A stretch of DNA of 64,000 nt. Source: Thermochromatium tepidum ATCC 43061 (GTDB lineage: Bacteria; Pseudomonadota; Gammaproteobacteria; Chromatiales; Chromatiaceae). Positions 1 through 64,000 of this stretch are shown piece by piece. The stretch lies in assembly GCF_009664085.1 (NCBI RefSeq), contig NZ_CP039268.1, positions 1,287,501 through 1,351,500 on the forward strand, given 5' to 3'. Every line of letters begins with the position of its first letter. The stretch's first letter is position 1. The position numbers were made by a program, and so were the translations under genes. Under the pieces are notes generated by a model. That model saw only the letters and a program-made list of their open reading frames with translations, was not told the DNA's origin and did no database searches.

Positions 1-19
1 ATGACGGGCAACATGCGGA

Positions 20-1294
20 TCAGAGTCGGGCTTGAGTGGTGGACCGATCGGCTGATGACTCAGCCGTCGGTGTCCGAGACGCTGGGGTTTTGGTGTCCGG
101 CACGGGCATTGTCGCGCCCAGGGTCAGTGCGACGAGCGTGCCGTCGTCGGCATAGACATAGATCCGGTTGCCCACGACCAGCGGACGGGCAGTGATCGGT
201 GCCTTGGTCAGGCGCATCCGCCCCACCAGTCGCCCGTCGCGCTTGTCAAGCAGATGCAGATAGCCCTCGAAGTCGCCGACCAATAGCCGTTCGCCAATGA
301 GCGCCGGCGCAGTGAGCCGACGATAGCGCAGTTGATCCTGCTTCCAGCGCCCGGCCCCGTCGGCCATCTCGGCCCCCCAAACCTGATCTTTGGAGTCGGT
401 CACATAGATCCCGTCGGCGTCGGACGTCAGGCCGGCATAGACCGAGAGTTCGCGCCGCCACAAGACATTGCCCCGGTCGAGATCCACGGCAGCCAGGTCG
501 CCATTGTAGGCACCGACATAGACCCTCGAACCGACCAGGATCGGATCGGCATCGATATCCGTGATCCGCGCCAGTTCGGAACGTCCGCTCGGATGGCTAA
601 TGGTCACCTCCCAGATCGGCAGGCCATCCTTGGGGTCGAGCTTGACCAGCTTGCCGCCTGAGAGCCCGACAATGATCCCATCCTCGGTCAGGGCCGGGGT
701 GCTGCTGCCACGCAGGGTCAGGACCGGCGGTGGATAGTCGATACGCCACTGGAGCTGACCGGTCGCTGCATTCAGGCCATGGAGGCTATCGTCGAGGGTG
801 TGGACAAAGACTTGGCCATTCCCCCCGAACCGCGGGACCGAGAGCACCTCACTGCCGAGCTGGGCGCGCCAGAATTCGCGTCCATCTTGGGTCGAGAGCG
901 CAACGACCTCGCCCTGGCTGGTCCCCAGCACCAGACGGTCGCCGGCCACCTCTGGCCCGCCGCTCAAGGTGAGACCCGTCTCGCGTTGCCAGAGCAGGCG
1001 TCCCGAGTCTGCCGCGAGCGCCACCACGCGCCCGCGTGCATCGGCGACATAGAGCCGCCCATCGGCAAAGGCCGGAACCAGATAGAGCCGCCGTCCCTCG
1101 GTGCCGCGTGTCGGGTGCGTTGACCACAGGGTGTCAAAGCGCGTCTCCTGCGCCAGGGTCGGCAACGGCGATGGGGGGGTCGGGTCTTTCTCCTTGCCGA
1201 ACCAGGGGATACCGCCACAGCCGGTCAGCAACATGACCAGTGCCAGAATCAGGCTGAGCCGCAAGAGCAAGAATCCGAGGCGAAATCTCATCAT
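20..1294 (-). CDS. bamB: Outer-membrane assembly lipoprotein BamB
   Basis: BamB is the beta-propeller lipoprotein of the BAM complex, which folds outer-membrane beta-barrel proteins. The 424-residue product starts with a hydrophobic signal ending in the lipobox LLTGC, so Cys26 would be lipidated. The rest carries repeated PQQ-like blades of the type LYVADARGRVVALAADSG and IYVTDSKDQVWGAEM, as expected for an eight-bladed propeller. It is the last visible gene of a minus-strand operon and lies 17 bases after yfgM. Two ATG codons stand in tandem (1294 and 1291) and either could be the start. Length fits the family. Confidence 0.95.
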   Translation of the reverse strand: MMRFRLGFLLLRLSLILALVMLLTGCGGIPWFGKEKDPTPPSPLPTLAQETRFDTLWSTHPTRGTEGRRLYLVPAFADGRLYVADARGRVVALAADSGRLLWQRETGLTLSGGPEVAGDRLVLGTSQGEVVALSTQDGREFWRAQLGSEVLSVPRFGGNGQVFVHTLDDSLHGLNAATGQLQWRIDYPPPVLTLRGSSTPALTEDGIIVGLSGGKLVKLDPKDGLPIWEVTISHPSGRSELARITDIDADPILVGSRVYVGAYNGDLAAVDLDRGNVLWRRELSVYAGLTSDADGIYVTDSKDQVWGAEMADGAGRWKQDQLRYRRLTAPALIGERLLVGDFEGYLHLLDKRDGRLVGRMRLTKAPITARPLVVGNRIYVYADDGTLVALTLGATMPVPDTKTPASRTPTAESSADRSTTQARL

Positions 1295-1311
1295 GGCGGT
1301 ATCCGGGCCGC

Positions 1312-1950
1312 CTAATCGGCGGCAGGCAGGTTGTCGAGCTTGAGTCGGATCAGTTGCGAGAGGCTGCTGCCGGATTCGATCGCGCGCTGATAGGCCGCGC
1401 GTGCCGCATCCAGGTCGCCGCGTGCGGCGGCGATGTCACCGCGCACCGCGGCGAACTCGCCGGCAAAGGCAGGGCTGACATCGTACTTATCGATCGTCTT
1501 GGACGCCGCGTCGAGTTGGTTGTCGGCGAACTGGAGGCGCGCCAGGCGGAGTGCCGCCAGGCGCGCGATGGCCGGATCGGGTGCGGTGTCGATGGCGTTG
1601 CGAAGCGCGGTCATGGCCTCAGCGGTCTGACCGGCCTCATGGAGTGCCTTGGCCGCAACCAGGTCGCTGAGTGCCGAGTAGGGCGTGGAGCCGAAGTTGT
1701 CCCTGATCGTTTGGGTCTGCTTGGTCACGGACTCGATCTGCTTGTCGGCGGCATTGAGCATCAGTTGCTCAAAGGCGGCAGACGCCTCGCCCGCGGTGCG
1801 CTCCTGGTGCTCGATCCACAGCCGCCAACCCCAGATGGTGGCTAGACCGATGACCGCACCGACGATGACCGAAAGGCCATTGTCCTTCCACCAGGCCTTG
1901 ATCGCCTCGACCTTTTCCTCATCGGTTTCGTAGCTCACGACAGTCTCCAT
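1312..1950 (-). CDS. yfgM: YfgM-like membrane-anchored tetratricopeptide protein (SecYEG ancillary subunit)
   Basis: A short cytoplasmic N-terminus rich in Glu and Lys is followed by one membrane helix (about residues 26-42, LSVIVGAVIGLATIWGW) and a periplasmic region of TPR-like helices. This is the layout of YfgM, which associates with the SecYEG translocon and periplasmic chaperones. I chose the ATG at 1950; the preceding TTG codon extends the frame by one residue only. It sits between hisS and bamB, the usual place in Gammaproteobacteria. Its role here is inferred from family and synteny. Confidence 0.88.
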   Translation of the reverse strand: METVVSYETDEEKVEAIKAWWKDNGLSVIVGAVIGLATIWGWRLWIEHQERTAGEASAAFEQLMLNAADKQIESVTKQTQTIRDNFGSTPYSALSDLVAAKALHEAGQTAEAMTALRNAIDTAPDPAIARLAALRLARLQFADNQLDAASKTIDKYDVSPAFAGEFAAVRGDIAAARGDLDAARAAYQRAIESGSSLSQLIRLKLDNLPAAD

Positions 1951-1959
1951 CAATTGGTT

Positions 1960-3222
1960 TTAAAGCGTCTCGGCGAGGAAGGAGGCCACATCCGCGTAAC
2001 TGAGCTCGCGTTGTTCGGATGTGCCGCGCAGATCCTTCACGCCGATGACGCCGCGTTCCAGTTCTTCATCGCCCAGGATCAGTGCGAAGCGTGCCCCACT
2101 CTTGTCGGCCTTCTTGAACTGGCTCTTGAAGCTGCCGCCGCCGCAGTTTGACTGAAGACGCAGCCTGGGCAAGGCATCGCGCAGTCGTTCCGCCAGTGCG
2201 GGCGCGGCCGCCTCGGCCCGTTCACCGACGGCGACCAGATAGGCGTCAAGGCGCCGCTCGGCAGCAAATCCAGATTGCTCCAGGATCTCGACCAGCCGCT
2301 CTAATCCCAGGGCAAAGCCGACCGCTGGGGTCGGACGCCCGCCGAGCTGTTCGACCAGCCCGTCATAGCGCCCGCCGGCACACACCGTCCCCTGGGTACC
2401 GAGATCCGCGGTGATCCATTCGAAGACGGTGCGATTGTAGTAGTCCAGTCCACGTACTAGACGCGGGTTGATCCGATAGGCGATACCGGCAGCGTCGAGT
2501 CCGGCACACAGACGCTCGAAGTGGGCGCGTGTCTCCTCGCCCAGGACGTCTATGAGGCTGGGGGCGTCAGTCAGCAATCGCTGGGTCTCCGGGTGCTTGG
2601 AATCCAGGATCCGCAGCGGATTGGTGGTCAGGCGCCGCCGGCTGTCGGGGTCGAGCCGATCGGCGCGTGACGCGAGATAATCCAAGAGACGCTCGCGATA
2701 GACCTGACGCTCGGCGCTATCACCCAGGGTGTTGATCTCCAGCCGCAAGCCATCGAGCCCCAGACGCCGCCACAACCGCGCGGTAAGCAAGATGATTTCG
2801 ATGTCGATGTCGGGTCCGGTCAGCCCAAAGGACTCCACGCCGATCTGATGGAACTGCCGATAGCGTCCGCGCTGTGGGCGCTCGTAGCGGAACATGGGCC
2901 CCTGGTACCAGAGCCGTTGCGGCTGCGTCAGCAGTCCGTGCTCGATGGCGGCGCGCACGCAGCCTGCCGTTCCCTCCGGGCGCAGACTGAGGCTGTCGCC
3001 ATGGCGGTCGGCGAAGCTGTACATCTCCTTCTCGACGATGTCGGTCACTTCGCCGATGGAGCGCTTGAACAATTCGGTTACCTCGACCAGGGGGGTGCGG
3101 ATCTCGCTGTAGCCATAGCCGGCCAGCACCTCGCGCGCGGTCTGCTCGACATGCTGCCAGACAGCGATGCGCTCTGGCAGGATGTCATGCATCCCACGGA
3201 TGGCTTGGATGTATTTGCTCAT
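1960..3222 (-). CDS. hisS: Histidyl-tRNA synthetase
   Basis: This class II aminoacyl-tRNA synthetase charges tRNA-His. At 420 residues it has the usual length. Visible motifs are RPEGT (residues 81-85), the histidine-specific LVRGLDYY (255-262), GGRYD (283-287) and motif 3 GFALGLERL (302-310). The C-terminal anticodon-binding domain follows. It lies between rodZ and yfgM. In many relatives ispG comes between rodZ and hisS, but here it is absent and only 45 bases separate them. Confidence 0.98.
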
Positions 3223-3267
3223 GGATGGGGGTGTAAGTCGGGGTCGGTCGGAATTCGGCCAAGGGGA

Positions 3268-4341
3268 TCATTCCATTGAACTTGGGTCGAGCGAGAAGCG
3301 GGCGACATTGCCCTTGGTTCGCCCCTTGAGGTCAAAGGGACGACCGCCGACCGTCAATCGGGTCGCGGCAGTATTGCCGATGACGAACTTATAGGGTGGC
3401 TGGCCATCCAGCACGTGCCGATCCCCCCGGCGCATCTCTCCATTGAGGACCACGCGCCCGTTGGCCCCACGCACATCGACCCAGGAGGTTCCGGTGAATT
3501 CGAGAACGACCTCGGTGGAAGTTGGCACGGGGGCGGGTGCCTGCGGCACGGATTCGGCCCGAGTTTCCGTGTCCAAGGTCGCGTCTTCGTCTTCGGGCGT
3601 GCCCTGGGCACCCGTCAGCGAGCTGGCGGCGACGAGTGTCTCCGTGGGTGCCTGGAGGGGGGGCGCGGCGGGTCCGGTTGGGGTCATGCCGGTGGGTGTG
3701 TGGGATTGAGCGCCGCGTAGCGGGATGCTCTCGGGAGGCGCCGTGATCGTCGTCCCCGGGCCGGCGGCAGAGGTCGGCGTCACGGCATTCATCGCCGCGG
3801 TTGCATTGGGCGTCGTCGAAGACGCCGTGGGGGCGGCGACCGCACTCGCGCTCGCTGTACCCTCGCCCTTGGGCGATAGTGCGAGTGTCTCAGATTGCAG
3901 CGCAGCATCGCGTTGTCCGCGCAGCCAAAGCGTGCTCACCCCAGCGACGAGACCAATCAGCAGCACCACGCTCACCCAAACCCAACGGTTGCCTCTGGAC
4001 GAATGCGCGGAATTGCTCGGGACGCTCGGCGCCTGACCCAGGCTGCCTTCACGCGCCGGCACCATGGCGCGATAGGCTGCGACAAGGGGCGTTGAATCGG
4101 TCCCCAGTAGTCTGGCGTAGTTCTTGATGTAACCGATGACGAACACGGGTGCTGGCAGACGCTCGTATTGATCGCCCTCGATCGCCTCCACCACGTGGCG
4201 TTGAAGGTGGAGTTGGGCCGCGACCCGCTCGATGTCGAGCTTACGCGACTCCCGCAGTGCCCGCAGTCGGCGACCCGGGGTGTCGTTTGGATCCAGCATC
4301 TTGGGATCGTCTGACGGCGTGGTGTTGATCGATGGAGTCAT
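3268..4341 (-). CDS. rodZ: Cytoskeletal helix-turn-helix protein RodZ
   Basis: RodZ links MreB to the elongasome and helps set rod shape. An N-terminal Cro/CI-type helix-turn-helix (RLRALRESRKLDIERVAAQL and onward) is followed by one membrane helix (WVWVSVVLLIGLVAGVSTLW), a low-complexity Pro/Thr/Ala stretch and a C-terminal beta domain of the DUF4115 type ending near FDLKGRTKGNVARFSLD. The frame is open from a GTG at 4365. I prefer the ATG at 4341, but neither has a clear ribosome binding site and an ATG further in is also possible. Membership of the pilW-rodZ-hisS operon supports the call. Confidence 0.9.
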   Translation of the reverse strand: MTPSINTTPSDDPKMLDPNDTPGRRLRALRESRKLDIERVAAQLHLQRHVVEAIEGDQYERLPAPVFVIGYIKNYARLLGTDSTPLVAAYRAMVPAREGSLGQAPSVPSNSAHSSRGNRWVWVSVVLLIGLVAGVSTLWLRGQRDAALQSETLALSPKGEGTASASAVAAPTASSTTPNATAAMNAVTPTSAAGPGTTITAPPESIPLRGAQSHTPTGMTPTGPAAPPLQAPTETLVAASSLTGAQGTPEDEDATLDTETRAESVPQAPAPVPTSTEVVLEFTGTSWVDVRGANGRVVLNGEMRRGDRHVLDGQPPYKFVIGNTAATRLTVGGRPFDLKGRTKGNVARFSLDPSSME

Positions 4342-4447
4342 GGCGTGATCAATGGTCGGTATCACTTGAATTGGACGGTTTGTCGAACTGGCCGGCGACG
4401 AGTGCCAAGCTCGGCCCGGTCGTTCTTAATCCTAACTAATGTGTCGT

Positions 4448-5236
4448 CTAGGGGACGCGACCCGGCTTCGTCGAGTCGGAGAAGCTCTTGTTTAATACAT
4501 CCTGATAGAAGGCAGCACGCTTGCGATTGCCGAGCGCGCGTTCGGCCTCGAGACCGACCTGGAGCGCAATGCGCGAGACGGCGGGTGTGCGAACCGTCTC
4601 TGGCTTGAAATAGCGGTCGATGTAGTCCTTGGCGGCCTTGGCATCGCCGCGCTTCATTTTCAGCTCGGCGAGCTTGGCCAGCGGGGCACCAAAGTTGGGG
4701 TTCGCTTGGATGGCCGCGCGGTAATAGTCCTCGGCCTTGGTCGTGTCGCCCGCCTCGACGGCGCAGTTGCCGGCGTTGGTCAGGGCGATCCAGGGCGTGG
4801 CATAGACGGGATTAGCGGCGGCCTTGACGAACTGTGCATCGGCTTCAGTGTAGCGGCGCTGATTGCACAGGAAGGAGCCATAGGCATTGAGCACATCCGG
4901 ATTGTTCGGGGCAAGTCGTGTGGCGTACTCATAGTGTTTGGCGGCCTCGTCGGTTTGCTTTAGCTGTTCGAACAGGAAGGCCAGCCAGACGTGTGCCGGC
5001 GCATATTTGGAATCGGTCTTGACGGCCTGCTGGGCGCGGCGCAGGGCAACCTCGGTCTGGCCCAGTCGTTGGTATTCCTTGGCCAGATCGACATAGAGCT
5101 TGGCCGGACTATCATCTTGGGTCAGGCCCAGTTCCTCGTCGCCTGTCTTCAGGGACGACTTGCCGCCACAGGACGACAGCGCCAGGCAGAGACCAAAGAC
5201 CATGGAGTGTCTTGGATCGATGCGCTTTGTATTCAT
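4448..5236 (-). CDS. pilW: Type IV pilus biogenesis/stability lipoprotein PilW (PilF)
   Basis: PilW/PilF is an outer-membrane lipoprotein made of tetratricopeptide repeats that helps PilQ secretin assemble. The product has a short signal with a lipobox-like LALSSC, then about six TPR units (for example [20 protein letters not shown]). The start is the ATG at 5236, which overlaps the rlmN stop as ATGA and indicates translational coupling. The frame is open further upstream inside rlmN, but that extension has no signal-peptide character. rlmN-pilW-rodZ order is conserved in Gammaproteobacteria. Confidence 0.92.
5233..5236 (-). other. ATGA stop/start overlap coupling rlmN to pilW
   Basis: On the minus strand the rlmN stop TGA and the pilW start ATG share bases in ATGA. 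This fixes the pilW start and suggests termination-reinitiation coupling. Confidence 0.85.
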
Positions 5237-6330
5237 CGCGCCTCCAGCCTTTCCTTGAACTCGATTCGGACGCGCCCGCACCGTCCGGTGCGATCCCGAA
5301 CGCGCCCGACCAGTTGGCCGCAGGCGGCGGCGATCTCGTCGCCGCGGGTCTTACGTGTCATGGCAAAGAGGCCGGAGCGCACGAGACGTGCGCGGAAGGT
5401 CTCGACCCGCTCTGGCGGCGAGGTGCCGAAATCGCTGCCGGCGAATGGGTTGAAGGGAATCAGATTGACCTTGGACGGCACGCCTTCGAGCAGACGGATG
5501 AGCTGTTTGGCGTGCGTCGGGCTGTCGTTGATGCCGTCGAGCATCACATATTCCCAGGTGATCTTGCGCCGCTTATCGCCTGCGACATAGTGTTTGCAAG
5601 CAGGGATCAGCTCAGCGAGTGGATACTTGCGGTTGATCGGCACCAGCACGTCGCGCAGGGCATCGTTCGGTGCATGCAACGAGACGGCCAGCGAGACGTC
5701 GCTGACCTCGCGCAGCCGGTAGATGTTGGGTACGATGCCCGAGGTGCTCAGGGTCACACGCTGCTTGGCCAGCATATAGGCCAGATCGTCCTGCATGATG
5801 TCCATGGCCCTGACCACGGGCTCGAAGTTGGCCAGCGGCTCGCCCATGCCCATCATGACCACGTTGGTTGGCGCGACGCCGAGCCGCCGCGTGGCCTGCC
5901 AAACCTGACCGATGATCTCGGCAACGCTCAGGTTGCGGTTGAAGCCCTGGCGCGCGGTGGCGCAGAAGGCGCACTCGAGCGCGCAACCGACCTGAGAAGA
6001 CACGCACAGGGTGCGGCGCTTGCCCTCAGGGATGAACACGGTCTCGATCCGCTGTCCGTCGTCCAGTTCCAGCACCCACTTGACGGTGCCGTCGGCGGAC
6101 GGGTGGGTCTCAAGGATGCGCGGCAGCCGGATCTCGACCGTATCGCGCAGGGCTAAGCGCAGGCGCTTGGGTAGATCGGTCATGGCGTCGAAGTCGACGA
6201 CGCCATGCTTGTGCATCCACTTGAAGAGATTGCGGCCATGGAACGCCTTAAAACCGAGCGCCGTCACCAGCGACTCGCAACCTGCGAGGTCGAGGTCAAG
6301 CGGATTGGGTCTGGCCGAGGTGGCGCTCAT
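5233..6330 (-). CDS. rlmN: Dual-specificity 23S rRNA/tRNA adenine-C2 methyltransferase RlmN
   Basis: RlmN is a radical-SAM enzyme that methylates C2 of A2503 in 23S rRNA and A37 in some tRNAs. The 365-residue product contains the CxxxCxxC cluster motif as Cys116, Cys120 and Cys123 (CALECAFC), the [10 protein letters not shown] segment and a C-terminal AAACGQL that carries the second catalytic cysteine. It is followed directly by pilW with a 4-base overlap and preceded by ndk. Length and motifs are complete. Confidence 0.97.
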
Positions 6331-6350
6331 GGCGGTCCTGATCGTCTCGA

Positions 6351-6779
6351 TCAGCGGGTACGGGGGCAGACGCCCTCGGGGAAGAAGAAGGCGATCTCGA
6401 CGGCGGCGTTCTCCGGCGAGTCCGAACCGTGCACGGCGTTCTCGGTGAAGGAGTCGGCGAAGTCGGCGCGGATGGTACCGGGCGCGGCCTGGGCCGGGTT
6501 GGTGGCACCCATGATCTTGCGGTTCTTGGCCACGGCATCCTCACCTTCCAGCACCTGGACCATCACAGGGCCGGAGATCATGAAGTCAACCAGTTCGTCG
6601 AAAAAGGGCTTGCCCTGATGGATGGCATAGAAGGCGCTGGCCTGCTCACGGCTCATGTGCAGCATGCGCGCGGCGACGATCTTGAGTCCGGCGGCCTCAA
6701 AACGGCTGAGGATGGCGCCGATGGCGTCCTTGGCGACGGCGTTCGGCTTGATGATGGAAAGGGTGCGCTCAATAGCCAT
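6351..6779 (-). CDS. ndk: Nucleoside diphosphate kinase
   Basis: Ndk transfers the gamma phosphate between nucleoside tri- and diphosphates through a phospho-histidine. The 142-residue product shows the family signature [10 protein letters not shown] with catalytic His117 and the N-terminal [12 protein letters not shown]. An AGGAG ribosome binding site lies a few bases before the ATG. It is the first visible gene of the minus-strand ndk-rlmN-pilW-rodZ-hisS-yfgM-bamB operon, so the operon promoter probably lies in 6780-6920. I do not see a convincing -35/-10 pair there. Confidence 0.97.
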
Positions 6780-6920
6780 GCGGGCTCCTAACGAAATGGG
6801 GCGGCGTTTGGTAACGAGGGTTTTGGAGTTGGAATTCGACGCGAATTAGAACGCTGTCGAGAGGCGGCTGGTTCGGTCCGAACGTGGACGGTCCGATGGA
6901 TTCCAGCGGCATCTGTGTTC

Positions 6921-7180
6921 GTTGACATCCTCCCAGGCCAGAAGGCCGGAGATTCCTACGGCGCTTTAAGGCGCGGCATTGCGCCACACCTTAAAGTCGC
7001 TTCGATGGGTTCCTGGACCGAGTGCGCAACCGCTGCTCGTCTCTCCACAGGCGTGACTTCCGGCGTGCCCCGCCGTCGGTCGCCTTGGGTATCGGCGACA
7101 ACATGATTGTAGGACGGCTGCGCCGTCCGCGCGATCCTTCCCTGACCTTCAGGCCGAGGCTTGTCGCGCACCGGGTCAAT
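6921..7180 (-). mobile_element. Reduced IS200/IS605 (IS1341-type) element: left end, TnpB tail, right end
   Basis: Read on the minus strand, this 260-base block starts with TTGACCCGGTGCGCGAC and ends with a hairpin followed by GGGAGGATGTCAAC. That is the typical right end of IS1341-type elements. Between them lies a frame ending GTPEVTPVERRAAVAHS then QEPIEATL, which looks like the disordered C-terminal tail of TnpB. All catalytic parts of TnpB are gone. In this family the tnpB 3' end plus right end is the region that encodes the omega RNA. Related blocks occur at 26066-26220, 26677-26806 and 38962-39012. Nothing else is recognisable in the 545-base gap between ndk and the next gene. Confidence 0.7.
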
Positions 7181-7324
7181 CCACTAAGTCTAATGGTAGC
7201 GGTCTGGTCGGGCAATGGCGCGATGCTGGGATCTCGGCCCAAGTGTCGTCGGGTCGCCCTGGCTACAGGTGTCACCCGGCGATGGTGCGATCTCCTGATA
7301 TACAGGATACAGGTAGAGATTTGA

Positions 7325-8281
7325 ATGAGCCGATACGATGTTTTCAATGGCGATGCCGATGGACTCTGTGCCCTGCATCAATTAAGGCTGATCGAGCCGA
7401 TCGAGAGCCGACTCATAACCGGCCCCAAGCGCGAGATCGATCTGCTGGCCCGCGTTCCTGTGGATCAGGCCGAGTCTGTGACCGTGCTCGACATCGCGAT
7501 GGAGAAGAATGCCGCGGCACTGTGCGCCCTGCTGGAGGCCGGCGTGCCTGTCACTTATTTCGATCATCATTTTCCAGGCGAGATTCCAAGGCATCCGGGG
7601 TTGAGTGCCTATCTGGACATGCGGCCCGAGACCTGTACCAGTCTGCTGGTCGATGCCTTTCTCGCTGGACGGGCGCGCGCCTGGGCCGTGGTCGGAGCCT
7701 TCGGCGACAACCTCGATCATGTGGCGCGCCAGGTCGCCGAATCGCTGGGGCTGGATGCGCCCGAGATCGAGTGTCTACGCGAACTGGGGATCTGTCTCAA
7801 CTACAATGGTTACGGTCTCAGTATCGAGGATCTGCACCTTGCGCCGGATGCACTCTATCGGTGCCTCCAGCCTTACGCGAATCCGTTGGACTTTATCAAC
7901 GAAGAGACTGCCTTTGCGCGACTGTGTGATGGATATGCCGACGACATGGCGCGCGCGCGTGCCCTCAGGCCCGAGTACGAGGACGCCAAGCACCGTCTCG
8001 TGATTCTGCCGGACGCCTCCTGGGCACGGCGCGCGAGCGGCACCTATGCCAACGAATTGGCTTGGGCGGCACCCGAGAAGGCGCATGCCATCCTCACGCG
8101 CCTGAGCACAGGTGGCTTTCTGATCAGTGTCCGCGCCCCGGTGGCGCGTCCTCGGGGTGCCGACCAGCTCTGCCGTCGCTTCCCGACCGGAGGCGGGCGC
8201 GCGGGCGCAGCCGGTATCAATCATCTGCCCGAGGCCGATTACGACGCCTTTTTGGAGGCATTCCGCACGGCCTTCGCCTGA
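7325..8281 (+). CDS. DHH-family phosphoesterase
   Basis: The N-terminus has [10 protein letters not shown] (residues 8-17), and the eponymous Asp80-His81-His82 sits in YFDHHFPGE. The C-terminus carries a glycine-rich [14 protein letters not shown] resembling the substrate-binding part of the DHHA1 domain. DHH proteins are metal-dependent phosphoesterases acting on phosphodiesters such as pAp, nanoRNA or cyclic dinucleotides. At 318 residues it is close to NrnA length, but the spacing of motifs does not let me name the substrate. It precedes prfB on the same strand, with 91 bases between. Confidence 0.75.
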
Positions 8282-8372
8282 GTGAGGCTCCGATATTCGC
8301 GCTTTGCAATCACTGGAAAGGCCCTGTGACGGCAGGATATGATTTCAATTTTTTACCCGGCTTGGATCTCTC

Positions 8373-9471
8373 ATGCTTGACATCAATCCGATCGCCCATC
8401 AAATCGCTGATCTTAAGGGACGCGTCGAGTCCCTCAGGGGGTATCTTTGACTACGCCGAACGCAGGGATCGGCTGACCGAGGTCCTGCGCGAGCTGGAGG
8501 ATCCCAACATTTGGAACGATCCGGCCCGCGCCCAGGCACTCGGACGCGAGCGCGCGGCGCTGGAGGCCGTGGTGCTCAGGCTCGACGAGCTGAACGGCGC
8601 GCTGGCCGACGCCGACGACCTGCTCGCGCTCGCCGCCGAGGAGTCCGACGAGGCGACGCTTGAATCTCTGGTCGCCGATCTCAAGAACTATGAATCGCGC
8701 GTGTCTGAACTCGAGTTTCGGCGCATGTTCTCTGGCGAGATGGATGCTTGCAATGCCTTTCTCGACATCCAGGCCGGCTCGGGTGGCACCGAGGCCCAGG
8801 ATTGGGCGGAGATGCTGCTTCGCATGTATCTGCGCTGGGGTGAGCGACGCGGCTTCAAGACCGAGCTGATGGAGGTCTCGGCGGGCGAGGTCGCCGGTAT
8901 CAAGTCGGCGACCGTCAGGTTCGAGGGCGACTATGCCTTCGGCTGGCTGCGCACCGAGATCGGTGTGCATCGTTTAGTGCGCAAGTCGCCCTTCGACTCA
9001 GGTAACCGACGGCATACGTCCTTCGCCTCGGTGTTCGTCTCGCCCGAGGTCGACGACTCGGTCGAGATCGAAATCAACCCAGCGGATCTGCGCATCGATG
9101 TCTATCGGGCCAGTGGTGCCGGCGGCCAGCACGTCAACCGCACCGAGTCGGCGGTGCGCATCACCCATCTCCCCACAGGGATCGTGGTCCAGTGTCAGAA
9201 CGACCGTTCGCAGCACAAGAACAAGGATCAGGCGATGAAGCAGCTCAGGTCCAAACTCTACGAGTTGGAGATGCAGAAACGTCGCGCCAGTCAGCAGGCC
9301 CTGGAAGACAGCAAGTCCGATATCGGTTGGGGCAGCCAGATCCGTTCCTATGTGCTCGACCAGTCGCGCATCAAGGATCTGCGCACTGGGGTGGAGATCG
9401 CCAATACCCAAGCTGTACTCGACGGCCATCTCGACCCCTTCATCGAAGCCAGCCTCAAGAGTGGACTCTGA
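8373..9471 (+). CDS. prfB: Peptide chain release factor 2 (programmed +1 frameshift)
   Basis: RF2 recognises UGA and UAA and triggers peptide release. The start is ATG at 8373. Codons 1-25 end at an in-frame TGA (8448-8450), and translation continues in the +1 frame from GAC at 8449, giving join(8373..8447,8449..9471) and 365 residues. The second part contains the tripeptide anticodon SPF (about residues 204-206) and the catalytic GGQ at residues 250-252 ([12 protein letters not shown]). Length matches the family. The long open frame running upstream from 8062 is not used, because it lies inside the DHH gene. Confidence 0.97.
8435..8451 (+). promoter_or_regulatory. RF2 autoregulatory frameshift site
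   Basis: AGGGGGTATCTTTGAC (8436-8451) contains the internal Shine-Dalgarno-like AGGGGG, the slippery CTT and the UGA stop followed by C. It matches the classical bacterial prfB site. When RF2 is scarce the ribosome slips +1 at CTT and completes the protein. Confidence 0.96.
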
Positions 9472-9491
9472 CCCCCGGTACACGCGAGATC

Positions 9492-9626
9492 GAACCGCTA
9501 GAGAAGCAAAGGGCGCGAAGAATTTGAGTGGCCGTCCGTAAAAGTTGGAGGCGGTCGTCTGCAAACTGTCTCCTTGGTGCACCAAGGACCCACAGTCAAT
9601 CGGCGCCCTTTGCACCTTTGCGGTTC
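9492..9626. repeat. MITE-like element with terminal inverted repeats and a central palindrome
   Basis: The gap between prfB and lysS holds two inverted arms. GAACCGC (9492-9498) and GCAAAGGGCGC (9506-9516) pair with GCGCCCTTTGC (9603-9613) and GCGGTTC (9620-9626). In the middle lies an exact 18-base palindrome TCCTTGGTGCACCAAGGA (9571-9588). There is no open frame of note and no T-run, so it is not an obvious terminator. It could be a miniature transposable element or a structured leader of lysS. Confidence 0.5.
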
Positions 9627-9651
9627 CAACATTTAGCCTTCAGGAAACCGC

Positions 9652-11172
9652 ATGGAGACCAATCCCAATTCGACTACCGCCGAGGCGCTCGATGAGAACA
9701 AACTGATCGCCCAACGGCGCGAGAAGCTGGCGCGGCTGCGCGAGCGTGGCAATGCGTTCCCAAACGATTTCCGGCGCGATGCCCTGGCCGGAGACCTCTT
9801 GGCTCAGTACGAGGCGCTGGAGGCCGAGGAACTCGAGAGGCGTGCGGTGCGTGTCAAGCTGGCCGGACGGCTGATGACGCGGCGCATCATGGGCAAGGCA
9901 AGCTTTGCGCATATCCAGGACATGTCGGCGCGCATCCAGATCTTTGTCCAGCGCGACCGGGTGGGCGAGGAAGCCTATGAGGATTTCAAGCGCGAGCTGG
10001 ATCTCGGCGACATCCTCGGCGTCGAGGGCCAGGTGTTCAAGACCAAGACCGGGGAGCTCTCGGTGCGCTGTGAGGCGATCCGGCTGCTGACCAAGGCGTT
10101 GCGCCCCTTACCGGAGAAGTTTCATGGTTTAACCGACATGGAGCTCCGCTATCGGCAACGCTATCTGGATCTGATCATGAACAGCAGCACGCGTGAGATC
10201 TTCCGTGTGCGGGCCGCGATCGTGCAGTTCATCCGCGACTATCTCAATGGTCGCGGCTATCTTGAAGTCGAGACGCCGATGATGCAGGTGATTCCGGGCG
10301 GTGCAGCGGCGCGGCCCTTCATTACACATCACAACGCGCTCGACATGCCGCTCTTTCTGCGCATCGCGCCCGAGTTGTTTCTCAAGCGTCTGGTGATTGG
10401 CGGGTTCGAGAAGGTCTATGAGATCAATCGTAATTTCCGAAACGAAGGGCTATCGACCCGGCACAACCCCGAGTTCACCATGCTGGAGTTCTACGAGGCC
10501 TATGCCGACTATCAGGATCTGATGGATCTGACTGAGGACATGCTGCGTCGCATGGCGACCACGATCCTGGGGACCACCCAGATCCGCTATCAGGGCGCGA
10601 CCTATGATTTTGGGCGACCCTTTGCGCGGCTGAGCGTGCGCGAGGCGATCCTTAAGTTCAATCCCGATCTGACGGCGGTGGACGTCGATGACCGCGATCG
10701 CCTGCGCACGGCGGTCGAGCGTCATGGCGTCGTACCCAAGCCGAGCTGGGGTCTGGGCAAGTTGCAGCTCGAACTCTTCGAGCAGACGGTCGAGGGCCGG
10801 CTGATGGATCCGACCTTCATCACCCGCTATCCGACCGAGGTCTCACCGCTGGCGCGGCGTAACGATGAGGACCCCTTTGTCACTGATCGTTTCGAGCTGT
10901 TCGTCGGCGGGCGCGAGATCGCCAACGGCTTCTCGGAGCTCAACGACGCCGAGGATCAGGCCGCTCGTTTCCGTGCCCAGGCGGCCGCGAAGGAGGCCGG
11001 CGATCAGGAGGCCATGTACTATGATGCCGACTATATCCGCGCCCTGGAGTACGGGCTGCCACCGACGGCGGGTGAGGGCATCGGCATCGACCGCTTGGTG
11101 ATGCTCTTGACCGACTCGCCCTCGATCCGCGACGTGTTGCTGTTCCCGCACATGCGTCCTGAGTCGGTTTAG
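9652..11172 (+). CDS. lysS: Lysyl-tRNA synthetase (class II)
   Basis: The 506-residue product has an N-terminal OB-fold anticodon-binding domain followed by the class II catalytic core. Motif 2 ([20 protein letters not shown]), the [13 protein letters not shown] segment and motif 3 ([20 protein letters not shown]) are all present. It charges tRNA-Lys in the cytoplasm. prfB-lysS adjacency is common in Gammaproteobacteria. Here a MITE-like repeat separates the two. It converges with ygfZ, and the two stop codons overlap. Confidence 0.98.
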
Positions 11173-12197
11173 GCCGGGAATCCATAGGGCGGCTCACGCA
11201 GACTGAGCACAGGCCCAGCGACGCCAAGCCGGATCTCGTCACCACGGTCGACGGCGGCGATCTCGGCGACGACCAGTAAGACGTGGCGTCGCTCGCCGAG
11301 GGGGGCTGAGTCGACTACCCAGCCATCAGTCTGTTGCGAGGTGCTGGAGGCAGCAGAGAGCTCCTCGCCAGGCTCGGGCGGGGCCTCGCGTTCGACCTCG
11401 GCCAGATACATCCGCCGCTTGAGCTTGCCGAGGAACTGCATGCGCGCCACGACCTCCTGCCCGGTATAGCAGCCCTTGTTGAAACTCAAGCCATCGATGA
11501 GTTGCAGATTGAGCATCTGGGGCACAAAGGTCTCGACCGTTCGCTGATAGACGTTCGGCAGACCGGCCTGGATGTCGAGCCGGGTCCAGTCGACGGCATT
11601 GGCAGGCGCGGCCTGGGGCGCGAGCACCTCCCAGAGCCTGCGCAGCGGCTCGAAGGGACCGAGCAGCTCGAAGCGCGGTGTGGCGCCTGGGATCCGGATC
11701 ACAGCGATCTCGCCGGACTGCGCCAGCCCATTGTCGCGTTCTGGGGTTGGCAGTCCCTGAGCCGCAAGCAGCTCCGCCGCCGTCGCGCCCGCCAGTCCGA
11801 TGCGGATCAGTTCATTGCCGGCATCGCTTAGACTGACCTTGGCGCGTAGGATGAAGCGGCTTAGACGCTGGATGGTCTCGGCCACGCGCTCCAGCGGCGT
11901 CTGGAGATAGAGGGTCTCGCCTAGGCGCAGGACGCGAAACAGCGTCAAAATACGCCCTTTCTGGCTGCAATGGGCGCTGAGCTGGGTGTGACTGGCCGAC
12001 AGCTCGCGAACATCGTTGGTCAGCTGCCCCTGCAGAAAATTCGCCGCATCCGCGCCGCGCGCCGCGATCAGACCGAGATGCGAGAGATCAAACAGCCGGC
12101 AGTCGGTAGGAGTCGTAGGTTCCGGGAACTGGACGCGCCCCGCGGCGTCGATGGAGCCTGTGCCGGCGGTCAGGACGTCTCGCCATTGATGCATCAT
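11169..12197 (-). CDS. ygfZ: Folate-binding tRNA/Fe-S maintenance protein YgfZ
   Basis: YgfZ is a tetrahydrofolate-binding protein related to glycine-cleavage T protein. It supports Fe-S enzymes such as MiaB. The hallmark KGCYTGQE is present ([20 protein letters not shown]). The frame extends to 12221, but a GAGG ribosome binding site lies eight bases before the tandem ATGs at 12197 and 12194, so I start at 12197. It is transcribed divergently from the RNB-domain gene and converges with lysS. Confidence 0.92.
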
Positions 12198-12273
12198 GAT
12201 AGGGACCTCGAAAATGAACATTTTTTGAACCGCGTCGAGTATGACATGCGGGTTTATCGGAGATAACAGCGCC

Positions 12274-14100
12274 TTGCCGACACATCAAGTGACACCCCCT
12301 CTCGATAGTCTGGTGCTCTACAAGGCCAAACCGGCCCGCGTCGCCGCGCTCGGCGAGAAGATCGAGATCGAACTGGAGGGCGGTCAGACCAAACGCGTTC
12401 GGCCCAAGGACATCGAACTACTGCATCCCGGACCTCTGCACCGGTTGTCCGAACTGGTGCCGCTGGAAGGCGAGTGGAATGCAGCTTGGGAACTGCTGGA
12501 AGGTGGTGAGACCACACTGCGCGAGCTGGCCGAGCTGGCCTTCGACGCCTATACCCCAGCGAGCGCCTGGGCGGTCTGGCAGCAGGTCACCAAGGGACTG
12601 GCCTTCGTCGGCACACCCGAGTCGATCCAGGTACGACCGCGCGCCCTGGTCGAGCGTGAGCAGGCCGAACGCGCCGCCAAGGAGGCCGCCGAGCGCGACT
12701 GGCGCGCCTTCCTGGAACGGATGGCCGCCGCGCGTCCGGCACCCGAAGACGCCCCCAGGCTCAGCGAGGTCGAACGCCTGGCGCTCGGTCAGTCCGAGCA
12801 CAGCCCCATCCTGGAGGCACTCGGCCATCCGCAGACCCCGGAGGCCGCCCATCGTGCCCTGATCCAGGTCGGCTATTGGCCCGAGCGTTACAATCCGCAT
12901 CCACGTCGCTGTGGTGCGCCGATGGACGACATCGACCTGCCAGTCCCGGATCTCGAAGAGGAGTCGCGGCTCGACCTCACCCATCTGCCGGCCTATGCCA
13001 TCGACGAAGCGGGCAATCAAGACCCCGACGATGCACTGAGCCTGGATGGTGACCGCCTTTGGATCCATGTCGCAGACGTCGGCGCCCTGGTGACTCCCGA
13101 CAGCGCGTTGGAACGCGAGGCGCGCGCCCGTGGTGCCAATCTCTATCTCCCCGAGGGCGTGGTCAACATGCTCCCCGGACGGGTGACCGAGCGTCTTGGT
13201 CTGGGCTTGCAAGAGGTCTCGCCCGCGCTCTCCTTCGCCCTGCGCTGCGATGCCGACGGCGAGATCCACGACATCGAGATCCACCGCACCTGGGTGCGCG
13301 TCACCCGCCTCAGTTATGAGGCGGTCGAACAGCGGCTGAACGAGGAGCCCTTCGCCACACTGTGCGCCCTTACCGACCGCTTCCGCGCCCGGCGCCTTGC
13401 CCAGGGGGCCAGCCGTCTGGCCCTACCCGAGGTCAGCGTGCGGGTCGAGGATGGACAGGTCAACATCCGCCCCCTGCCACGGCTCAGGAGCCGCGAGCTG
13501 GTGACCGACGCCATGCTGATGGCCGGCGTGGCCGCCGCGCGTTTTTGTCTCGACCGAGCGATCCCGATCCCCTTCGCCGTCCAGCCGCCGCCCGACACGG
13601 GCGAGGAGGGGACGGATCTGGCTAGCATGTATGCCCGCCGGCGTGGATTCAAACCCACTCGGTTGGTCCTAGAACCAGACCGGCACGCCAGCCTGGGCCT
13701 GGAACACTACACTCGTGCCACCAGTCCGCTAAGACGCTATTCCGATCTCCTGGTCCACCAGCAGATCCGGGCCTGGCTCGACGGCGCGCCGCTGCTCGAT
13801 CGCGCCCAGGTGCTGGAGCGCATCGGCGCGGCCGAACAGGCGTCGATCGTGGTGCGCCGCGGCGAACGGCTCTCGAACCAACACTGGAAGCTGGTCTATC
13901 TCAAGGAAAACCCTGGCTGGAGGGGGCAGGGCGTGGTGGTAGCGCTGGAGGAGCGTCGGGCCGTGATCCTGGTTCCGGATCTGGCCCTGGAGGCACGGAT
14001 TCGGGTCCGCGACACCGTGACGCTCAACCAGACGCTCAGGATCGCGGTCAGTGAGATCGATCTACCGGAACTCAGCGTGAGCTTCCGCACCCTGGGTTGA
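12274..14100 (+). CDS. RNB-domain exoribonuclease (RNase II/R superfamily)
   Basis: The protein has an N-terminal region conserved in this subgroup (LVLYKAKPARV and VRPKDIELLHPGP), then the RNB catalytic domain with its Asp cluster AIDEAGNQDPDDALSL about 240 residues in, and a C-terminal segment with HYTRATSPLRRYSDLLVHQQ, which binds RNA and metal. These enzymes degrade RNA 3' to 5'. It lacks the full cold-shock/S1 set of RNase R. The start is uncertain: TTG at 12274 follows GGAG by eleven bases, an ATG at 12241 has no ribosome site, and GTG at 12289 is possible. Confidence 0.88.
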   Translation: MPTHQVTPPLDSLVLYKAKPARVAALGEKIEIELEGGQTKRVRPKDIELLHPGPLHRLSELVPLEGEWNAAWELLEGGETTLRELAELAFDAYTPASAWAVWQQVTKGLAFVGTPESIQVRPRALVEREQAERAAKEAAERDWRAFLERMAAARPAPEDAPRLSEVERLALGQSEHSPILEALGHPQTPEAAHRALIQVGYWPERYNPHPRRCGAPMDDIDLPVPDLEEESRLDLTHLPAYAIDEAGNQDPDDALSLDGDRLWIHVADVGALVTPDSALEREARARGANLYLPEGVVNMLPGRVTERLGLGLQEVSPALSFALRCDADGEIHDIEIHRTWVRVTRLSYEAVEQRLNEEPFATLCALTDRFRARRLAQGASRLALPEVSVRVEDGQVNIRPLPRLRSRELVTDAMLMAGVAAARFCLDRAIPIPFAVQPPPDTGEEGTDLASMYARRRGFKPTRLVLEPDRHASLGLEHYTRATSPLRRYSDLLVHQQIRAWLDGAPLLDRAQVLERIGAAEQASIVVRRGERLSNQHWKLVYLKENPGWRGQGVVVALEERRAVILVPDLALEARIRVRDTVTLNQTLRIAVSEIDLPELSVSFRTLG

Positions 14101-14181
14101 GCAGGCTCAAACGGCATGGATGTAAGGGGCGCGAAGGGAGGCGGCGACTGACTGATCTATACCGCAAGCGCCCCGGGCCGA

Positions 14182-14724
14182 TCAGGCCCCCCAGGTGCGA
14201 ACCTCACCCGTATCAAGGTGGACGAAGTCGGAGCGCCGATAGTACCCCACCCCACCCCGTTCGAGCGCAACTGCCGCGTCGCGCAGAAGACGGGTCGAAA
14301 GATCGGGCAGGCGCACATCAACGGCCTGACCGCGCATATGGAGGCTGTTTCTAGCGACGCCACCGGAAGTCTTTCTGAGTTGTGCATTGCTGGATGGTGA
14401 GCGGTAGGCACTGATGAGATCGAAACGGGCATCTGGGTCGCCGAGGCTCAGCTTCAGATCATAGAGGATGTCGAAGAGCCGCGGGTCTATTGGCGCGACC
14501 TCGCCGGTGCGGAAGTCGCGGAGGAAGTAGTTTAGCCGTTGCAGGGCTGAGCGCTGGTAGGTGTCGCCGATGCGGTAGGTGACCTCGATCAGGTCATCGG
14601 TATGCAGATGGCGGAATGACAGGACGCGCGGACGTTCGGTCGGTCGGCGCGAGAAGAAGGACGAGGCGGTAACGGGAGCAGCGACCGTGGACAGGGCCAC
14701 CCCTAGAAAGTAACGTCGATTCAT
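14182..14724 (-). CDS. YcbK-like DUF882 peptidase-fold protein, Tat-exported
   Basis: The N-terminus MNRRYFLGVALSTVAAP fits a twin-arginine signal. The body is the DUF882/M15-like fold, with SAYRSPSSNAQLRK, the zinc-site motif SLHMRGQAVDVRLP and a final DFVHLDTG. The family resembles VanY/MepA-type murein peptidases and is exported to the periplasm; its substrate is not established. A strong GGGGGGAA ribosome site precedes the ATG. The 180-residue length is normal. Confidence 0.88.
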   Translation of the reverse strand: MNRRYFLGVALSTVAAPVTASSFFSRRPTERPRVLSFRHLHTDDLIEVTYRIGDTYQRSALQRLNYFLRDFRTGEVAPIDPRLFDILYDLKLSLGDPDARFDLISAYRSPSSNAQLRKTSGGVARNSLHMRGQAVDVRLPDLSTRLLRDAAVALERGGVGYYRRSDFVHLDTGEVRTWGA

Positions 14725-15038
14725 GTTCCCCCCGGTACATTGTTGACGTTAGTTGGTTTGGGGGGCCGATTATAGTCGGCTCGAGAGCCGAGTAAAATGA
14801 AAGTTTGATCGATTTCATTCAATGTGACTTTTATACTCAACACTAGAAATCAATCATAACTATCGAAATTCAAAGCAAACCGCAATGTGTTCTAAGCACG
14901 ACATGATTGCGCCTAGAGTGACTTTGAATCAAACAGTTGGCAGGCCTCATGACCTTGGCTGTGGATACGATTCAGGCTGATTTCAGGACGCGAATAGACT
15001 ATGCTGACCCTGATCGTTGCATCTCGGGGGGATGTGTA
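14725..15038. other. AT-rich intergenic region between divergent YcbK-like and lytic transglycosylase genes
   Basis: This gap of about 310 bases is clearly more AT-rich than its surroundings (14790-14940) and probably holds promoters for both divergent genes. A short hairpin TCGGCTC-GA-GAGCCGA lies at 14776-14791. I see no convincing RNA gene and no open frame I can support. The frame of the downstream gene is open from 14937, but its real start is at 15039. Confidence 0.5.
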
Positions 15039-15746
15039 ATGTACGGAACATTGAGGGCAACCTTGATGCTCGGTGCCGTTGCGCTTGCATCCTGGGGGAC
15101 GGTACGGGCCGACATCTACAAATACGTCGACGCGACAGGCAACGTCTACTTCACAGACACACCGCTGCAGGGCAATCGCTACAAGCTCGAATGGCAGCGT
15201 GAGTCGAGTAAGGTCATACGCGAGATCAAGCCGCAGCTGGAGTCCAACATCACGGCCCGCGGGCGCGTCATCACCAGTCAGCCCAAACCGGCCCCCGACC
15301 TTAGCCAGTCACAATCGAGGCAGCGTGAGCTTTACCATCCACTCGTCTTGGCCAATGCGCGTCGCTATGGACTCTCGCCGAGTCTGCTCCATGCCATCAT
15401 CCGCGCCGAGTCGGCCTATGACCCCATGGCCGTCTCGCGGGCTGGCGCCCAAGGGCTGATGCAGCTCATGCCGGAAACGGCCGCGCGCTATGGTGTCCGT
15501 AACAGCTTCGACCCGGCCGAGAACATCCGCGGTGGCTCGGCCTATCTGCGCGATCTGCTCGACATGTTCGATCAAGACGTCAAGCTCGCGCTCGCCGCCT
15601 ACAACGCTGGCGAGGGGGCGGTGATGCAGTATGGGCACCAGATTCCGCCCTATGCCGAAACCCAGGACTATGTGCGGCGGGTGCTGAGATTCTATGCCGC
15701 CGAGCGTCCGAACAGCTTCATCCTGTCTGTCCAGTCGGCCCGCTAG
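15039..15746 (+). CDS. Periplasmic lytic murein transglycosylase with DUF4124 domain
   Basis: A signal peptide (TLRATLMLGAVALASWGTVRA) is followed by a DUF4124 module (DIYKYVDATGNVYFTDTP) and a C-terminal SLT/goose-lysozyme-like domain. The SLT domain has the catalytic Glu in IIRAESAYDP, the GAQGLMQLMPETA motif and LALAAYNAGEGAV. It would cleave peptidoglycan with formation of anhydro-muramyl ends. I chose the ATG at 15039 because it begins a clean signal peptide and follows a G-rich ribosome site. Confidence 0.9.
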   Translation: MYGTLRATLMLGAVALASWGTVRADIYKYVDATGNVYFTDTPLQGNRYKLEWQRESSKVIREIKPQLESNITARGRVITSQPKPAPDLSQSQSRQRELYHPLVLANARRYGLSPSLLHAIIRAESAYDPMAVSRAGAQGLMQLMPETAARYGVRNSFDPAENIRGGSAYLRDLLDMFDQDVKLALAAYNAGEGAVMQYGHQIPPYAETQDYVRRVLRFYAAERPNSFILSVQSAR

Positions 15747-15768
15747 GTCAGCCCGCTAGTAGGTCAGC

Positions 15769-15987
15769 TCAGTCCTCGCCGATCACGCGCGTGTCACGCG
15801 GGGTCGAGAGCAGACGCTCCGCCTCACCCTGCTGGTGCGCGAAGATCAAGCGATATTCCACGCCCGTCTCTGGTGGTTCGTTCCGGCGCCGCTCCCGCAC
15901 CAGCTCGCGTGCGCGCTGATACTGATCGACAGTGTCGAGATGCTCAAGCTGGCGGGGCGGGGAGATCTTATAGACGAAGTACGGCAT
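15769..15987 (-). CDS. Small conserved hypothetical protein (MPYFVYKI family)
   Basis: This 72-residue charged protein starts MPYFVYKISPPRQLEHLD and is rich in Arg and Glu in its second half (RARELVRERRRNEPPE). I recall similar short proteins in gammaproteobacteria but know no function. The open frame continues upstream through the neighbouring tRNA gene, which cannot be coding, so I start at the ATG at 15987. There is no signal peptide or membrane helix. Confidence 0.65.
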   Translation of the reverse strand: MPYFVYKISPPRQLEHLDTVDQYQRARELVRERRRNEPPETGVEYRLIFAHQQGEAERLLSTPRDTRVIGED

Positions 15988-16064
15988 GGGTCTGACTCTC
16001 TGGGGCAGGTTGGGGCCTGATGGAGAGGTCAATGAGACGGGAGAGACCAAGGCGTCTTTAAGAT

Positions 16065-16140
16065 TGGAGCTGGCGGACGGATTCGAACCGACGACCTGCT
16101 GATTACAAATCAGCTGCTCTACCAACTGAGCTACGCCAGC
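16065..16140 (-). tRNA. tRNA-Thr(TGT)
   Basis: The reverse complement folds as a complete 76-nt cloverleaf with acceptor GCTGGCG/CGCCAGC, D arm AGCTCAGTTGGTAGAGC, anticodon loop TTTGTAA (anticodon TGT) and T arm CGGTTCGAATCCG. CCA is encoded at 16065-16067. Confidence 0.96.
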
Positions 16141-16235
16141 CACAGGCATATCGGGCGTGTGACTATAGCGCAAAAACGCAGCCCATCTCAACGTCCACCC
16201 CGTCGTAACGGCCTCATGTTGAGGACGGTTTCGGC

Positions 16236-16535
16236 TTAGATCGAGGCCGGTTCGCTGCTGTCATGGCGGTTAGGCGCCGTATAGCGCTCCGGCCTCTCGG
16301 CCCCCTGGCCGAAGAAATAGCGTTCCATCTGTCCTTCGAGGAATAGGCGCGCCTTAGGGTCAATCGGGCTCAGGCGGTTCTCGTTGATCAGCATGGTCTG
16401 ATGGCGCAACCAGTCTTGCCAAGCGGCCTTGGAGACCTGTTCGAAGATGCGCCGACCCAGCTCGCCGGGGTAGGGAGGGCGGTCGAGCCCCTCGGCCTCA
16501 CGACCGAGCTTGATACAGTGGACGGTACGGCTCAT
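16236..16535 (-). CDS. yggX: Oxidative-damage protection/Fe(II)-trafficking protein YggX
   Basis: YggX protects Fe-S enzymes such as MutY against oxidative damage. The product shows the conserved N-terminus [20 protein letters not shown] with its cysteine, and the [13 protein letters not shown] segment. At 99 residues it is slightly longer than the usual 90. It begins two bases after the mutY stop. This mutY-yggX pairing is widely conserved and fits its role in supporting the MutY cluster. Confidence 0.96.
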
Positions 16536-16537
16536 GG

Positions 16538-17632
16538 TCAGTCCTCAGTTAAGGTGCGTCCGGCGCCCCGGGTCAGAGCGGCGAGGATCTGGGCGATAGG
16601 TGCAGGCAGACCCAGTTTACCGAGTCGATCCCCGGTGGCCCAATACCAGTCGGCGCGGTCCCGAACTTGGGACGGAAAGGCGCCCAATTCGATCCGAACC
16701 GGCTCGATCCTGAGATGATGGTGGCTAAAGGTATGAAGGCGCTCGGCGAGCCTTTCAACCCGCTTAGGCCGAACGCCGAGCTGGAGGTGGCACCAATCGG
16801 CGATCGACTCGACATCCGAGGCCGGCACCCCGGTCTCGGGTAGGCCCCAGAGCCCACCCCAGATGCCGGCTGGCGGCCGCCGTTCGAGCAGGATCGCGTC
16901 GGACGGATCGAGGATAGCGAGTAGGGTGACGGTGCGCGTCGGTAGATCACGTCGCGGACGCGGCTTAGGCAGCTCGCGCTGGCGCCCCGTGAGTCGGGCG
17001 ATACAGCCCTCGGCGAGCGGGCAGCGTGCGCAGTCTGGTTTGGTTCGGGTACAGAGCTTGGCCCCAAGATCCATCATCCCTTGATTGTAGGCCCCTGCCC
17101 GCGTCTGAGGCAGGCAGTACTCGGCGAGCCGCCAGAGTTCGGCCAACACCGCGCTCTGTCCCGGCCAGCCGTCGACACCGAAGACACGCGTCAGTACCCG
17201 CTTGACGTTGCCATCCAAGATCGGATGCCGCTGCCCGAACGCGAGCGACAGAATAGCCCCTGCCGTCGAGCGCCCGATGCCCGGCAGACGCTCGACCGCT
17301 GTGAAATCGTCTGGAAAGACACCGTCATGCCGCTCCCGGATCAACACCGCCGCGCGATGCAGGTTACGCCCGCGCGCGTAGTAGCCCAGCCCAGACCAAT
17401 GCGCCAGCACGGCATCGAGTTCGGCGGCTGCTAGATCCGCAAGCGTCGGAAAAGACGCCATGAAGCGCTCGAAATAGGGGATGACTACGCCGACCTGGGT
17501 CTGTTGCAGCATGATCTCGGAGACCCAGACCCGATAGGGTGTGGGATCGCGCTGCCAGGGCAGGTCATGGCGACCATACCGGTCGAACCAGTCCAGCACG
17601 CTGGATGCAAGTTCAGCCGGCGACGGGGGCAT
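16538..17632 (-). CDS. mutY: Adenine DNA glycosylase MutY
   Basis: MutY removes adenine paired with 8-oxoguanine. The N-terminal HhH-GPD fold has the catalytic region [16 protein letters not shown] and [15 protein letters not shown]. The [4Fe-4S] motif C-x6-C-x2-C-x5-C reads [17 protein letters not shown]. The C-terminal NUDIX-like domain reads the 8-oxoG. Length (364) is normal. It is followed immediately by yggX. Confidence 0.97.
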
Positions 17633-17681
17633 GGGCCATCGTGAATGGCGGCAAGCGGGGAGGATGCGATCGAGTGAAGAT

Positions 17682-17755
17682 TGGAGCGGGTGATGGGAAT
17701 CGAACCCACGTTAGAAGCTTGGGAAGCTACTGTTCTACCATTGAACTACACCCGC
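17682..17755 (-). tRNA. tRNA-Gly(CCC)
   Basis: The reverse complement gives acceptor GCGGGTG/CACCCGC, D arm GTTCAATGGTAGAAC, anticodon loop TTCCCAA (anticodon CCC), T arm GTGGGTTCGATTCCCAT and encoded CCA (17682-17684). The anticodon stem GTAGC/GCTTC contains one U-U mismatch at positions 28 and 42. Confidence 0.92.
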
Positions 17756-17765
17756 GATGGGATGA

Positions 17766-18806
17766 CTAGTTTATGATCGCGCCCCTGCCTTGGCAAGCCT
17801 TTGTATGAGTCCAGTACCTTTGGCAGTCGGGTTGGTTTTTCAGGAGGAAGGATAACGGAGCTTGCTGGCCAAGGGCGTGGTGCGGGCGCTGGGCGTTGTA
17901 GAAGACCCGCCAGTCGGCGAGCTTACGGTTGAAGAGCGCCAGGTCTGTGTAGAGCAAGTCCTCGTGGTCGTCGACGAAAGACTCTTGGATCGTGCGATTG
18001 AAGCGCTCGGCGTGGGCGTTCATCTTGGGCGTCTTGGGGTCGGTGTACCAGCGTTGGAGGCCGCGCTCATCGAGGAGCCGAGCGAAGTCGGCCTCGAACT
18101 CACTGCCGCTGTCGGACAGCACGGTCTTTGGGGTGTGAGGCAGCAACGACAGGCGGCGCTGGAGGGCGCGGGCGGTGTGCCGGGCGTGCTTGGAGGGCAG
18201 GCCCCTGGCGAAGGCAAAGTGCGAGATGGGATCGATGAAGGTCACAAGGTAGCGGCGCATGCCGTCGCGGATGCGCTCGAGCGTGTCGCAGGCCAGCACC
18301 TCCAGGGCTTCGGTCCTGACCTGCTTGGGTGTTCTGGGCTTGGTGTGCCGCCGCAGGGGCTTGACGCGTCCCCGGCGGTCGATGCGGCAGGGGGGGTGGC
18401 GCCTCTTGTCGGGGGCGCGGCTGATGATGCCCTCCCGGGCGCACCAGGGGGCAAGGAGCACGTGGAGCTTGGCCTTGCCGAGGTTAGGGTAAAGCGCGCG
18501 TAGCCGCCGGATGTCGCTGACCAGGCGCGGGTCGGTGTTGGGGGTTCGTCGCTTCTTGGGGGCACAAGACCTAGCGGCCAGGGCCGCCGGGTTGCCGCCC
18601 GCAGCTTTGAGGGCGGCCTGCCAGCGGTAGAGGGTGCGTCGCGACACACCGAAGGCGTCACGGGTGGCCGCCAGGCCGTGCTTGTCGAAGAAGCGCAGGA
18701 TTTCCAGTCGTCGCTGGGCATCTTTGGGGGGCATGTCCCAAAGATGCCCCAAGGCGGCTACCCGGTAAAACCCCCGGATGCGGTAGCCGATGTGTTGCAC
18801 TCGCAT
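17766..18806 (-). CDS. IS481-family transposase
   Basis: An N-terminal helix-turn-helix (FFDKHGLAATRDAFGVSRRT) is followed by the rve integrase core. Candidate DDE residues are the Asp in VLACDTLERI, the Asp in VLSDSGSEFEADF, and the Glu in MNAHAERFNRTIQESF. The ATG at 18806 has AGGAGG about seven bases upstream; the frame is open to 18836. Compared with my memory of the family, roughly eleven residues between CAREGI and ISRAPDK seem to be missing. That stretch usually reads like ALPSVSTIGRI. The element may therefore be inactive. Confidence 0.85.
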   Translation of the reverse strand: MRVQHIGYRIRGFYRVAALGHLWDMPPKDAQRRLEILRFFDKHGLAATRDAFGVSRRTLYRWQAALKAAGGNPAALAARSCAPKKRRTPNTDPRLVSDIRRLRALYPNLGKAKLHVLLAPWCAREGIISRAPDKRRHPPCRIDRRGRVKPLRRHTKPRTPKQVRTEALEVLACDTLERIRDGMRRYLVTFIDPISHFAFARGLPSKHARHTARALQRRLSLLPHTPKTVLSDSGSEFEADFARLLDERGLQRWYTDPKTPKMNAHAERFNRTIQESFVDDHEDLLYTDLALFNRKLADWRVFYNAQRPHHALGQQAPLSFLLKNQPDCQRYWTHTKACQGRGAIIN

Positions 18807-18836
18807 GGCACTCCTCCTGGTTCGCAGGAGTGCCAT
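18805..18836 (-). promoter_or_regulatory. Inverted repeat enclosing the transposase ribosome site and start codon
   Basis: ATGGCACTCCT (18805-18815, plus strand) and AGGAGTGCCAT (18826-18836) form an exact 11-bp inverted repeat with a 10-base loop. In the transposase mRNA the stem would contain part of the AGGAGG and the AUG at 18806, so it could limit translation, as in several IS families. Confidence 0.5.
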
Positions 18837-18848
18837 AGGTTTCTGAGC

Positions 18849-20690
18849 TTATGCAGGCCTTTGAGCATCACCACCATACATGGACGCAATGGCGGCGGCA
18901 TGGTGCTCGATGATGCGGTTGCGCTTGATCTTCATGGTTGGTGTCAACAGCCCATTCTCGATCGACCAAGGTTCTAGGGTCAGGGTGACGCGCCGGATCT
19001 TGGTATAGCCAGGGAAGTCGCTCAATGCCAGGCGGATACGCTTGATGAGGTTTTTATGTAGCTGCGCGTCGTGCAGACTCTCTGCCAGATTGGGGTCGAG
19101 TCCATGCTCCTGGGCGATACCCGGCCAGAGATCGGCGTTGAGCACCAGGATGGCGCTGAGATAGGACTGCCCCTCGCCCACGACCATGACCTGATCGAAC
19201 AACGGGTCCAGGCCAATGGCGATCTCGAGATCGGCCGGCGAGACCTTCTCACCGTTTGAAAGCACCAGGATATCTTTGATACGCCCGGTGATGAAGAGAT
19301 GGCCATCCTGGATCCGCGCTCGATCGCCCGTATGCAGCCAGCCGTCATGAGTCATGACCCTGGCGGTGGCCTCTGGGTCGTTCCAGTAACCCTGCATCAG
19401 GTTCTCGCCCTTGACGAGGAGCTCGTCGTGGTCGCCAAGTCGCACCTCGACCCCTGGGATCGGAACCCCGACGCTCTCGGGAAGGTTGTCGTCAAGCGGA
19501 TTGAAACTGATCACCGGACTGGTCTCGGTCAGGCCATAGCCCTGGATCAACGGCAGCCCCAGCCCGATGAAGGTACGCGCCACACCAATCGGCAGGGGCG
19601 CGCCGCCACTGACGGCCGCCCGCAGCCGACCACCGAGTTTCTGGAGCACTGGGGCGCCGACCTGGCGCTTGAGAAACGGCCACAGCAGTAGGCACAGATG
19701 CCAGCCGGCGCGTCCCTGTTCGCGCAAAAAGGCCCGCCAGCCGGATGCAACCGCCAACCGGAATAGCCAGCGCACCGGGGCCGGACGGGCCTGGAGCTGG
19801 TCGTCGATCCGGCGGTAGATCCGCTCGAAGATGCGCGGCACGGCGATGATGACCGTGGGGCGGATGCGTTGCAGATCCTCGGCCAGTTGCGCCACCGAGC
19901 GCGCATAGGCCACGGTCGCCCCTGCCATCATCGGTAGATAATAACCGGCCGTCCGTTCCAGCATGTGCGACAAGGGCAGGAAGGAGAGAAACAGATCCTC
20001 GCTATAGACGTCGACGAGCCTGAGCACGGCATGGGCGTTCGTCAGGATATTCTGATGGCTTAGCATCACGCCCTTGGGCCGACCCGTGGTGCCCGAGGTA
20101 TAGACGATGGTCGCCAGGGCGTGTGGATCGCCGTCGCGCCGACTCAAAGGCGGGGCGCGGTCCGATAGCCAAGAGGCGGCGACCCGCACCCGAGTATCAT
20201 GCGCGGCCAGTTCATTGGCTGCCGGACCCGATTCGAGGATGATCACCCGTTGCGGCCAGGGTGAGTCGCCAATGGCCTCGGCGAGGCGCTTCCAGCGTCC
20301 CGCGTCCTGGATCAACAGCACCTTGACCGCCGCGTCCTCGAGGATATAGGCCGCGTTGTCGGGGCGATCGTCGGTATAGAGCGGGACTGTCACCAGCCCG
20401 AGGGAGAGGGCGGCCTGATCGAATAGGACCCACTCCGGGCCGTTGCGCAGCAGCATCGCCACCCGATCGCCGATCTCCAGCGACTCCCCGGCGAGCGCCT
20501 GGCGCCAAAGCGCCACCCGATCGCCCATCTCGCGCCAGGTCAGCACGCGCCACCCCTGATCGCGCTCGAAATAGCGGTAGGCCGGGCGTTCGGGCGAGCG
20601 TTCGATCCGTCGCAGGAACAGCCCATCGAGCGTCTTGGCGTGGTCGACTGGAATCAGATCCTTGGATCCTAAGTTCACTGGGGAATCCAC
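18849..20690 (-). CDS. Long-chain fatty-acid-CoA ligase (AMP-binding)
   Basis: This adenylate-forming enzyme activates fatty acids to acyl-CoA. The 613-residue protein shows the AMP-binding signature TIVYTSGTTGRPKGVMLSH, the GYGLTETSPVISFN motif, DGWLHTGDRA and a C-terminal FITGRIKDILVLSNGEKVSP. It resembles the bacterial long-chain (FadD15/FAA1-like) group. The IS481-type element lies immediately past its stop codon, so the last few residues (DAQRPA) may come from the insertion. It is divergent from the RND efflux operon. Confidence 0.9.
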   Translation of the reverse strand: MDSPVNLGSKDLIPVDHAKTLDGLFLRRIERSPERPAYRYFERDQGWRVLTWREMGDRVALWRQALAGESLEIGDRVAMLLRNGPEWVLFDQAALSLGLVTVPLYTDDRPDNAAYILEDAAVKVLLIQDAGRWKRLAEAIGDSPWPQRVIILESGPAANELAAHDTRVRVAASWLSDRAPPLSRRDGDPHALATIVYTSGTTGRPKGVMLSHQNILTNAHAVLRLVDVYSEDLFLSFLPLSHMLERTAGYYLPMMAGATVAYARSVAQLAEDLQRIRPTVIIAVPRIFERIYRRIDDQLQARPAPVRWLFRLAVASGWRAFLREQGRAGWHLCLLLWPFLKRQVGAPVLQKLGGRLRAAVSGGAPLPIGVARTFIGLGLPLIQGYGLTETSPVISFNPLDDNLPESVGVPIPGVEVRLGDHDELLVKGENLMQGYWNDPEATARVMTHDGWLHTGDRARIQDGHLFITGRIKDILVLSNGEKVSPADLEIAIGLDPLFDQVMVVGEGQSYLSAILVLNADLWPGIAQEHGLDPNLAESLHDAQLHKNLIKRIRLALSDFPGYTKIRRVTLTLEPWSIENGLLTPTMKIKRNRIIEHHAAAIASMYGGDAQRPA

Positions 20691-20798
20691 ATCATCGCGT
20701 TACTTTAATCAGGTACCCAATTTGAACCGCAAACGCGCGTCTGGCGCAACGCAACCGCGACCCTGTCGCGCATTGGCCGCAAGCCTGCAAGACAGCGC

Positions 20799-20843
20799 TT
20801 GAAAAGCTGGACAATCGCATAATATTAGAAATATCTAATATTA
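20799..20843 (+). promoter_or_regulatory. Promoter with AT-rich palindromic operator upstream of the RND operon
   Basis: A 24-base palindrome at 20820-20843 has ten-base arms (TAATATTAGA and TCTAATATTA) and loop AATA. A possible -35 TTGAAA lies at 20799-20804, with -10-like TAATAT inside the left arm. The adaptor gene's AAGGAG starts at the next base (20844). A repressor bound here would block both polymerase and ribosome access. The symmetry resembles operators of ArsR/SmtB-type repressors; this is inference, and no such regulator gene is in the window. Confidence 0.6.
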
Positions 20844-20857
20844 AAGGAGTGATCGAA

Positions 20858-21961
20858 ATGCGTTTGATGAGATCGACCCTGTTGCTGGCTTGCCTCGTCC
20901 TGGCGCCGGCGACGGTGGTGGCGGATCGGAACGATCCGCCACCATTGATGACGGCGCAGGCCGAATTACGTACCCTGCCGCGCGAATACCGGCTCGACGG
21001 TCTGGTCGAGGCGGTCAACCGCAGCACCGTCTCGGCCCAGACCCAGGGGCAGATTCAAGAGATCCTTTACGATGTCGACGACTTCGTGGAAAAGGGTGCG
21101 CTATTGGTGCGGATCAAGGATACCGAGCATCGCGCCCGTGTCAGTCAGGCGGTGGCGGATCTCAAGGCCGCGGCCGCCCGGCTGCGCCAAACCCAGGAGG
21201 AGCATGATCGGATCGCGGGTCTGTATCGACAGAAAAACGTCTCTGAGTCGGCCATGGACAAGGCGCGTGCCGATCTCGACAGCGCCAAGGCCGAGCATGA
21301 GGCCGCCATGGCGCGCCTGGAGGCCGCACAGGAACAGCTCGCCCATACCGAGATCCGTGCCCCCTATTCGGGTATCGTCACCGAACGCCATGTCTCGATC
21401 GGCGAGATCGCCAGCCCAGGCACACCGATCATGACCGGGATCTCGCTCGAAGAGCTGCGGGTGCAAGTCGATGTGCCCCAGAGCCTGATCTCGGCGGTGC
21501 GTCTGGCCGCCAAGACCCCGGAACGGGCCTGGATCTGGCTGCCCAATGAGCAGCGCCTGGCGGCGCGGCGGTTGACCGTCTTTCCCTTTGCCGACCCGGC
21601 CTCCAACACCTTCCGGGTGCGTCTGGAGCTGCCGCCCGGGGCCTGTGCCGACGAGCGATTGCTCTTTCCAGGGATGTATGTCAAGACCAGCTTCATGGTG
21701 GGCGAGAAGTCCGAGCTGATGGTGCCCAAGTCTGCCGTGGTCCAGCGCTCCGAGGTTACTGGGGTCTATGTGGTCGACGCGGACGAGCACATCCACTTTC
21801 GCCAAGTCCGGCTTGGTCGAGCCGTCGCGGACGACTATGTGGTCCTGGCCGGTCTGAGCGCCGGTGAACGGGTGGCCCTGGATCCGATCGCCGCCGGGGT
21901 GCGGCTCAAGGACCAGATGCCGAGGCGGCCTATTGCACAGGAGGGGCAGGGCCATGACTGA
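20858..21961 (+). CDS. RND efflux periplasmic adaptor (membrane-fusion protein)
   Basis: A signal peptide (MRSTLLLACLVLAPATVVA) precedes the lipoyl/barrel-sandwich segment (VSAQTQGQIQEILYDVDDFVEKGALLVRI), an alpha-hairpin coiled coil (AVADLKAAAARLRQTQEEHD and onward) and the beta-barrel with APYSGIVTERHVSIGEIASPGTP. The adaptor bridges the inner-membrane pump to an outer-membrane channel. AAGGAG at 20844-20849 selects the ATG at 20858 over an upstream in-frame GTG. It overlaps the pump gene by eight bases. Confidence 0.9.
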   Translation: MRLMRSTLLLACLVLAPATVVADRNDPPPLMTAQAELRTLPREYRLDGLVEAVNRSTVSAQTQGQIQEILYDVDDFVEKGALLVRIKDTEHRARVSQAVADLKAAAARLRQTQEEHDRIAGLYRQKNVSESAMDKARADLDSAKAEHEAAMARLEAAQEQLAHTEIRAPYSGIVTERHVSIGEIASPGTPIMTGISLEELRVQVDVPQSLISAVRLAAKTPERAWIWLPNEQRLAARRLTVFPFADPASNTFRVRLELPPGACADERLLFPGMYVKTSFMVGEKSELMVPKSAVVQRSEVTGVYVVDADEHIHFRQVRLGRAVADDYVVLAGLSAGERVALDPIAAGVRLKDQMPRRPIAQEGQGHD

Positions 21962-24900
21962 GCCGGCGAACGCTGGACACCTGGGGCTTTCGGGCCGGAT
22001 CGCGGCCCAGTTCCAGTCCACCGAGATCACCCCGCTGTTGGCACTCCTGGGGCTGTTGTTGGGTCTATTTGCCATCCTCGTGACCCCGCGCGAGGAGGAG
22101 CCCCAGATCGACGTCACCTTTGCCGATATCTTCATCCCCTTCCCCGGGGCCTCGGCCAGCGAGATCGAACACCTGGTCGCCGGACCGGCCGAGCAGGTCC
22201 TCTCCGAGATCAAGGGTGTCAAGCACATCTATTCGGTCTCACGCCCGGGTCTGGCCGTGGTCACGGTCCAGTACGAGGTCGGCGAGGACAACACCCAGGC
22301 CGTGGTACGGCTGTTCAGCAAGGTCATGTCCAAGCAGGACTGGTTGCCGCCGAACCTCGGCGTAGGGACGCCCATCATCAAGCCGATGGGCATCGACGAC
22401 GTTCCGATCCTGACCGCGACCCTCTGGTCCGAGGACGAACGGATCGGGGCCTATGAGCTGGGTCAGGTCGCCCATGCCATCGAGCAGGAGCTCAAGCGCG
22501 TCCCGGGGACGCGCGCGATCTATACGGTTGGGGCGCCGGAACAGCTCGTGCGCGTCCTCTTGCATCCCGAGGCCCTGGCTGCCCACGATCTGGACCTCGA
22601 CGCACTGCGCCGCGCCCTCCAGGCCGGCAACCGCATCGCCGACAACCTGAGCGTCACCGCCGACAACCAGGAGATCCTGGTCCAAGCCGGGACCTTCCTG
22701 ACCTCGGTCGAAACGATCGGCGACCTGGTGGTCGGGGTGCACCAGGGACGCCCCGTCCATCTGCGTGATGTAGCCACCCTCGAGCGCGGTCCAGGGTCGC
22801 CGGACAGTTATGTGGTCATGGGCATGGGGCCAGGTTCCGCCCAGTCTGGAGTCATCGCTGGATCATCACGTCCCGCCGTGACCCTGGCCGTCGCCAAGCA
22901 GCCAGGCGTCAATGCCGTCGAGGTGGCAAAGGATATCGACGCGCGGCTCGAACAGCTCAAGGGCTTGTTCATCCCCGAGGGGGTCGAGGTCACCATCACG
23001 CGCAACTATGGTGCCACCGCCGACGCCAAGGCCAAGAAGCTCATCAGTAAGCTGGCCTTTGCCACCCTCTCGGTGGTGGCCTTGGTCCTCTTGACCATGG
23101 GCTGGCGTGAGGCCCTGGTGGTCGGGGCGGCGGTGATCGTCACCCTGCTGTTGACCCTGTTCGCCTCCTGGGCCTGGGGCTTTACGCTCAATCGGGTGTC
23201 GTTGTTTGCGTTGATCTTCTCGATCGGCATCCTGGTCGATGATGCCATCGTGGTGGTCGAGAATATCCACCGCCATATGCTGATGAGCCGGGGGCGCTGG
23301 CTCGATCTGATCCCGCGTGCCGTGGATGAGGTCGGCGGGCCGACCATCCTGGCGACCTTCACCGTGATCGCGGCGCTCTTACCCATGGCCTTCGTCACTG
23401 GTCTGATGGGGCCCTATATGAGCCCGATCCCGATCAATGCCTCACTCGGGATGCTGATCTCGCTGACGGTGGCCTTCATCTTTACCCCCTGGATGACCAA
23501 TCAGATGTTCAAACGGCGTCACCGAGCCCTGGTCGCCGCGGGGGAGGGCGCCGGCCCTGGCCATGCTGCCCAGTCCGAGCGCTTGCACTGGATCTTCGCG
23601 CGGCTGATGGGGCCCTTCGTGAACGCCCGGCGCGGACGGCTGAATCGTTGGTTGCTGCTCGGCGCCATCCTGGTCCTGATCGGTGGGTCGATCTGGCTGG
23701 TGGTCGGCCGCGTCGTGGTGCTCAAGATGCTCCCCTTCGACAACAAGAGCGAGTTCCAGGTGGTGCTCGACATGCCGGAGGGGACCAGTCTCGAACAGAC
23801 CCTGCGCGTCCTGAGCGAGATGGGTGAGTATCTGGAGACCGTGCCCGAGGTCAGTCACTATCAGCTCTATGCTGGGACCTCGGCCCCGATCAATTTCAAC
23901 GGTCTGGTGCGCCAGTACTATCTGCGCCAGGGCCCGCATCTGGGCGACATCCAGGTCAACTTGGTCGACGCCCATCATCGCGACCAGAAGAGCCATGCCA
24001 TCGCCTTGGAGCTACGTCCACCCTTGCAGGAGATCGCGCGTCGTCATGGCGGCAACGCCAAGCTGGTCGAGATCCCGCCCGGTCCGCCGGTGCTCTCGCC
24101 CCTGGTCGCCGAGGTCTATGGGCTGGACTACGACGGCCAGATCGCGGTCGCGCGCCAGGTGCGCGAGGTCTTCGAGCGCACCCCCGATATCGTCGATGTC
24201 GATGACTCGGTCGAGTTCGCCTCGCGCAAGCTGACCCTGGTGGTCGATCGCACTAAGGCGGCCCGTCTCGGGGTGTCCCAATCGAGCGTCGCTGCCGACT
24301 TGGCCACGGTGCTCGACGGCGAGGACGTAAGCTTCCTCCACGGTGCCAACGTCAAGTATGCGGTGCCGATCCGGCTCGAATACAGCGAGGCCGACAAGGC
24401 CGATCTCGAACAGGTGTTGACGCTGCGCGTGCGCTCTGAGACCGGCCAACTGGTGCCGCTATCCGAGATCGTCACAGCGGTCGAGGGCACGCGCGAGCGC
24501 AGCATCTATCACAAGGACCTGTTGCCCGTGGTCTATGTCACCGGCGACATGGCCGGTGCGACCGACAGCCCGCTCTATGGCCTGTTTGCGATCTCAGCCA
24601 GTCTAAGCGACGAACTGAATCTGGAGCAGTGGTACCGTCAGGCCCCGACCAATCCCTATGGCTACAGCCTCAAGTGGGATGGCGAGTGGCAGGTGACCTA
24701 TGAGACCTTCCGCGACATGGGCGCGGCCTATGGTGTGGGCCTGGTGTTGATCTATCTCCTGGTCGTGGCCCAGTTTCGTAGCTATTTGGTGCCGCTGGTC
24801 ATCATGGCGCCCATCCCCCTGACACTGATCGGCATCCTGCCGGGGCACGCGCTCCTGGGGGCCCAGTTCACCGCGACCTCGATGATCGGCATGATCGCGC

Positions 24901-25211
24901 TCGCCGGTATCATCGTGCGCAACTCCATCCTGTTGGTCGACTTTATCAATCACCAGGTGCGCGCCGGGATGAGCCTAGAACAGGCGGTGATCGACGCGGC
25001 GACGGTGCGGGCCAAGCCGATCGCCCTGACCGCGGTGGCCGCGATGGTCGGGGCCGTATTCATCCTGGACGATCCGATCTTCTCCGGGCTCGCCGTGTCC
25101 TTGTTGTTTGGCCTCTTCGTCTCGACCCTGTTGACCCTGGTCGTGATCCCAGTGGTTTACTATGGCGTCATGATCAAGCGGGTCGAGTGGATTCGGACTG
25201 CGACGGGTTGA
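21954..25211 (+). CDS. RND-family efflux pump permease
   Basis: This 1085-residue inner-membrane transporter has the RND plan: twelve predicted helices and two large periplasmic loops. The TM4 proton-relay motif is visible as SIGILVDDAIVVVENIHRH near residue 421, and LIYLLVVAQFRSYLVPLVIM and IALAGIIVRNSILLVDFI lie in the second half. The N-terminal PREEEPQIDVTF is typical of a broad AcrB-related subgroup of unknown substrate. The ATG at 21954 overlaps the adaptor stop, so the two are coupled. No outer-membrane channel gene follows. Confidence 0.9.
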   Translation: MTEPANAGHLGLSGRIAAQFQSTEITPLLALLGLLLGLFAILVTPREEEPQIDVTFADIFIPFPGASASEIEHLVAGPAEQVLSEIKGVKHIYSVSRPGLAVVTVQYEVGEDNTQAVVRLFSKVMSKQDWLPPNLGVGTPIIKPMGIDDVPILTATLWSEDERIGAYELGQVAHAIEQELKRVPGTRAIYTVGAPEQLVRVLLHPEALAAHDLDLDALRRALQAGNRIADNLSVTADNQEILVQAGTFLTSVETIGDLVVGVHQGRPVHLRDVATLERGPGSPDSYVVMGMGPGSAQSGVIAGSSRPAVTLAVAKQPGVNAVEVAKDIDARLEQLKGLFIPEGVEVTITRNYGATADAKAKKLISKLAFATLSVVALVLLTMGWREALVVGAAVIVTLLLTLFASWAWGFTLNRVSLFALIFSIGILVDDAIVVVENIHRHMLMSRGRWLDLIPRAVDEVGGPTILATFTVIAALLPMAFVTGLMGPYMSPIPINASLGMLISLTVAFIFTPWMTNQMFKRRHRALVAAGEGAGPGHAAQSERLHWIFARLMGPFVNARRGRLNRWLLLGAILVLIGGSIWLVVGRVVVLKMLPFDNKSEFQVVLDMPEGTSLEQTLRVLSEMGEYLETVPEVSHYQLYAGTSAPINFNGLVRQYYLRQGPHLGDIQVNLVDAHHRDQKSHAIALELRPPLQEIARRHGGNAKLVEIPPGPPVLSPLVAEVYGLDYDGQIAVARQVREVFERTPDIVDVDDSVEFASRKLTLVVDRTKAARLGVSQSSVAADLATVLDGEDVSFLHGANVKYAVPIRLEYSEADKADLEQVLTLRVRSETGQLVPLSEIVTAVEGTRERSIYHKDLLPVVYVTGDMAGATDSPLYGLFAISASLSDELNLEQWYRQAPTNPYGYSLKWDGEWQVTYETFRDMGAAYGVGLVLIYLLVVAQFRSYLVPLVIMAPIPLTLIGILPGHALLGAQFTATSMIGMIALAGIIVRNSILLVDFINHQVRAGMSLEQAVIDAATVRAKPIALTAVAAMVGAVFILDDPIFSGLAVSLLFGLFVSTLLTLVVIPVVYYGVMIKRVEWIRTATG

Positions 25212-26057
<846 letters not shown>

Positions 26058-26065
26058 GCCCGGAT

Positions 26066-26220
26066 CTTGACATCCTCCTCAGCCTGAAGTCCGGAGATTC
26101 TTAACAGCGCTCAGGCGTGACAGGGAGGTGCCCCTTAAGCCGCTTCGGTGGGTTCCTGCGGCTGCCTGCCTGCGCGCCGCGCCTGACCGAAACAGCAGGG
26201 CGTGTCGCGCACCGGGTCAA
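26066..26220 (-). mobile_element. Reduced IS200/IS605 element: left end, last TnpB codons, right end
   Basis: On the minus strand it begins TTGACCCGGTGCGCGAC at 26220 and ends GAGGAGGATGTCAAG at 26066. Between them one frame reads PQEPTEAA then stop, matching the TnpB tail of the 6921-7180 copy (QEPIEATL). The TTGAC at the left end contains the TGA stop codon of the DUF3775 gene. The element is about 155 bases and non-coding. Confidence 0.65.
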
Positions 26221-26609
26221 TCCGTGCAGGAATAACCGTGGGCGATCAGCCCTTCTTGGAGATCGTCTGCGACCATGGGGTGGGCGAGCAGATAGGCCGC
26301 GGCATTGAGTGAATAGTCGCCGATCGCGTCATCGACCGCCGTCTCCCAGTCCTCGATGCTGTAATCGCCGCGCCCAAGCCACATCAGGGCCACGAGCTCG
26401 GCGCGCTGGCGCTGGCTCATCTCACGGATGCAATAGAGCATCTCGTTGAGACTCTGGTCGCCGCTGTGGTCAGCGAGGATCTGCAATCCCCAATCCTCAG
26501 TCGGACTGCCCGGCGTATCGGGCAGGACGACCGCCTCCTTGGCCTGAAACTCGCGTGCCTTCTCGATGATCTGGCAGAGTGAATCGAGATCGATATGCAG
26601 CCGGCTCAT
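26217..26609 (-). CDS. DUF3775 domain protein
   Basis: This acidic 130-residue protein contains the DUF3775 pattern MSQRQRAELVALMWLGRGDYS followed by DWETAVDDA and YLLAHPMVADDLQEGL. Its function is unknown. I start at ATG 26609, preceded by GGAAG at suitable distance; the frame is open to 26654. The gene lies between two fragments of IS1341-type elements on the same strand, and its stop codon is inside the left end of the downstream one. Confidence 0.75.
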   Translation of the reverse strand: MSRLHIDLDSLCQIIEKAREFQAKEAVVLPDTPGSPTEDWGLQILADHSGDQSLNEMLYCIREMSQRQRAELVALMWLGRGDYSIEDWETAVDDAIGDYSLNAAAYLLAHPMVADDLQEGLIAHGYSCTD

Positions 26610-26676
26610 AGCTTTGACTTCCGATTGCTGGACTTCTATCAAATTAAAGTTCACCTAAAGTGCGCACTTGCGTTTC

Positions 26677-26806
26677 CTGCCCCGAGTGCCTGAGGGCAGA
26701 CTCGCCTCTGCTAGGCGTGACTTCCGGCGTGCCCCGCCGTCGTCCGCCTTGGGTTTCGGCGGCAGAAGATTTAAGGACGGCTGCCCTGACCACACGCCGG
26801 GTCAAG
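26677..26806 (-). mobile_element. IS200/IS605 fragment: left end and TnpB tail, no right end
   Basis: On the minus strand TTGACCCGGCGTG starts six bases after the deacetylase stop. A frame ETQGGRRRGTPEVTPSRGE follows, nearly the same as the TnpB tail at 6921-7180 (DTQGDRRRGTPEVTPVERR). The right-end hairpin and GATGTCAAC are missing. The similarity fades into the region upstream of the DUF3775 gene. Confidence 0.6.
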
Positions 26807-26811
26807 CGCCA

Positions 26812-27744
26812 TCAGGCATGCCCGATCAACGCATCGATATGGGTACTCACACAGCGCCCGAGCGCCGAGAGCATGTAGCCACCCTCCAGACAGGACACGA
26901 TCCGCTCCTGACTATGGTGTTTCGCCAGCTTCTGGATCTCGCGTGTGATCCAGCCATAGTCGGCCGTGTGCAGATTGAATTGCGCCATCTCGTCCTCGAT
27001 GTGTCCGTCGAAGCCGGCCGAGATCAGGATCAACTGCGGCTGAAATTCGTCCAGTCGCGGGAGCCAAGCCCGTTCGACTGCTGCCCTGAATGCCGCGCCG
27101 TCGGTCAACCGGGGCAGGGGTAGATTGATGACATTGGGCGCGTCAGTGTCTGCCCCCGTGCCTGGATAGAAGGGATGCTGGAAACTGGAGCAGAACAGGA
27201 TCCGCTCGTCCCCGATCACGATCTCCTCGGTCCCGTCGCCGTGATGGACATCGAAGTCGACGATCGCCACCCGCTTCAACCCGTGATGTTCCAGGGCGTG
27301 CAGGGCGGCGATGGCGACATTGTTGAAGATGCAAAACCCAGCGCCCCGGGCGCGTCCGGCATGATGCCCCGGCGGACGCACGGCACAAAAGGCGGCATGG
27401 TGCCGTTCACTCATCACCAGATCGACGCCCAGAATCGCCGCGCCCGCCGCATGGAGGGCCGCTTCCAGCGTATGGGTGTTCATGGCCGTGTCGCCGTCGA
27501 TCCAGACCAGGACATCCTCGGCCTGAGGGGCCACATCCATGATCATCCGGATATAGGCGCGATCATGCGCGCGCGCGATCTGCTCAAGGCCGGCCTTGGG
27601 TGCGTCATAATGGGTGAGTAGCATCTCCATGCCGGAGGCGATCAGCCGATCCTGGATCGCATAGAGACGCTCGGGGCATTCGGGATGATGCGCCCCCATC
27701 CGATGTTCGCGACAGGACGGATGCGAGATGAAGGCGAGGTTCAT
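26812..27744 (-). CDS. Class II-type zinc-dependent (histone) deacetylase family protein
   Basis: The 310-residue protein has the deacetylase core: CAVRPPGHHAGRARGAGFC with the catalytic His pair, the metal site DFDVHHGDGTEEI, ILISAGFDGH and a late CLEGGYML. Relatives remove acetyl groups from lysines of proteins (AcuC) or from polyamines. It is divergent from the GNAT/acyl-CoA synthetase-like gene, with 147 bases between, which suggests that the two oppose each other on acetyl-lysine. A GAGGA site precedes the ATG. Confidence 0.88.
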   Translation of the reverse strand: MNLAFISHPSCREHRMGAHHPECPERLYAIQDRLIASGMEMLLTHYDAPKAGLEQIARAHDRAYIRMIMDVAPQAEDVLVWIDGDTAMNTHTLEAALHAAGAAILGVDLVMSERHHAAFCAVRPPGHHAGRARGAGFCIFNNVAIAALHALEHHGLKRVAIVDFDVHHGDGTEEIVIGDERILFCSSFQHPFYPGTGADTDAPNVINLPLPRLTDGAAFRAAVERAWLPRLDEFQPQLILISAGFDGHIEDEMAQFNLHTADYGWITREIQKLAKHHSQERIVSCLEGGYMLSALGRCVSTHIDALIGHA

Positions 27745-27891
27745 GGTCTGGTCCTCGGGACGCGATCGCTACACTTGAGCCACGGGGGCGGAGCGATTCT
27801 GTTATTCGATTGGTTTTCAACTCGGTTCTTCGCCGTCTTGCGGCGGCTGGTCCAGAGATTAACCCTTTTCCCGGCTCGGAGCGCGGATCTC

Positions 27892-30570
27892 ATGCGTTTG
27901 ACGGATATCGATCAACTCTTTACACCAGGGGCCGTGGCCGTCTTCGGTGCCAGCGATAACGCAGACTCGATCGGTGGACGGGTGTTTCGCAACCTGCTCG
28001 CCGGCGGGTACAGGGGGCAGTGTTATGCCATCAATCCAAAATATACCGAAGTGGCGGGCCAACCCTGTTACAGCGACCTAAACGCACTGGACAAGCAGAT
28101 CGACCTGGCCCTGATCGCCACGCCGGGTGAGTGCGTGCCGGCGATCCTCGATCAGTGCGGTCACTATGGCGTCAAGGCCGCGGTGGTGCACTCGGCCGGA
28201 TTCGGTGAGCGGGGTGAGCGTGGGCTCGCCTTGCAAGAGAAGATGGTGGAGGCCGCGCGCCGCAACGGGATCCGCGTCCTGGGCCCGAATTGTCTGGGCG
28301 TGATGCGCCCGCAGGATGGGCTCAACGCCAGTGTCGGCGAGGATCTGCCGCGCTGCGGCAATGTGGCCCTGGTCTCGCAGTCGGGTGCGATTTGCACCGC
28401 CATGATCGACTGGTCAGAGTCGCGCGGTGTGGGATTTTCGGCGGTGGTCTCGATCGGGGCGGCGGCGGATGTGGACTTCGGCGATATCCTCGACTATCTG
28501 GCGCTTGACACCCAGACTCAGTGCATCCTGCTCTATGTCGAGGGGATTCGTAATGCGCGGCATTTTATGAGCGGGCTGCGCGCGGCGGCGCGGCTCAAGC
28601 CGGTAGTCATCGTCAAGGCCGGGCGCCATCCGGCCGGAACACGCGCCATCAAGTCGCACACCGGAGGCTTCGTCGGCTCGGCCGAGGTCTTTCGTGCCGT
28701 CACCGACCGCGCCGGCGTGGTCCAGGTGGCCAATCTGGATCAGCTCTTCGCCGCGGCCCAGGTATTCGGCACCCGGCGCCGACTGGCCGGCGATCGCATC
28801 GCCATCATCACCAATGGCGGTGGACCCGGGGTGCTGGCGGCCGATCGCGCGGTGGAGCTGGGGTTGACCCTGGCGCGACTCACCGAGTCCACGCGCCAAA
28901 AACTCGAACAGGTGCTGCCCGATTACTGGTCGCATGGCAACCCGATCGACATCATCGGCGATGCCACCCCCGAGCGCTATCGGATCGCGCTCGAGGCCTG
29001 CCTGGCCGATCCCGAGGTCGATGGTGTGCTCTGCATCCTGGCCCCGCTGGTGTTCGGCGATCCGGTGGCCACGGCCGAGCAGGTCATCGAGGTGACCAAG
29101 GGCAGCCGTAAGCCGGTGCTGGCCTGTTGGATGGGTGGCAAGCGGGTGCTGGAGGCCCAGGCACTGCTCTCCGCGCACGACGTACCCCAGTTCGACAGCC
29201 CAGAGGCGGCGGTCGAGGCCTTTTCATTCTTGGCCACCCATCAGCGCAATCAGAAGCTCCTGATGCAGTCGCCGGCTCCACTCTCCCATGAAGACCCCCC
29301 CGATGTCGAGGGCGCGCGTTTGATCATCGAGGGGGTGATGTCCGAGGGGCGCAAGATATTGGGCACCATCGAGGCCAAGGCCGTCCTATCGGCCTTTCGC
29401 ATCCCGACCATGCAGGCCATCTTGACCCGTACCCCGAACGAGGCGCTGATGGCCGCCGAATCCCTGGGTTTCCCAGTGGTGATGAAGATCAGTTCGCCCG
29501 ATCTGGAGCACAAGTCGGACGTCGATGGCGTCAAGCTCAATATCGATGATGCCCAATCCGTTCGCCGCGCCTTCACCGAGATCCTGGAACGCGCCAAACG
29601 TCTGCGCCCGGACGCGCGCTTCGATGGCATCACGGTCGAGCGCATGGTCTCCACGCGCGCGGCGCGCGAGCTGATGATCGGCGTCTTCCGTGACAAGATC
29701 TTCGGTCCTGTGATCCTGTTTGGCGCTGGCGGCACCAAGGTCGAGGTGCTGGGCGACCGGGCGCTGGGTCTGCCCCCGCTCAACGCCTTCATCATCGAGA
29801 CCATGATCGACCACACCCGGGTGGCGCGCCTGATGGGCGCTTTTCAGAACATGCCACCGATGAACCGGGTGGCGCTCGCGCGCATCCTCCAGCGCGTCTC
29901 CGAGATGGTGTGCGAGCTCCCCGAGATCATCGCCATGGACATCAATCCCCTGATCGGTAACGACAAGGAGGTGATCGCCGTGGACGTCTCCATCCGGGTC
30001 GACTATCGCCCGCCACAACAGCCGACCTATGGCCACATGGCGATCCACCCCTACCCGAGTCATCTGATCGAGCGCATGCAGCTCCCCGATGGGCGGGATC
30101 TGGTGATCCGTCCGATCCGGCCCGAGGACGCCGAGATGGAACAGGCCTTCGTGCGCGGGCTCTCGGAGCAGACCAAGTATTTTCGTTTCATTCAGGCGAT
30201 CAAGGAGCTCACGCCCGAGATGCTGGTGCGTTTCACCCAGATCGACTACGACCGCGAGATGGCCCTGATCGGGGTGATGGAGGAGAATGGGGTGGAGATC
30301 GAGGTCGGGGTGGCACGCTACATGGGGCGTCCGGGCGGCGAGAGCTGTGAATTTGCCATCGTGGTCTCGGACCAGCATCGCAATCTAGGCATCGGCTCGC
30401 GTCTGATGCGCTCGCTGATGCAGAACGCCCGCGCGCGCGGCTTTCGCTTCATGGAGGGCGAGGTGCTGACGGCCAACACGCGCATGTTGGCCTTGGTCAA
30501 GTCGCTTGGGTTTCGCATCGAGAGCGACCCCCAGGATCTGTCCATCAAACGGGTCGTCAAGGTGCTCTGA
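27892..30570 (+). CDS. Bifunctional ADP-forming acetyl-CoA synthetase-like/GNAT protein acetyltransferase (Pat/YfiQ type)
   Basis: Residues 1-450 form the CoA-binding and ligase parts (AVAVFGASDNADSIGGRVFR; VALVSQSGAICTAMIDW; KSHTGGFVGSAEVF). Next come an ATP-grasp region (FPVVMKISSPDLEHKSDVDG) and a C-terminal GNAT domain from about residue 735 (LVIRPIRPEDAEMEQAFV) with the acetyl-CoA loop RNLGIGSRLM. This matches Pat/YfiQ enzymes, which acetylate acetyl-CoA synthetase and other lysines. I start at ATG 27892; the frame extends back into the deacetylase gene. An IS607 remnant abuts its stop. Confidence 0.9.
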   Translation: MRLTDIDQLFTPGAVAVFGASDNADSIGGRVFRNLLAGGYRGQCYAINPKYTEVAGQPCYSDLNALDKQIDLALIATPGECVPAILDQCGHYGVKAAVVHSAGFGERGERGLALQEKMVEAARRNGIRVLGPNCLGVMRPQDGLNASVGEDLPRCGNVALVSQSGAICTAMIDWSESRGVGFSAVVSIGAAADVDFGDILDYLALDTQTQCILLYVEGIRNARHFMSGLRAAARLKPVVIVKAGRHPAGTRAIKSHTGGFVGSAEVFRAVTDRAGVVQVANLDQLFAAAQVFGTRRRLAGDRIAIITNGGGPGVLAADRAVELGLTLARLTESTRQKLEQVLPDYWSHGNPIDIIGDATPERYRIALEACLADPEVDGVLCILAPLVFGDPVATAEQVIEVTKGSRKPVLACWMGGKRVLEAQALLSAHDVPQFDSPEAAVEAFSFLATHQRNQKLLMQSPAPLSHEDPPDVEGARLIIEGVMSEGRKILGTIEAKAVLSAFRIPTMQAILTRTPNEALMAAESLGFPVVMKISSPDLEHKSDVDGVKLNIDDAQSVRRAFTEILERAKRLRPDARFDGITVERMVSTRAARELMIGVFRDKIFGPVILFGAGGTKVEVLGDRALGLPPLNAFIIETMIDHTRVARLMGAFQNMPPMNRVALARILQRVSEMVCELPEIIAMDINPLIGNDKEVIAVDVSIRVDYRPPQQPTYGHMAIHPYPSHLIERMQLPDGRDLVIRPIRPEDAEMEQAFVRGLSEQTKYFRFIQAIKELTPEMLVRFTQIDYDREMALIGVMEENGVEIEVGVARYMGRPGGESCEFAIVVSDQHRNLGIGSRLMRSLMQNARARGFRFMEGEVLTANTRMLALVKSLGFRIESDPQDLSIKRVVKVL

Positions 30571-30589
30571 TGTGCCGATACTTTTATGC

Positions 30590-31143
30590 TCACGCTTGTC
30601 CACAAGCACCAACACATACACGCCCATGTCTGAGCGAGGGCGTATCTACCAAAGCACGCAGGAAGATCCCACGTGCGCCATTGATGTCACGATCGACGGT
30701 GAGACCGTTGCTCGTGATGGTTTTCGCGCCACCGATCGACTTGATCTCGCCGGTCCAACTGGCCGTTTTCGAGGTATAGGCCTCGTTGACCCGTAACACG
30801 ACCTTACCGACGCGCTTGGCCACTGCCTCCAGGCGTTGACCGAAGCGGAAGAAGGCGTAACCGAGTATCGCCCTGACCGACTTTGCCCGGATCTTGCACC
30901 TTGATTTCGCTGACAGCTCCTTGGTCTCAAAGGTCGGCAGCAGGATCAGGTCGAACCGGGCCAGTCGGTCGCGGTAGGCAACCACAACCCGGAGCTTAGC
31001 GCCGCGCAGGGGTCGTTGTCGAAGAGGCGCTGCCCGGCAGGGTTTCGGATCGTGGGGATGAGTCCGTCATCGGCGTATTTACGAAGCGTATTGGGATGCA
31101 GCCCAAGTTCGGCGACCGCCTTCCGTAAGGGGAGGTAGGCCAT
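30590..31143 (-). pseudogene. IS607-family remnant: TnpA N-terminus joined to TnpB C-terminus
   Basis: On the minus strand the first 42 codons from ATG 31143 read MAYLPLRKAVAELGLHP then NTLRKYADDGLIPTIRN and AGQRLFD, the MerR-like DNA-binding head of an IS607 serine transposase. Around 31015 the sequence switches, in another frame, to the C-terminal third of TnpB: FDLILLPTFETKELS, VNEAYTSKTASWTGEI, and LTVDRDINGARGIFLRAL with the RuvC-III Asp. The recombinase domain, the TnpB N-terminus and RuvC-I are lost. The remnant cannot move by itself. The rest of the gap to 31349 shows nothing I can name. Confidence 0.82.
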
Positions 31144-31349
31144 GAAAACGAAAAGAGCGTATGGGTTATAAAGTGAGCGTGTGTTGGCTTATTGGCTTAT
31201 TTGTAACTGTTTATCAGCCTTCGAGGCGCCATACACTCGGCGCGTTCACCCAAAACGCCGCTCGATCATGATGCCCACGATCCTAGCAGAACAGTAGATA
31301 ATGGGGCACTGACCCTTTCATCCAGCCATGGTCTTGAGACTCAAACCCG

Positions 31350-32666
31350 ATGTCCACTCTCGATCGACTCCACCGACTCGGCCCGATTCAGCTTACCCCC
31401 GGCGTCACGCCCTGGCAGGCGGCAACCCTGTTGTTTGGCGCCTTCTTTTCCATCGGTCTGATGACCTTCATCACCGTCGGCCAAACTTATATCCTCAATG
31501 AACACCTGGGCATCCCAGCCGAGGTGCAGGGTACCCTCAGCGGCGATCTGGTGTTCTGGACCGAGGTCATCACCCTGGTGCTGTTCGTCCCCGCCGGCAT
31601 CCTGGTCGATCGCGTCGGTCGGCGGCTGATCTTCGCCGTCGGCTTTCTGCTGCTGGCCTTGACCTATGTCCTCTATCCGATGGCCGGATCAGTCGAGGAT
31701 CTCTATCTCTACCGGATCCTCTATGCCCTAGGTGTGGTCACGGTCGCTACGGCGCTCGCGACCGTGATGGCCGACTATCCGGACGAGTCTTCGCGCGGCA
31801 AGCTGGTGGCGATCGTCGGTGTGCTCAGCGGGTTGGGGATCGTCGTCATCAATCAATTCTTCGGTGGGCTGCCGAAGAGGCTGACCGCCGATGGCATGGA
31901 CGGCATCCAAGCAGGCTATGTCACCCATTACATCGTGGCCTGTATCGCCGTCGTGGTCGCCGTCCTCGTCTGGCTGGGGCTCCAGAAGGGCACGCCGATC
32001 CATCATGAGAAGCACCCCTCGGTACGCGATCTGTTCGTCAGCGGGTTTGCGCAGGCCCGCAATCCGCGCATCCTGCTCGCCTATCTGGCCGCCTTCATCG
32101 CGCGCGGCGATCAGGCGGTCAATGCCACCTTCTTGATCCTGTGGGGCAACCTGGCGGCGCAGACGTCCGGACTGGACTCGGCGGCGGCGATCAAGAATGG
32201 CACCCTCATCTTTGTGCTGGCCCAGATCGCGGCCCTGGTGTGGTCGCCGATCATGGGGCCGTTCATGGATCGGGTGGATCGGGTGACAGGATTGGCGCTG
32301 GCGATGGCGCTGGCGGCGGTCGGCAATCTGGCGGTGATCTGGATGGTCGATCCGACACCGGGTTCGGCGTGGTTCTTCTGTGTGCTGCTCGGTATCGGCC
32401 AGATCAGCGTCTATCTGGCCTCACAATCGCTCGTGGGGCAGGAGGCACCGCTCACCCAGCGCGGCTCGGTGATGGGCGCGTTCAATGTCGCCGGGGCGAT
32501 CGGGATCCTGCTCATCACGGCGATCGGCGGACGGTTGTTCGATGGGGTCGCGCCCTATGCACCCTTCGTGCTGGTGGGGGCGATCAATGTGGTGTTGTTG
32601 GTGCTCTGTGTGGCTGTGCGGTTGAGCGGCCCGGCCAAGCGGGCCGTGGTGCGGTCGCGCTGGTGA
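31350..32666 (+). CDS. Major facilitator superfamily transporter
   Basis: The 438-residue protein has about twelve hydrophobic segments. The MFS loop 2-3 motif appears as PAGILVDRVGRRLIF and again in the second half as GPFMDRVDRVTGLAL. The substrate cannot be told from the sequence. It stands alone on the plus strand between an IS607 remnant and a large minus-strand gene, whose stop lies seven bases after its own. Confidence 0.82.
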   Translation: MSTLDRLHRLGPIQLTPGVTPWQAATLLFGAFFSIGLMTFITVGQTYILNEHLGIPAEVQGTLSGDLVFWTEVITLVLFVPAGILVDRVGRRLIFAVGFLLLALTYVLYPMAGSVEDLYLYRILYALGVVTVATALATVMADYPDESSRGKLVAIVGVLSGLGIVVINQFFGGLPKRLTADGMDGIQAGYVTHYIVACIAVVVAVLVWLGLQKGTPIHHEKHPSVRDLFVSGFAQARNPRILLAYLAAFIARGDQAVNATFLILWGNLAAQTSGLDSAAAIKNGTLIFVLAQIAALVWSPIMGPFMDRVDRVTGLALAMALAAVGNLAVIWMVDPTPGSAWFFCVLLGIGQISVYLASQSLVGQEAPLTQRGSVMGAFNVAGAIGILLITAIGGRLFDGVAPYAPFVLVGAINVVLLVLCVAVRLSGPAKRAVVRSRW

Positions 32667-32673
32667 TGGCCGC

Positions 32674-35600
32674 TCAACCCAGATCCATGGTGACCTGGGT
32701 CGCGCCTGCACGCGCCCCAAACACGCGGATGTCCTCGCGGATATGCTCGCGACAGAGCGCGCCTAGGGCGTCGCCATCGCCCTGCAGGCTGACCTTCAGA
32801 TGCAGATCCGGTTCGCGCAGATACAGACACAGCTGCAACGCGATCCGGGCGCGCTCATGCGGCGGCTTCAGTCGTAAATCCAGCGTCAGCTCGAATGAGG
32901 CGGTCGCCAGCCGCGGACGCCGTGTCCAGACGCTCGACAGGTTGCAGTTCGGATCCTGACAGCGGCGACGCAGCGCATAGGCCAACTCGCGATCGCAGAA
33001 ACGCCCCAGGGTGCGCTTGATCTCGTTTAGATGACGCTGGGCCTCGTGGAGTCGTTGCGGCGTCTCGATCGCCTGCTCGATCTGACGGCGCATCACGCAC
33101 CGCAGGCGATCGAATGACTTGGGCAGGGTCCCGCTATGAAAGCCGCGGCGCAGCATGCCGCGCAGGGTCTCGCCGTGACTTCCGACGATAGCCGGTTCGA
33201 TCGGGACCCATGTCAGGTGCTCGCGCCGCACGGCATAGAGCCCCGGCTTGACGTCCACTGCATTGGGCGCGCCCGCATGATTGGCGGCATAGAGCTTCCA
33301 GTTCTCCTTGAGCTCCCAGACCAGAAAGCCCGCCAAACCCGGCAACAGGAGGATGGTGAGGGTGACGAAGGGCAGGGCGATCCATTTCGGCAGGATGGGT
33401 TCGAGCATGTCCGACATGATCGAGGTGATGAGTGGCAGAAAGGGCAGCATCAGTTTGTGCGCGATCGTCACCAGCGGAAAATGCTTGATCGGGTTGATCT
33501 GTGGTTCCACCAACACAGTGACGTAGAACTGGATCACCCATTCCAGCGCGCGCCACACTGGCATCAGCAGCCCCTTGAACGCCAGTTCGAGCCAGGATTC
33601 GCCAAGACGATGGCTCATGCGCTCCTCGATCCGGTGGAGTATCTGCTGAAAGCGCCGCGTGACCTCCTTGAAGAACAGCATCAGCTCCTGGATCAGCCCG
33701 ATCACCAGGGTCTGGTTGAGCCGGCGTAAAAACTGACCGCCGGCGCTGACGAGGTCGTCGAATAGACGCCGTCCCCCGGGCGTGTTGCGGATGAGCACGC
33801 CGAGCACCAGGGTCAGCGCGGCCATTGAGAGGTTCAGATCAATCAGTCCACCCTGGATCAGACTGGCCAGACCGATGATCGGCAGCATCAGGAGCGTCCC
33901 GCTCAGGAAGGGACGCAGCAGATTGCGCTCCAGTCCCCGTATCAGTTCGGTCTCTAGGATGCGTTTGATCGGCGGCCAGCGCAGCAGGCGTCTGAGACCA
34001 TCGAAGAGCAGCAGTCGCAGCGTCCACCAGAGCGCGCGCAGAAATGCCCGCACCCCCAGGCGCCCGGTCCGGGTATAGGCCAGGGCGTTGATTACTCCCC
34101 CCAGTCCCAGGATCAGCCATAGGCTGGCCAGGTGGAAGGTCGCCTCCAGGGTCGGCAGGATGCCGATGAGGATATCGAGCGTCTTGAGGATGAGAAAGGA
34201 CAGTCCGACCGGCAGGATCAGATGACGCAGCAGCAACCGGCCCTGGGGCGTGCCGAAGAGTGGTGCGCCGAGTCGTTGCAGTCCGGTGATATAGATCTCA
34301 CCGGGGCGATAGAGACCAGGCAGGGCACGCTCGGCGCAGCGATCGAAGCGCGCCAGCCGGTCGCCCGTGCGCCATTCAGCGAGCGTGAGGTCGGGCAGAC
34401 GCAGCAGATTGCGCGCCACGATATCGCGCACGTCGGTGAACTTGAGATGACGCCGGTGCTCGATGACATCCAGCAGTTCGTGGAGCAGTTTGTTGAAGGC
34501 AACCTCCTCACGATGGTTGCCTGGGCTGAATCCGGCCTCCTCCAGGGCACGCTGGAGACGCGGCCTGAGCTGGCGCTCCAGCTGTTCAGTGATCCGCTTG
34601 GAGAGTGCGTGCAGCGGACGACTGAAGCGTTCCACCTCTTCGAGAGGCCAGCCGAGCCGTTCTAGCCGATTTTGCAGGCTGTCAAGCAGACGCAGCGCCT
34701 TGAGCCTGGACTGGAACGGCAGGATCCGACGCAACGGCACCCGAGCGCGTGCGCGCAGCCAAGCGATGGGCTCGATCTGATAGTAGGTGGTGCGACGCTC
34801 GATCAGTACCAGTTCCAGATCCCGGCATAGATCGATCGCGGACCAGTGTTGATCCAAAACGGCGTCACCAAGACGCTGGATCAACGCCTTAAGCTCGCGG
34901 CTCATGCCGGGATTGAGCGTGCACTGCACGGCCAGTCGATCGGCCAGCGACTGCTCGGCGTGGCGTTGACGCTGATCGATGAGCCAGAGCAGCTGATTCG
35001 AGGCGGCGATACCTGCGGCGGTCATGGCGAGCAGGCGTCGTCTGGCCACGGCCAGGTGCGCGATGCTCTCGGCCAAACGCTCGGACTGCTCGGCATGCCG
35101 CGCCCGCCGGATGGCCAGGATAAAGAGCGGCGGATAGAGCGCCTGGGCGAGAGTGCGCGCCAGTTGGGACAGACCAGGGTGTCGCTGCCGGACAAACAGT
35201 TTCAGCAAGGGCTCTAGGGCGACCGCGACCAGCGACAGCAGCGGATCCAGAAGCCACCCTAGCCGAATGGGTTCCTTGGATTGCGGCTCGGACTGGAAGG
35301 CCGCCACACACCGCTTGGTGAGGCCGTCCTGAATCTGGAACCCGTTTTGGGGCCAAGGCCCCTGATCCGCCGCTGGTTCGTTTTCGGACAGGCGGGTGTC
35401 CGGCTTGGTGGAGGAGGTCTGCGCCGAACGGTAGATCTCCAGATCCGCATCGGACCTGGCATAGGGGAATCCGGACGGCAGACGGATAAGCCGGGTTGGA
35501 TGACCGCAGTCGGGGTCGGGCCGGGATGACTCGAGCAACGCCGGAAGCGGTCCATCCAGGCTCGGCGGGGGCAGATCCAGACCGCTGTCGCGGATCCAGG

Positions 35601-36222
35601 CGTCGAGTGCGCGCCAGTCGTGGATGGCCGGAAAGAAATACCCGCGCACCCCAGGACTGAAGTAACGCAACCGCATGACCAAGGCAACGAAGGCGCGGCA
35701 GACCAGGGTATCGTCCAGTCCCCGCGGCAACACGCCGTCACGGGCGAGAACATCGCGCACCTCGTCCAGCGCGATCTCGCCGATCAGGGCCCGCAGTCGC
35801 TCCGGACCGAAGTCGGCCCGGTCGCTGTCTCGATCGCGCGCCAGCTGCCAGGCGCGCGCGATCTCGCCCTCGAAGCGACGTGCCCAATACTCGCGCAGCA
35901 GGCTGACGAAGCCTTCGTGATCCAAGTGGAGATCCAGCGGGATCGGCAGCAGGATCACGTATTCGGGCAGGGCCAGACCCTCGATGACCACCAAGGCTTC
36001 TGGGTTTTCGTACTCCAGCGCACTCAGGAAGTCCTTGGACGACATGACGTGATAGCCAAGACTGGGGATGGGGCCTGAGTCGGCCCAGGGTTCGAGATGT
36101 TCGGCGACCAGGCGCTCAAGGGCACGCGGATGAAAGAGAAAGATGCCTTCGGCCGGCTTGAAGACACGGGCATGAAAGTACTTCGCGGCGGATTCGGTCG
36201 TGGTCGGCAGCGGAGAGGACAT
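32674..36222 (-). CDS. Very large membrane protein of unknown function
   Basis: I do not recognise this 1182-residue protein. Residues 1-250 look globular and acidic, with a Pro/Ser-rich linker near 250-310. A long Arg/Leu/Gln-rich helical region spans about 330-640 (LRLLDSLQNRLERLGWPLEE is typical). Hydrophobic stretches lie near 670-725, 780-815 and 950-975 (FVTLTILLLPGLAGFLVWEL). The last 180 residues are soluble and end in a beta-rich segment. ATG 36222 is preferred over an in-frame GTG at 36234. There is no signal peptide, ATP-binding motif or transport motif. Confidence 0.75.
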   Translation of the reverse strand: MSSPLPTTTESAAKYFHARVFKPAEGIFLFHPRALERLVAEHLEPWADSGPIPSLGYHVMSSKDFLSALEYENPEALVVIEGLALPEYVILLPIPLDLHLDHEGFVSLLREYWARRFEGEIARAWQLARDRDSDRADFGPERLRALIGEIALDEVRDVLARDGVLPRGLDDTLVCRAFVALVMRLRYFSPGVRGYFFPAIHDWRALDAWIRDSGLDLPPPSLDGPLPALLESSRPDPDCGHPTRLIRLPSGFPYARSDADLEIYRSAQTSSTKPDTRLSENEPAADQGPWPQNGFQIQDGLTKRCVAAFQSEPQSKEPIRLGWLLDPLLSLVAVALEPLLKLFVRQRHPGLSQLARTLAQALYPPLFILAIRRARHAEQSERLAESIAHLAVARRRLLAMTAAGIAASNQLLWLIDQRQRHAEQSLADRLAVQCTLNPGMSRELKALIQRLGDAVLDQHWSAIDLCRDLELVLIERRTTYYQIEPIAWLRARARVPLRRILPFQSRLKALRLLDSLQNRLERLGWPLEEVERFSRPLHALSKRITEQLERQLRPRLQRALEEAGFSPGNHREEVAFNKLLHELLDVIEHRRHLKFTDVRDIVARNLLRLPDLTLAEWRTGDRLARFDRCAERALPGLYRPGEIYITGLQRLGAPLFGTPQGRLLLRHLILPVGLSFLILKTLDILIGILPTLEATFHLASLWLILGLGGVINALAYTRTGRLGVRAFLRALWWTLRLLLFDGLRRLLRWPPIKRILETELIRGLERNLLRPFLSGTLLMLPIIGLASLIQGGLIDLNLSMAALTLVLGVLIRNTPGGRRLFDDLVSAGGQFLRRLNQTLVIGLIQELMLFFKEVTRRFQQILHRIEERMSHRLGESWLELAFKGLLMPVWRALEWVIQFYVTVLVEPQINPIKHFPLVTIAHKLMLPFLPLITSIMSDMLEPILPKWIALPFVTLTILLLPGLAGFLVWELKENWKLYAANHAGAPNAVDVKPGLYAVRREHLTWVPIEPAIVGSHGETLRGMLRRGFHSGTLPKSFDRLRCVMRRQIEQAIETPQRLHEAQRHLNEIKRTLGRFCDRELAYALRRRCQDPNCNLSSVWTRRPRLATASFELTLDLRLKPPHERARIALQLCLYLREPDLHLKVSLQGDGDALGALCREHIREDIRVFGARAGATQVTMDLG

Positions 36223-36456
36223 GGATCCAGGCACTCTTCACAAAAGACGTCTGGTCTTGGAGTCAAGGCGGGATGCGGGAGCGAGCCGCGGTTGGCCGCA
36301 GGCACTGTTCGGACGTGGCGTCGGGGATATAATGATCACTTTGTACCGACCAGCCTTGGATCCCAAGGGCGCTGCTTGTCAGCCTCGTACGCGCAAAACG
36401 GACTCCGGATTGGTCATGGTATTCACGGTCGCTCCTGGAGCGCGAGCCCGCCCACT

Positions 36457-36792
36457 ATGCACTACCGCGTCTTTTATCTCTTCGATCGCTCCGGTGACGC
36501 CATCTCCTCGGCCAGTGCCGTGGAAATGAGCGCCAAGGCCATCTGTGAGCAGCTCCTGCCGCGCCTTCAGACCGAAGATGATTATCTCGGTCTGATCGAC
36601 GCGCGCGAGACCATTCTGCAGATTCTCTATGAACCACCCGAGCATCGCTACTGGGTGGAGCTGCCGGTCGATGCAGCCAAGGCCTCCTATGGGCGCTATG
36701 TCGGACTCGACGAGCTCAGGCAGTTCATCCTGTCGCTGCCCGAGTTCTTTGAGCGCGAGACCATTCCTGGTCTGGAATATCGCCCTTGGTAG
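36457..36792 (+). CDS. Hypothetical protein, 111 residues
   Basis: The product begins MHYRVFYLFDRSGDAISSAS and ends IPGLEYRPW; it is acidic, with no membrane helix or signal. I do not recognise a family. The frame is open from 36097, but that part overlaps the divergent large gene, so I start at ATG 36457. Its ribosome site is weak. It is divergent from the large membrane protein gene and converges with the DUF1566 gene. Confidence 0.55.
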   Translation: MHYRVFYLFDRSGDAISSASAVEMSAKAICEQLLPRLQTEDDYLGLIDARETILQILYEPPEHRYWVELPVDAAKASYGRYVGLDELRQFILSLPEFFERETIPGLEYRPW

Positions 36793-36813
36793 CCCCTGAG
36801 TTCAGGGCGTCGC

Positions 36814-37362
36814 TCAAGGTTGTCTCAGGGTGCCGCGCACCCAGCGCACGCGCCCGTTCTGTGACTTTCCGATCCGGAAAGACTGGCCGCTGAAAAAGCT
36901 CACCGACCAGGCGCGCTCCAGCCCCCCGGTGTCGATCGAAGACGACCAGAACAGCGCCGAAGGTGTGTTCGGAAAGACCTGTGGATTGATCGCCGGGCCA
37001 TCATGACATTTTTCGACGATGGTCAGGAGCTCCTCGCCGGTCGGCAGTCGCCAACCGTCCTGTGCCTTGGCAGCCAACTGCATGGCCTTTGTCCAGGTAT
37101 GACTGGTCGGGCGCCCGGCGCAGACATTGGATTCGGCGTTCCAACTTTGCCCGAGCGCGCAGCGCTGCCATTCGAGACCCGTGCGCTCGTGTCGCACCAC
37201 GGCACCGCCTTCCAGCACGACGAACTCGGACGAGGGGGTGGTTTCGACCTCGCCCTTCAGGCAGGCGTCTGTCGCCGCAGGAATCGGTGCAGATTCCTGT
37301 GCCCAGGGCGCAATTGGAGCCAGGAGGACGATGAACAGGGCGATGGGTGTCGAGTAGCGCAT
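36814..37362 (-). CDS. Secreted DUF1566 (Lcl C-terminal-like) protein
   Basis: A signal peptide (YSTPIALFIVLLAPIAPWAQ) precedes one DUF1566 domain with RTGLEWQRCALGQSW, TWTKAMQLAAKAQDGWRLPT, ALFWSSS and the closing GRVRWVRG. Paired cysteines are visible. The fold is related to C-type-lectin-like and formylglycine-generating enzyme-like domains. Function is unknown; the location is the periplasm or cell surface. Confidence 0.82.
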   Translation of the reverse strand: MRYSTPIALFIVLLAPIAPWAQESAPIPAATDACLKGEVETTPSSEFVVLEGGAVVRHERTGLEWQRCALGQSWNAESNVCAGRPTSHTWTKAMQLAAKAQDGWRLPTGEELLTIVEKCHDGPAINPQVFPNTPSALFWSSSIDTGGLERAWSVSFFSGQSFRIGKSQNGRVRWVRGTLRQP

Positions 37363-37523
37363 GATCGCAAGCCGCTTGAATTCGGGTTAGGATCGGCACC
37401 GGAATCTTAGGGTGACCCCTCGGCTCTTGTATCCTCAAGTAACGCACGTTCGCCGAGGTTTCCGGCATACTCTCGTCTCACTCAACATCCTCAAACATCG
37501 GCCTGAACCAGGAGCTAAGGACT

Positions 37524-37949
37524 ATGAACCAGCAGACTGCCATGACCACCGAGCCGGATGTCCCAAGCACCATCGTCTTTCCCACTGGCATTCCGGGATT
37601 CGAGCATCTGAAGAACTATCGTTTAGCCTATTCCGACACCGAATCCGGGCGCGTCTACCGACTGCGCGCCCAAGACGACGCCGAGATCGAGTTCACGCTG
37701 GTCGACCCGAGACTCTACTCGCTCAATTATGTGCTCGAACTCGACGACGCGGAGCAGTCCTTGCTCCAGGCCGAGGATCCCGCGCAGGTATTGGTGCTGC
37801 TCATGCTCTGGAAGGACGAGAACGCCGCCAGCGGTGTGTCTGGGCTCAACGCCAACATTGGCGGACCCATCCTGATCAATGTCGTCAAGGGGGTGGGCAT
37901 GCAGAAGATCATCGCAAATCCGCGCGTCGAGCTCAGCATTTCGAATTGA
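37524..37949 (+). CDS. fliW: Flagellar assembly factor FliW
   Basis: FliW binds flagellin and antagonises CsrA, coupling flagellin translation to its export. The 141-residue product shows FPTGIPGFEHLKNYRLAY at the N-terminus, LMLWKDENAAS in the middle and GPILINVVKGVGMQKII near the end, as in the family. A good AGGAG lies before the ATG. No csrA or flagellin gene is adjacent. The strand context leads into the motility region. Confidence 0.92.
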   Translation: MNQQTAMTTEPDVPSTIVFPTGIPGFEHLKNYRLAYSDTESGRVYRLRAQDDAEIEFTLVDPRLYSLNYVLELDDAEQSLLQAEDPAQVLVLLMLWKDENAASGVSGLNANIGGPILINVVKGVGMQKIIANPRVELSISN

Positions 37950-38026
37950 AGTGCTCGGATTCGGGCCTTAAGTTGCGGATTTCGAATGTCTCGCTCATCT
38001 GCTCCAGCGATACTCTGCCTCCAGGC

Positions 38027-38063
38027 GAGACGGGACGCTCCAGGAGTGGCGTCCCGCGTCTCC
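38027..38063. repeat. Long GC-rich hairpin downstream of fliW
   Basis: GAGAC-GGGACGC and GCGTCCC-GC-GTCTC pair across a ten-base loop. There is no T-run after it, so it is a stable stem-loop rather than a standard intrinsic terminator. It may end the fliW transcript or stabilise it. Confidence 0.5.
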
Positions 38064-38068
38064 AATGC

Positions 38069-38186
38069 CTAGGGATACGCTGATTTATTCCATTCGTGAT
38101 AAAACCTTCTCCCGTAACCCATTGATTTTGTAGGAGCGGCTTCAGCCGCGATTGAGAGGCACGCGATTTATTCAGCGTTTCCCTAG
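38069..38186. repeat. MITE with terminal inverted repeats and an internal REP-like palindrome
   Basis: The left arm CTAGGGATACGCTGA (38069-38083) pairs with TCAGCGTTTCCCTAG (38172-38186) with one mismatch. Inside is GTAGGAGCGGCTTCAGCCGC (near 38132), a REP-like palindrome known from many gammaproteobacteria. A second, partial copy of the right half lies at 57228-57289. It ends 16 bases before the rhodanese start codon. Confidence 0.65.
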
Positions 38187-38202
38187 CGGGGCAAGATCGA
38201 CT

Positions 38203-38667
38203 GTGAAGAATTTCCTAGAACTCATCAAGCATTGTCTGACCGAGGTGCGTGAGCTCATGCCCTGGGATCTGGAAGAGCGTCTCCAGGCCAATCCGGATCT
38301 GCTGATCGTCGATGTGCGTGAACCCGAAGAGTTCGCGGCCATGCACATCCCAGGCTCGATCAATGTACCTCGCGGCATCCTGGAATCGGCCTGTGAGTGG
38401 GACTATGAAGAAACGGTCCCCGAGCTGGTCCAGGCCCGCGAGCGCGAGATCGTGGTCGTCTGCCGCTCGGGCTATCGCAGCGTGCTGGCGGCGCATTCGC
38501 TGAACGTGCTCGGTTATACCAATGTTGCTTCGCTCAAGACCGGACTGCGTGGCTGGAAGGACTACGAGCAGCCGCTGGTCGACGGCGAGGGTCGGGAGGT
38601 CGATCTCGAGGCCGCCGACGATTATTTCACCCCGCGACTGCGCCCGGAGCAGCGCCGCCCAGCCTGA
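38203..38667 (+). CDS. Rhodanese-domain sulfurtransferase-like protein
   Basis: A single rhodanese domain follows a short helical N-terminus (NFLELIKHCLTEVREL). CH2A-like DLLIVDVREPEEFAAMHIPG and the catalytic loop VVCRSGYRSVLAA, with the active-site Cys, are present. Such proteins carry persulfide sulfur between partners. I start at GTG 38203, because the upstream open frame falls in a MITE. Other starts nearby cannot be excluded. Confidence 0.82.
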   Translation: MKNFLELIKHCLTEVRELMPWDLEERLQANPDLLIVDVREPEEFAAMHIPGSINVPRGILESACEWDYEETVPELVQAREREIVVVCRSGYRSVLAAHSLNVLGYTNVASLKTGLRGWKDYEQPLVDGEGREVDLEAADDYFTPRLRPEQRRPA

Positions 38668-38677
38668 ATCTGCGCCC

Positions 38678-38965
38678 ATGTCCGATCGCGATGCCCCACC
38701 GACGCCTGCCGAGCGCCATGCGATGATCGCGGTCGCGGCCTATTACCTGGCCGAACGGCGCGGTTTTGCGCCCGGTGGGGCCGAGGCCGATTGGTTGGCG
38801 GCCGAGCGGGCGATCGACGCCATGCTCGCCGCGCGCCAGCTGACGGGACCCATGGATGATGCAACGCGCGCGCGACTCATCCGCAATGCCCTGAGGCTCC
38901 AAGGGGGCGCCGGCGCGGGCGCGACGCACGTACAGCCCGATCCCACAGAGACCGCCCAGCCTTGA
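38678..38965 (+). CDS. DUF2934-like small protein
   Basis: The 95-residue product has a helical segment AAYYLAERRGFAPGGAEADW then LAAERAIDAML, which resembles the DUF2934 motif (a tyrosine-rich helix followed by a D-W-x-x-A-E signature). Function is unknown. ATG 38678 lies ten bases after the rhodanese stop, so they probably share a transcript. Its stop TGA is part of the TTGAC that begins a 51-base transposon relic. Confidence 0.65.
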   Translation: MSDRDAPPTPAERHAMIAVAAYYLAERRGFAPGGAEADWLAAERAIDAMLAARQLTGPMDDATRARLIRNALRLQGGAGAGATHVQPDPTETAQP

Positions 38966-39012
38966 CCCGTTGCGCGACGAGCCTCGGCCTTCAGACCGGG
39001 GAGGATGTCAAC
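38962..39012 (+). mobile_element. 51-base IS200/IS605 relic: left end fused to right end
   Basis: The relic starts TTGACCCGTTGCGCGAC, the left end seen at 7180 and 26220, and ends GGGGAGGATGTCAAC, the right end seen at 6921. The two ends meet at a shared CGGCCT, with the whole body deleted. It fits exactly into the gap between the DUF2934 gene, whose stop codon it contains, and the rsmA start six bases later. Confidence 0.65.
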
Positions 39013-39018
39013 GACCTC

Positions 39019-39816
39019 ATGGAACATCATCGTGCCCGCAAGCGCTTCGGTCAGAACTTTCTGCACGATCCGGTCATCATCGACCGCATCCAGGCCGCCA
39101 TCGACGCCCGACCGGGCGAGCGTCTGGTCGAGATCGGGCCGGGGCAGGGCGCCATCACCCTGGGGCTCTTGACCCGGGCCGGTGCGCTCGACGTCATCGA
39201 ACTCGATCGCGATCTCATCGAGCCGCTGCGACGGCGGCTGGGCGGTCTGGGCGAGCTGCGCATCCACCACGCCGATGCGCTCGACTTCGACCTGCGCACA
39301 CTCGTGGATCCCAGGGGCACGGCCTCACTGCGGCTCGTTGGCAATCTGCCCTACAACATCTCGACCCCACTGCTGTTCCATTTCCTCGACCAGATCGAGG
39401 TGCTCCAGGATCTGCACCTGATGCTGCAAAGAGAGGTCGTCGACCGTATCGTGGCCGCGCCAGGCGACAAGCGCTATGGAAGGCTCTCGGTCATGATTCA
39501 GAGCCGCTGTCAGGCCACGAATCTGTTTCGCATCGGCCCAGGCGCCTTCACGCCGGCCCCCAAGGTCGAATCGGCCTTTCTGCGTCTGCGTCCGTTGCGA
39601 CCGCTCCCGTATCCCATCGACGATCCCATCATCCACGAACGGATCGTCGCCGCCGCCTTCGGTCAGCGCCGCAAGACCCTGCGTAACAGTCTGTCCGGGG
39701 TCGTTGCCCCGTCACTGCTCGAAGCGGCCGGTATCGATCCTAGGTGTCGCGCCGAAGAGCTCGATGTCGCTGATTATGCGCGACTGGCCAATCTGGTCGC
39801 CGCTCTTCCTGGTTGA
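39019..39816 (+). CDS. rsmA: 16S rRNA dimethyladenosine transferase RsmA (KsgA)
   Basis: RsmA dimethylates A1518 and A1519 of 16S rRNA late in small-subunit assembly. Motifs are KRFGQNFLHDPVI, the SAM-binding EIGPGQGAITLGLL and the catalytic NLPYNISTPLLF; the C-terminal helical domain is complete (265 residues). The open frame reaches back through the transposon relic to 38962, but homology starts at MEHHRARKRFGQN. The relic's GGGGAGG may now serve as a distant ribosome site. Confidence 0.95.
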   Translation: MEHHRARKRFGQNFLHDPVIIDRIQAAIDARPGERLVEIGPGQGAITLGLLTRAGALDVIELDRDLIEPLRRRLGGLGELRIHHADALDFDLRTLVDPRGTASLRLVGNLPYNISTPLLFHFLDQIEVLQDLHLMLQREVVDRIVAAPGDKRYGRLSVMIQSRCQATNLFRIGPGAFTPAPKVESAFLRLRPLRPLPYPIDDPIIHERIVAAAFGQRRKTLRNSLSGVVAPSLLEAAGIDPRCRAEELDVADYARLANLVAALPG

Positions 39817-39884
39817 GCACATTCAAGCCGACCGCGCATCTGCCGTTAAGGGGGGTATGCCCAATGTGCGCAGGAGCCGCTCCC

Positions 39885-41060
39885 ATGAGCATTCAAGCCC
39901 AGTTTTCGTCGCTCGTCGCCAATACTCTGACCCTCAAGTCGCATACCCAGGTCGGCGCGCAGGCTGGATCTCCGTCTCTGCGTGAACCAGCCGGAGCGCT
40001 CTCCAGCCTTCAGGACAAGGCACTCAGTGCCATCGCCCGCGAGATCCCGGGCATGGATGTGGCCGGACTGAAAAAGCTCGATCCCAACGAATACACCCCT
40101 GAAAAGGTCGCAGACCGGATCACCCGCTTCGTCGCCCTGGGACTGGAGAATGCCCGCGCCCGTGGCAAGTCCGAGGAAGAGATCCAGTCGCTCTATGAGA
40201 GCGCGGTCAGGGGGGCCGAGCAGGGCTTCAAGGAGGCCAAGGAGATCCTCTCCAACCTCAGGGTCCTCGAGGGCAAGGTCGCCGAGCAGGTCGAGGCGAC
40301 CGAAAAGCTGACCTTCGAGGGCTTGGCCAAGCTGTCGCCGGCCCTGGCCAGGGCCGAACCAAAGAACGCGCCGCCGACAGCCGCGATCTCTGGTCTGGCC
40401 GTCGCCGATCGTTATCAAAAAGCCGAGGACTTCAGCCTCAGGCTCAAGACGCGCGAGGGCGATGAGGTCGAGATCAGCTTTAGCCGCAACCTCGAGACCC
40501 AGGGGCGTTTTGGCTTCTCACAGGATGGCGAGGGCAACAGCGCGTCCGTCTTGGACATCAGCCGATCCGAGAGCACCGGTTATCAGTTCAGCGTGAAGGG
40601 CGACCTGAGCGAGGACGAACTCAAGGCCATCCAGAAACTGGTCCAGGACGTGGGCAGGCTGGCCAATGACTTCTTCGGTGGTGATGTACAGAAGGCCTTC
40701 GAGCAGGCACCGGATGTCCGCTTCGATCCCTCCCAGCTCGCCTCCATGAACCTGACCCTGAGTCGCTCCGAGAGCTACAGTGCGGCCCGAATCTATGAAG
40801 GCACCCAACGTCTCGAACAACCCGAATCGATCCAGAACGCGGGGCGTCGTCTCGGTCACATGATGCGCGAGCTGCGTGAGACCGCCGAGCGTCCAGAACT
40901 CGGTTTCCTCAGTCGGCCCGATCAGACGGTGGGGCAACTCCTGAAAGGGCTCGTCGAGCAAGATGGCCGTTTCCAGAACGCAGATGCCGATCAACAGACG
41001 CGCTATCTAGAATACGTGCAACGTCTACTCGGCTCGCTCACGCCGGAGCAATCCAACTAA
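39885..41060 (+). CDS. DUF5610-like protein next to chemotaxis genes
   Basis: The 391-residue protein has a Ser/Thr/Gln-rich start, then an acidic helical block (LDPNEYTPEKVADRITRFVA) and a beta-rich part with SFSRNLETQGRFGFSQDGEG. It ends in another helical region (YLEYVQRLLGSLTPEQSN). I believe it belongs to the DUF5610 family, found near motility genes, but no activity is known. AGGAG lies before ATG 39885; the frame is open from 39813 without a ribosome site. There is no signal peptide. Confidence 0.65.
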   Translation: MSIQAQFSSLVANTLTLKSHTQVGAQAGSPSLREPAGALSSLQDKALSAIAREIPGMDVAGLKKLDPNEYTPEKVADRITRFVALGLENARARGKSEEEIQSLYESAVRGAEQGFKEAKEILSNLRVLEGKVAEQVEATEKLTFEGLAKLSPALARAEPKNAPPTAAISGLAVADRYQKAEDFSLRLKTREGDEVEISFSRNLETQGRFGFSQDGEGNSASVLDISRSESTGYQFSVKGDLSEDELKAIQKLVQDVGRLANDFFGGDVQKAFEQAPDVRFDPSQLASMNLTLSRSESYSAARIYEGTQRLEQPESIQNAGRRLGHMMRELRETAERPELGFLSRPDQTVGQLLKGLVEQDGRFQNADADQQTRYLEYVQRLLGSLTPEQSN

Positions 41061-41252
41061 ATATTGATACAAGGCAGTATTCAGCTCAGCGCCAAACCCC
41101 TTAGAATCGCCCCCTAAAACCGAACAGCTTGGACCCAATCGCTACCCCCTGAGTTAGAGGGGGCGATTGTGTCCACATCAAGGGGGTCAAGGCGTGCCTG
41201 ATCAATCATCACCATCGCTTGCGCTTGGGGCCCGATCCTCCTGGGGCTGGTC

Positions 41253-42314
41253 TTGCTGGGGATCTTGGCCGCCGGCGCGATCCTGGTCCTCGAGCATACC
41301 GCCCCCCTGGCCTGGGGGCTGGCGGTACTGCTGCCTGGGCTCGCCAGCCTGCTGGCGCTCGCCCAGGGGCGTGCCCATCAGGCCGAACTCGCCAGGGTCA
41401 GGGCCGAGGCCGGGCTCCAGATCGATTACCAGACGCGCCAGCTCCAGGCCTGGGAGCACGCCTTCGAGCGTCTGGCCATCGAGCTCTTCCCCATCTTGGT
41501 GCGCCACATCGAACACGCGCGTCAGCTCACCGAGCAGAGCATCACTCAGTTGTCGCATTCCTTCAGCGCCCTCGTCAGCGACCTGGAGGCGGTGATCGCG
41601 ACCACTCAGTCGGACGACCCCCAGGATCAGGCCGTCCTCCGCCAGTTCGAGCAGAGCCGTGCGACCCTAAAAGAGGTGATCGCCGACTTCGAGTCCATCC
41701 TGCATCGTGAGTCGTCCATGATCGAGCAGGTCGATCATCTGACCGGCTTTGGTGAGCAGATGCGCCAGATGGCCCAGGACGTGCGATCGGTCGCCGAGCA
41801 GATCAATCTCCTGGCGCTCAATGCCGCGATCGAGGCGGCGCGCGCCGGTGAGCAGGGACGCGGTTTCGCAGTCGTCGCCGACGAGGTGCGCAAGCTGGCC
41901 GGTTCATCGGCCAACACGGGCGCGCGCATCAGCGCCAAGGTTGAGGAGCTAGCGCGCTCGCTGGCCCAAACCCAATCGATGGTTAAATCCTCGATATCAA
42001 GCGCCGATGAGATGGTGCGCGAGTCCGAGCGCAAGGTCGAGGCGGTCATGGATCGTTTGCATCAGACCGCCGCCGCCCTCGACGCCGAGGCGCAGCGTCT
42101 GCGCGCCCTGGGCGCCGATATCCGTACCCGCATCACCGCCTCGCTGGTGGATCTCCAGTTCCAGGACCGCACCAGTCAGGTGTTGGCGCATGTCTGCGAG
42201 GCATTGGAACGCCTGAGCGAGCGTCTGCGGACCACAGCCCAGCATGACCTGAGCGAACAGGAACGCGATCTCCTAGAGATCGACGGACTCCTGGCCCGGA
42301 TGCTCGACTCCTAA
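41253..42314 (+). CDS. Short methyl-accepting chemotaxis protein without sensor domain (N-terminus probably frameshifted)
   Basis: Two membrane helices near the N-terminus ([13 protein letters not shown] and [15 protein letters not shown]) are followed by a coiled-coil linker and a chemoreceptor signalling tip ([20 protein letters not shown]). There is no periplasmic domain and no clear HAMP. The only in-frame start is TTG 41253, which cuts the first helix. A better start is GTG 41194 with AGGGGG seven bases upstream. It encodes [12 protein letters not shown] in another frame, and one extra G in the run at 41227-41230 would join the two. It heads the che cluster. Confidence 0.8.
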
Positions 42315-42411
42315 AGCACCCTCGAGGAACACACCCTGCATCATGGCGGCCCCCTGACCTCGAGGTCGGCGAGCATCTCTGAGTTGACGTTCTTCTGAGA
42401 GGAAATCAGGC

Positions 42412-42783
42412 ATGGCGAAGACGATCATGGTGGTCGATGATTCAGCCTCCTTTCGCAGTGTGGTGGGGATTGCGCTCAGGGGCGCAGGCTATGAGGTGAT
42501 CGAGGCCTGCGACGGGCGTGATGCCCTGGCCAAGCTGGATGGGACCATCAAGGTGCATCTCATCATCAGTGACGTAAACATGCCCAACATGGATGGCATC
42601 ACCCTGGTCAGCGAGATCAAGAAGCTGCCCAATTACAGGTTTACGCCGATCCTGATGCTGACCACCGAGAGTCAGCCCGAGAAAAAGGAGGCCGCGCGTG
42701 CAGCCGGGGCCAAGGCCTGGCTGGTCAAGCCCTTCCAGCCGCCGATGCTGCTGGATGCCGTATCCAAGCTGATATTGCCCTGA
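42412..42783 (+). CDS. CheY-like single-domain response regulator
   Basis: The 123 residues form one receiver domain. Asp9 and Asp10 (VVDDS) form the acidic pocket, Asp54 in ISDVNMPNMDG is the phosphoacceptor, Thr84 lies in LMLTTE, and Lys106 in LVKPF. It probably receives phosphate from the neighbouring CheA and acts on the flagellar switch or as a phosphate sink. AGGAAA lies upstream of the ATG. It is the second gene of the chemotaxis cluster. Confidence 0.93.
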   Translation: MAKTIMVVDDSASFRSVVGIALRGAGYEVIEACDGRDALAKLDGTIKVHLIISDVNMPNMDGITLVSEIKKLPNYRFTPILMLTTESQPEKKEAARAAGAKAWLVKPFQPPMLLDAVSKLILP

Positions 42784-42823
42784 GCGGCGGGTTGTTTAGG
42801 CACTCGAATCCAGGAGCTTGAAG

Positions 42824-43144
42824 ATGGACGCCCAACCAGACTGCCCCGATCAACTGCGACTGACCGGTGAGCTGACCATCTATACCGTTGCCGAGATCCT
42901 GACACGCCTGCGCGCCCCCTTGGCCGAGCATCCCGTCTTGGCGTTGGACCTGTCCGAGGTCACCGAGCTCGATGGGGCCGGGTTGCAGCTCCTGCTGTGG
43001 CTGCGCGAGACGGCGCGCGCCCGCGGCAGTGCGCTGCATCTGGTCGCGCCGAACCCAGCGGTGCGCAGGGTCATCGAGCTGCTTCAGCTCCATAACAGGT
43101 TCGACCTCGATGCCGCCGACGCGGCGGCGGGGGGCGGCGCATGA
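42824..43144 (+). CDS. STAS-domain protein of the che cluster
   Basis: The 106 residues fit the STAS fold of anti-sigma-factor antagonists, with ALDLSEVTELDGAGLQLLLW holding the region that is phosphorylated in SpoIIAA (here Asp-Gly-Ala rather than Ser). Small STAS proteins before cheA are common in proteobacterial chemotaxis operons, but their role is poorly known. The start is ATG 42824 with AGGAG seven bases upstream. The stop overlaps the cheA ATG as ATGA. Confidence 0.85.
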   Translation: MDAQPDCPDQLRLTGELTIYTVAEILTRLRAPLAEHPVLALDLSEVTELDGAGLQLLLWLRETARARGSALHLVAPNPAVRRVIELLQLHNRFDLDAADAAAGGGA

Positions 43145-44718
43145 GCCTGGATACGGCCCATCAGGCCTTTCTCACCGAGGTCGCTGAGCTGCTCCACTCC
43201 ATGGAAGAGGCGCTCTTGACCCTGGAGGACGACCCTGCAGATCCCGAGGCGCTCAATGAGGTCTTCCGGGCCATGCATACCATCAAGGGCACTGCCGGTG
43301 TGTTCGGCTATGAGGCCATCGTCGCCTTCACCCATGCCGTCGAGACCCTGATGGAGCAGGCGCGCTCGGGCCAGATACCCTTGACCCGGCCGCTGATCGC
43401 GACCCTGCTTGAGTGTCGCGACCACACCACACGGCTCGTCGATGCCGTCACCACGGGGTCTGCACCGGATGCACCGCTCGATCCAGAGCTCGCGGACGCC
43501 GGCGCGGCCTTGCTGGCACGGCTCGGGCCGGCCTCTGGCAAGGGGGCGGAGGCCGCCGCTGGTGGCGGGATCCGCCTAGACCCGGGTCAGCAGGCACACC
43601 GCGCGGCGGAGGCCAGCCAGCTGCCGGTCACCAGCGACCTCTGGATGATCACGCTCAGGTTCAAGCGCGACGCCTTTCGCAACGGCATCGATCCGCTGTC
43701 CTTCCTGCGCTATCTGGGGTCGCTCGGCGAGCTGGTCTATGTGACCACCCAGCTCGACCCCGAGGCGCTGCGCGAGGGTGGCTTTGACCCCGAGAGCTGC
43801 TATCTCGAGTTTGGCATCGGCTTTCGCGGCGAGGCCGATCGGGCGACCCTGGCCGGGGTGTTCGAGTTCGCCGATCAAGACTGCGAGATCCGGATTCTCG
43901 AACCCGATACGGCCCAGTCGAAATACCTGGATCTGCTCGCAGACGTGCCCGACGATCAGATCGGCTGGATCGGCGACCTCTTGGTCCAGATCGGTGCCCT
44001 GACCCAACGCGAGCTCCAGCGCGCCCTGGAGACGCAACTGGCCGAGGCCGAGACCGAATCCAGGCGCCGCCGTCTGGGAGAGATCCTGGTGGAACAGGGG
44101 GTCGTCAAGCCGGCGGTGGTCGAGCAGGCGGTACGTACCCAGGAGGCCGCACGGACCCGGCGTCAGGAGGAGACGCGCTTCATCCGGGTCGATGCCCAGC
44201 GCCTGGGGCATCTGATCGACCTGATCGGTGAGCTGGTCACCAGCAGCGCCGCGATCCGGGTCCTCATCAAGCGTGCCGGGATCGAGGATATCAACGAGGT
44301 GGTCGATGGCGTCGAGTATCTGGTCTCCGAGATCCGCGACAATGCCCTCCAGCTGCGCATGGTGCCGATCGGCGAGTCGCTGTCGCGTTTCAAGCGCGTG
44401 GTCCGCGATGCCAGTCGCGAGCTCGGCAAGGAGATCGAGCTGGTCATTACTGGCGGCGAGACCGAGCTCGACAAGACTGTGGTCGAGAAGCTGATCGACC
44501 CGCTGACCCATCTGATCCGCAACGCCGTTGACCACGGTATCGAGACGCCCGAGGTGCGGCGCGCACGCGGCAAGCCGGCTCAGGGCCGGGTGCGCATCAA
44601 TGCCCATCACGATTCGGGCCATATCGTGGTCGAGATCGCCGACGACGGTGCCGGACTCGATGGACGCCGAACACAGCAGGCGACACCAGGGCGGACACTA
44701 CATCAATCTGCGCGGTGA
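43141..44718 (+). pseudogene. cheA: Chemotaxis kinase CheA, broken inside the ATPase domain
   Basis: The N-terminal Hpt domain is intact, with phospho-accepting His46 in AMHTIKGTAG. A middle region, the dimerisation helices (FIRVDAQRLGHLIDLIGELV) and the start of the histidine-kinase ATPase follow, with the N box [11 protein letters not shown] and the G1-like [10 protein letters not shown]. After about codon 507 the reading frame is lost and the protein ends in the unrelated [17 protein letters not shown]. The rest of the ATP lid, the G2 box and the CheW-like domain are absent from this frame. The CheW-like tail appears in the next frame (44660 onward). As shown, this kinase cannot bind ATP or dock to receptors. 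Confidence 0.85.
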
Positions 44719-46711
44719 GGTGCTGCCCTTCATCCGTTTGACCGAACTGTTCGAGAACGCTGGCCCAGAGCGGCACACCGGTCGGCGCGAAAGCCTGGTG
44801 GTGGTGCGCTTCGGTCATCACAAGATGGGGCTGGTGGTGGATCGGTTGCTCGGCGAGCTACAGACCGTCATCAAACCGCTCGGCAAGGTCTTTGAGCGAC
44901 TGCGCGGTGTGGCCGGTGCCACCATCCTGGGTACGGGCGATATCGCCTTGATCCTGGATGTCGCGGAGTTGGCGGCCATCGCCGAGGGGCAGCGTGATCG
45001 TCGCCCGGCCAGGGGCATCAAGGCGACCACAGAGGGTCTGGCCACCCTCATCGCCGAGGTTAAAAACGCCGAACGGCTCAAACTCTTGCACACGGCTCAG
45101 GAGCATATCGACAGCTACGCCAAGGGTGTCGAACGGGTCATCGGCTTGCTTCGCGAACGCAATCGGCTGGTCAATCTCGAGATGCCTAAGACCGGGGGCG
45201 AGGTCGAACAGGCCCTCACCGAGATCTGGGACCAGGCCAATCGCACTCAGGACCTGGAGATGGCGACCCAAGCGACCCTGGCGCTGCGTCATCTGCTGAT
45301 TGCGCGCATCTATGTGCGTTACTTCGTCGATAACAACGCCATGTCGCATGTCGAGCGCGTGCGTCAGGAGTGGGCCGGGTTACAGGAGAGGCTCACCCAG
45401 CTCGACCGGGGATTGACCAATCCCGAGCAACGCCGCCGATTCGAGACCGCGCTGCGGGGTCAGAACGACTATCGGGGCCAGTTCGAGCTCCTGGTCAAGA
45501 CCATCCTCGAACAGAATGAGATCGTCACCACGACGCTCGATGCCTTGGGTCCGAAGTTTGCCAGTCTGCTCCAAGAGGTCAGACACCAATACCTCGCCGA
45601 GCAGAATGAGCTTGGCCCCAAGGTGCAGGCGGCCAATGCCCGCGCCGTGGTCATCATCTCAGTATTGTCGCTGTTCGCTGTCCTGCTCGGCGTCCTGATC
45701 GCCTGGCTGATCATCCGCAGCGTCATGGCGCAGTTGGGCCATGATCCGGGCGTGATCGCCGAGGTGACCAAACAGGTCGCGGCCGGCAATCTCGCCATCG
45801 ACTTCGATCAGACCAGGTTGCGCGGTGTCTATAAAGACATGTCCGCCATGGTTGAGCGCCTGCGCCAGGTGGTCAGCGAGGTCCGAGCCGGTGCCGACAA
45901 TCTGAGCAGCGCCTCGAGCCAGGTCAGTTCGACGGCGCAGGCGCTCAGTCAGGGTGCGACCGAGCAGGCGGCAAGCGTGGAGGAGACCACGGCGAGCATC
46001 GAGCAGCTCAATGCCTCGGTGCAGCAGAACACCGAGAACGCGCGTGTGACGAATGGCATCGCCAGGAGCTCGGCTGAGGAGGCGCGTCGCGGCGGTGAAG
46101 CGGTGGCACGCACGGTGGCGGCGATGAAGGAGATCGCAAGCAAGATCGGGCTGATCGAGGACATCGCCTACAAGACCAACCTGCTCGCCCTCAACGCCGC
46201 CATCGAGGCAGCACGGGCGGGTGAACACGGCAAGGGCTTTACAGTGGTCGCTGCCGAGGTGCGCAAGCTGGCCGAGAATAGTGGCCTGACCGCCCAGGAG
46301 ATCAACCAGTTGGCCACCAACAGCGTGGCGATCGCCGAGGAGGCCGGGAGGCTCTTGGAACAGATGGTGCCCAATATCGTCAAGACCGCGGACCTGGTGG
46401 AGGAGATCACGGCAGCCTCCAACGAGCAAGCGGCAGGGATTGCGCAGATCAACGAGGCGATGAATCAGCTCGACAAGGCGACTCAGCAGAACGCCTCGGC
46501 CTCGGAGGAGCTGGCGGCGACGGCCGAGGAACTCAGCGGCCAGGCCGGCCAATTGCAAGAGACCATGGGCTTTTTCCGGTTGGGGACGGGGGGGTCGCGA
46601 CCCGCGAGCCGAAGGCCGGCGCCAGCGCCGGCAGGGGGGCGAGGGCGGTCGGAGCCAGTCGATACCGTGGCGCTCGAGACCTTCGACCACCAGGACTTCG
46701 AACGCTTCTGA
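44660..46711 (+). CDS. Chimera: CheA CheW-like C-terminus joined to a chemoreceptor lacking its N-terminus
   Basis: From ATG 44660 the first 110 residues are the second half of a CheA CheW-like domain ([40 protein letters not shown]). From roughly residue 120 (near [20 protein letters not shown]) it becomes a chemoreceptor. That part has a helical ligand-binding region, one membrane helix ([20 protein letters not shown]), a HAMP-like part and a complete signalling tip ([20 protein letters not shown]). TM1 of the receptor is missing. The frame is open throughout. It looks like the product of two deletions; it could equally reflect misassembly. Confidence 0.7.
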
Positions 46712-46721
46712 GGGTGGGATC

Positions 46722-47279
46722 ATGGGCGAGTTGGTTCTGAGTAACCGCGCGAGCACCGCCGCTCATACCGAGTCCAGCGACGAAGTCACCCAGTATCTGA
46801 TCTTCACCGTGTCCGACGAGCGGCTGGCCATGTCGATCGACGCCGTCAAAGAGATCATCGAGACCCCGGCCATCACCCGCGTGCCCATGACCCCGGACTA
46901 TATCCGCGGCGTGATCAATCTGCGCGGCAATGTCGTTCCGGTGATCGATCTCGGGGCGCGCCTGGGACGCGGCCCGATTACCCCGACCAAGCGCAGTTGC
47001 ATCGTGCTGGTCGAGGTCCATGCCGGCGACGAGTCCCATGTGCTCGGGATGCTGGTCGATGAGGTCAAGGACATCCTTGAGATCGCGCGCGAAGACATCA
47101 AACCGCCGCCCGAGTTCGGCTCCGAGATCCGTACCGACTTCATCGAGGCCATGGGGCGGGTCGAGGACATCTTCGTCATCATCCTCAGCGTCGATCATGT
47201 GTTGTCCATGCAGGAGCTGGCCGCCCTGCGTCGATTCAGTCAGGAGACGCCCGCAGGCGGCACGGATGGCGAATCCTGA
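46722..47279 (+). CDS. cheW: Chemotaxis coupling protein CheW
   Basis: CheW couples receptors to CheA. One CheW domain (residues about 22-165) shows YLIFTVSDERLAMSIDAVKE, the conserved RGVINLRGNVVPVIDL and MLVDEVKDILEI. A GAGGGTGGG ribosome site lies before the ATG. The C-terminus overlaps the cheR start. At 185 residues it is a little longer than typical because of short extensions at both ends. Confidence 0.95.
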   Translation: MGELVLSNRASTAAHTESSDEVTQYLIFTVSDERLAMSIDAVKEIIETPAITRVPMTPDYIRGVINLRGNVVPVIDLGARLGRGPITPTKRSCIVLVEVHAGDESHVLGMLVDEVKDILEIAREDIKPPPEFGSEIRTDFIEAMGRVEDIFVIILSVDHVLSMQELAALRRFSQETPAGGTDGES

Positions 47280-48138
47280 AGGATCGCGCGCCCGCGCCTG
47301 TGTGATGCAGCCACCGGATGTCGTACCGCTCAAGGAGCGCGAATTCGAGCGGTTGCGTCGTTTCATCCACGAGCAGACTGGCATCTGTCTGGCACCGCAC
47401 AAGCGCCAGATGGTCAGTGCCCGCCTCCAACCGCGCTTGCGTCAGCTGGGGCTTCCTAGCTTCGCTGCCTATCTCGACCATGTCTTTGCGCCCGGGCACG
47501 AACCTGAACGCCAACATCTGATCGATCTGCTGACCACCAACGAGACCTACTTCTATCGCGAGCCGGCGCACTTCGACTATCTGCGCGAGCATGTCCTGCC
47601 GGACTATCGCGGACGTGAGTTGCGGTTGTGGAGTGCGGCCTGCTCGACTGGGGAGGAGGTCTACACCCTGGCCATGGTCTTGAGCGACGCCCTGGGGATG
47701 GGCGATTGGCGTGTCCTCGGTACCGACATCAGCCAGCGGGTGCTGGAGCAGGCGCGCCAGGGCATTTACCCGCTTGAACGCGCCCGCCACCTGCCGCGCC
47801 ATTGGTTGGAGCGCTACTGTCTTAAGGGTGTACGCACCCAGGCGGGCAAGCTCCTGATCGACCCCAGACTCAAATCGCGGGTGAGACTGGAACAGCACAA
47901 CCTGCTGCAATCGCGCCGCGAGGGTGAGCGCTTCGACATCATTTTTCTGCGCAACGTGTTGATCTATTTCGATCTGCCGACCAAGCAGCGCGTCATCGAC
48001 CTGATATTCGAGTCGCTGCGTCCCGGCGGTTGGTTGTTCATCAGTCACGTCGAATCGCTGCATGGGATTGATACCCCGCTTGTCATGATCCGTCCCTCGA
48101 TCTTTCAGCGTCCGAGCACGCGCCGAGGTGCACCATGA
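47266..48138 (+). CDS. cheR: Chemotaxis protein methyltransferase CheR
   Basis: CheR methylates receptor glutamates with SAM. The N-terminal helical domain (FERLRRFIHEQTGICLAPHK) and the SAM-binding domain (LRLWSAACSTGEEVYTLAM; FDIIFLRNVLIYFD; GGWLFISHVESL) are complete. ATG 47266 lies within the end of cheW, so the two overlap by 14 bases; an ATG at 47305 is an alternative. The stop overlaps the cheD start as ATGA. Confidence 0.95.
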   Translation: MANPEGSRARACVMQPPDVVPLKEREFERLRRFIHEQTGICLAPHKRQMVSARLQPRLRQLGLPSFAAYLDHVFAPGHEPERQHLIDLLTTNETYFYREPAHFDYLREHVLPDYRGRELRLWSAACSTGEEVYTLAMVLSDALGMGDWRVLGTDISQRVLEQARQGIYPLERARHLPRHWLERYCLKGVRTQAGKLLIDPRLKSRVRLEQHNLLQSRREGERFDIIFLRNVLIYFDLPTKQRVIDLIFESLRPGGWLFISHVESLHGIDTPLVMIRPSIFQRPSTRRGAP

Positions 48139-48737
48139 GTCCGGAGTCAATCCCGGCGAAAGGGATCAAGCGTCATCTGGTGCAACCCGGCGAATACAGG
48201 GTCACCAGCGAGCCGGTGATCCTGACGACCTTGCTGGGTTCGTGCGTCTCGGTCTGTCTGTTCGATCCGGTCGCGCGCCTGATGGGCATGAATCATTTCC
48301 TGCTGCCGATGCGCAATCCGGCCAGCCGCGAGCCGGTGCTGGCTACAGAGGCTGGACGCTATGGCGTCTGGGCGATGGAGTTGCTCATCAACGACCTGCT
48401 CAAGCATGGCGCACACCGCGAGCGGCTGCGCGCCAAGGCCTTCGGCGGTGCCAATGTCCTGTACGAGGCCAAGGACGCGCGACAGGATCGCTTCAATATC
48501 GGCGAGGCCAACCTGAAGTTCGTGCGTCAGTTCCTAAAGGACGACGGGATCCCCCTGGTCGCTCAGGATCTCGGTGGACGGCATGGACGCCAGATCCATT
48601 TCTACGGTGGGGATTATTCGGTGTTCTTGCGCCGGATCCCGCGTGCCAGGATAGAGCGGATCCTGAGCGACGAGCAGCACTATCTGCAAAACGCCACGAC
48701 GGATAGGCCGCCGGGTGCGCCGGCGGAGTTCTTTTGA
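48135..48737 (+). CDS. cheD: Chemoreceptor glutamine deamidase CheD
   Basis: CheD deamidates receptor glutamines. The catalytic Cys is in LLGSCVSVCLFDP and the His in MGMNHFLLP, with KAFGGANVL and the sheet HFYGGDYSV-like end visible. The 200-residue length is normal. It is coupled to cheR by ATGA and followed by cheB. Confidence 0.94.
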   Translation: MSPESIPAKGIKRHLVQPGEYRVTSEPVILTTLLGSCVSVCLFDPVARLMGMNHFLLPMRNPASREPVLATEAGRYGVWAMELLINDLLKHGAHRERLRAKAFGGANVLYEAKDARQDRFNIGEANLKFVRQFLKDDGIPLVAQDLGGRHGRQIHFYGGDYSVFLRRIPRARIERILSDEQHYLQNATTDRPPGAPAEFF

Positions 48738-48808
48738 CCGCCGTGCACCTGGGGTCAAACGGCCCAGGGGGCTGTGCGGCGCGGTGGAAGCGAACCCGTG
48801 GGTGAGAG

Positions 48809-49927
48809 ATGACTATCAATGTGTTGATCGTGGACGACTCGGCCGTCGTTCGCCAGGTGCTCACCGAACAACTTTCTTCTATACCCGGCCTCAAAGTCAT
48901 GGGCGCTGCACGCGATCCGCTGTTTGCGCGCAAGCTAATGGAAACACAATGGCCGGATGTCATCGTGCTCGACATCGAGATGCCGCGCATGGACGGCCTG
49001 ACCTTTCTGCGCCAGCTCATGGCCGAGCGCCCGACCCCGGTCATCATCTGCTCGACCCTGACCGAGCAGGGTGCCGCAATCACCTTGCAGGCGCTCAGTG
49101 CCGGCGCCGTGGACATCATCGCCAAGCCCAAGATTGGGCTGCGCCAGTTCCTGGAAGATTCCAAGACCCTACTCGGTGATGCCGTCAAGGCCGCGGCTCA
49201 GGCACGCCTGGATCAGGTCTCAGTTGAGTTGCGTGCCAAACCAGTCATGACGCCCACACCGAAACTCTCGGCCGATGCGGTGCTCGCCGAGCGCAGCGCG
49301 ACCCCGATCGCCGGCCTGACCGAGCGCGTGGTGGCCATCGGCACCTCGACCGGAGGCACCCAGGCGCTCGAATATGTGCTCACCCGTCTGCCGCGGACCA
49401 CCCCCGGGATCGTCATCGTCCAGCACATGCCAGGTCAGTTCACCGCCGCCTTTGCCGCACGCCTCAATCAGCTCTGCCCGATCGAGGTGCGCGAGGCACG
49501 CCCTGGCGACCGCGTCATCCCCGGACTGGCCCTGATCGCGCCCGGCACGGATCATCTGCTATTGCGCCGCAGCGGCGCCCAGTATCGGGTCGAGGTCAGG
49601 GGCGGACCCCTGGTCAGCCGCCATCGCCCCTCGGTCGATGTGCTCTTTCGCTCCACCGCCCAGGCGGCCGGACCCAATGCGGTCGGCATCATCATGACCG
49701 GAATGGGCGACGACGGCGCGCGCGGGCTGCTGGAGATGCACCAGGCCGGCGCCCTGACCATCGCCCAGGACGAGCAGAGCTGTGTCGTCTATGGGATGCC
49801 CAAGGAGGCGGTCAAACTCGGTGCGGTGGATGCCGTAGTCAGCCTCTCCGCCATCCCCGAGATCGTCGCCCAGGCGCCGACCCGCCTGGCCTACAAGCGC
49901 CTACAGGGGACCTCCGGTCCCGGATGA
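48809..49927 (+). CDS. cheB: Chemotaxis response regulator protein-glutamate methylesterase CheB
   Basis: CheB removes methyl groups from receptors when phosphorylated. The receiver domain has VDDSAVVRQ and phosphoacceptor Asp in [12 protein letters not shown]. The C-terminal methylesterase has the catalytic triad in [12 protein letters not shown] (Ser), [12 protein letters not shown] (His) and [11 protein letters not shown] (Asp). Length 372 fits. It closes the plus-strand che cluster and converges with a chemoreceptor gene 12 bases on. Confidence 0.96.
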
Positions 49928-49939
49928 GTGCGTCTGCGC

Positions 49940-51559
49940 TCAGACCCGGAAGTGCCCGACCAGCTCCTGCAACTCGGCGGCCAACCGAGCAAGCTGCTCG
50001 GACGCCTCTGTAGTCTGGAGCGCGATCCGTGCATTACCCTCGGCGGCGTCCGAGATACTGGTCACATTGCGGTTCATCTCTTCGGCCACCATGCTTTGTT
50101 CCTCGGCCGAGCTGGCGACCTGGGTGTTGACGTCATTAAGCGTGGTGACGGCGGTGGCGATGGCATCAAGCGCCTGCCCGGCCTCCAGGGCACGACTGCG
50201 GCTGTCCTCGGCGTGCTTGCGGCTGTCTTCCATCACAGATACGGCGCGACGGCTCGCCTGCTGGAGTCGCTCGATCATGGTCTGGATCTCTTGGGTCGAG
50301 GTCTGGGTCCGATTGGCCAGTGAACGCACCTCATCGGCCACCACGGCAAACCCGCGTCCGGCCTCGCCGGCGCGTGCCGCCTCGATGGCGGCGTTGAGCG
50401 CCAACAGATTGGTCTGCTCGGCCACACCGCGGATCACGTCCAGGATCTTGCCGATCTCCTGACTGTCCTGTCCCAGGTCGCGAATGACCTCTGAGGCATT
50501 CTGGATCTCCTGGGCCAGCTGTTCGATCCGCGACATGGTGCCGTAGACGATTTCCTTACCCGAGTCGGCAGCCTCCCGGGCGATGCGCGTGGTATCGGCG
50601 CCGTTCTGGGCACTGCGCGCGACCTCCTGGGCGGTGGCGCTCATCTCGTTCATGGCCGAGGCGAGCTGCTCAACCTCATGGCGCTGCTGATCGATCCCAG
50701 CATTGGCCTGTTCGGTGGCGCTCGCCAGGTTCCGGGCGGCCTGGGCCAGCTGGCGCGTCGACTCGAGGATCCGGGCGATGAGATCGCGGAAGTTGTCCAT
50801 CATGGCGTTGAAGGCGGTGCTGGCGCGCCCGATCTCGTCCCGTCCATGGACAGGGAGGCGCCGGTTCAGGTCGCCCTCACCCTTGGCGATCGCATCCAGC
50901 CCCTGGGTCATCTGTTGGAGCGGGCGGGTAACGAAGCCGCGCGTGAAGAAATACAAAAACACCAGGACCGGCAGGCTCAGGGCGACCGCCATGGAAAAGA
51001 TCTTGATGGCAAAGAGGGTGACCGAGCGGTTCACCTCTGTGAGATCGATCCGCATGCTCACGGCCCCGAGTACCGAGTCGCGCGGCGCCAGTGCATGGCA
51101 ACTCGTGCAGTTTTTGCCGAGATAGTTCTCGCGGGCAAAGGCAGGTTTCACGGCGTGGAGGCTCTGGCCGTCGGGTGAGAGTTCAAGGTAAGGCTCGCCG
51201 GTCTCCAGGACGCGGCGCTCGATCTCGTCGCGCGGGCGTTCGTGCTCGGTTCCGGGGCCGAATTGTTTGATGACGTTCTCGCCGCGTAGCACCCGCAGAT
51301 CCTGGACATTGGCCAGTTCGACGATCTGATCCAGGAAGGCGGCGCGTTGATTGATGGTCCCAGTGATCATCAGGGTGGTGAGTCCGGCCAAGGTCATCTC
51401 GTGCAGCGTATCCGCGAAGACCTGCGCCTGGTCGATGGCGGTCTGACGCTGCTCGTTTGCCGCCCAGAGGATGAGCCCGGTCCAGGCGGGGAACAGGATG
51501 ATCCACATGGCGCCGACAAGGCGGATCCAGATCGGCAGGTCATTGATACGTCGTAGCAC
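49940..51559 (-). CDS. Chemoreceptor with c-type heme-binding sensor domain
   Basis: TM1 (about residues 12-35) and TM2 (181-209) flank a periplasmic domain of about 145 residues. This contains NCTSCHAL, a C-x-x-C-H heme c motif at Cys151, Cys154 and His155. HAMP and a full methyl-accepting tip ([20 protein letters not shown]) follow. The sensor resembles the Tll0287-like/DUF3365 heme domain. Heme c would let the receptor sense redox state, oxygen or NO. The 539-residue length is normal. Confidence 0.88.
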
Positions 51560-51586
51560 AGTCCACTCCTCCCATCGTTCGGGTTG

Positions 51587-52204
51587 TTATTCCTTCCTGA
51601 GGCATTCGGTCTGGGTCTGCTCGAACAATACACGATTGTCTGGGCCGGTTTCACCCCTGAGATGGGCATAGAGACTGAGAACTTGATCCCAATTCAGCTC
51701 GGGAAACCGGGCGCTGGCGTCTTGGATCCGCTGGCGCAACAGGGCCTCGCATTTGTCGGCGACGAGTGCCGCATGCCGACCGATCCCTTCCTCGCGGATA
51801 AAGAGACAGGCATCCATGAGGTCGGCGATCTTGACGATCTCGGCCAAGGGCGAACCGGCGAGGGCACGTCGATACTCGATCAGCTCGGGTGAAAGTTCCC
51901 CTTCGATGCGTGTGATTGGGTTGCGCTCACCGGCGATCTCGGCAATCCGCTGCTTGAGGGGGGAGGGCAGGTCGCCCATCAGCAATTCGGGCGTATCATG
52001 GATGAGTGCATATTCGAGTACCCGCAGGCGTGTCTCGGCTGAAAGGTCTGGGCCGAACAGACGTCGCAGCAGCTCGCGTGCGATCATGGCGACGAGATAA
52101 TGGTGTTCGGCGAGCGTCTGGTTGCGCGCACAGCGCACCGAATGCCAACGCGTGACATGGCCTGAACGGGCGATGTCCTGCATGTTGAGCCTGAGATCGC
52201 GCAT
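51587..52204 (-). CDS. HD-domain 5'-deoxynucleotidase-like protein (YfbR family)
   Basis: The HD phosphohydrolase residues are visible in SGHVTRWHSV, TLAEHHYLVAMIA, ALIHDTPELLMGDLPSPLK and EIVKIADLMDA. YfbR hydrolyses deoxynucleoside monophosphates. AAGGAG lies eleven bases before ATG 52204; the frame is open to a GTG at 52240. Length (205) fits the family. It is divergent from the SPOR-domain gene. Confidence 0.85.
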   Translation of the reverse strand: MRDLRLNMQDIARSGHVTRWHSVRCARNQTLAEHHYLVAMIARELLRRLFGPDLSAETRLRVLEYALIHDTPELLMGDLPSPLKQRIAEIAGERNPITRIEGELSPELIEYRRALAGSPLAEIVKIADLMDACLFIREEGIGRHAALVADKCEALLRQRIQDASARFPELNWDQVLSLYAHLRGETGPDNRVLFEQTQTECLRKE

Positions 52205-52286
52205 ACTGAAAATAGCTCCTTGTCCTGAATATTTATCCACGCAGACCAGTCACGGGCCAAGCGGCCCTCCATCGGCAACCGGCATC

Positions 52287-54092
52287 ATGTCACTGGATTC
52301 AGATTGCCTGGCCCGGCTCAAACTACGCCAGGCACCATTCGACACCCTCGCCAGCGAGGATTTTCTCTACAGCGACCCCTTGCTGGAAAGTCTAGTCGAG
52401 ACCGCTGCGCGCGCAATTGGGGCGCCGGGTGCAGTTGTCGTCCTGGCCGGGCCAGACGGCTCGGGGCGTAGCGTCCAGTTGATGCGCCTGCTCGGTGTCC
52501 TTGAGGGTTCGTATGAGTTGATTGCCTTCCGCAGTCGGCCAAATATCCCCTTCGATGCTGTTGATGTGACCATTCGCGCCCATCTGCGCCGCGGTGGATT
52601 CGACAATCCTAACCGCCCCGTGGCCGAGCTGCTGGCCGAACGCGCGCGCGCTCAGGCACGCCTGGTACTAGCGATTGACGATGCGCATCTGCTCGGCCGC
52701 GAGGGCCTGGTCAAACTGGTGCGGCTGCGCGCGACCGTGCTGGAAGCGGGCGGGCAGGGGATGCGGCTGATCCTCGTCGGCGATCCGTCACTGAGTCGCG
52801 AACGCCTGCCGTTGCCCGATCTGCTCGACGACGCGCAGGTCGTGCGCCTGAATCTGCGGCCATTCAACCTCGAACAGGCGGGGGCCTATCTGCGTCATCG
52901 TCTGCGTGTCGCGGGTCTGGAGGACCCGGATAGCCTGTTGACCCGAGGTGACATCGCGGTGTTGCAGGGCAGTGCGAAGGGATTGCCGGCGGCGCTCAAT
53001 GCCCAGGCCAACGCCTGGCTGGCGCGTCGCTGTAAGAGTCTGGAGGGCGGCGACCTGAGAAACTCACTGGGCGGGCGCTCGACTACAGCAAAGGCGGCAG
53101 GCACGATCCAGTCTCAGGTCGGCGCCGAAGCACGGCGCCCCCCGGAACCTTTCACCGAACCCGATCTGCTGGCGGAACGCCTGGAGTTGTCTGAGGAATT
53201 CCTGGAGCTCAAACCCGATACCTCTGTGCCATCCGCTTCATCCGCGCCCGCGCCGTCCCCCCCTAGAGAGCCTCAACTCTCGGACTTTTTGATCGGCGGT
53301 GAGGTACCCACAGCCCTGGCTCAGAGCGAGTTCGAGCAGATCCTCCAGCGCGTGCGTCAGCATCAACCCTGGGACCCCAGTGTGCCCGAACCCAAAGCGG
53401 CTACCCGAGAGCAGATCAAGGCAGCGGCGCCAAAACCCAAGACGCCGTACTGGAACCGTCCCTGGTTTATCCCGCTCATCCTGGTCTTTGTCTTGCTGGC
53501 CATTGCGGCCCCCGTGCTCTGGCAGCTCATGATCGACTCCAAGCCGTCGACGTCGCTACGAGAGCGATCCAAGCCGATCGCTCAGGCAGCCTCCGAGCGA
53601 CATGATGCAGCACAGGAGGCAGCCAAGCCCGAGTCGCAATCGCTCGCCCCCGAGCCGGCTCAGGCAGAAGCAACGCCTGTATCGGACAGCACGAGTGCCG
53701 CTGTTGCTGATGCGTCCGAACCGGATGACGGTGCCTCCAAGTCCCAGGCGACTCCGAACGAGGGGATTGCGACCAGCGAGACGTCGCTCGCTTCCGAGGC
53801 ATCGCCTGATGTCTGGGCCGAGGATCTCGCCTGGCTGATGCGTCAGGATCCAGAACGCTTCACCATCCAGCTCGTGGCGGCGCGCGATCTTCAGACGGCG
53901 CGCCGTGTGCTCGATCCGCAGGCCCTGGAAGGGGTGCACTATATCCAGACACGCTCCTATGTGATCGCTGTGCTCGGGAGTTTCCCGAACCGCACCCAAG
54001 CGGCACGTGAGTTGCCCAGGCTTCCCGCGTCCGTGCGCAACAATGGTCCCTGGATCCGCACCATCGGCTCGATCCGCGACAGCCTTCCCTGA
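52287..54092 (+). CDS. DamX/ExeA-like AAA and SPOR domain membrane protein
   Basis: The N-terminal ATPase-like domain has a Walker A variant LAGPDGSGRS, in which the usual Lys is Arg61, and a Walker B LVLAIDDAHLL. A disordered Pro/Ser-rich stretch follows, then a membrane helix (WFIPLILVFVLLAIAAPVLW), another disordered stretch and a C-terminal SPOR domain (FTIQLVAARDLQTARRVLD; YVIAVLGSFPNRTQAARELP). SPOR domains bind denuded septal peptidoglycan, so a role in division or envelope assembly is likely. I start at ATG 52287; the frame runs back to 52122 over the divergent gene. Confidence 0.85.
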   Translation: MSLDSDCLARLKLRQAPFDTLASEDFLYSDPLLESLVETAARAIGAPGAVVVLAGPDGSGRSVQLMRLLGVLEGSYELIAFRSRPNIPFDAVDVTIRAHLRRGGFDNPNRPVAELLAERARAQARLVLAIDDAHLLGREGLVKLVRLRATVLEAGGQGMRLILVGDPSLSRERLPLPDLLDDAQVVRLNLRPFNLEQAGAYLRHRLRVAGLEDPDSLLTRGDIAVLQGSAKGLPAALNAQANAWLARRCKSLEGGDLRNSLGGRSTTAKAAGTIQSQVGAEARRPPEPFTEPDLLAERLELSEEFLELKPDTSVPSASSAPAPSPPREPQLSDFLIGGEVPTALAQSEFEQILQRVRQHQPWDPSVPEPKAATREQIKAAAPKPKTPYWNRPWFIPLILVFVLLAIAAPVLWQLMIDSKPSTSLRERSKPIAQAASERHDAAQEAAKPESQSLAPEPAQAEATPVSDSTSAAVADASEPDDGASKSQATPNEGIATSETSLASEASPDVWAEDLAWLMRQDPERFTIQLVAARDLQTARRVLDPQALEGVHYIQTRSYVIAVLGSFPNRTQAARELPRLPASVRNNGPWIRTIGSIRDSLP

Positions 54093-54094
54093 TA

Positions 54095-54110
54095 ACCAGA
54101 TACCTGGTTT
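54095..54110 (+). terminator. Short hairpin after the SPOR-domain gene
   Basis: AACCAG-ATAC-CTGGTT forms a six-bp stem two bases past the stop codon. No T-run follows, so intrinsic termination is doubtful. Confidence 0.3.
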
Positions 54111-54197
54111 ACAGAATCGGCCTGTTGTCATCCACCTTCGGCGCGCCTATCGACTAGACTAGAAGTAGAAAGCCTGGTGCTCTAAGGTCGCTTTCAG

Positions 54198-54971
54198 GTG
54201 GAGATCCATTCACTTATCCGTTCCTCCCCTCCCTCTCCGATGCGCTGGATCGATGACAGCGGTGGGGTGTCTGCGTCTGGTTCCCGGGAGGCTGCCTACG
54301 GCGAACCGGTCGAGGATCCGCGGGCCATTGAGCAAGCGAGCGAGATTGCGTCCGAGCGCGCGACCAGGGAGGACGACCCCTTGGCTACCAAGGACGTGAA
54401 TGGCGAGCCACTCTCGGACGACGACCTACGGGTCATCGAGCAGCTCAAGCAGCGCGATGCCGAGGTCCGTGCCCACGAGTTGGCGCATATCGCCGCCGGC
54501 GGTGGCCATATCACCAGTGGTCCGAGTTATTCCTATCAGACCGGCCCAGACGGTAAACGCTATGCCATAGGCGGCGAGGTCGGGATCGACACCTCGATGA
54601 AGGCGAGCGACCCCGAGGGCAACCTCCAAAAGGCCCGTGCCATCATTCGCGCCGCCATGGCGCCGGCCGAGCCATCGGCTCAGGACATGCGCGTTGCGGC
54701 CTCGGCGCGTGCCATGGAGGCGCGGGCACAGCAGGAGATCCGGGATCGTCAGATCAGGGAATATGAGGCGGTGATGAACGCGGGCACTCCCGACCGTGCG
54801 CCGGCATCCTCTGAAGCGGCTAAAGCCAAGTCCCCGGCGAGCGAAGAGCGGTCAGGTTCAACGACACAGTCAAGCCCGCGTCTGTCGGGAGGACAGGAAC
54901 GCCTGGCGCAACGGACCGGGGCCCTGTTTTACACCGCTGCGGTTGAGACCGGACTGCATCGGCTGGCCTAG
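54198..54971 (+). CDS. SprA-related putative metalloprotease
   Basis: The central region LKQRDAEVRAHELAHIAAGG, then SGPSYSYQTGPDGKRYAIGG and DTSMKASDPEGNLQKARAII, matches the SprA-related family (PF12118). HELAH resembles a zinc-protease HExxH variant. Both ends are low-complexity. The start may be GTG 54198 or ATG 54240. The function of the family is not established; it lies among motility genes. Confidence 0.78.
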   Translation: MEIHSLIRSSPPSPMRWIDDSGGVSASGSREAAYGEPVEDPRAIEQASEIASERATREDDPLATKDVNGEPLSDDDLRVIEQLKQRDAEVRAHELAHIAAGGGHITSGPSYSYQTGPDGKRYAIGGEVGIDTSMKASDPEGNLQKARAIIRAAMAPAEPSAQDMRVAASARAMEARAQQEIRDRQIREYEAVMNAGTPDRAPASSEAAKAKSPASEERSGSTTQSSPRLSGGQERLAQRTGALFYTAAVETGLHRLA

Positions 54972-54989
54972 TCCGGACCGGCAGGCGGA

Positions 54990-55202
54990 CTAGGCCGTTA
55001 CATTGATGGTGCGGCCGATATGATCGGGAAGCGCTCGCGAGGACGATGCGGTTTCGGTGACGCTTTGAATCATCTTTTTGGCTGAGTCTGCCTGCATCTC
55101 GTTGGCCTTGTTCAGCATCACAAGACTGGCGCTGGTCTCGGTCTTGTTGCTGGAGGGCGTATAGACGTAACTTGCCAGACCCAAAGTGGAGGAGATATCC
55201 AT
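54990..55202 (-). CDS. YjfB-like putative motility protein
   Basis: This 70-residue protein reads MDISSTLGLASYVYTPSSNK, then a helix VMLNKANEMQADSAKKMIQS and an end HIGRTINVTA. It fits the small YjfB family, proposed to be linked to motility. GAGG lies eight bases before ATG 55202; the frame continues further upstream without support. Confidence 0.75.
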   Translation of the reverse strand: MDISSTLGLASYVYTPSSNKTETSASLVMLNKANEMQADSAKKMIQSVTETASSSRALPDHIGRTINVTA

Positions 55203-55446
55203 CGCTTGAACCTCGTGTTGTTTGAGTGTCCAGCCTGATTTTCGGTGATTCCAATCCGTCCCGAAATAGATGGGCTTCAATGACAGGATAGAACAGATGT
55301 TTGAGGCCGTTTGCGATTCAGACCTCACTTTAGGCATTGGACGTCCAGCGTTCGGGTTGGGTTCCCCGAATGTCGGGGGTGCTTGAGACTCAAGTTTTGT
55401 ATCCGAGTGTCGTTAACCAGAGTGCATCCCTCAGGAGATGGGCGCC

Positions 55447-55767
55447 ATGTTACTCGACCCAGTCTGCTCTTCAAGCCCCGCGCGCGAACCTCGCGCTGAG
55501 GTTCGCCGTCTTGACTCCAGCGCCCTGATCAGCGGTTTTCTGCCGGCGTTCCGGCATCTCGAAACCGGCGAGACTCGGCTGTGTCAACTCGAGAATGGGC
55601 GTATTTCCAAATTTCATCTGCTCGACTCGCTCCCCGATGACTGGATCCTTGAACGCGATGCCGGGGGGCGTCCGGTCACGTTGGTGAGTCAAGTCGAGCC
55701 TGGCTTCCTGCGGGGTATTCAATTCTGGACACTGCAGAATTTGGCGAATCCAAGGCTCGATGGATGA
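55447..55767 (+). CDS. Hypothetical protein, 106 residues
   Basis: AGGAG at 55433-55437 is nine bases from ATG 55447, which decides the start over ATG 55438. The product has no signal or membrane helix. Features are AEVRRLDSSALISGF, GETRLCQLENGRI and DDWILERDAGGRPVTLV. I do not recognise a function. It is followed by a PilZ gene. Confidence 0.6.
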   Translation: MLLDPVCSSSPAREPRAEVRRLDSSALISGFLPAFRHLETGETRLCQLENGRISKFHLLDSLPDDWILERDAGGRPVTLVSQVEPGFLRGIQFWTLQNLANPRLDG

Positions 55768-55817
55768 TCGAATGTGCCCTGATGCGCGTTACGACACATA
55801 AAGTAAATGGCTAACCG

Positions 55818-56108
55818 ATGATCAACAATAACGAAAGGCGTCAGCATCCGCGCCTTCCAGTTGAGGTTAGGGTCGAGTTACATCGTTCCGATCGATCCAT
55901 GTGCGTGGTGTGGACCAATGATCTAAGCAATGGTGGTCTGTCGCTCAAGATGAATGGCCAGGGTGATTGGCCGCCGGTCGGTTCCAGGGTACGGATACGG
56001 GTCTCGGATCCACTGGGCGGAGACGATGTGTCCCCCATGGTCGATGCCATCGTGGTGCGACACACCGAGGCGGGGATCGCCGTCCGCTTCGATGAGACAC
56101 CCTCATGA
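55818..56108 (+). CDS. PilZ-domain protein
   Basis: The 96 residues form a PilZ domain with the c-di-GMP-binding RRQHPR near the N-terminus and the second motif NDLSNGGLSL. Single-domain PilZ proteins transmit c-di-GMP signals to motility or export machines. The stop overlaps the ATG of the next gene as ATGA, so the two are coupled. Confidence 0.9.
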   Translation: MINNNERRQHPRLPVEVRVELHRSDRSMCVVWTNDLSNGGLSLKMNGQGDWPPVGSRVRIRVSDPLGGDDVSPMVDAIVVRHTEAGIAVRFDETPS

Positions 56109-57151
56109 GTAAGGATGTCGAGGCAGGATTCCAGCTTGAGGCGAATTTCAACGAGGTCAAAGCGATGTTAGTGACAGCAGTCTCCCATGCTACGCTTGCG
56201 CTTTCAACGACCCGGATCTCACACCGCGCCAACGCAACGCACAACACTGAGTTACAGTTGACCACACCGGTCTCGGCGGCGCCGCCCCCCCCTTTCGTCA
56301 GCCAAACCGATTCGGGTTCCGACAGCCTGACTTTGTCTGAGCAAGTCAAGGAACGAATGGAACAGGATCAGGATTATCAGATCTTGCGCCGCGCCTTCGG
56401 GCTCGATGATGTCGATGAGTCGAAGGCGGTACGACAGGAACTGGCTTCCGAAGCGATGCCGAGTGATCAGATCGATGCGTCGTCCATCCAGTCTGCTTCT
56501 CTGGCCGAATCCTTCGAGGTCCAGGCCGTCTCGACCCAGCGCCTTGAGATCTCTGTGCTGGCAGGCGAGGCGGCATTCATGACGTCGATGGCTGGTGCGA
56601 ATGCCCAGCGGCTTGAACTCAATATCCAGTCCTCCGAGGGGGTACAAGTTCAGACTGCCGATCCATTGGTACTCGATCTGGGCGGACGGGGCCTCACAAC
56701 CACGGGTCTTTCCGCTGGTGTCGATTTCGACCTCGACGGCGATGGTCGGCTCGAACGCATGAGCACAGTGACGGGAGATTCCTGGTTCCTGGCGCTCGAC
56801 TGGAATGCCAATGGGCGCATCGACGATGGTCGCGAACTCTTTGGCGATCAAAACGGGGCCGCGCATGGATTTGCTGAGCTGGCGCGTCACGACATCAATG
56901 GCGATGGGCGCATCGACGCCCAAGATGGGGTCTTCGAGCATCTGCGTTTAGTGCAGTTGAATGTCGATGGTTCGCAGACCAGTCGCACGCTCAAGGAGGC
57001 CGGGGTCAAGTCGATCGAACTCGGCTATCGGAACATCAACCTTGCGCTCAATGCCTATGATCGCGTGGCCCAGACTGGGCGCTTTACTCGTAGCGATGGC
57101 AGTCAGGGCGAGGCGTCCGACCTGATGCTCGGCTATCATGATCTGGCTTGA
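56105..57151 (+). CDS. EF-hand/dockerin-like calcium-binding repeat protein
   Basis: The N-terminal half (1-190) is Ser/Gln-rich without recognised domains. The C-terminal half carries three acidic loops of EF-hand type: DFDLDGDGRLER (near residue 205), DWNANGRIDDGRELFGD (near 231) and DINGDGRIDAQDG (near 262). This resembles proteins annotated as VCBS or hemolysin-type calcium-binding in flagellar/adhesin neighbourhoods. There is no signal peptide. It is coupled to the PilZ gene by ATGA. Confidence 0.72.
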   Translation: MSKDVEAGFQLEANFNEVKAMLVTAVSHATLALSTTRISHRANATHNTELQLTTPVSAAPPPPFVSQTDSGSDSLTLSEQVKERMEQDQDYQILRRAFGLDDVDESKAVRQELASEAMPSDQIDASSIQSASLAESFEVQAVSTQRLEISVLAGEAAFMTSMAGANAQRLELNIQSSEGVQVQTADPLVLDLGGRGLTTTGLSAGVDFDLDGDGRLERMSTVTGDSWFLALDWNANGRIDDGRELFGDQNGAAHGFAELARHDINGDGRIDAQDGVFEHLRLVQLNVDGSQTSRTLKEAGVKSIELGYRNINLALNAYDRVAQTGRFTRSDGSQGEASDLMLGYHDLA

Positions 57152-57227
57152 GATCACCCCAACCCTGTACCTGTTTCCCCGCCTTAATGAAAGTCTGATT
57201 GATTCTGTTCGCGGCTAAAGTCGCTCA

Positions 57228-57289
57228 ACCCATTGATTTTATGGGAGCAGTTTGAGCCGCGATTGATTCAGCGTCTCCTTGGGTATCCC
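57228..57289. repeat. Partial second copy of the REP-containing MITE
   Basis: ACCCATTGATTTTATGGGAG and the following GAGCCGCGATTGATTCAGCG match the right half of the element at 38069-38186. The left arm is not recognisable. A short GCGGCTAAAGTCGC stem lies just before it. Confidence 0.5.
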
Positions 57290-57291
57290 TG

Positions 57292-57316
57292 CCCTGAAAG
57301 ACGGGGTTTTAGTTTT
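57292..57316 (+). terminator. Probable intrinsic terminator
   Basis: CCCTG-AAAGA-CGGGG forms a five-bp stem with one G-U pair, followed by TTTTAGTTTT. It may end the PilZ/EF-hand transcript. Confidence 0.45.
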
Positions 57317-57435
57317 ACGACGCAATGGATAAAAAACGACGAACGGATCGTCAAGGTATGTCATGGGGGGTGTTGATGCTGCTAGACTAAGTTAGGTGTT
57401 GCCTGATCCCTTTGTTCTTCAGGAATCCATCTGTT

Positions 57436-58656
57436 ATGCAGCAGACACCCAAAACATTGGAGGCATTTTCGATCCTGTCCGAGATCGAACTGACGCGCGA
57501 TCTCAGCGAAGAGGATCGCGGTCGGCTCGCCGCACAGTGCCGGCTTGAGGAGTATTCGCTCAAGCACCGTATGCGACTGACCGATCAGAGGCCGGATCGA
57601 CTGTTTCTGGTCGATGGCCATGTGGCGCGTCTCGAGAACGGCGTCATCGAGCGGCTCCAGGCGTTTCGGGGGCTCAGTGAACCGATCGATCTCATGGGGG
57701 AGACACTGGCGCCTGACGCCTGCCTGGTGACCGAAACCCCCTGTCTGTTCCTGCGGATTCCAGCCGACGTATTCAAGGCCGTGCTCTCCACCGGCACCGA
57801 GGTCAGTGACATCGAGCTCGATGCAGCCGAGGGCGATTTCCTGGCCGAACTCTATCATCTGATCAATAACAACCAGCTCGTCCTGCCGGCACGTCCCGAG
57901 GTCGCGCTCAAGATCCAGGAGCTGACCAACGACCCGGACGCCGGCATCGACGCCCTGACTGAGATCATCCAGCGTGACGGCACCATCGCTGGTGCCCTAC
58001 TGCATGCGACGAACAGCCCGTTGTTCCGCGCCGCCAAGGAGATCAAGACCATCCGCGAGGCCGTGGTACGTCTGGGGTTCCGCAATACCCGGATGCTGGC
58101 TGTCAACTTGGCGCTGCGTCAGGCCTTCCGCGCCAAGAACGAAGTCACCCGCGCGGCGATGCAGGAGTCTTGGGCCGAGAGCGTACTTTGTTCGGCCTAC
58201 AGCTACGTGATTGCCGAGGTCGCGCATCGGCTCGACCGTGAGCGTGCGCTGCTCGCTGGACTCATCGCCGGGATCGGTGCCGTGCCCATCATCCAATTCG
58301 TCGAAACGCGCGGGCAGGGGCAGACGCTCGCTCAGGTCCAGTCACTCGTTGCCAAGTTGGCGAGTATCACGGGCGTGCTGGTGATCAACTACTGGGGGCT
58401 CGGTGAAGATCTGGTGAGGGCCGCCGAGCACTATGGTGATTGGGGCTATCAGGCCGATGAGCCGGATTATGCCAGCATTGCCATCCTAGCCCGCTGGGCG
58501 GCGCTGAACAGCGAAGGACGCGAGGTCCCTGACGCAGCTTCGGTGCCCGCGTTCGCGGTGCTGGGCCTGACCCCGCCGGCAGCGGGTGAGCCGATCTCCG
58601 AGCTGGCCGGTAGCGAGCGGCTGCTCAATAATCTCAAGTCCATGTTCAATCTATGA
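57436..58656 (+). CDS. HDOD-domain signalling protein
   Basis: The N-terminal 150 residues look like a cyclic-nucleotide-binding-type fold (LSEEDRGRLAAQCRLEEYSL; PDRLFLVDGHVARLENGVIE). The HDOD domain follows from about 155 (LPARPEVALKIQELTNDPDA; DGTIAGALLHATNSPLFRAA; AVVRLGFRNTRMLAVNLAL). HDOD is a non-catalytic HD-like scaffold in signalling. ATG 57436 is chosen. A second HDOD gene follows 48 bases on. Confidence 0.85.
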   Translation: MQQTPKTLEAFSILSEIELTRDLSEEDRGRLAAQCRLEEYSLKHRMRLTDQRPDRLFLVDGHVARLENGVIERLQAFRGLSEPIDLMGETLAPDACLVTETPCLFLRIPADVFKAVLSTGTEVSDIELDAAEGDFLAELYHLINNNQLVLPARPEVALKIQELTNDPDAGIDALTEIIQRDGTIAGALLHATNSPLFRAAKEIKTIREAVVRLGFRNTRMLAVNLALRQAFRAKNEVTRAAMQESWAESVLCSAYSYVIAEVAHRLDRERALLAGLIAGIGAVPIIQFVETRGQGQTLAQVQSLVAKLASITGVLVINYWGLGEDLVRAAEHYGDWGYQADEPDYASIAILARWAALNSEGREVPDAASVPAFAVLGLTPPAAGEPISELAGSERLLNNLKSMFNL

Positions 58657-58704
58657 CGGTATGACGGATTGTGTCACGATTGAAGTCTTGGCGTAGGGGG
58701 CGGT

Positions 58705-59577
58705 GTGTCTGGAGCAACCATCGACAGGCTGGTCAAGGGAAGGGGGCAATTACTGGCGATCCCGCGCGTGGTCGGGGAGGTGCTGCGTCTCCTGGACGAT
58801 CCGAACAGCCGTCAATCAGAGATTGCCCGGCAGCTGGAACAGGATCCGGCCTTGGTGGCCATCCTGCTACGGTTGGCCAATAGCCCGGCCTTTGCGCCCG
58901 CGCGCACGGTCGATTCGGTCGAGCGTGCCCTCATGCTGCTGGGGCGTGAGCACCTGCGCCGGCTGGTGATTACGGGTGCCGTCACCCAGGCGGCGGATCA
59001 TCTGCCGAACCAGGACATGCTGCCGCTCGAGGTCTTCTGGCGCCATTCATCCTATTGCGCCGTCATCGCGCGCTTGCTGGCCGAGCAGGTCGCGCCCCGT
59101 CTGGCCGGATCGGTCTTCATCGGCGGCTTGCTTCACGATCTGGGACAGCTCTTGCTCTTTACCCAAGAGCCCCAGGCCGAGCATCAGGCATTCCTGAATT
59201 CGCTGGGGGCGCTGGATACCCTGTCGCCGCCGGAGGCTGAGCGCGCCGTGCTCGGCTTCGATCACGCCCAGCTCGGCGGCGCTCTGGCCGAGCACTGGGG
59301 GCTGCCCGAGAGTCTGGTAGCCTGTATCCGCTATCATCACGACCCGCTTGCCGCGCCCGAGGCACATGCCCTCGCCGTGTCCCTGGTGCATGTGGCCAAT
59401 AGCATTGCCCATCTGGCCGAGCTCGACTCCAGGGATCTGCTCGATGCCCCGCCGATCGAGCCTAAGATTCTGGCAAGCCTCGATCTGCGTACTGAACGGC
59501 TCATGGAATTGGTCGAGCAGGCACAGTACCAGATCCTCGCCGTCGAAGCATTGCGCAATCCGAAGCTGGCCGAGTAG
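58705..59577 (+). CDS. HDOD-domain protein
   Basis: This 290-residue protein is mostly a single HDOD domain: IPRVVGEVLRLLDDPNSRQS, VAILLRLANSPAF, ALMLLGREHLRRLVITGAV, IGGLLHDLGQLLLF and CIRYHHDPL. Some HD residues (HDLG) remain, but the metal set is incomplete. The start is GTG 58705 after a G-rich ribosome site. Its likely partner is the HDOD gene before it. Confidence 0.85.
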   Translation: MSGATIDRLVKGRGQLLAIPRVVGEVLRLLDDPNSRQSEIARQLEQDPALVAILLRLANSPAFAPARTVDSVERALMLLGREHLRRLVITGAVTQAADHLPNQDMLPLEVFWRHSSYCAVIARLLAEQVAPRLAGSVFIGGLLHDLGQLLLFTQEPQAEHQAFLNSLGALDTLSPPEAERAVLGFDHAQLGGALAEHWGLPESLVACIRYHHDPLAAPEAHALAVSLVHVANSIAHLAELDSRDLLDAPPIEPKILASLDLRTERLMELVEQAQYQILAVEALRNPKLAE

Positions 59578-59594
59578 GGTGACTAACCCGACCG

Positions 59595-60290
59595 TCATAA
59601 CAGCGGCCCCCAGTAAACCCCAAACAACAGCACCGCCGAGGCCGCGACGGTGATCAGGATATTGTCGTCGATGGGACCGAATTCATAGCGCTCGACCAGC
59701 GTGGCGACCGCCGCCGAGATCAGCCCCCACACCGGAATCGGCGGTTGCGCCATGCCGCCGATGATCCAGCCTATGGGCGCGCTGATGATGAACATGAAGA
59801 CACTGCCGATCGGATTCTTTGAGCGCTTGCGGATGAAGGCATTGCGCACGATCCCGGTCACGCCGTCGCCGAAGGCCATATAGAGCGCCGGCAGGATCGC
59901 TAGCCAGGGATCATCCAGGATCCACCACAGCGTCGCGACCGAAATCGACCACATGAGCGCGAACTTGACGTCGTTGCGGTTATCGTCGGTCTGGAACCAA
60001 TAGAAACGCATCCCGGTGACATGGGCCAGGTTGGTCAGGAGCGTCAGGAGCAAGCCGCTGACCAGCGGAAACCAGGGATTGACGAATACCAGCGGCACGG
60101 CCAGTGAACCGACACCGCCGGCCAGCATGTGCACGATCTTGCGATTGTAGTAAACGGCCCGGATTGGCTCTAGACCGTGCCGCACCATGGCCTGATAGGG
60201 CAGGCGCGTCAAGAACAGCACTGCCAGGACATAGAGGCTCAGGCCGGCGGCCCAGTAGAGCTGAGAATGGGGCTGTGGGTTAAGGGTCAT
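59595..60290 (-). CDS. Dolichol/phytol kinase-like integral membrane protein
   Basis: Seven or eight hydrophobic helices are present. The conserved YYNRKIVHMLAGGVGSLAVP and MAFGDGVTGIVRNAFIRKR resemble CTP-dependent dolichol or phytol kinases (the CDP-alcohol/cytidylyltransferase-related fold). In phototrophs such kinases can salvage phytol, but the substrate here is unknown. ATG 60290 is used; the frame extends to 60326 into a terminator. Confidence 0.72.
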   Translation of the reverse strand: MTLNPQPHSQLYWAAGLSLYVLAVLFLTRLPYQAMVRHGLEPIRAVYYNRKIVHMLAGGVGSLAVPLVFVNPWFPLVSGLLLTLLTNLAHVTGMRFYWFQTDDNRNDVKFALMWSISVATLWWILDDPWLAILPALYMAFGDGVTGIVRNAFIRKRSKNPIGSVFMFIISAPIGWIIGGMAQPPIPVWGLISAAVATLVERYEFGPIDDNILITVAASAVLLFGVYWGPLL

Positions 60291-60323
60291 GTGAAATCTT
60301 GTAAGGGCTCGGCGAGCCGCCCT

Positions 60324-60362
60324 CAAACAAAAGGGGCTAGGCCCTTCAACCTAACCCCTTGT
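60324..60362 (-). terminator. Rho-independent terminator of tRNA-Leu
   Basis: On the minus strand AAGGGGTTAGG and CCTAGCCCCTT pair across an eight-base loop, followed by TTGTTTG. It lies nine bases after the tRNA and ahead of the dolichol kinase-like gene. Confidence 0.85.
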
Positions 60363-60370
60363 CTTAATTA

Positions 60371-60457
60371 TGGTACCGAGGGCCGGACTCGAACCGGCAT
60401 GGGGTCGCCCCCGTCAGATTTTGAGTCTGATGCGTCTACCAATTTCGCCACCCCGGC
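60371..60457 (-). tRNA. tRNA-Leu(CAA)
   Basis: An 87-nt class II tRNA. The anticodon stem TCAGA/TCTGA holds loop CTCAAAA (anticodon CAA), the long variable arm is CGGGGGCGACCCCAT, and the T arm is GCCGGTTCGAGTCCGGC. CCA is encoded at 60371-60373. The first acceptor pair is G-U. Confidence 0.96.
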
Positions 60458-60521
60458 GGCGTTAGAGGTGATTATAACAAATCTAAGACATCAGTGGGAT
60501 CGGCCTCTCTGGAGGTCGAAC

Positions 60522-60980
60522 CTACGACAAGGTCGTTGCGCGTTCGTCGAATCCAGCTCGTTTATAGAGGCGTTTTGCCTCTTCCAGATCCTGCTCTACG
60601 CCGTACCCTTTTTCGTACATCATCGCCAATGTGGTCAAGGAGCCGATGAGACCTTGGTCGGCCGCCTTCCTGAACCATTCGACCGCCTTGGCGGGGTTTT
60701 TATCGGTGCATTCACCTTCCATGTACATGAAGCCGAGGCCATGTTGCGCGAGACCGAGTCCAGCCTTGGCCGCACTCTTCATATAGCTGTAGGCCATGAG
60801 TGGATTGGGGAGCATGCCAAGACCGTTTTGGGCCATGATGGCCATGCGATACTGAGCCTCAACATTGCCTTGCTCGGCCAATGGAGCCAGCAGCCCCACG
60901 GCGCGAGAGAATTGCTTGGACTCGAAGGCGGCTATACCGCTCACCAGGTCCATGTCGATTGGGTTGGATTCTTCGCTCAT
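60522..60980 (-). CDS. Sel1-repeat protein
   Basis: The 152-residue protein contains about three Sel1-like repeats: AEQGNVEAQYRMAIMAQNGL, AKAGLGLAQHGLGFMYMEGE and ADQGLIGSLTTLAMMYEKGY. These alpha-alpha repeats are scaffolds for protein contacts. No signal peptide is seen, so it is probably cytoplasmic. It lies upstream of tRNA-Leu on the same strand. Confidence 0.85.
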   Translation of the reverse strand: MSEESNPIDMDLVSGIAAFESKQFSRAVGLLAPLAEQGNVEAQYRMAIMAQNGLGMLPNPLMAYSYMKSAAKAGLGLAQHGLGFMYMEGECTDKNPAKAVEWFRKAADQGLIGSLTTLAMMYEKGYGVEQDLEEAKRLYKRAGFDERATTLS

Positions 60981-61244
60981 TGGAGACTGAACCTCAGTTA
61001 TGGTCGGCGAGTGTGCAATGCATACCGGCGGTGTGGATTGGCCGTTCCATCAGACTGACTCAGTGTCTACACCCCAAACAGGAGTGACGCTGACGTCCTA
61101 AGCCTTGCGGGTGCGGCCAGCGCCGTCCTCTCCAGAGGCACGACAGGCCGACTATCAGTTAGCCTAAGCCTCTAGGGAAGGCAAAATGACTATTATTGAA
61201 AATTCTGATTACCGCGACTCACCCAATCCACCCAGGGAGCATCC
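60981..61244. other. Intergenic region between Sel1 gene and metY
   Basis: No open frame or RNA gene is supported. The last 60 bases before metY are AT-rich (ATGACTATTATTGAAAATTC) and may hold its promoter. I see no clear SAM riboswitch or MetJ box array. Confidence 0.4.
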
Positions 61245-62522
61245 ATGAAGCTTGAAACTCTGGCCATCCACGCTGGTTTTGAGCCCGACCCAACCACCAA
61301 AGCGGTGGCTACGCCGATCTATCAAACCACCAGCTACGCCTTCGACGACACCCAGCATGGCGCGGATCTGTTCGACCTCAAGGTGGCTGGCAATATCTAT
61401 ACGCGCATCATGAACCCAACCACAGAGGTGCTCGAACGGCGTGTGGCGGCCTTTGAAGGGGGAGTGGGTGCCCTGGCCCTGGCCTCGGGCATGTCGGCCA
61501 TAACCACGGCGATCCTGACCTTGGCCCAGGCGGGTGATAACATCGTCGCCGTCTCGACGCTCTATGGCGGCACCTATAATCTCTTCGCACACACCCTGCC
61601 ACGTCTGGGGATCCAGGTCCGTTTCGCCGCGCCCAACGACATCGAAGGCATGGCCGCGCAGATCGATGCGGGCACTCGGGCCGTCTTTTGCGAATCCATT
61701 GGCAATCCGGCGGGAAACGTCGCAGATATTGCCGCCCTAGCCGACATGGCGCACGCCCATGGCCTGCCGCTGATCGTCGACAATACCGTGCCTACCCCCT
61801 ATCTATGCCGACCGTTTGAACATGGCGCCGATATCGTGGTCCACGCGCTCACCAAATACATGGGTGGACATGGCACCAGCATCGGCGGCATTCTGGTTGA
61901 CTCGGGACGCTTCCCCTGGGCCGAACACGCCGAGCGCTTCTCGCTGCTCACCGAGCCGGACGTCTCTTACCATGGCGTGATCTATACCGAGACGATGGGG
62001 CAGGGGGCCTATATCGCGCGCGCCCGCGTTGTACCTTTGCGCAACATGGGGGCGGCCATCTCGCCGTTCAACAGCTTCCTGATCCTGCAGGGCATCGAGA
62101 CGCTGCCGGTGCGCATGGACCGGCATTGCGAAAATGCGCTTGCTGTCGCCAATTATCTCAAGGGGCATCCGCAGGTGGCCTGGGTGCGTTATGCGGGACT
62201 GCCGGACAGTCCGGATTATCCGCTGATCCAGAGATACATGGATGGCGCAAAGGCAAGTTCCATTCTGTCGTTCGGCATCCAGGGCGGACGCGAGGCCGGT
62301 GCACGTTTCATCGATGCGCTCAAGCTCGTCGTGAGACTAGTCAATATCGGCGATGCCAAGACATTGGCCTGTCATCCGGCGACGACCACGCATCGCCAGT
62401 TGTCGCCCGATGAGCTGGCGCGCGCCGGCGTTTCGGAGGATCTCGTCAGACTCTCGATCGGTATCGAGCATGTCGACGACATCATTGCCGATTTGGATCA
62501 GGCGCTCGCGACGGCGGGCTGA
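61245..62522 (+). CDS. metY: O-acetylhomoserine sulfhydrylase (MetY)
   Basis: This PLP enzyme makes homocysteine from O-acetylhomoserine and sulfide; some members use O-acetylserine. The 425-residue product shows AIHAGFEPDPTTKAVATPIY, SGMSAITTAILTL, the Schiff-base lysine in VHALTKYMGGHGTSIGG and TLACHPATTTHRQL. AGGGAG precedes the ATG. Direct sulfide use would suit a sulfide-rich habitat (inference). Confidence 0.95.
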   Translation: MKLETLAIHAGFEPDPTTKAVATPIYQTTSYAFDDTQHGADLFDLKVAGNIYTRIMNPTTEVLERRVAAFEGGVGALALASGMSAITTAILTLAQAGDNIVAVSTLYGGTYNLFAHTLPRLGIQVRFAAPNDIEGMAAQIDAGTRAVFCESIGNPAGNVADIAALADMAHAHGLPLIVDNTVPTPYLCRPFEHGADIVVHALTKYMGGHGTSIGGILVDSGRFPWAEHAERFSLLTEPDVSYHGVIYTETMGQGAYIARARVVPLRNMGAAISPFNSFLILQGIETLPVRMDRHCENALAVANYLKGHPQVAWVRYAGLPDSPDYPLIQRYMDGAKASSILSFGIQGGREAGARFIDALKLVVRLVNIGDAKTLACHPATTTHRQLSPDELARAGVSEDLVRLSIGIEHVDDIIADLDQALATAG

Positions 62523-62600
62523 GCCGCGTCGCGCTTTGGACATAGGAGAGGAGAGACGGGAATGGATTCCCGGAGATGCTTGGAGGCTAAGCTTAATTTA

Positions 62601-62616
62601 CATAATATACATTATG
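62601..62616. promoter_or_regulatory. AT-rich inverted repeat upstream of phoU
   Basis: CATAAT and ATTATG are arms of CATAATATACATTATG in an AT-rich patch about 140 bases before phoU. A second stem GCTCGC/GCGAGC lies at 62682-62701. Either may regulate phoU; no Pho box is recognised. Confidence 0.3.
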
Positions 62617-62755
62617 CGAAATTTTTCATAATTATTCAGACGTTCCAAAACCCTGTAAGATCCAAGCTATCACCTTGAAACGCTCGCTCGTAATCGCGAG
62701 CAATTCACCCAAAACCACCATAGATTCTGAGGATAGAACAAGAGAGGATGGAACA

Positions 62756-63418
62756 ATGGGAAACTTGAACCTGGTTCAAAAGAGACGTTTGCACCTACAG
62801 GAAGCCGTTGGCGATCTCGGCGCGGGTGTGGTCGAGGCCCTGTATCGATCGGTCGAGTGTCTGAAGACCCAAGACAAGGCGCTGGCCGCTGACATCATTG
62901 CTGGTGACCGGATCATTAACCAACAGCGCCGCCTCCTTGAGCAAGAATGCCTTGTTACCCTGGCTGCCTACAAACCCGCTGGCACGGATCTGCGCGCCGT
63001 CGGCGCCTGCATGGAGCTGGCCTCCGAGTTGGAACGCATTGGTGATTATGCCGCCGATGTCGCCCGGATCATCGAGCGCGACGTCCAGGAACCTCTGCCT
63101 ACTGAACCTGTCACTGCCATCCTTGAGTTGGCCAAGGACGCCATCGACATGCTCGAACAAACCCTGGCCGCCTTCGTCGGCAACGGCAGCGAGGCCACAC
63201 TACGCGCGGCGGTCGAGAAGGAATCCCAGGTCGACCGCGAAGAAGATGAATTCATCGCCCAGGTGCTGGAACGCATGCGGGCCGACGCTGCGTTCGCCGC
63301 CACCGGCACCTATCTGCTGTGGATCGTGCACAACTACGAGCGCGTGGCCGATCGCGCGACCAATGTCGCCGAGCGTGCCATCTATGTCGTCTCAGGGTAT
63401 ACGCCTGATCTGGACTGA
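62756..63418 (+). CDS. phoU: PhoU-like phosphate signalling protein
   Basis: The 220-residue protein has two PhoU helical bundles. Each carries the metal-binding E/D-R-x-x-D pattern: ASELERIGDYAADVARII in the first and VHNYERVADRATNVAERAI in the second. PhoU represses the Pho regulon by acting on PstSCAB and PhoR. GAGG lies about nine bases before ATG 62756; the frame is open to 62675. No pst or phoB gene is adjacent within the window. Confidence 0.88.
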   Translation: MGNLNLVQKRRLHLQEAVGDLGAGVVEALYRSVECLKTQDKALAADIIAGDRIINQQRRLLEQECLVTLAAYKPAGTDLRAVGACMELASELERIGDYAADVARIIERDVQEPLPTEPVTAILELAKDAIDMLEQTLAAFVGNGSEATLRAAVEKESQVDREEDEFIAQVLERMRADAAFAATGTYLLWIVHNYERVADRATNVAERAIYVVSGYTPDLD

Positions 63419-63476
63419 GTCTCAACCGCCCTCTCCCGCCCTGATCCCCCTTCTCACAGGGTAGCCAATGGCCCCG

Positions 63477-64000
63477 TCAGCCCCCATCGCTCGCGAGGTC
63501 GGGCGGGGACTGATCCGGTGGGTCGAGCAACTCGATATGGAGCAGATGCACGCGCCGGCTGTCGGCGCGCATCACGGTAAAACGGAAGCGTCCAAGTTCC
63601 ACCGACTCGCCGCGCTTGGGCAGATGCCCAAAGGCGTTGACCACCAGCCCGCCGATGGTGTCGAACTCTTCGTCTGAGAAATCCGTGCCGAAGTATTCGT
63701 TGAAATCCTCGATCGAAGTGCGCGCCTTGACGCTGAAATCGTTCTCACCGCGACGGAAGATGCCTGGACCTTCGTCATAGTCGTGCTCGTCGTCGATCTC
63801 GCCGACGATCTGTTCGAGCACATCCTCGATGGTCACCAGGCCCGAGGCTGTGCCGTACTCGTCGACCACGATCGCCATATGATTGCGGCTGGCACGAAAT
63901 TCCTTGAGCAGCACATTGAGCCGCTTACTCTCGGGCACGAAGAGCGCCGAGCGCAGAAGATCGCGGATATTGAAGGCGCGTCGCTCGGACCCGACGCAGA
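63477..64000 (-). CDS. corC: CorC/HlyC-type CBS-domain protein, N-terminus beyond window
   Basis: The visible 174 codons show part of a CBS pair (MAIVVDEYGTASGLVTIEDV, LEQIVGEIDDEHD) and the C-terminal CorC_HlyC domain (SVKARTSIEDFNEYFGTDFS; GGLVVNAFGHLPKRGE). The frame stays open to the window edge (SERRAFNIRDLLRSALFVPE), so the gene continues. CorC-like proteins are linked to magnesium/cobalt homeostasis. Next to ybeY, ybeZ and lnt is the usual setting, but that part is outside. Confidence 0.9.
   Translation of the reverse strand, partial: CVGSERRAFNIRDLLRSALFVPESKRLNVLLKEFRASRNHMAIVVDEYGTASGLVTIEDVLEQIVGEIDDEHDYDEGPGIFRRGENDFSVKARTSIEDFNEYFGTDFSDEEFDTIGGLVVNAFGHLPKRGESVELGRFRFTVMRADSRRVHLLHIELLDPPDQSPPDLASDGG

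Follow-up and report, generated by a model that had tools for sequence, protein, structure and literature searches.

In the assembled sequence of Thermochromatium tepidum ATCC 43061, an accessory chemosensory operon has very probably undergone a genuine and probably recent pseudogenisation. A microhomology deletion of about 335 bp appears to have destroyed the kinase of the operon, and a second rearrangement appears to have damaged its receptor (MCP), joining the 3' remnant of cheA to an MCP without a start or first transmembrane helix. Judged from its sequence, the truncated CheA (no ATP lid, G2 box or full CheW-like domain) would be unable to autophosphorylate or to enter a receptor array; it would pass no phosphate to the operon's CheY and CheB, and the cell would rely on its other CheA proteins. 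The T. tepidum genome (G000) is closed in one contig of 2,958,290 bp, and the window, the whole stretch of 64,000 nucleotides that was analysed, is G000:C1:1287501-1351500. The HiPIP encoded in this genome matched chain 1eyt_A at all 83 of 83 residues, and PMC7889895 gives that chain as the HiPIP of T. tepidum, which confirms the species. The features of the operon, in window positions, were as follows.

41253-42314, plus strand: mcpA, an MCP-like gene upstream, open
42412-42783, plus strand: cheY, open, 80-94% identical to orthologues
42818-43144, plus strand: STAS-like gene, open, labelled by eye
43141-44658, plus strand: cheA 5' remnant with Hpt (His46), middle region, dimerisation domain, and N box and G1 of the ATPase
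44658-44662, plus strand: first join, about 335 bp deleted at the 4-bp microhomology GATG (44659-44662), frame lost
44660-46711, plus strand: chimeric frame, in which the cheA 3' remnant continues in frame into an MCP that lacks its start and first transmembrane helix
44663-45010, plus strand: cheA 3' remnant, roughly the last 95 of 138 CheW-like positions, native sequence
45011-45610, plus strand: MCP sensor remnant, no DNA match to five loci compared, grouping with MCPs of other genera
45611-46711, plus strand: second transmembrane helix and signalling domain of the MCP, native
46722-47279, plus strand: cheW, open
47299-48138, plus strand: cheR, open, start chosen within the frame 47020-48138, named by eye
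48135-48737, plus strand: cheD, open, named by eye
48809-49927, plus strand: cheB, open, named by eye

The cheA gene starts with the ATG at 43141 and reads like a CheA up to the G1 box DDGAGLD; about 20 codons then lead to a stop at 44716-44718, giving an open frame of 525 aa (43141-44718). The 5' remnant shared 60-80% amino-acid identity with seven orthologues. An Hpt domain (Pfam E = 9.6e-17), with the phospho-accepting His46 within MHTIKG, and a dimerisation domain (H-kinase_dim, 36.2 bits against a cut-off of 23) were detected in this frame. HATPase_c was matched at profile positions 4-51 of 111, with a score of 25 bits that lay below the curated cut-off of 26.4, and the CheW domain was found at positions 41-135 of 138 in the following, different frame. 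The intact orthologue at L015 (735 aa) matched HATPase_c at positions 4-110 of 111 and CheW at 2-135 of 138. A sequence-only reading had proposed an out-of-frame deletion within 44640-44720 in the ATP-binding domain, with CheA normal from Hpt to DDGAGLD, its next recognisable sequence the later CheW-like part in another frame, and an operon deprived of its kinase. All of this was borne out, the join lying inside that interval and neither frame holding a full ATPase or CheW-like domain. By eye, CheA residues ~265-345 (43930-44180), before the dimerisation domain, resembled the GspE/MshE N-terminal motif.

Ungapped comparison and a breakpoint scan sized the gap, as that reading had advised doing against relatives: 335 bases were missing relative to five of them (G001, G002, G004, G007 and G011), and ungapped comparison gave 332 relative to G003 and G005, in which the flanks were less similar. 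The number 335 is no multiple of three. The breakpoint interval against G002 was 44658-44662 and matched the common GATG, in agreement with the microhomology that had been suspected near 44660. Against G004, G007 and G001 the interval was shorter and lay at this position; for G003, G005 and G011, which had the most diverged flanks, mismatches displaced it. The alignment with four genus-mates showed a single gap at the join. About 106-112 residues were absent by comparison with relatives (more than 100 had been expected); the gap takes in the ATP lid and G2 box together with the beginning of the CheW-like domain. A CheA restored by frameshifting was ruled out, since no change of frame alone would bring back the roughly 110 missing residues. 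Relocation of the missing segment to another part of the genome was likewise ruled out, since all six matches were paralogues of at most 52% identity. Downstream of the join, the cheA 3' remnant (44686-45009) showed 86% DNA identity to G004.

The same operon was present in G001 (probably Allochromatium vinosum), G002, G003, G004, G005, G007 and G011, in the common order cheY, STAS, cheA, MCP, cheW, cheR, cheD, cheB, with an extra MCP in G005. In these genus-mates and G011 the CheA frame was open (728-864 aa in all seven), whereas in T. tepidum about 110 residues are gone and the frame is lost, the pattern of a pseudogene beside intact relatives. The stretch missing from T. tepidum was kept in all seven orthologues when compared base by base. 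Across the genus, the segment (query from G004) was found at 79% or more in six of eight genomes and was absent from T. tepidum and G006. The earlier reading had named a stable gene with the same joined arrangement in a close relative as the case against it; none occurred among the seven other genus genomes, six of which hold the segment, while G006 lost cheA by a different deletion. Among 19 genomes (own included), a clear orthologue with 63-82% identity was open in seven other than T. tepidum, and G018 had a more distant orthologue (42% identity) that was also open. Matches at 1e-90 or better were obtained in 24 of 116 family genomes (own included), two of them partial (G070 and G104), showing that the gene is patchy in the family. 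A four-gene tree placed G006 with G004 (support 82/72, weak), in which the cluster is open, and T. tepidum with G003 and G005 (90/98), in both of which cheA is open. The exact join sequence had no match in the contig collection scanned, a collection that may omit T. tepidum's own genome, and no report of the lesion was found among the matches listed from titles and abstract beginnings of the open-licence literature.

All other che genes had been taken as intact, which proved wrong for the MCP that follows cheA. The chimeric frame encodes 683 aa from the ATG at 44660 or 727 aa from a TTG at 44528, and its MCP part starts about 88 residues in (G001 numbering). In the G004 MCP the start and first transmembrane helix sit in the portion absent from T. 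tepidum; the MCP part of the T. tepidum frame had one strong hydrophobic stretch versus two in G004. What is left of a transmembrane MCP is thus its second helix and MCPsignal, with the start and first helix absent. The block from 45611 had 83% DNA identity to G004, continuous to 49999. From 45011 to ~45600 there was no DNA match to G001, G002, G004, G007 or G011, and matches resumed at 45598-45656; this comparison omitted G003 and G005, and G006 is without the region. At the protein level, in 50-column windows, the sensor half shared 24-42% identity with its counterparts in G001, G004 and G007, which were 67-86% identical to one another; around the second helix, identity to these three genomes was 72-76%. 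Identity to the same three was 84-100% in the signalling domain and 57-75% in the C-terminal tail. In a tree of 19 sensor rows (13 of the 19 other genomes with a match, together with G001, G002, G003, G004 and the first MCP of G005), the T. tepidum sensor grouped with G033, G116, G011, G041 and G088 (support 100/99), on a long branch (0.84) that makes its exact place unsure. A simple 345-bp deletion was set aside as an account of the second lesion because ~45011-45600 is unmatched in the five loci and the sensor groups with MCPs of other genera. For the same reasons, the second join resembles a rearrangement inside an MCP with a swapped sensor more than a plain deletion. In G005 (L018, ~6500-10762), two tandem MCP genes follow cheA, the first with an unrelated sensor.

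Around the operon, 28 frames conserved between G001 and G004 were compared with the window. Five were unmatched there, and one row with stops (61224-62471, minus strand) was removed from the count as the antisense shadow of a 425-aa plus-strand open frame. Of the 22 left, 20 gave a single unbroken match spanning 88% or more of the frame, the only exceptions being cheA and the following MCP, showing that the damage is local; a generally poor assembly was therefore not supported. The search of the rest of the genome for a second complete cheA, also advised earlier, revealed at least three, at 1239, 2415 and 2903 kb, each with Hpt, dimerisation, ATPase and CheW domains (Pfam). CheZ precedes the 2415-kb cheA and Flagellin_N had two matches in the genome, indicating that flagellar chemotaxis is probably retained. 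A further cheA-receiver hybrid at 1156-1158 kb (L020, G000:C1:1155500-1160500) carried two frameshifts and an internal TGA relative to a 778-aa open frame; four relatives carry it as an open frame of 743-778 aa. The frameshifts in this paralogue could be sequencing errors.

On the T. tepidum branch, the cheA 5' remnant had a dN/dS of 0.235, exceeding 10 of 12 non-che controls (which spanned 0.11-0.28), and the 3' remnant one of 0.054, lower than in all 12. These values gave no clear signal of relaxed selection in the cheA remnants, and no further stops were found in them. Prolonged decay is not clearly visible, and the lesion would be recent, a culture event or an artefact, three cases that dN/dS cannot separate. 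The values for cheW, cheR, cheB and cheY were 0.04-0.15; these genes still look constrained, and the remainder of the operon may therefore have kept some use. The ratio was 0.12 for mcpR, 0.14 for the MCP signalling part, 0.41 for cheD, 0.40 for STAS, 0.31 for mcpA and 0.62 for the non-orthologous MCP sensor.

The same cluster was also lost in G006. Its reaction-centre L (277 residues) and M (324 residues) chains were identical to 7vrj_L and 7vrj_M, and entry 7VRJ is given as deposited for Allochromatium tepidum (PMC9133646), which identifies G006 as that species. The cluster lies at 10196-13713 of L039 (G006:C1:1762001-1780000). Relative to G004, a deletion of about 5.9 kb (~4332-10185 of the oriented L015) begins early in STAS and ends late in cheR, leaving about 80 bp between cheY and the 34 C-terminal residues of cheR that remain. 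The mcpA gene has two in-frame stops near its 5' end, followed by a 301-aa open frame, and cheB changes frame near residue 230. The flanking genes are retained and, as in T. tepidum, cheA is lost while cheY and cheD are open. Identity to G004 was 93.8% downstream of the deletion and 84.5% upstream, and mcpA was nearest to G002 (tblastn matches kept at 55% or more gene coverage and 45% or more identity); the locus appears somewhat mosaic. A. tepidum has one ~5.9-kb deletion, the two mcpA stops and the cheB frameshift, whereas T. tepidum has two joins within cheA and MCP; because the breakpoints differ, independent loss in the two species is the simplest reading.

If a real chromosome with intact cheA and MCP had lost stretches in assembly or library preparation, two structural breaks within about 350 bp and cheA remnants free of decay would be readily understood. 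We nevertheless consider such an artefact improbable. An overlap-based assembler would not be misled by the common word at the first join, which measures only 4 bp; the second join has about 600 bp of divergent MCP sequence in place of native sequence, an outcome that simple collapse would not produce; and a second genome (G006) shows a different loss of the same cluster on a 3.2-Mb contig. Microhomology-flanked deletion is an ordinary mechanism, and the T. tepidum case is no different in principle: as in other bacterial pseudogenes of this kind, a few hundred bases were lost between short direct repeats. Somewhat less improbable, though still unlikely, is a join that is real and confined to the cultured strain and not the species, which in terms of sequence would be a sub-case of pseudogenisation. 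With one genome per species compared, amino-acid change is not clearly in excess in the cheA remnants, which would suit a strain-only event; however, the three separate lesions in the 1156-1158-kb paralogue indicate that chemosensory decay in the T. tepidum genome was not a single event.

It is very unlikely that both frames are translated into functional proteins, with a fragment of CheA serving as phosphodonor or decoy and a partial CheW-like domain substituting for the first helix of the MCP. Both frames are long and stop-free, the MCP signalling domain is conserved, and the second join is in frame with an ATG at 44660. Yet a complete ATPase or CheW-like domain is found in neither half, no obvious Shine-Dalgarno-like word precedes that ATG by eye, the arrangement is present in none of seven aligned relatives, and an in-frame join is expected by chance one time in three. 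Pseudogenisation of the operon is thus the reading that we prefer. The pathway would be under weak or no selection, since the cluster is destroyed by other lesions in A. tepidum and another cheA paralogue is broken in T. tepidum; that it has been lost in A. tepidum and occurs patchily across the family further suggests that it is dispensable.

T. tepidum is described as a Yellowstone hot-spring isolate that grows at up to 57 deg C (PMC9133646), and A. tepidum strain NZ as coming from a moderately thermal spring sample, with an optimum of 40-45 deg C (PMC10746008). The pathway is broken by different lesions in these two species, known here as hot-spring species, and CheA is intact in the other six of the eight genus species. 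The chance that two random losers among eight would both be the hot-spring species is 1/28, a post hoc figure in a set where growth temperatures of G003, G005 and G007 are not known. As a tentative suggestion, more doubtful than probable, the same accessory pathway may have been lost convergently as two lineages of the genus moved into hot springs, a link to heat drawn from two species; if true, hot microbial mats would be a setting where the sensed cue, or else the array itself, brings no benefit or does harm. For annotation, the frame 44528/44660-46711 should be treated as a cheA/MCP chimera, no new receptor class. An accessory operon with a broken cheA is nothing unusual on its own; the value here is comparative: two genomes of a small genus show different destruction of a pathway that close relatives keep. 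In these lineages one spare sensing pathway seems to be on its way out, and the comparison could be used to test which chemosensory pathway hot-spring phototrophs can dispense with, and perhaps for what reason.
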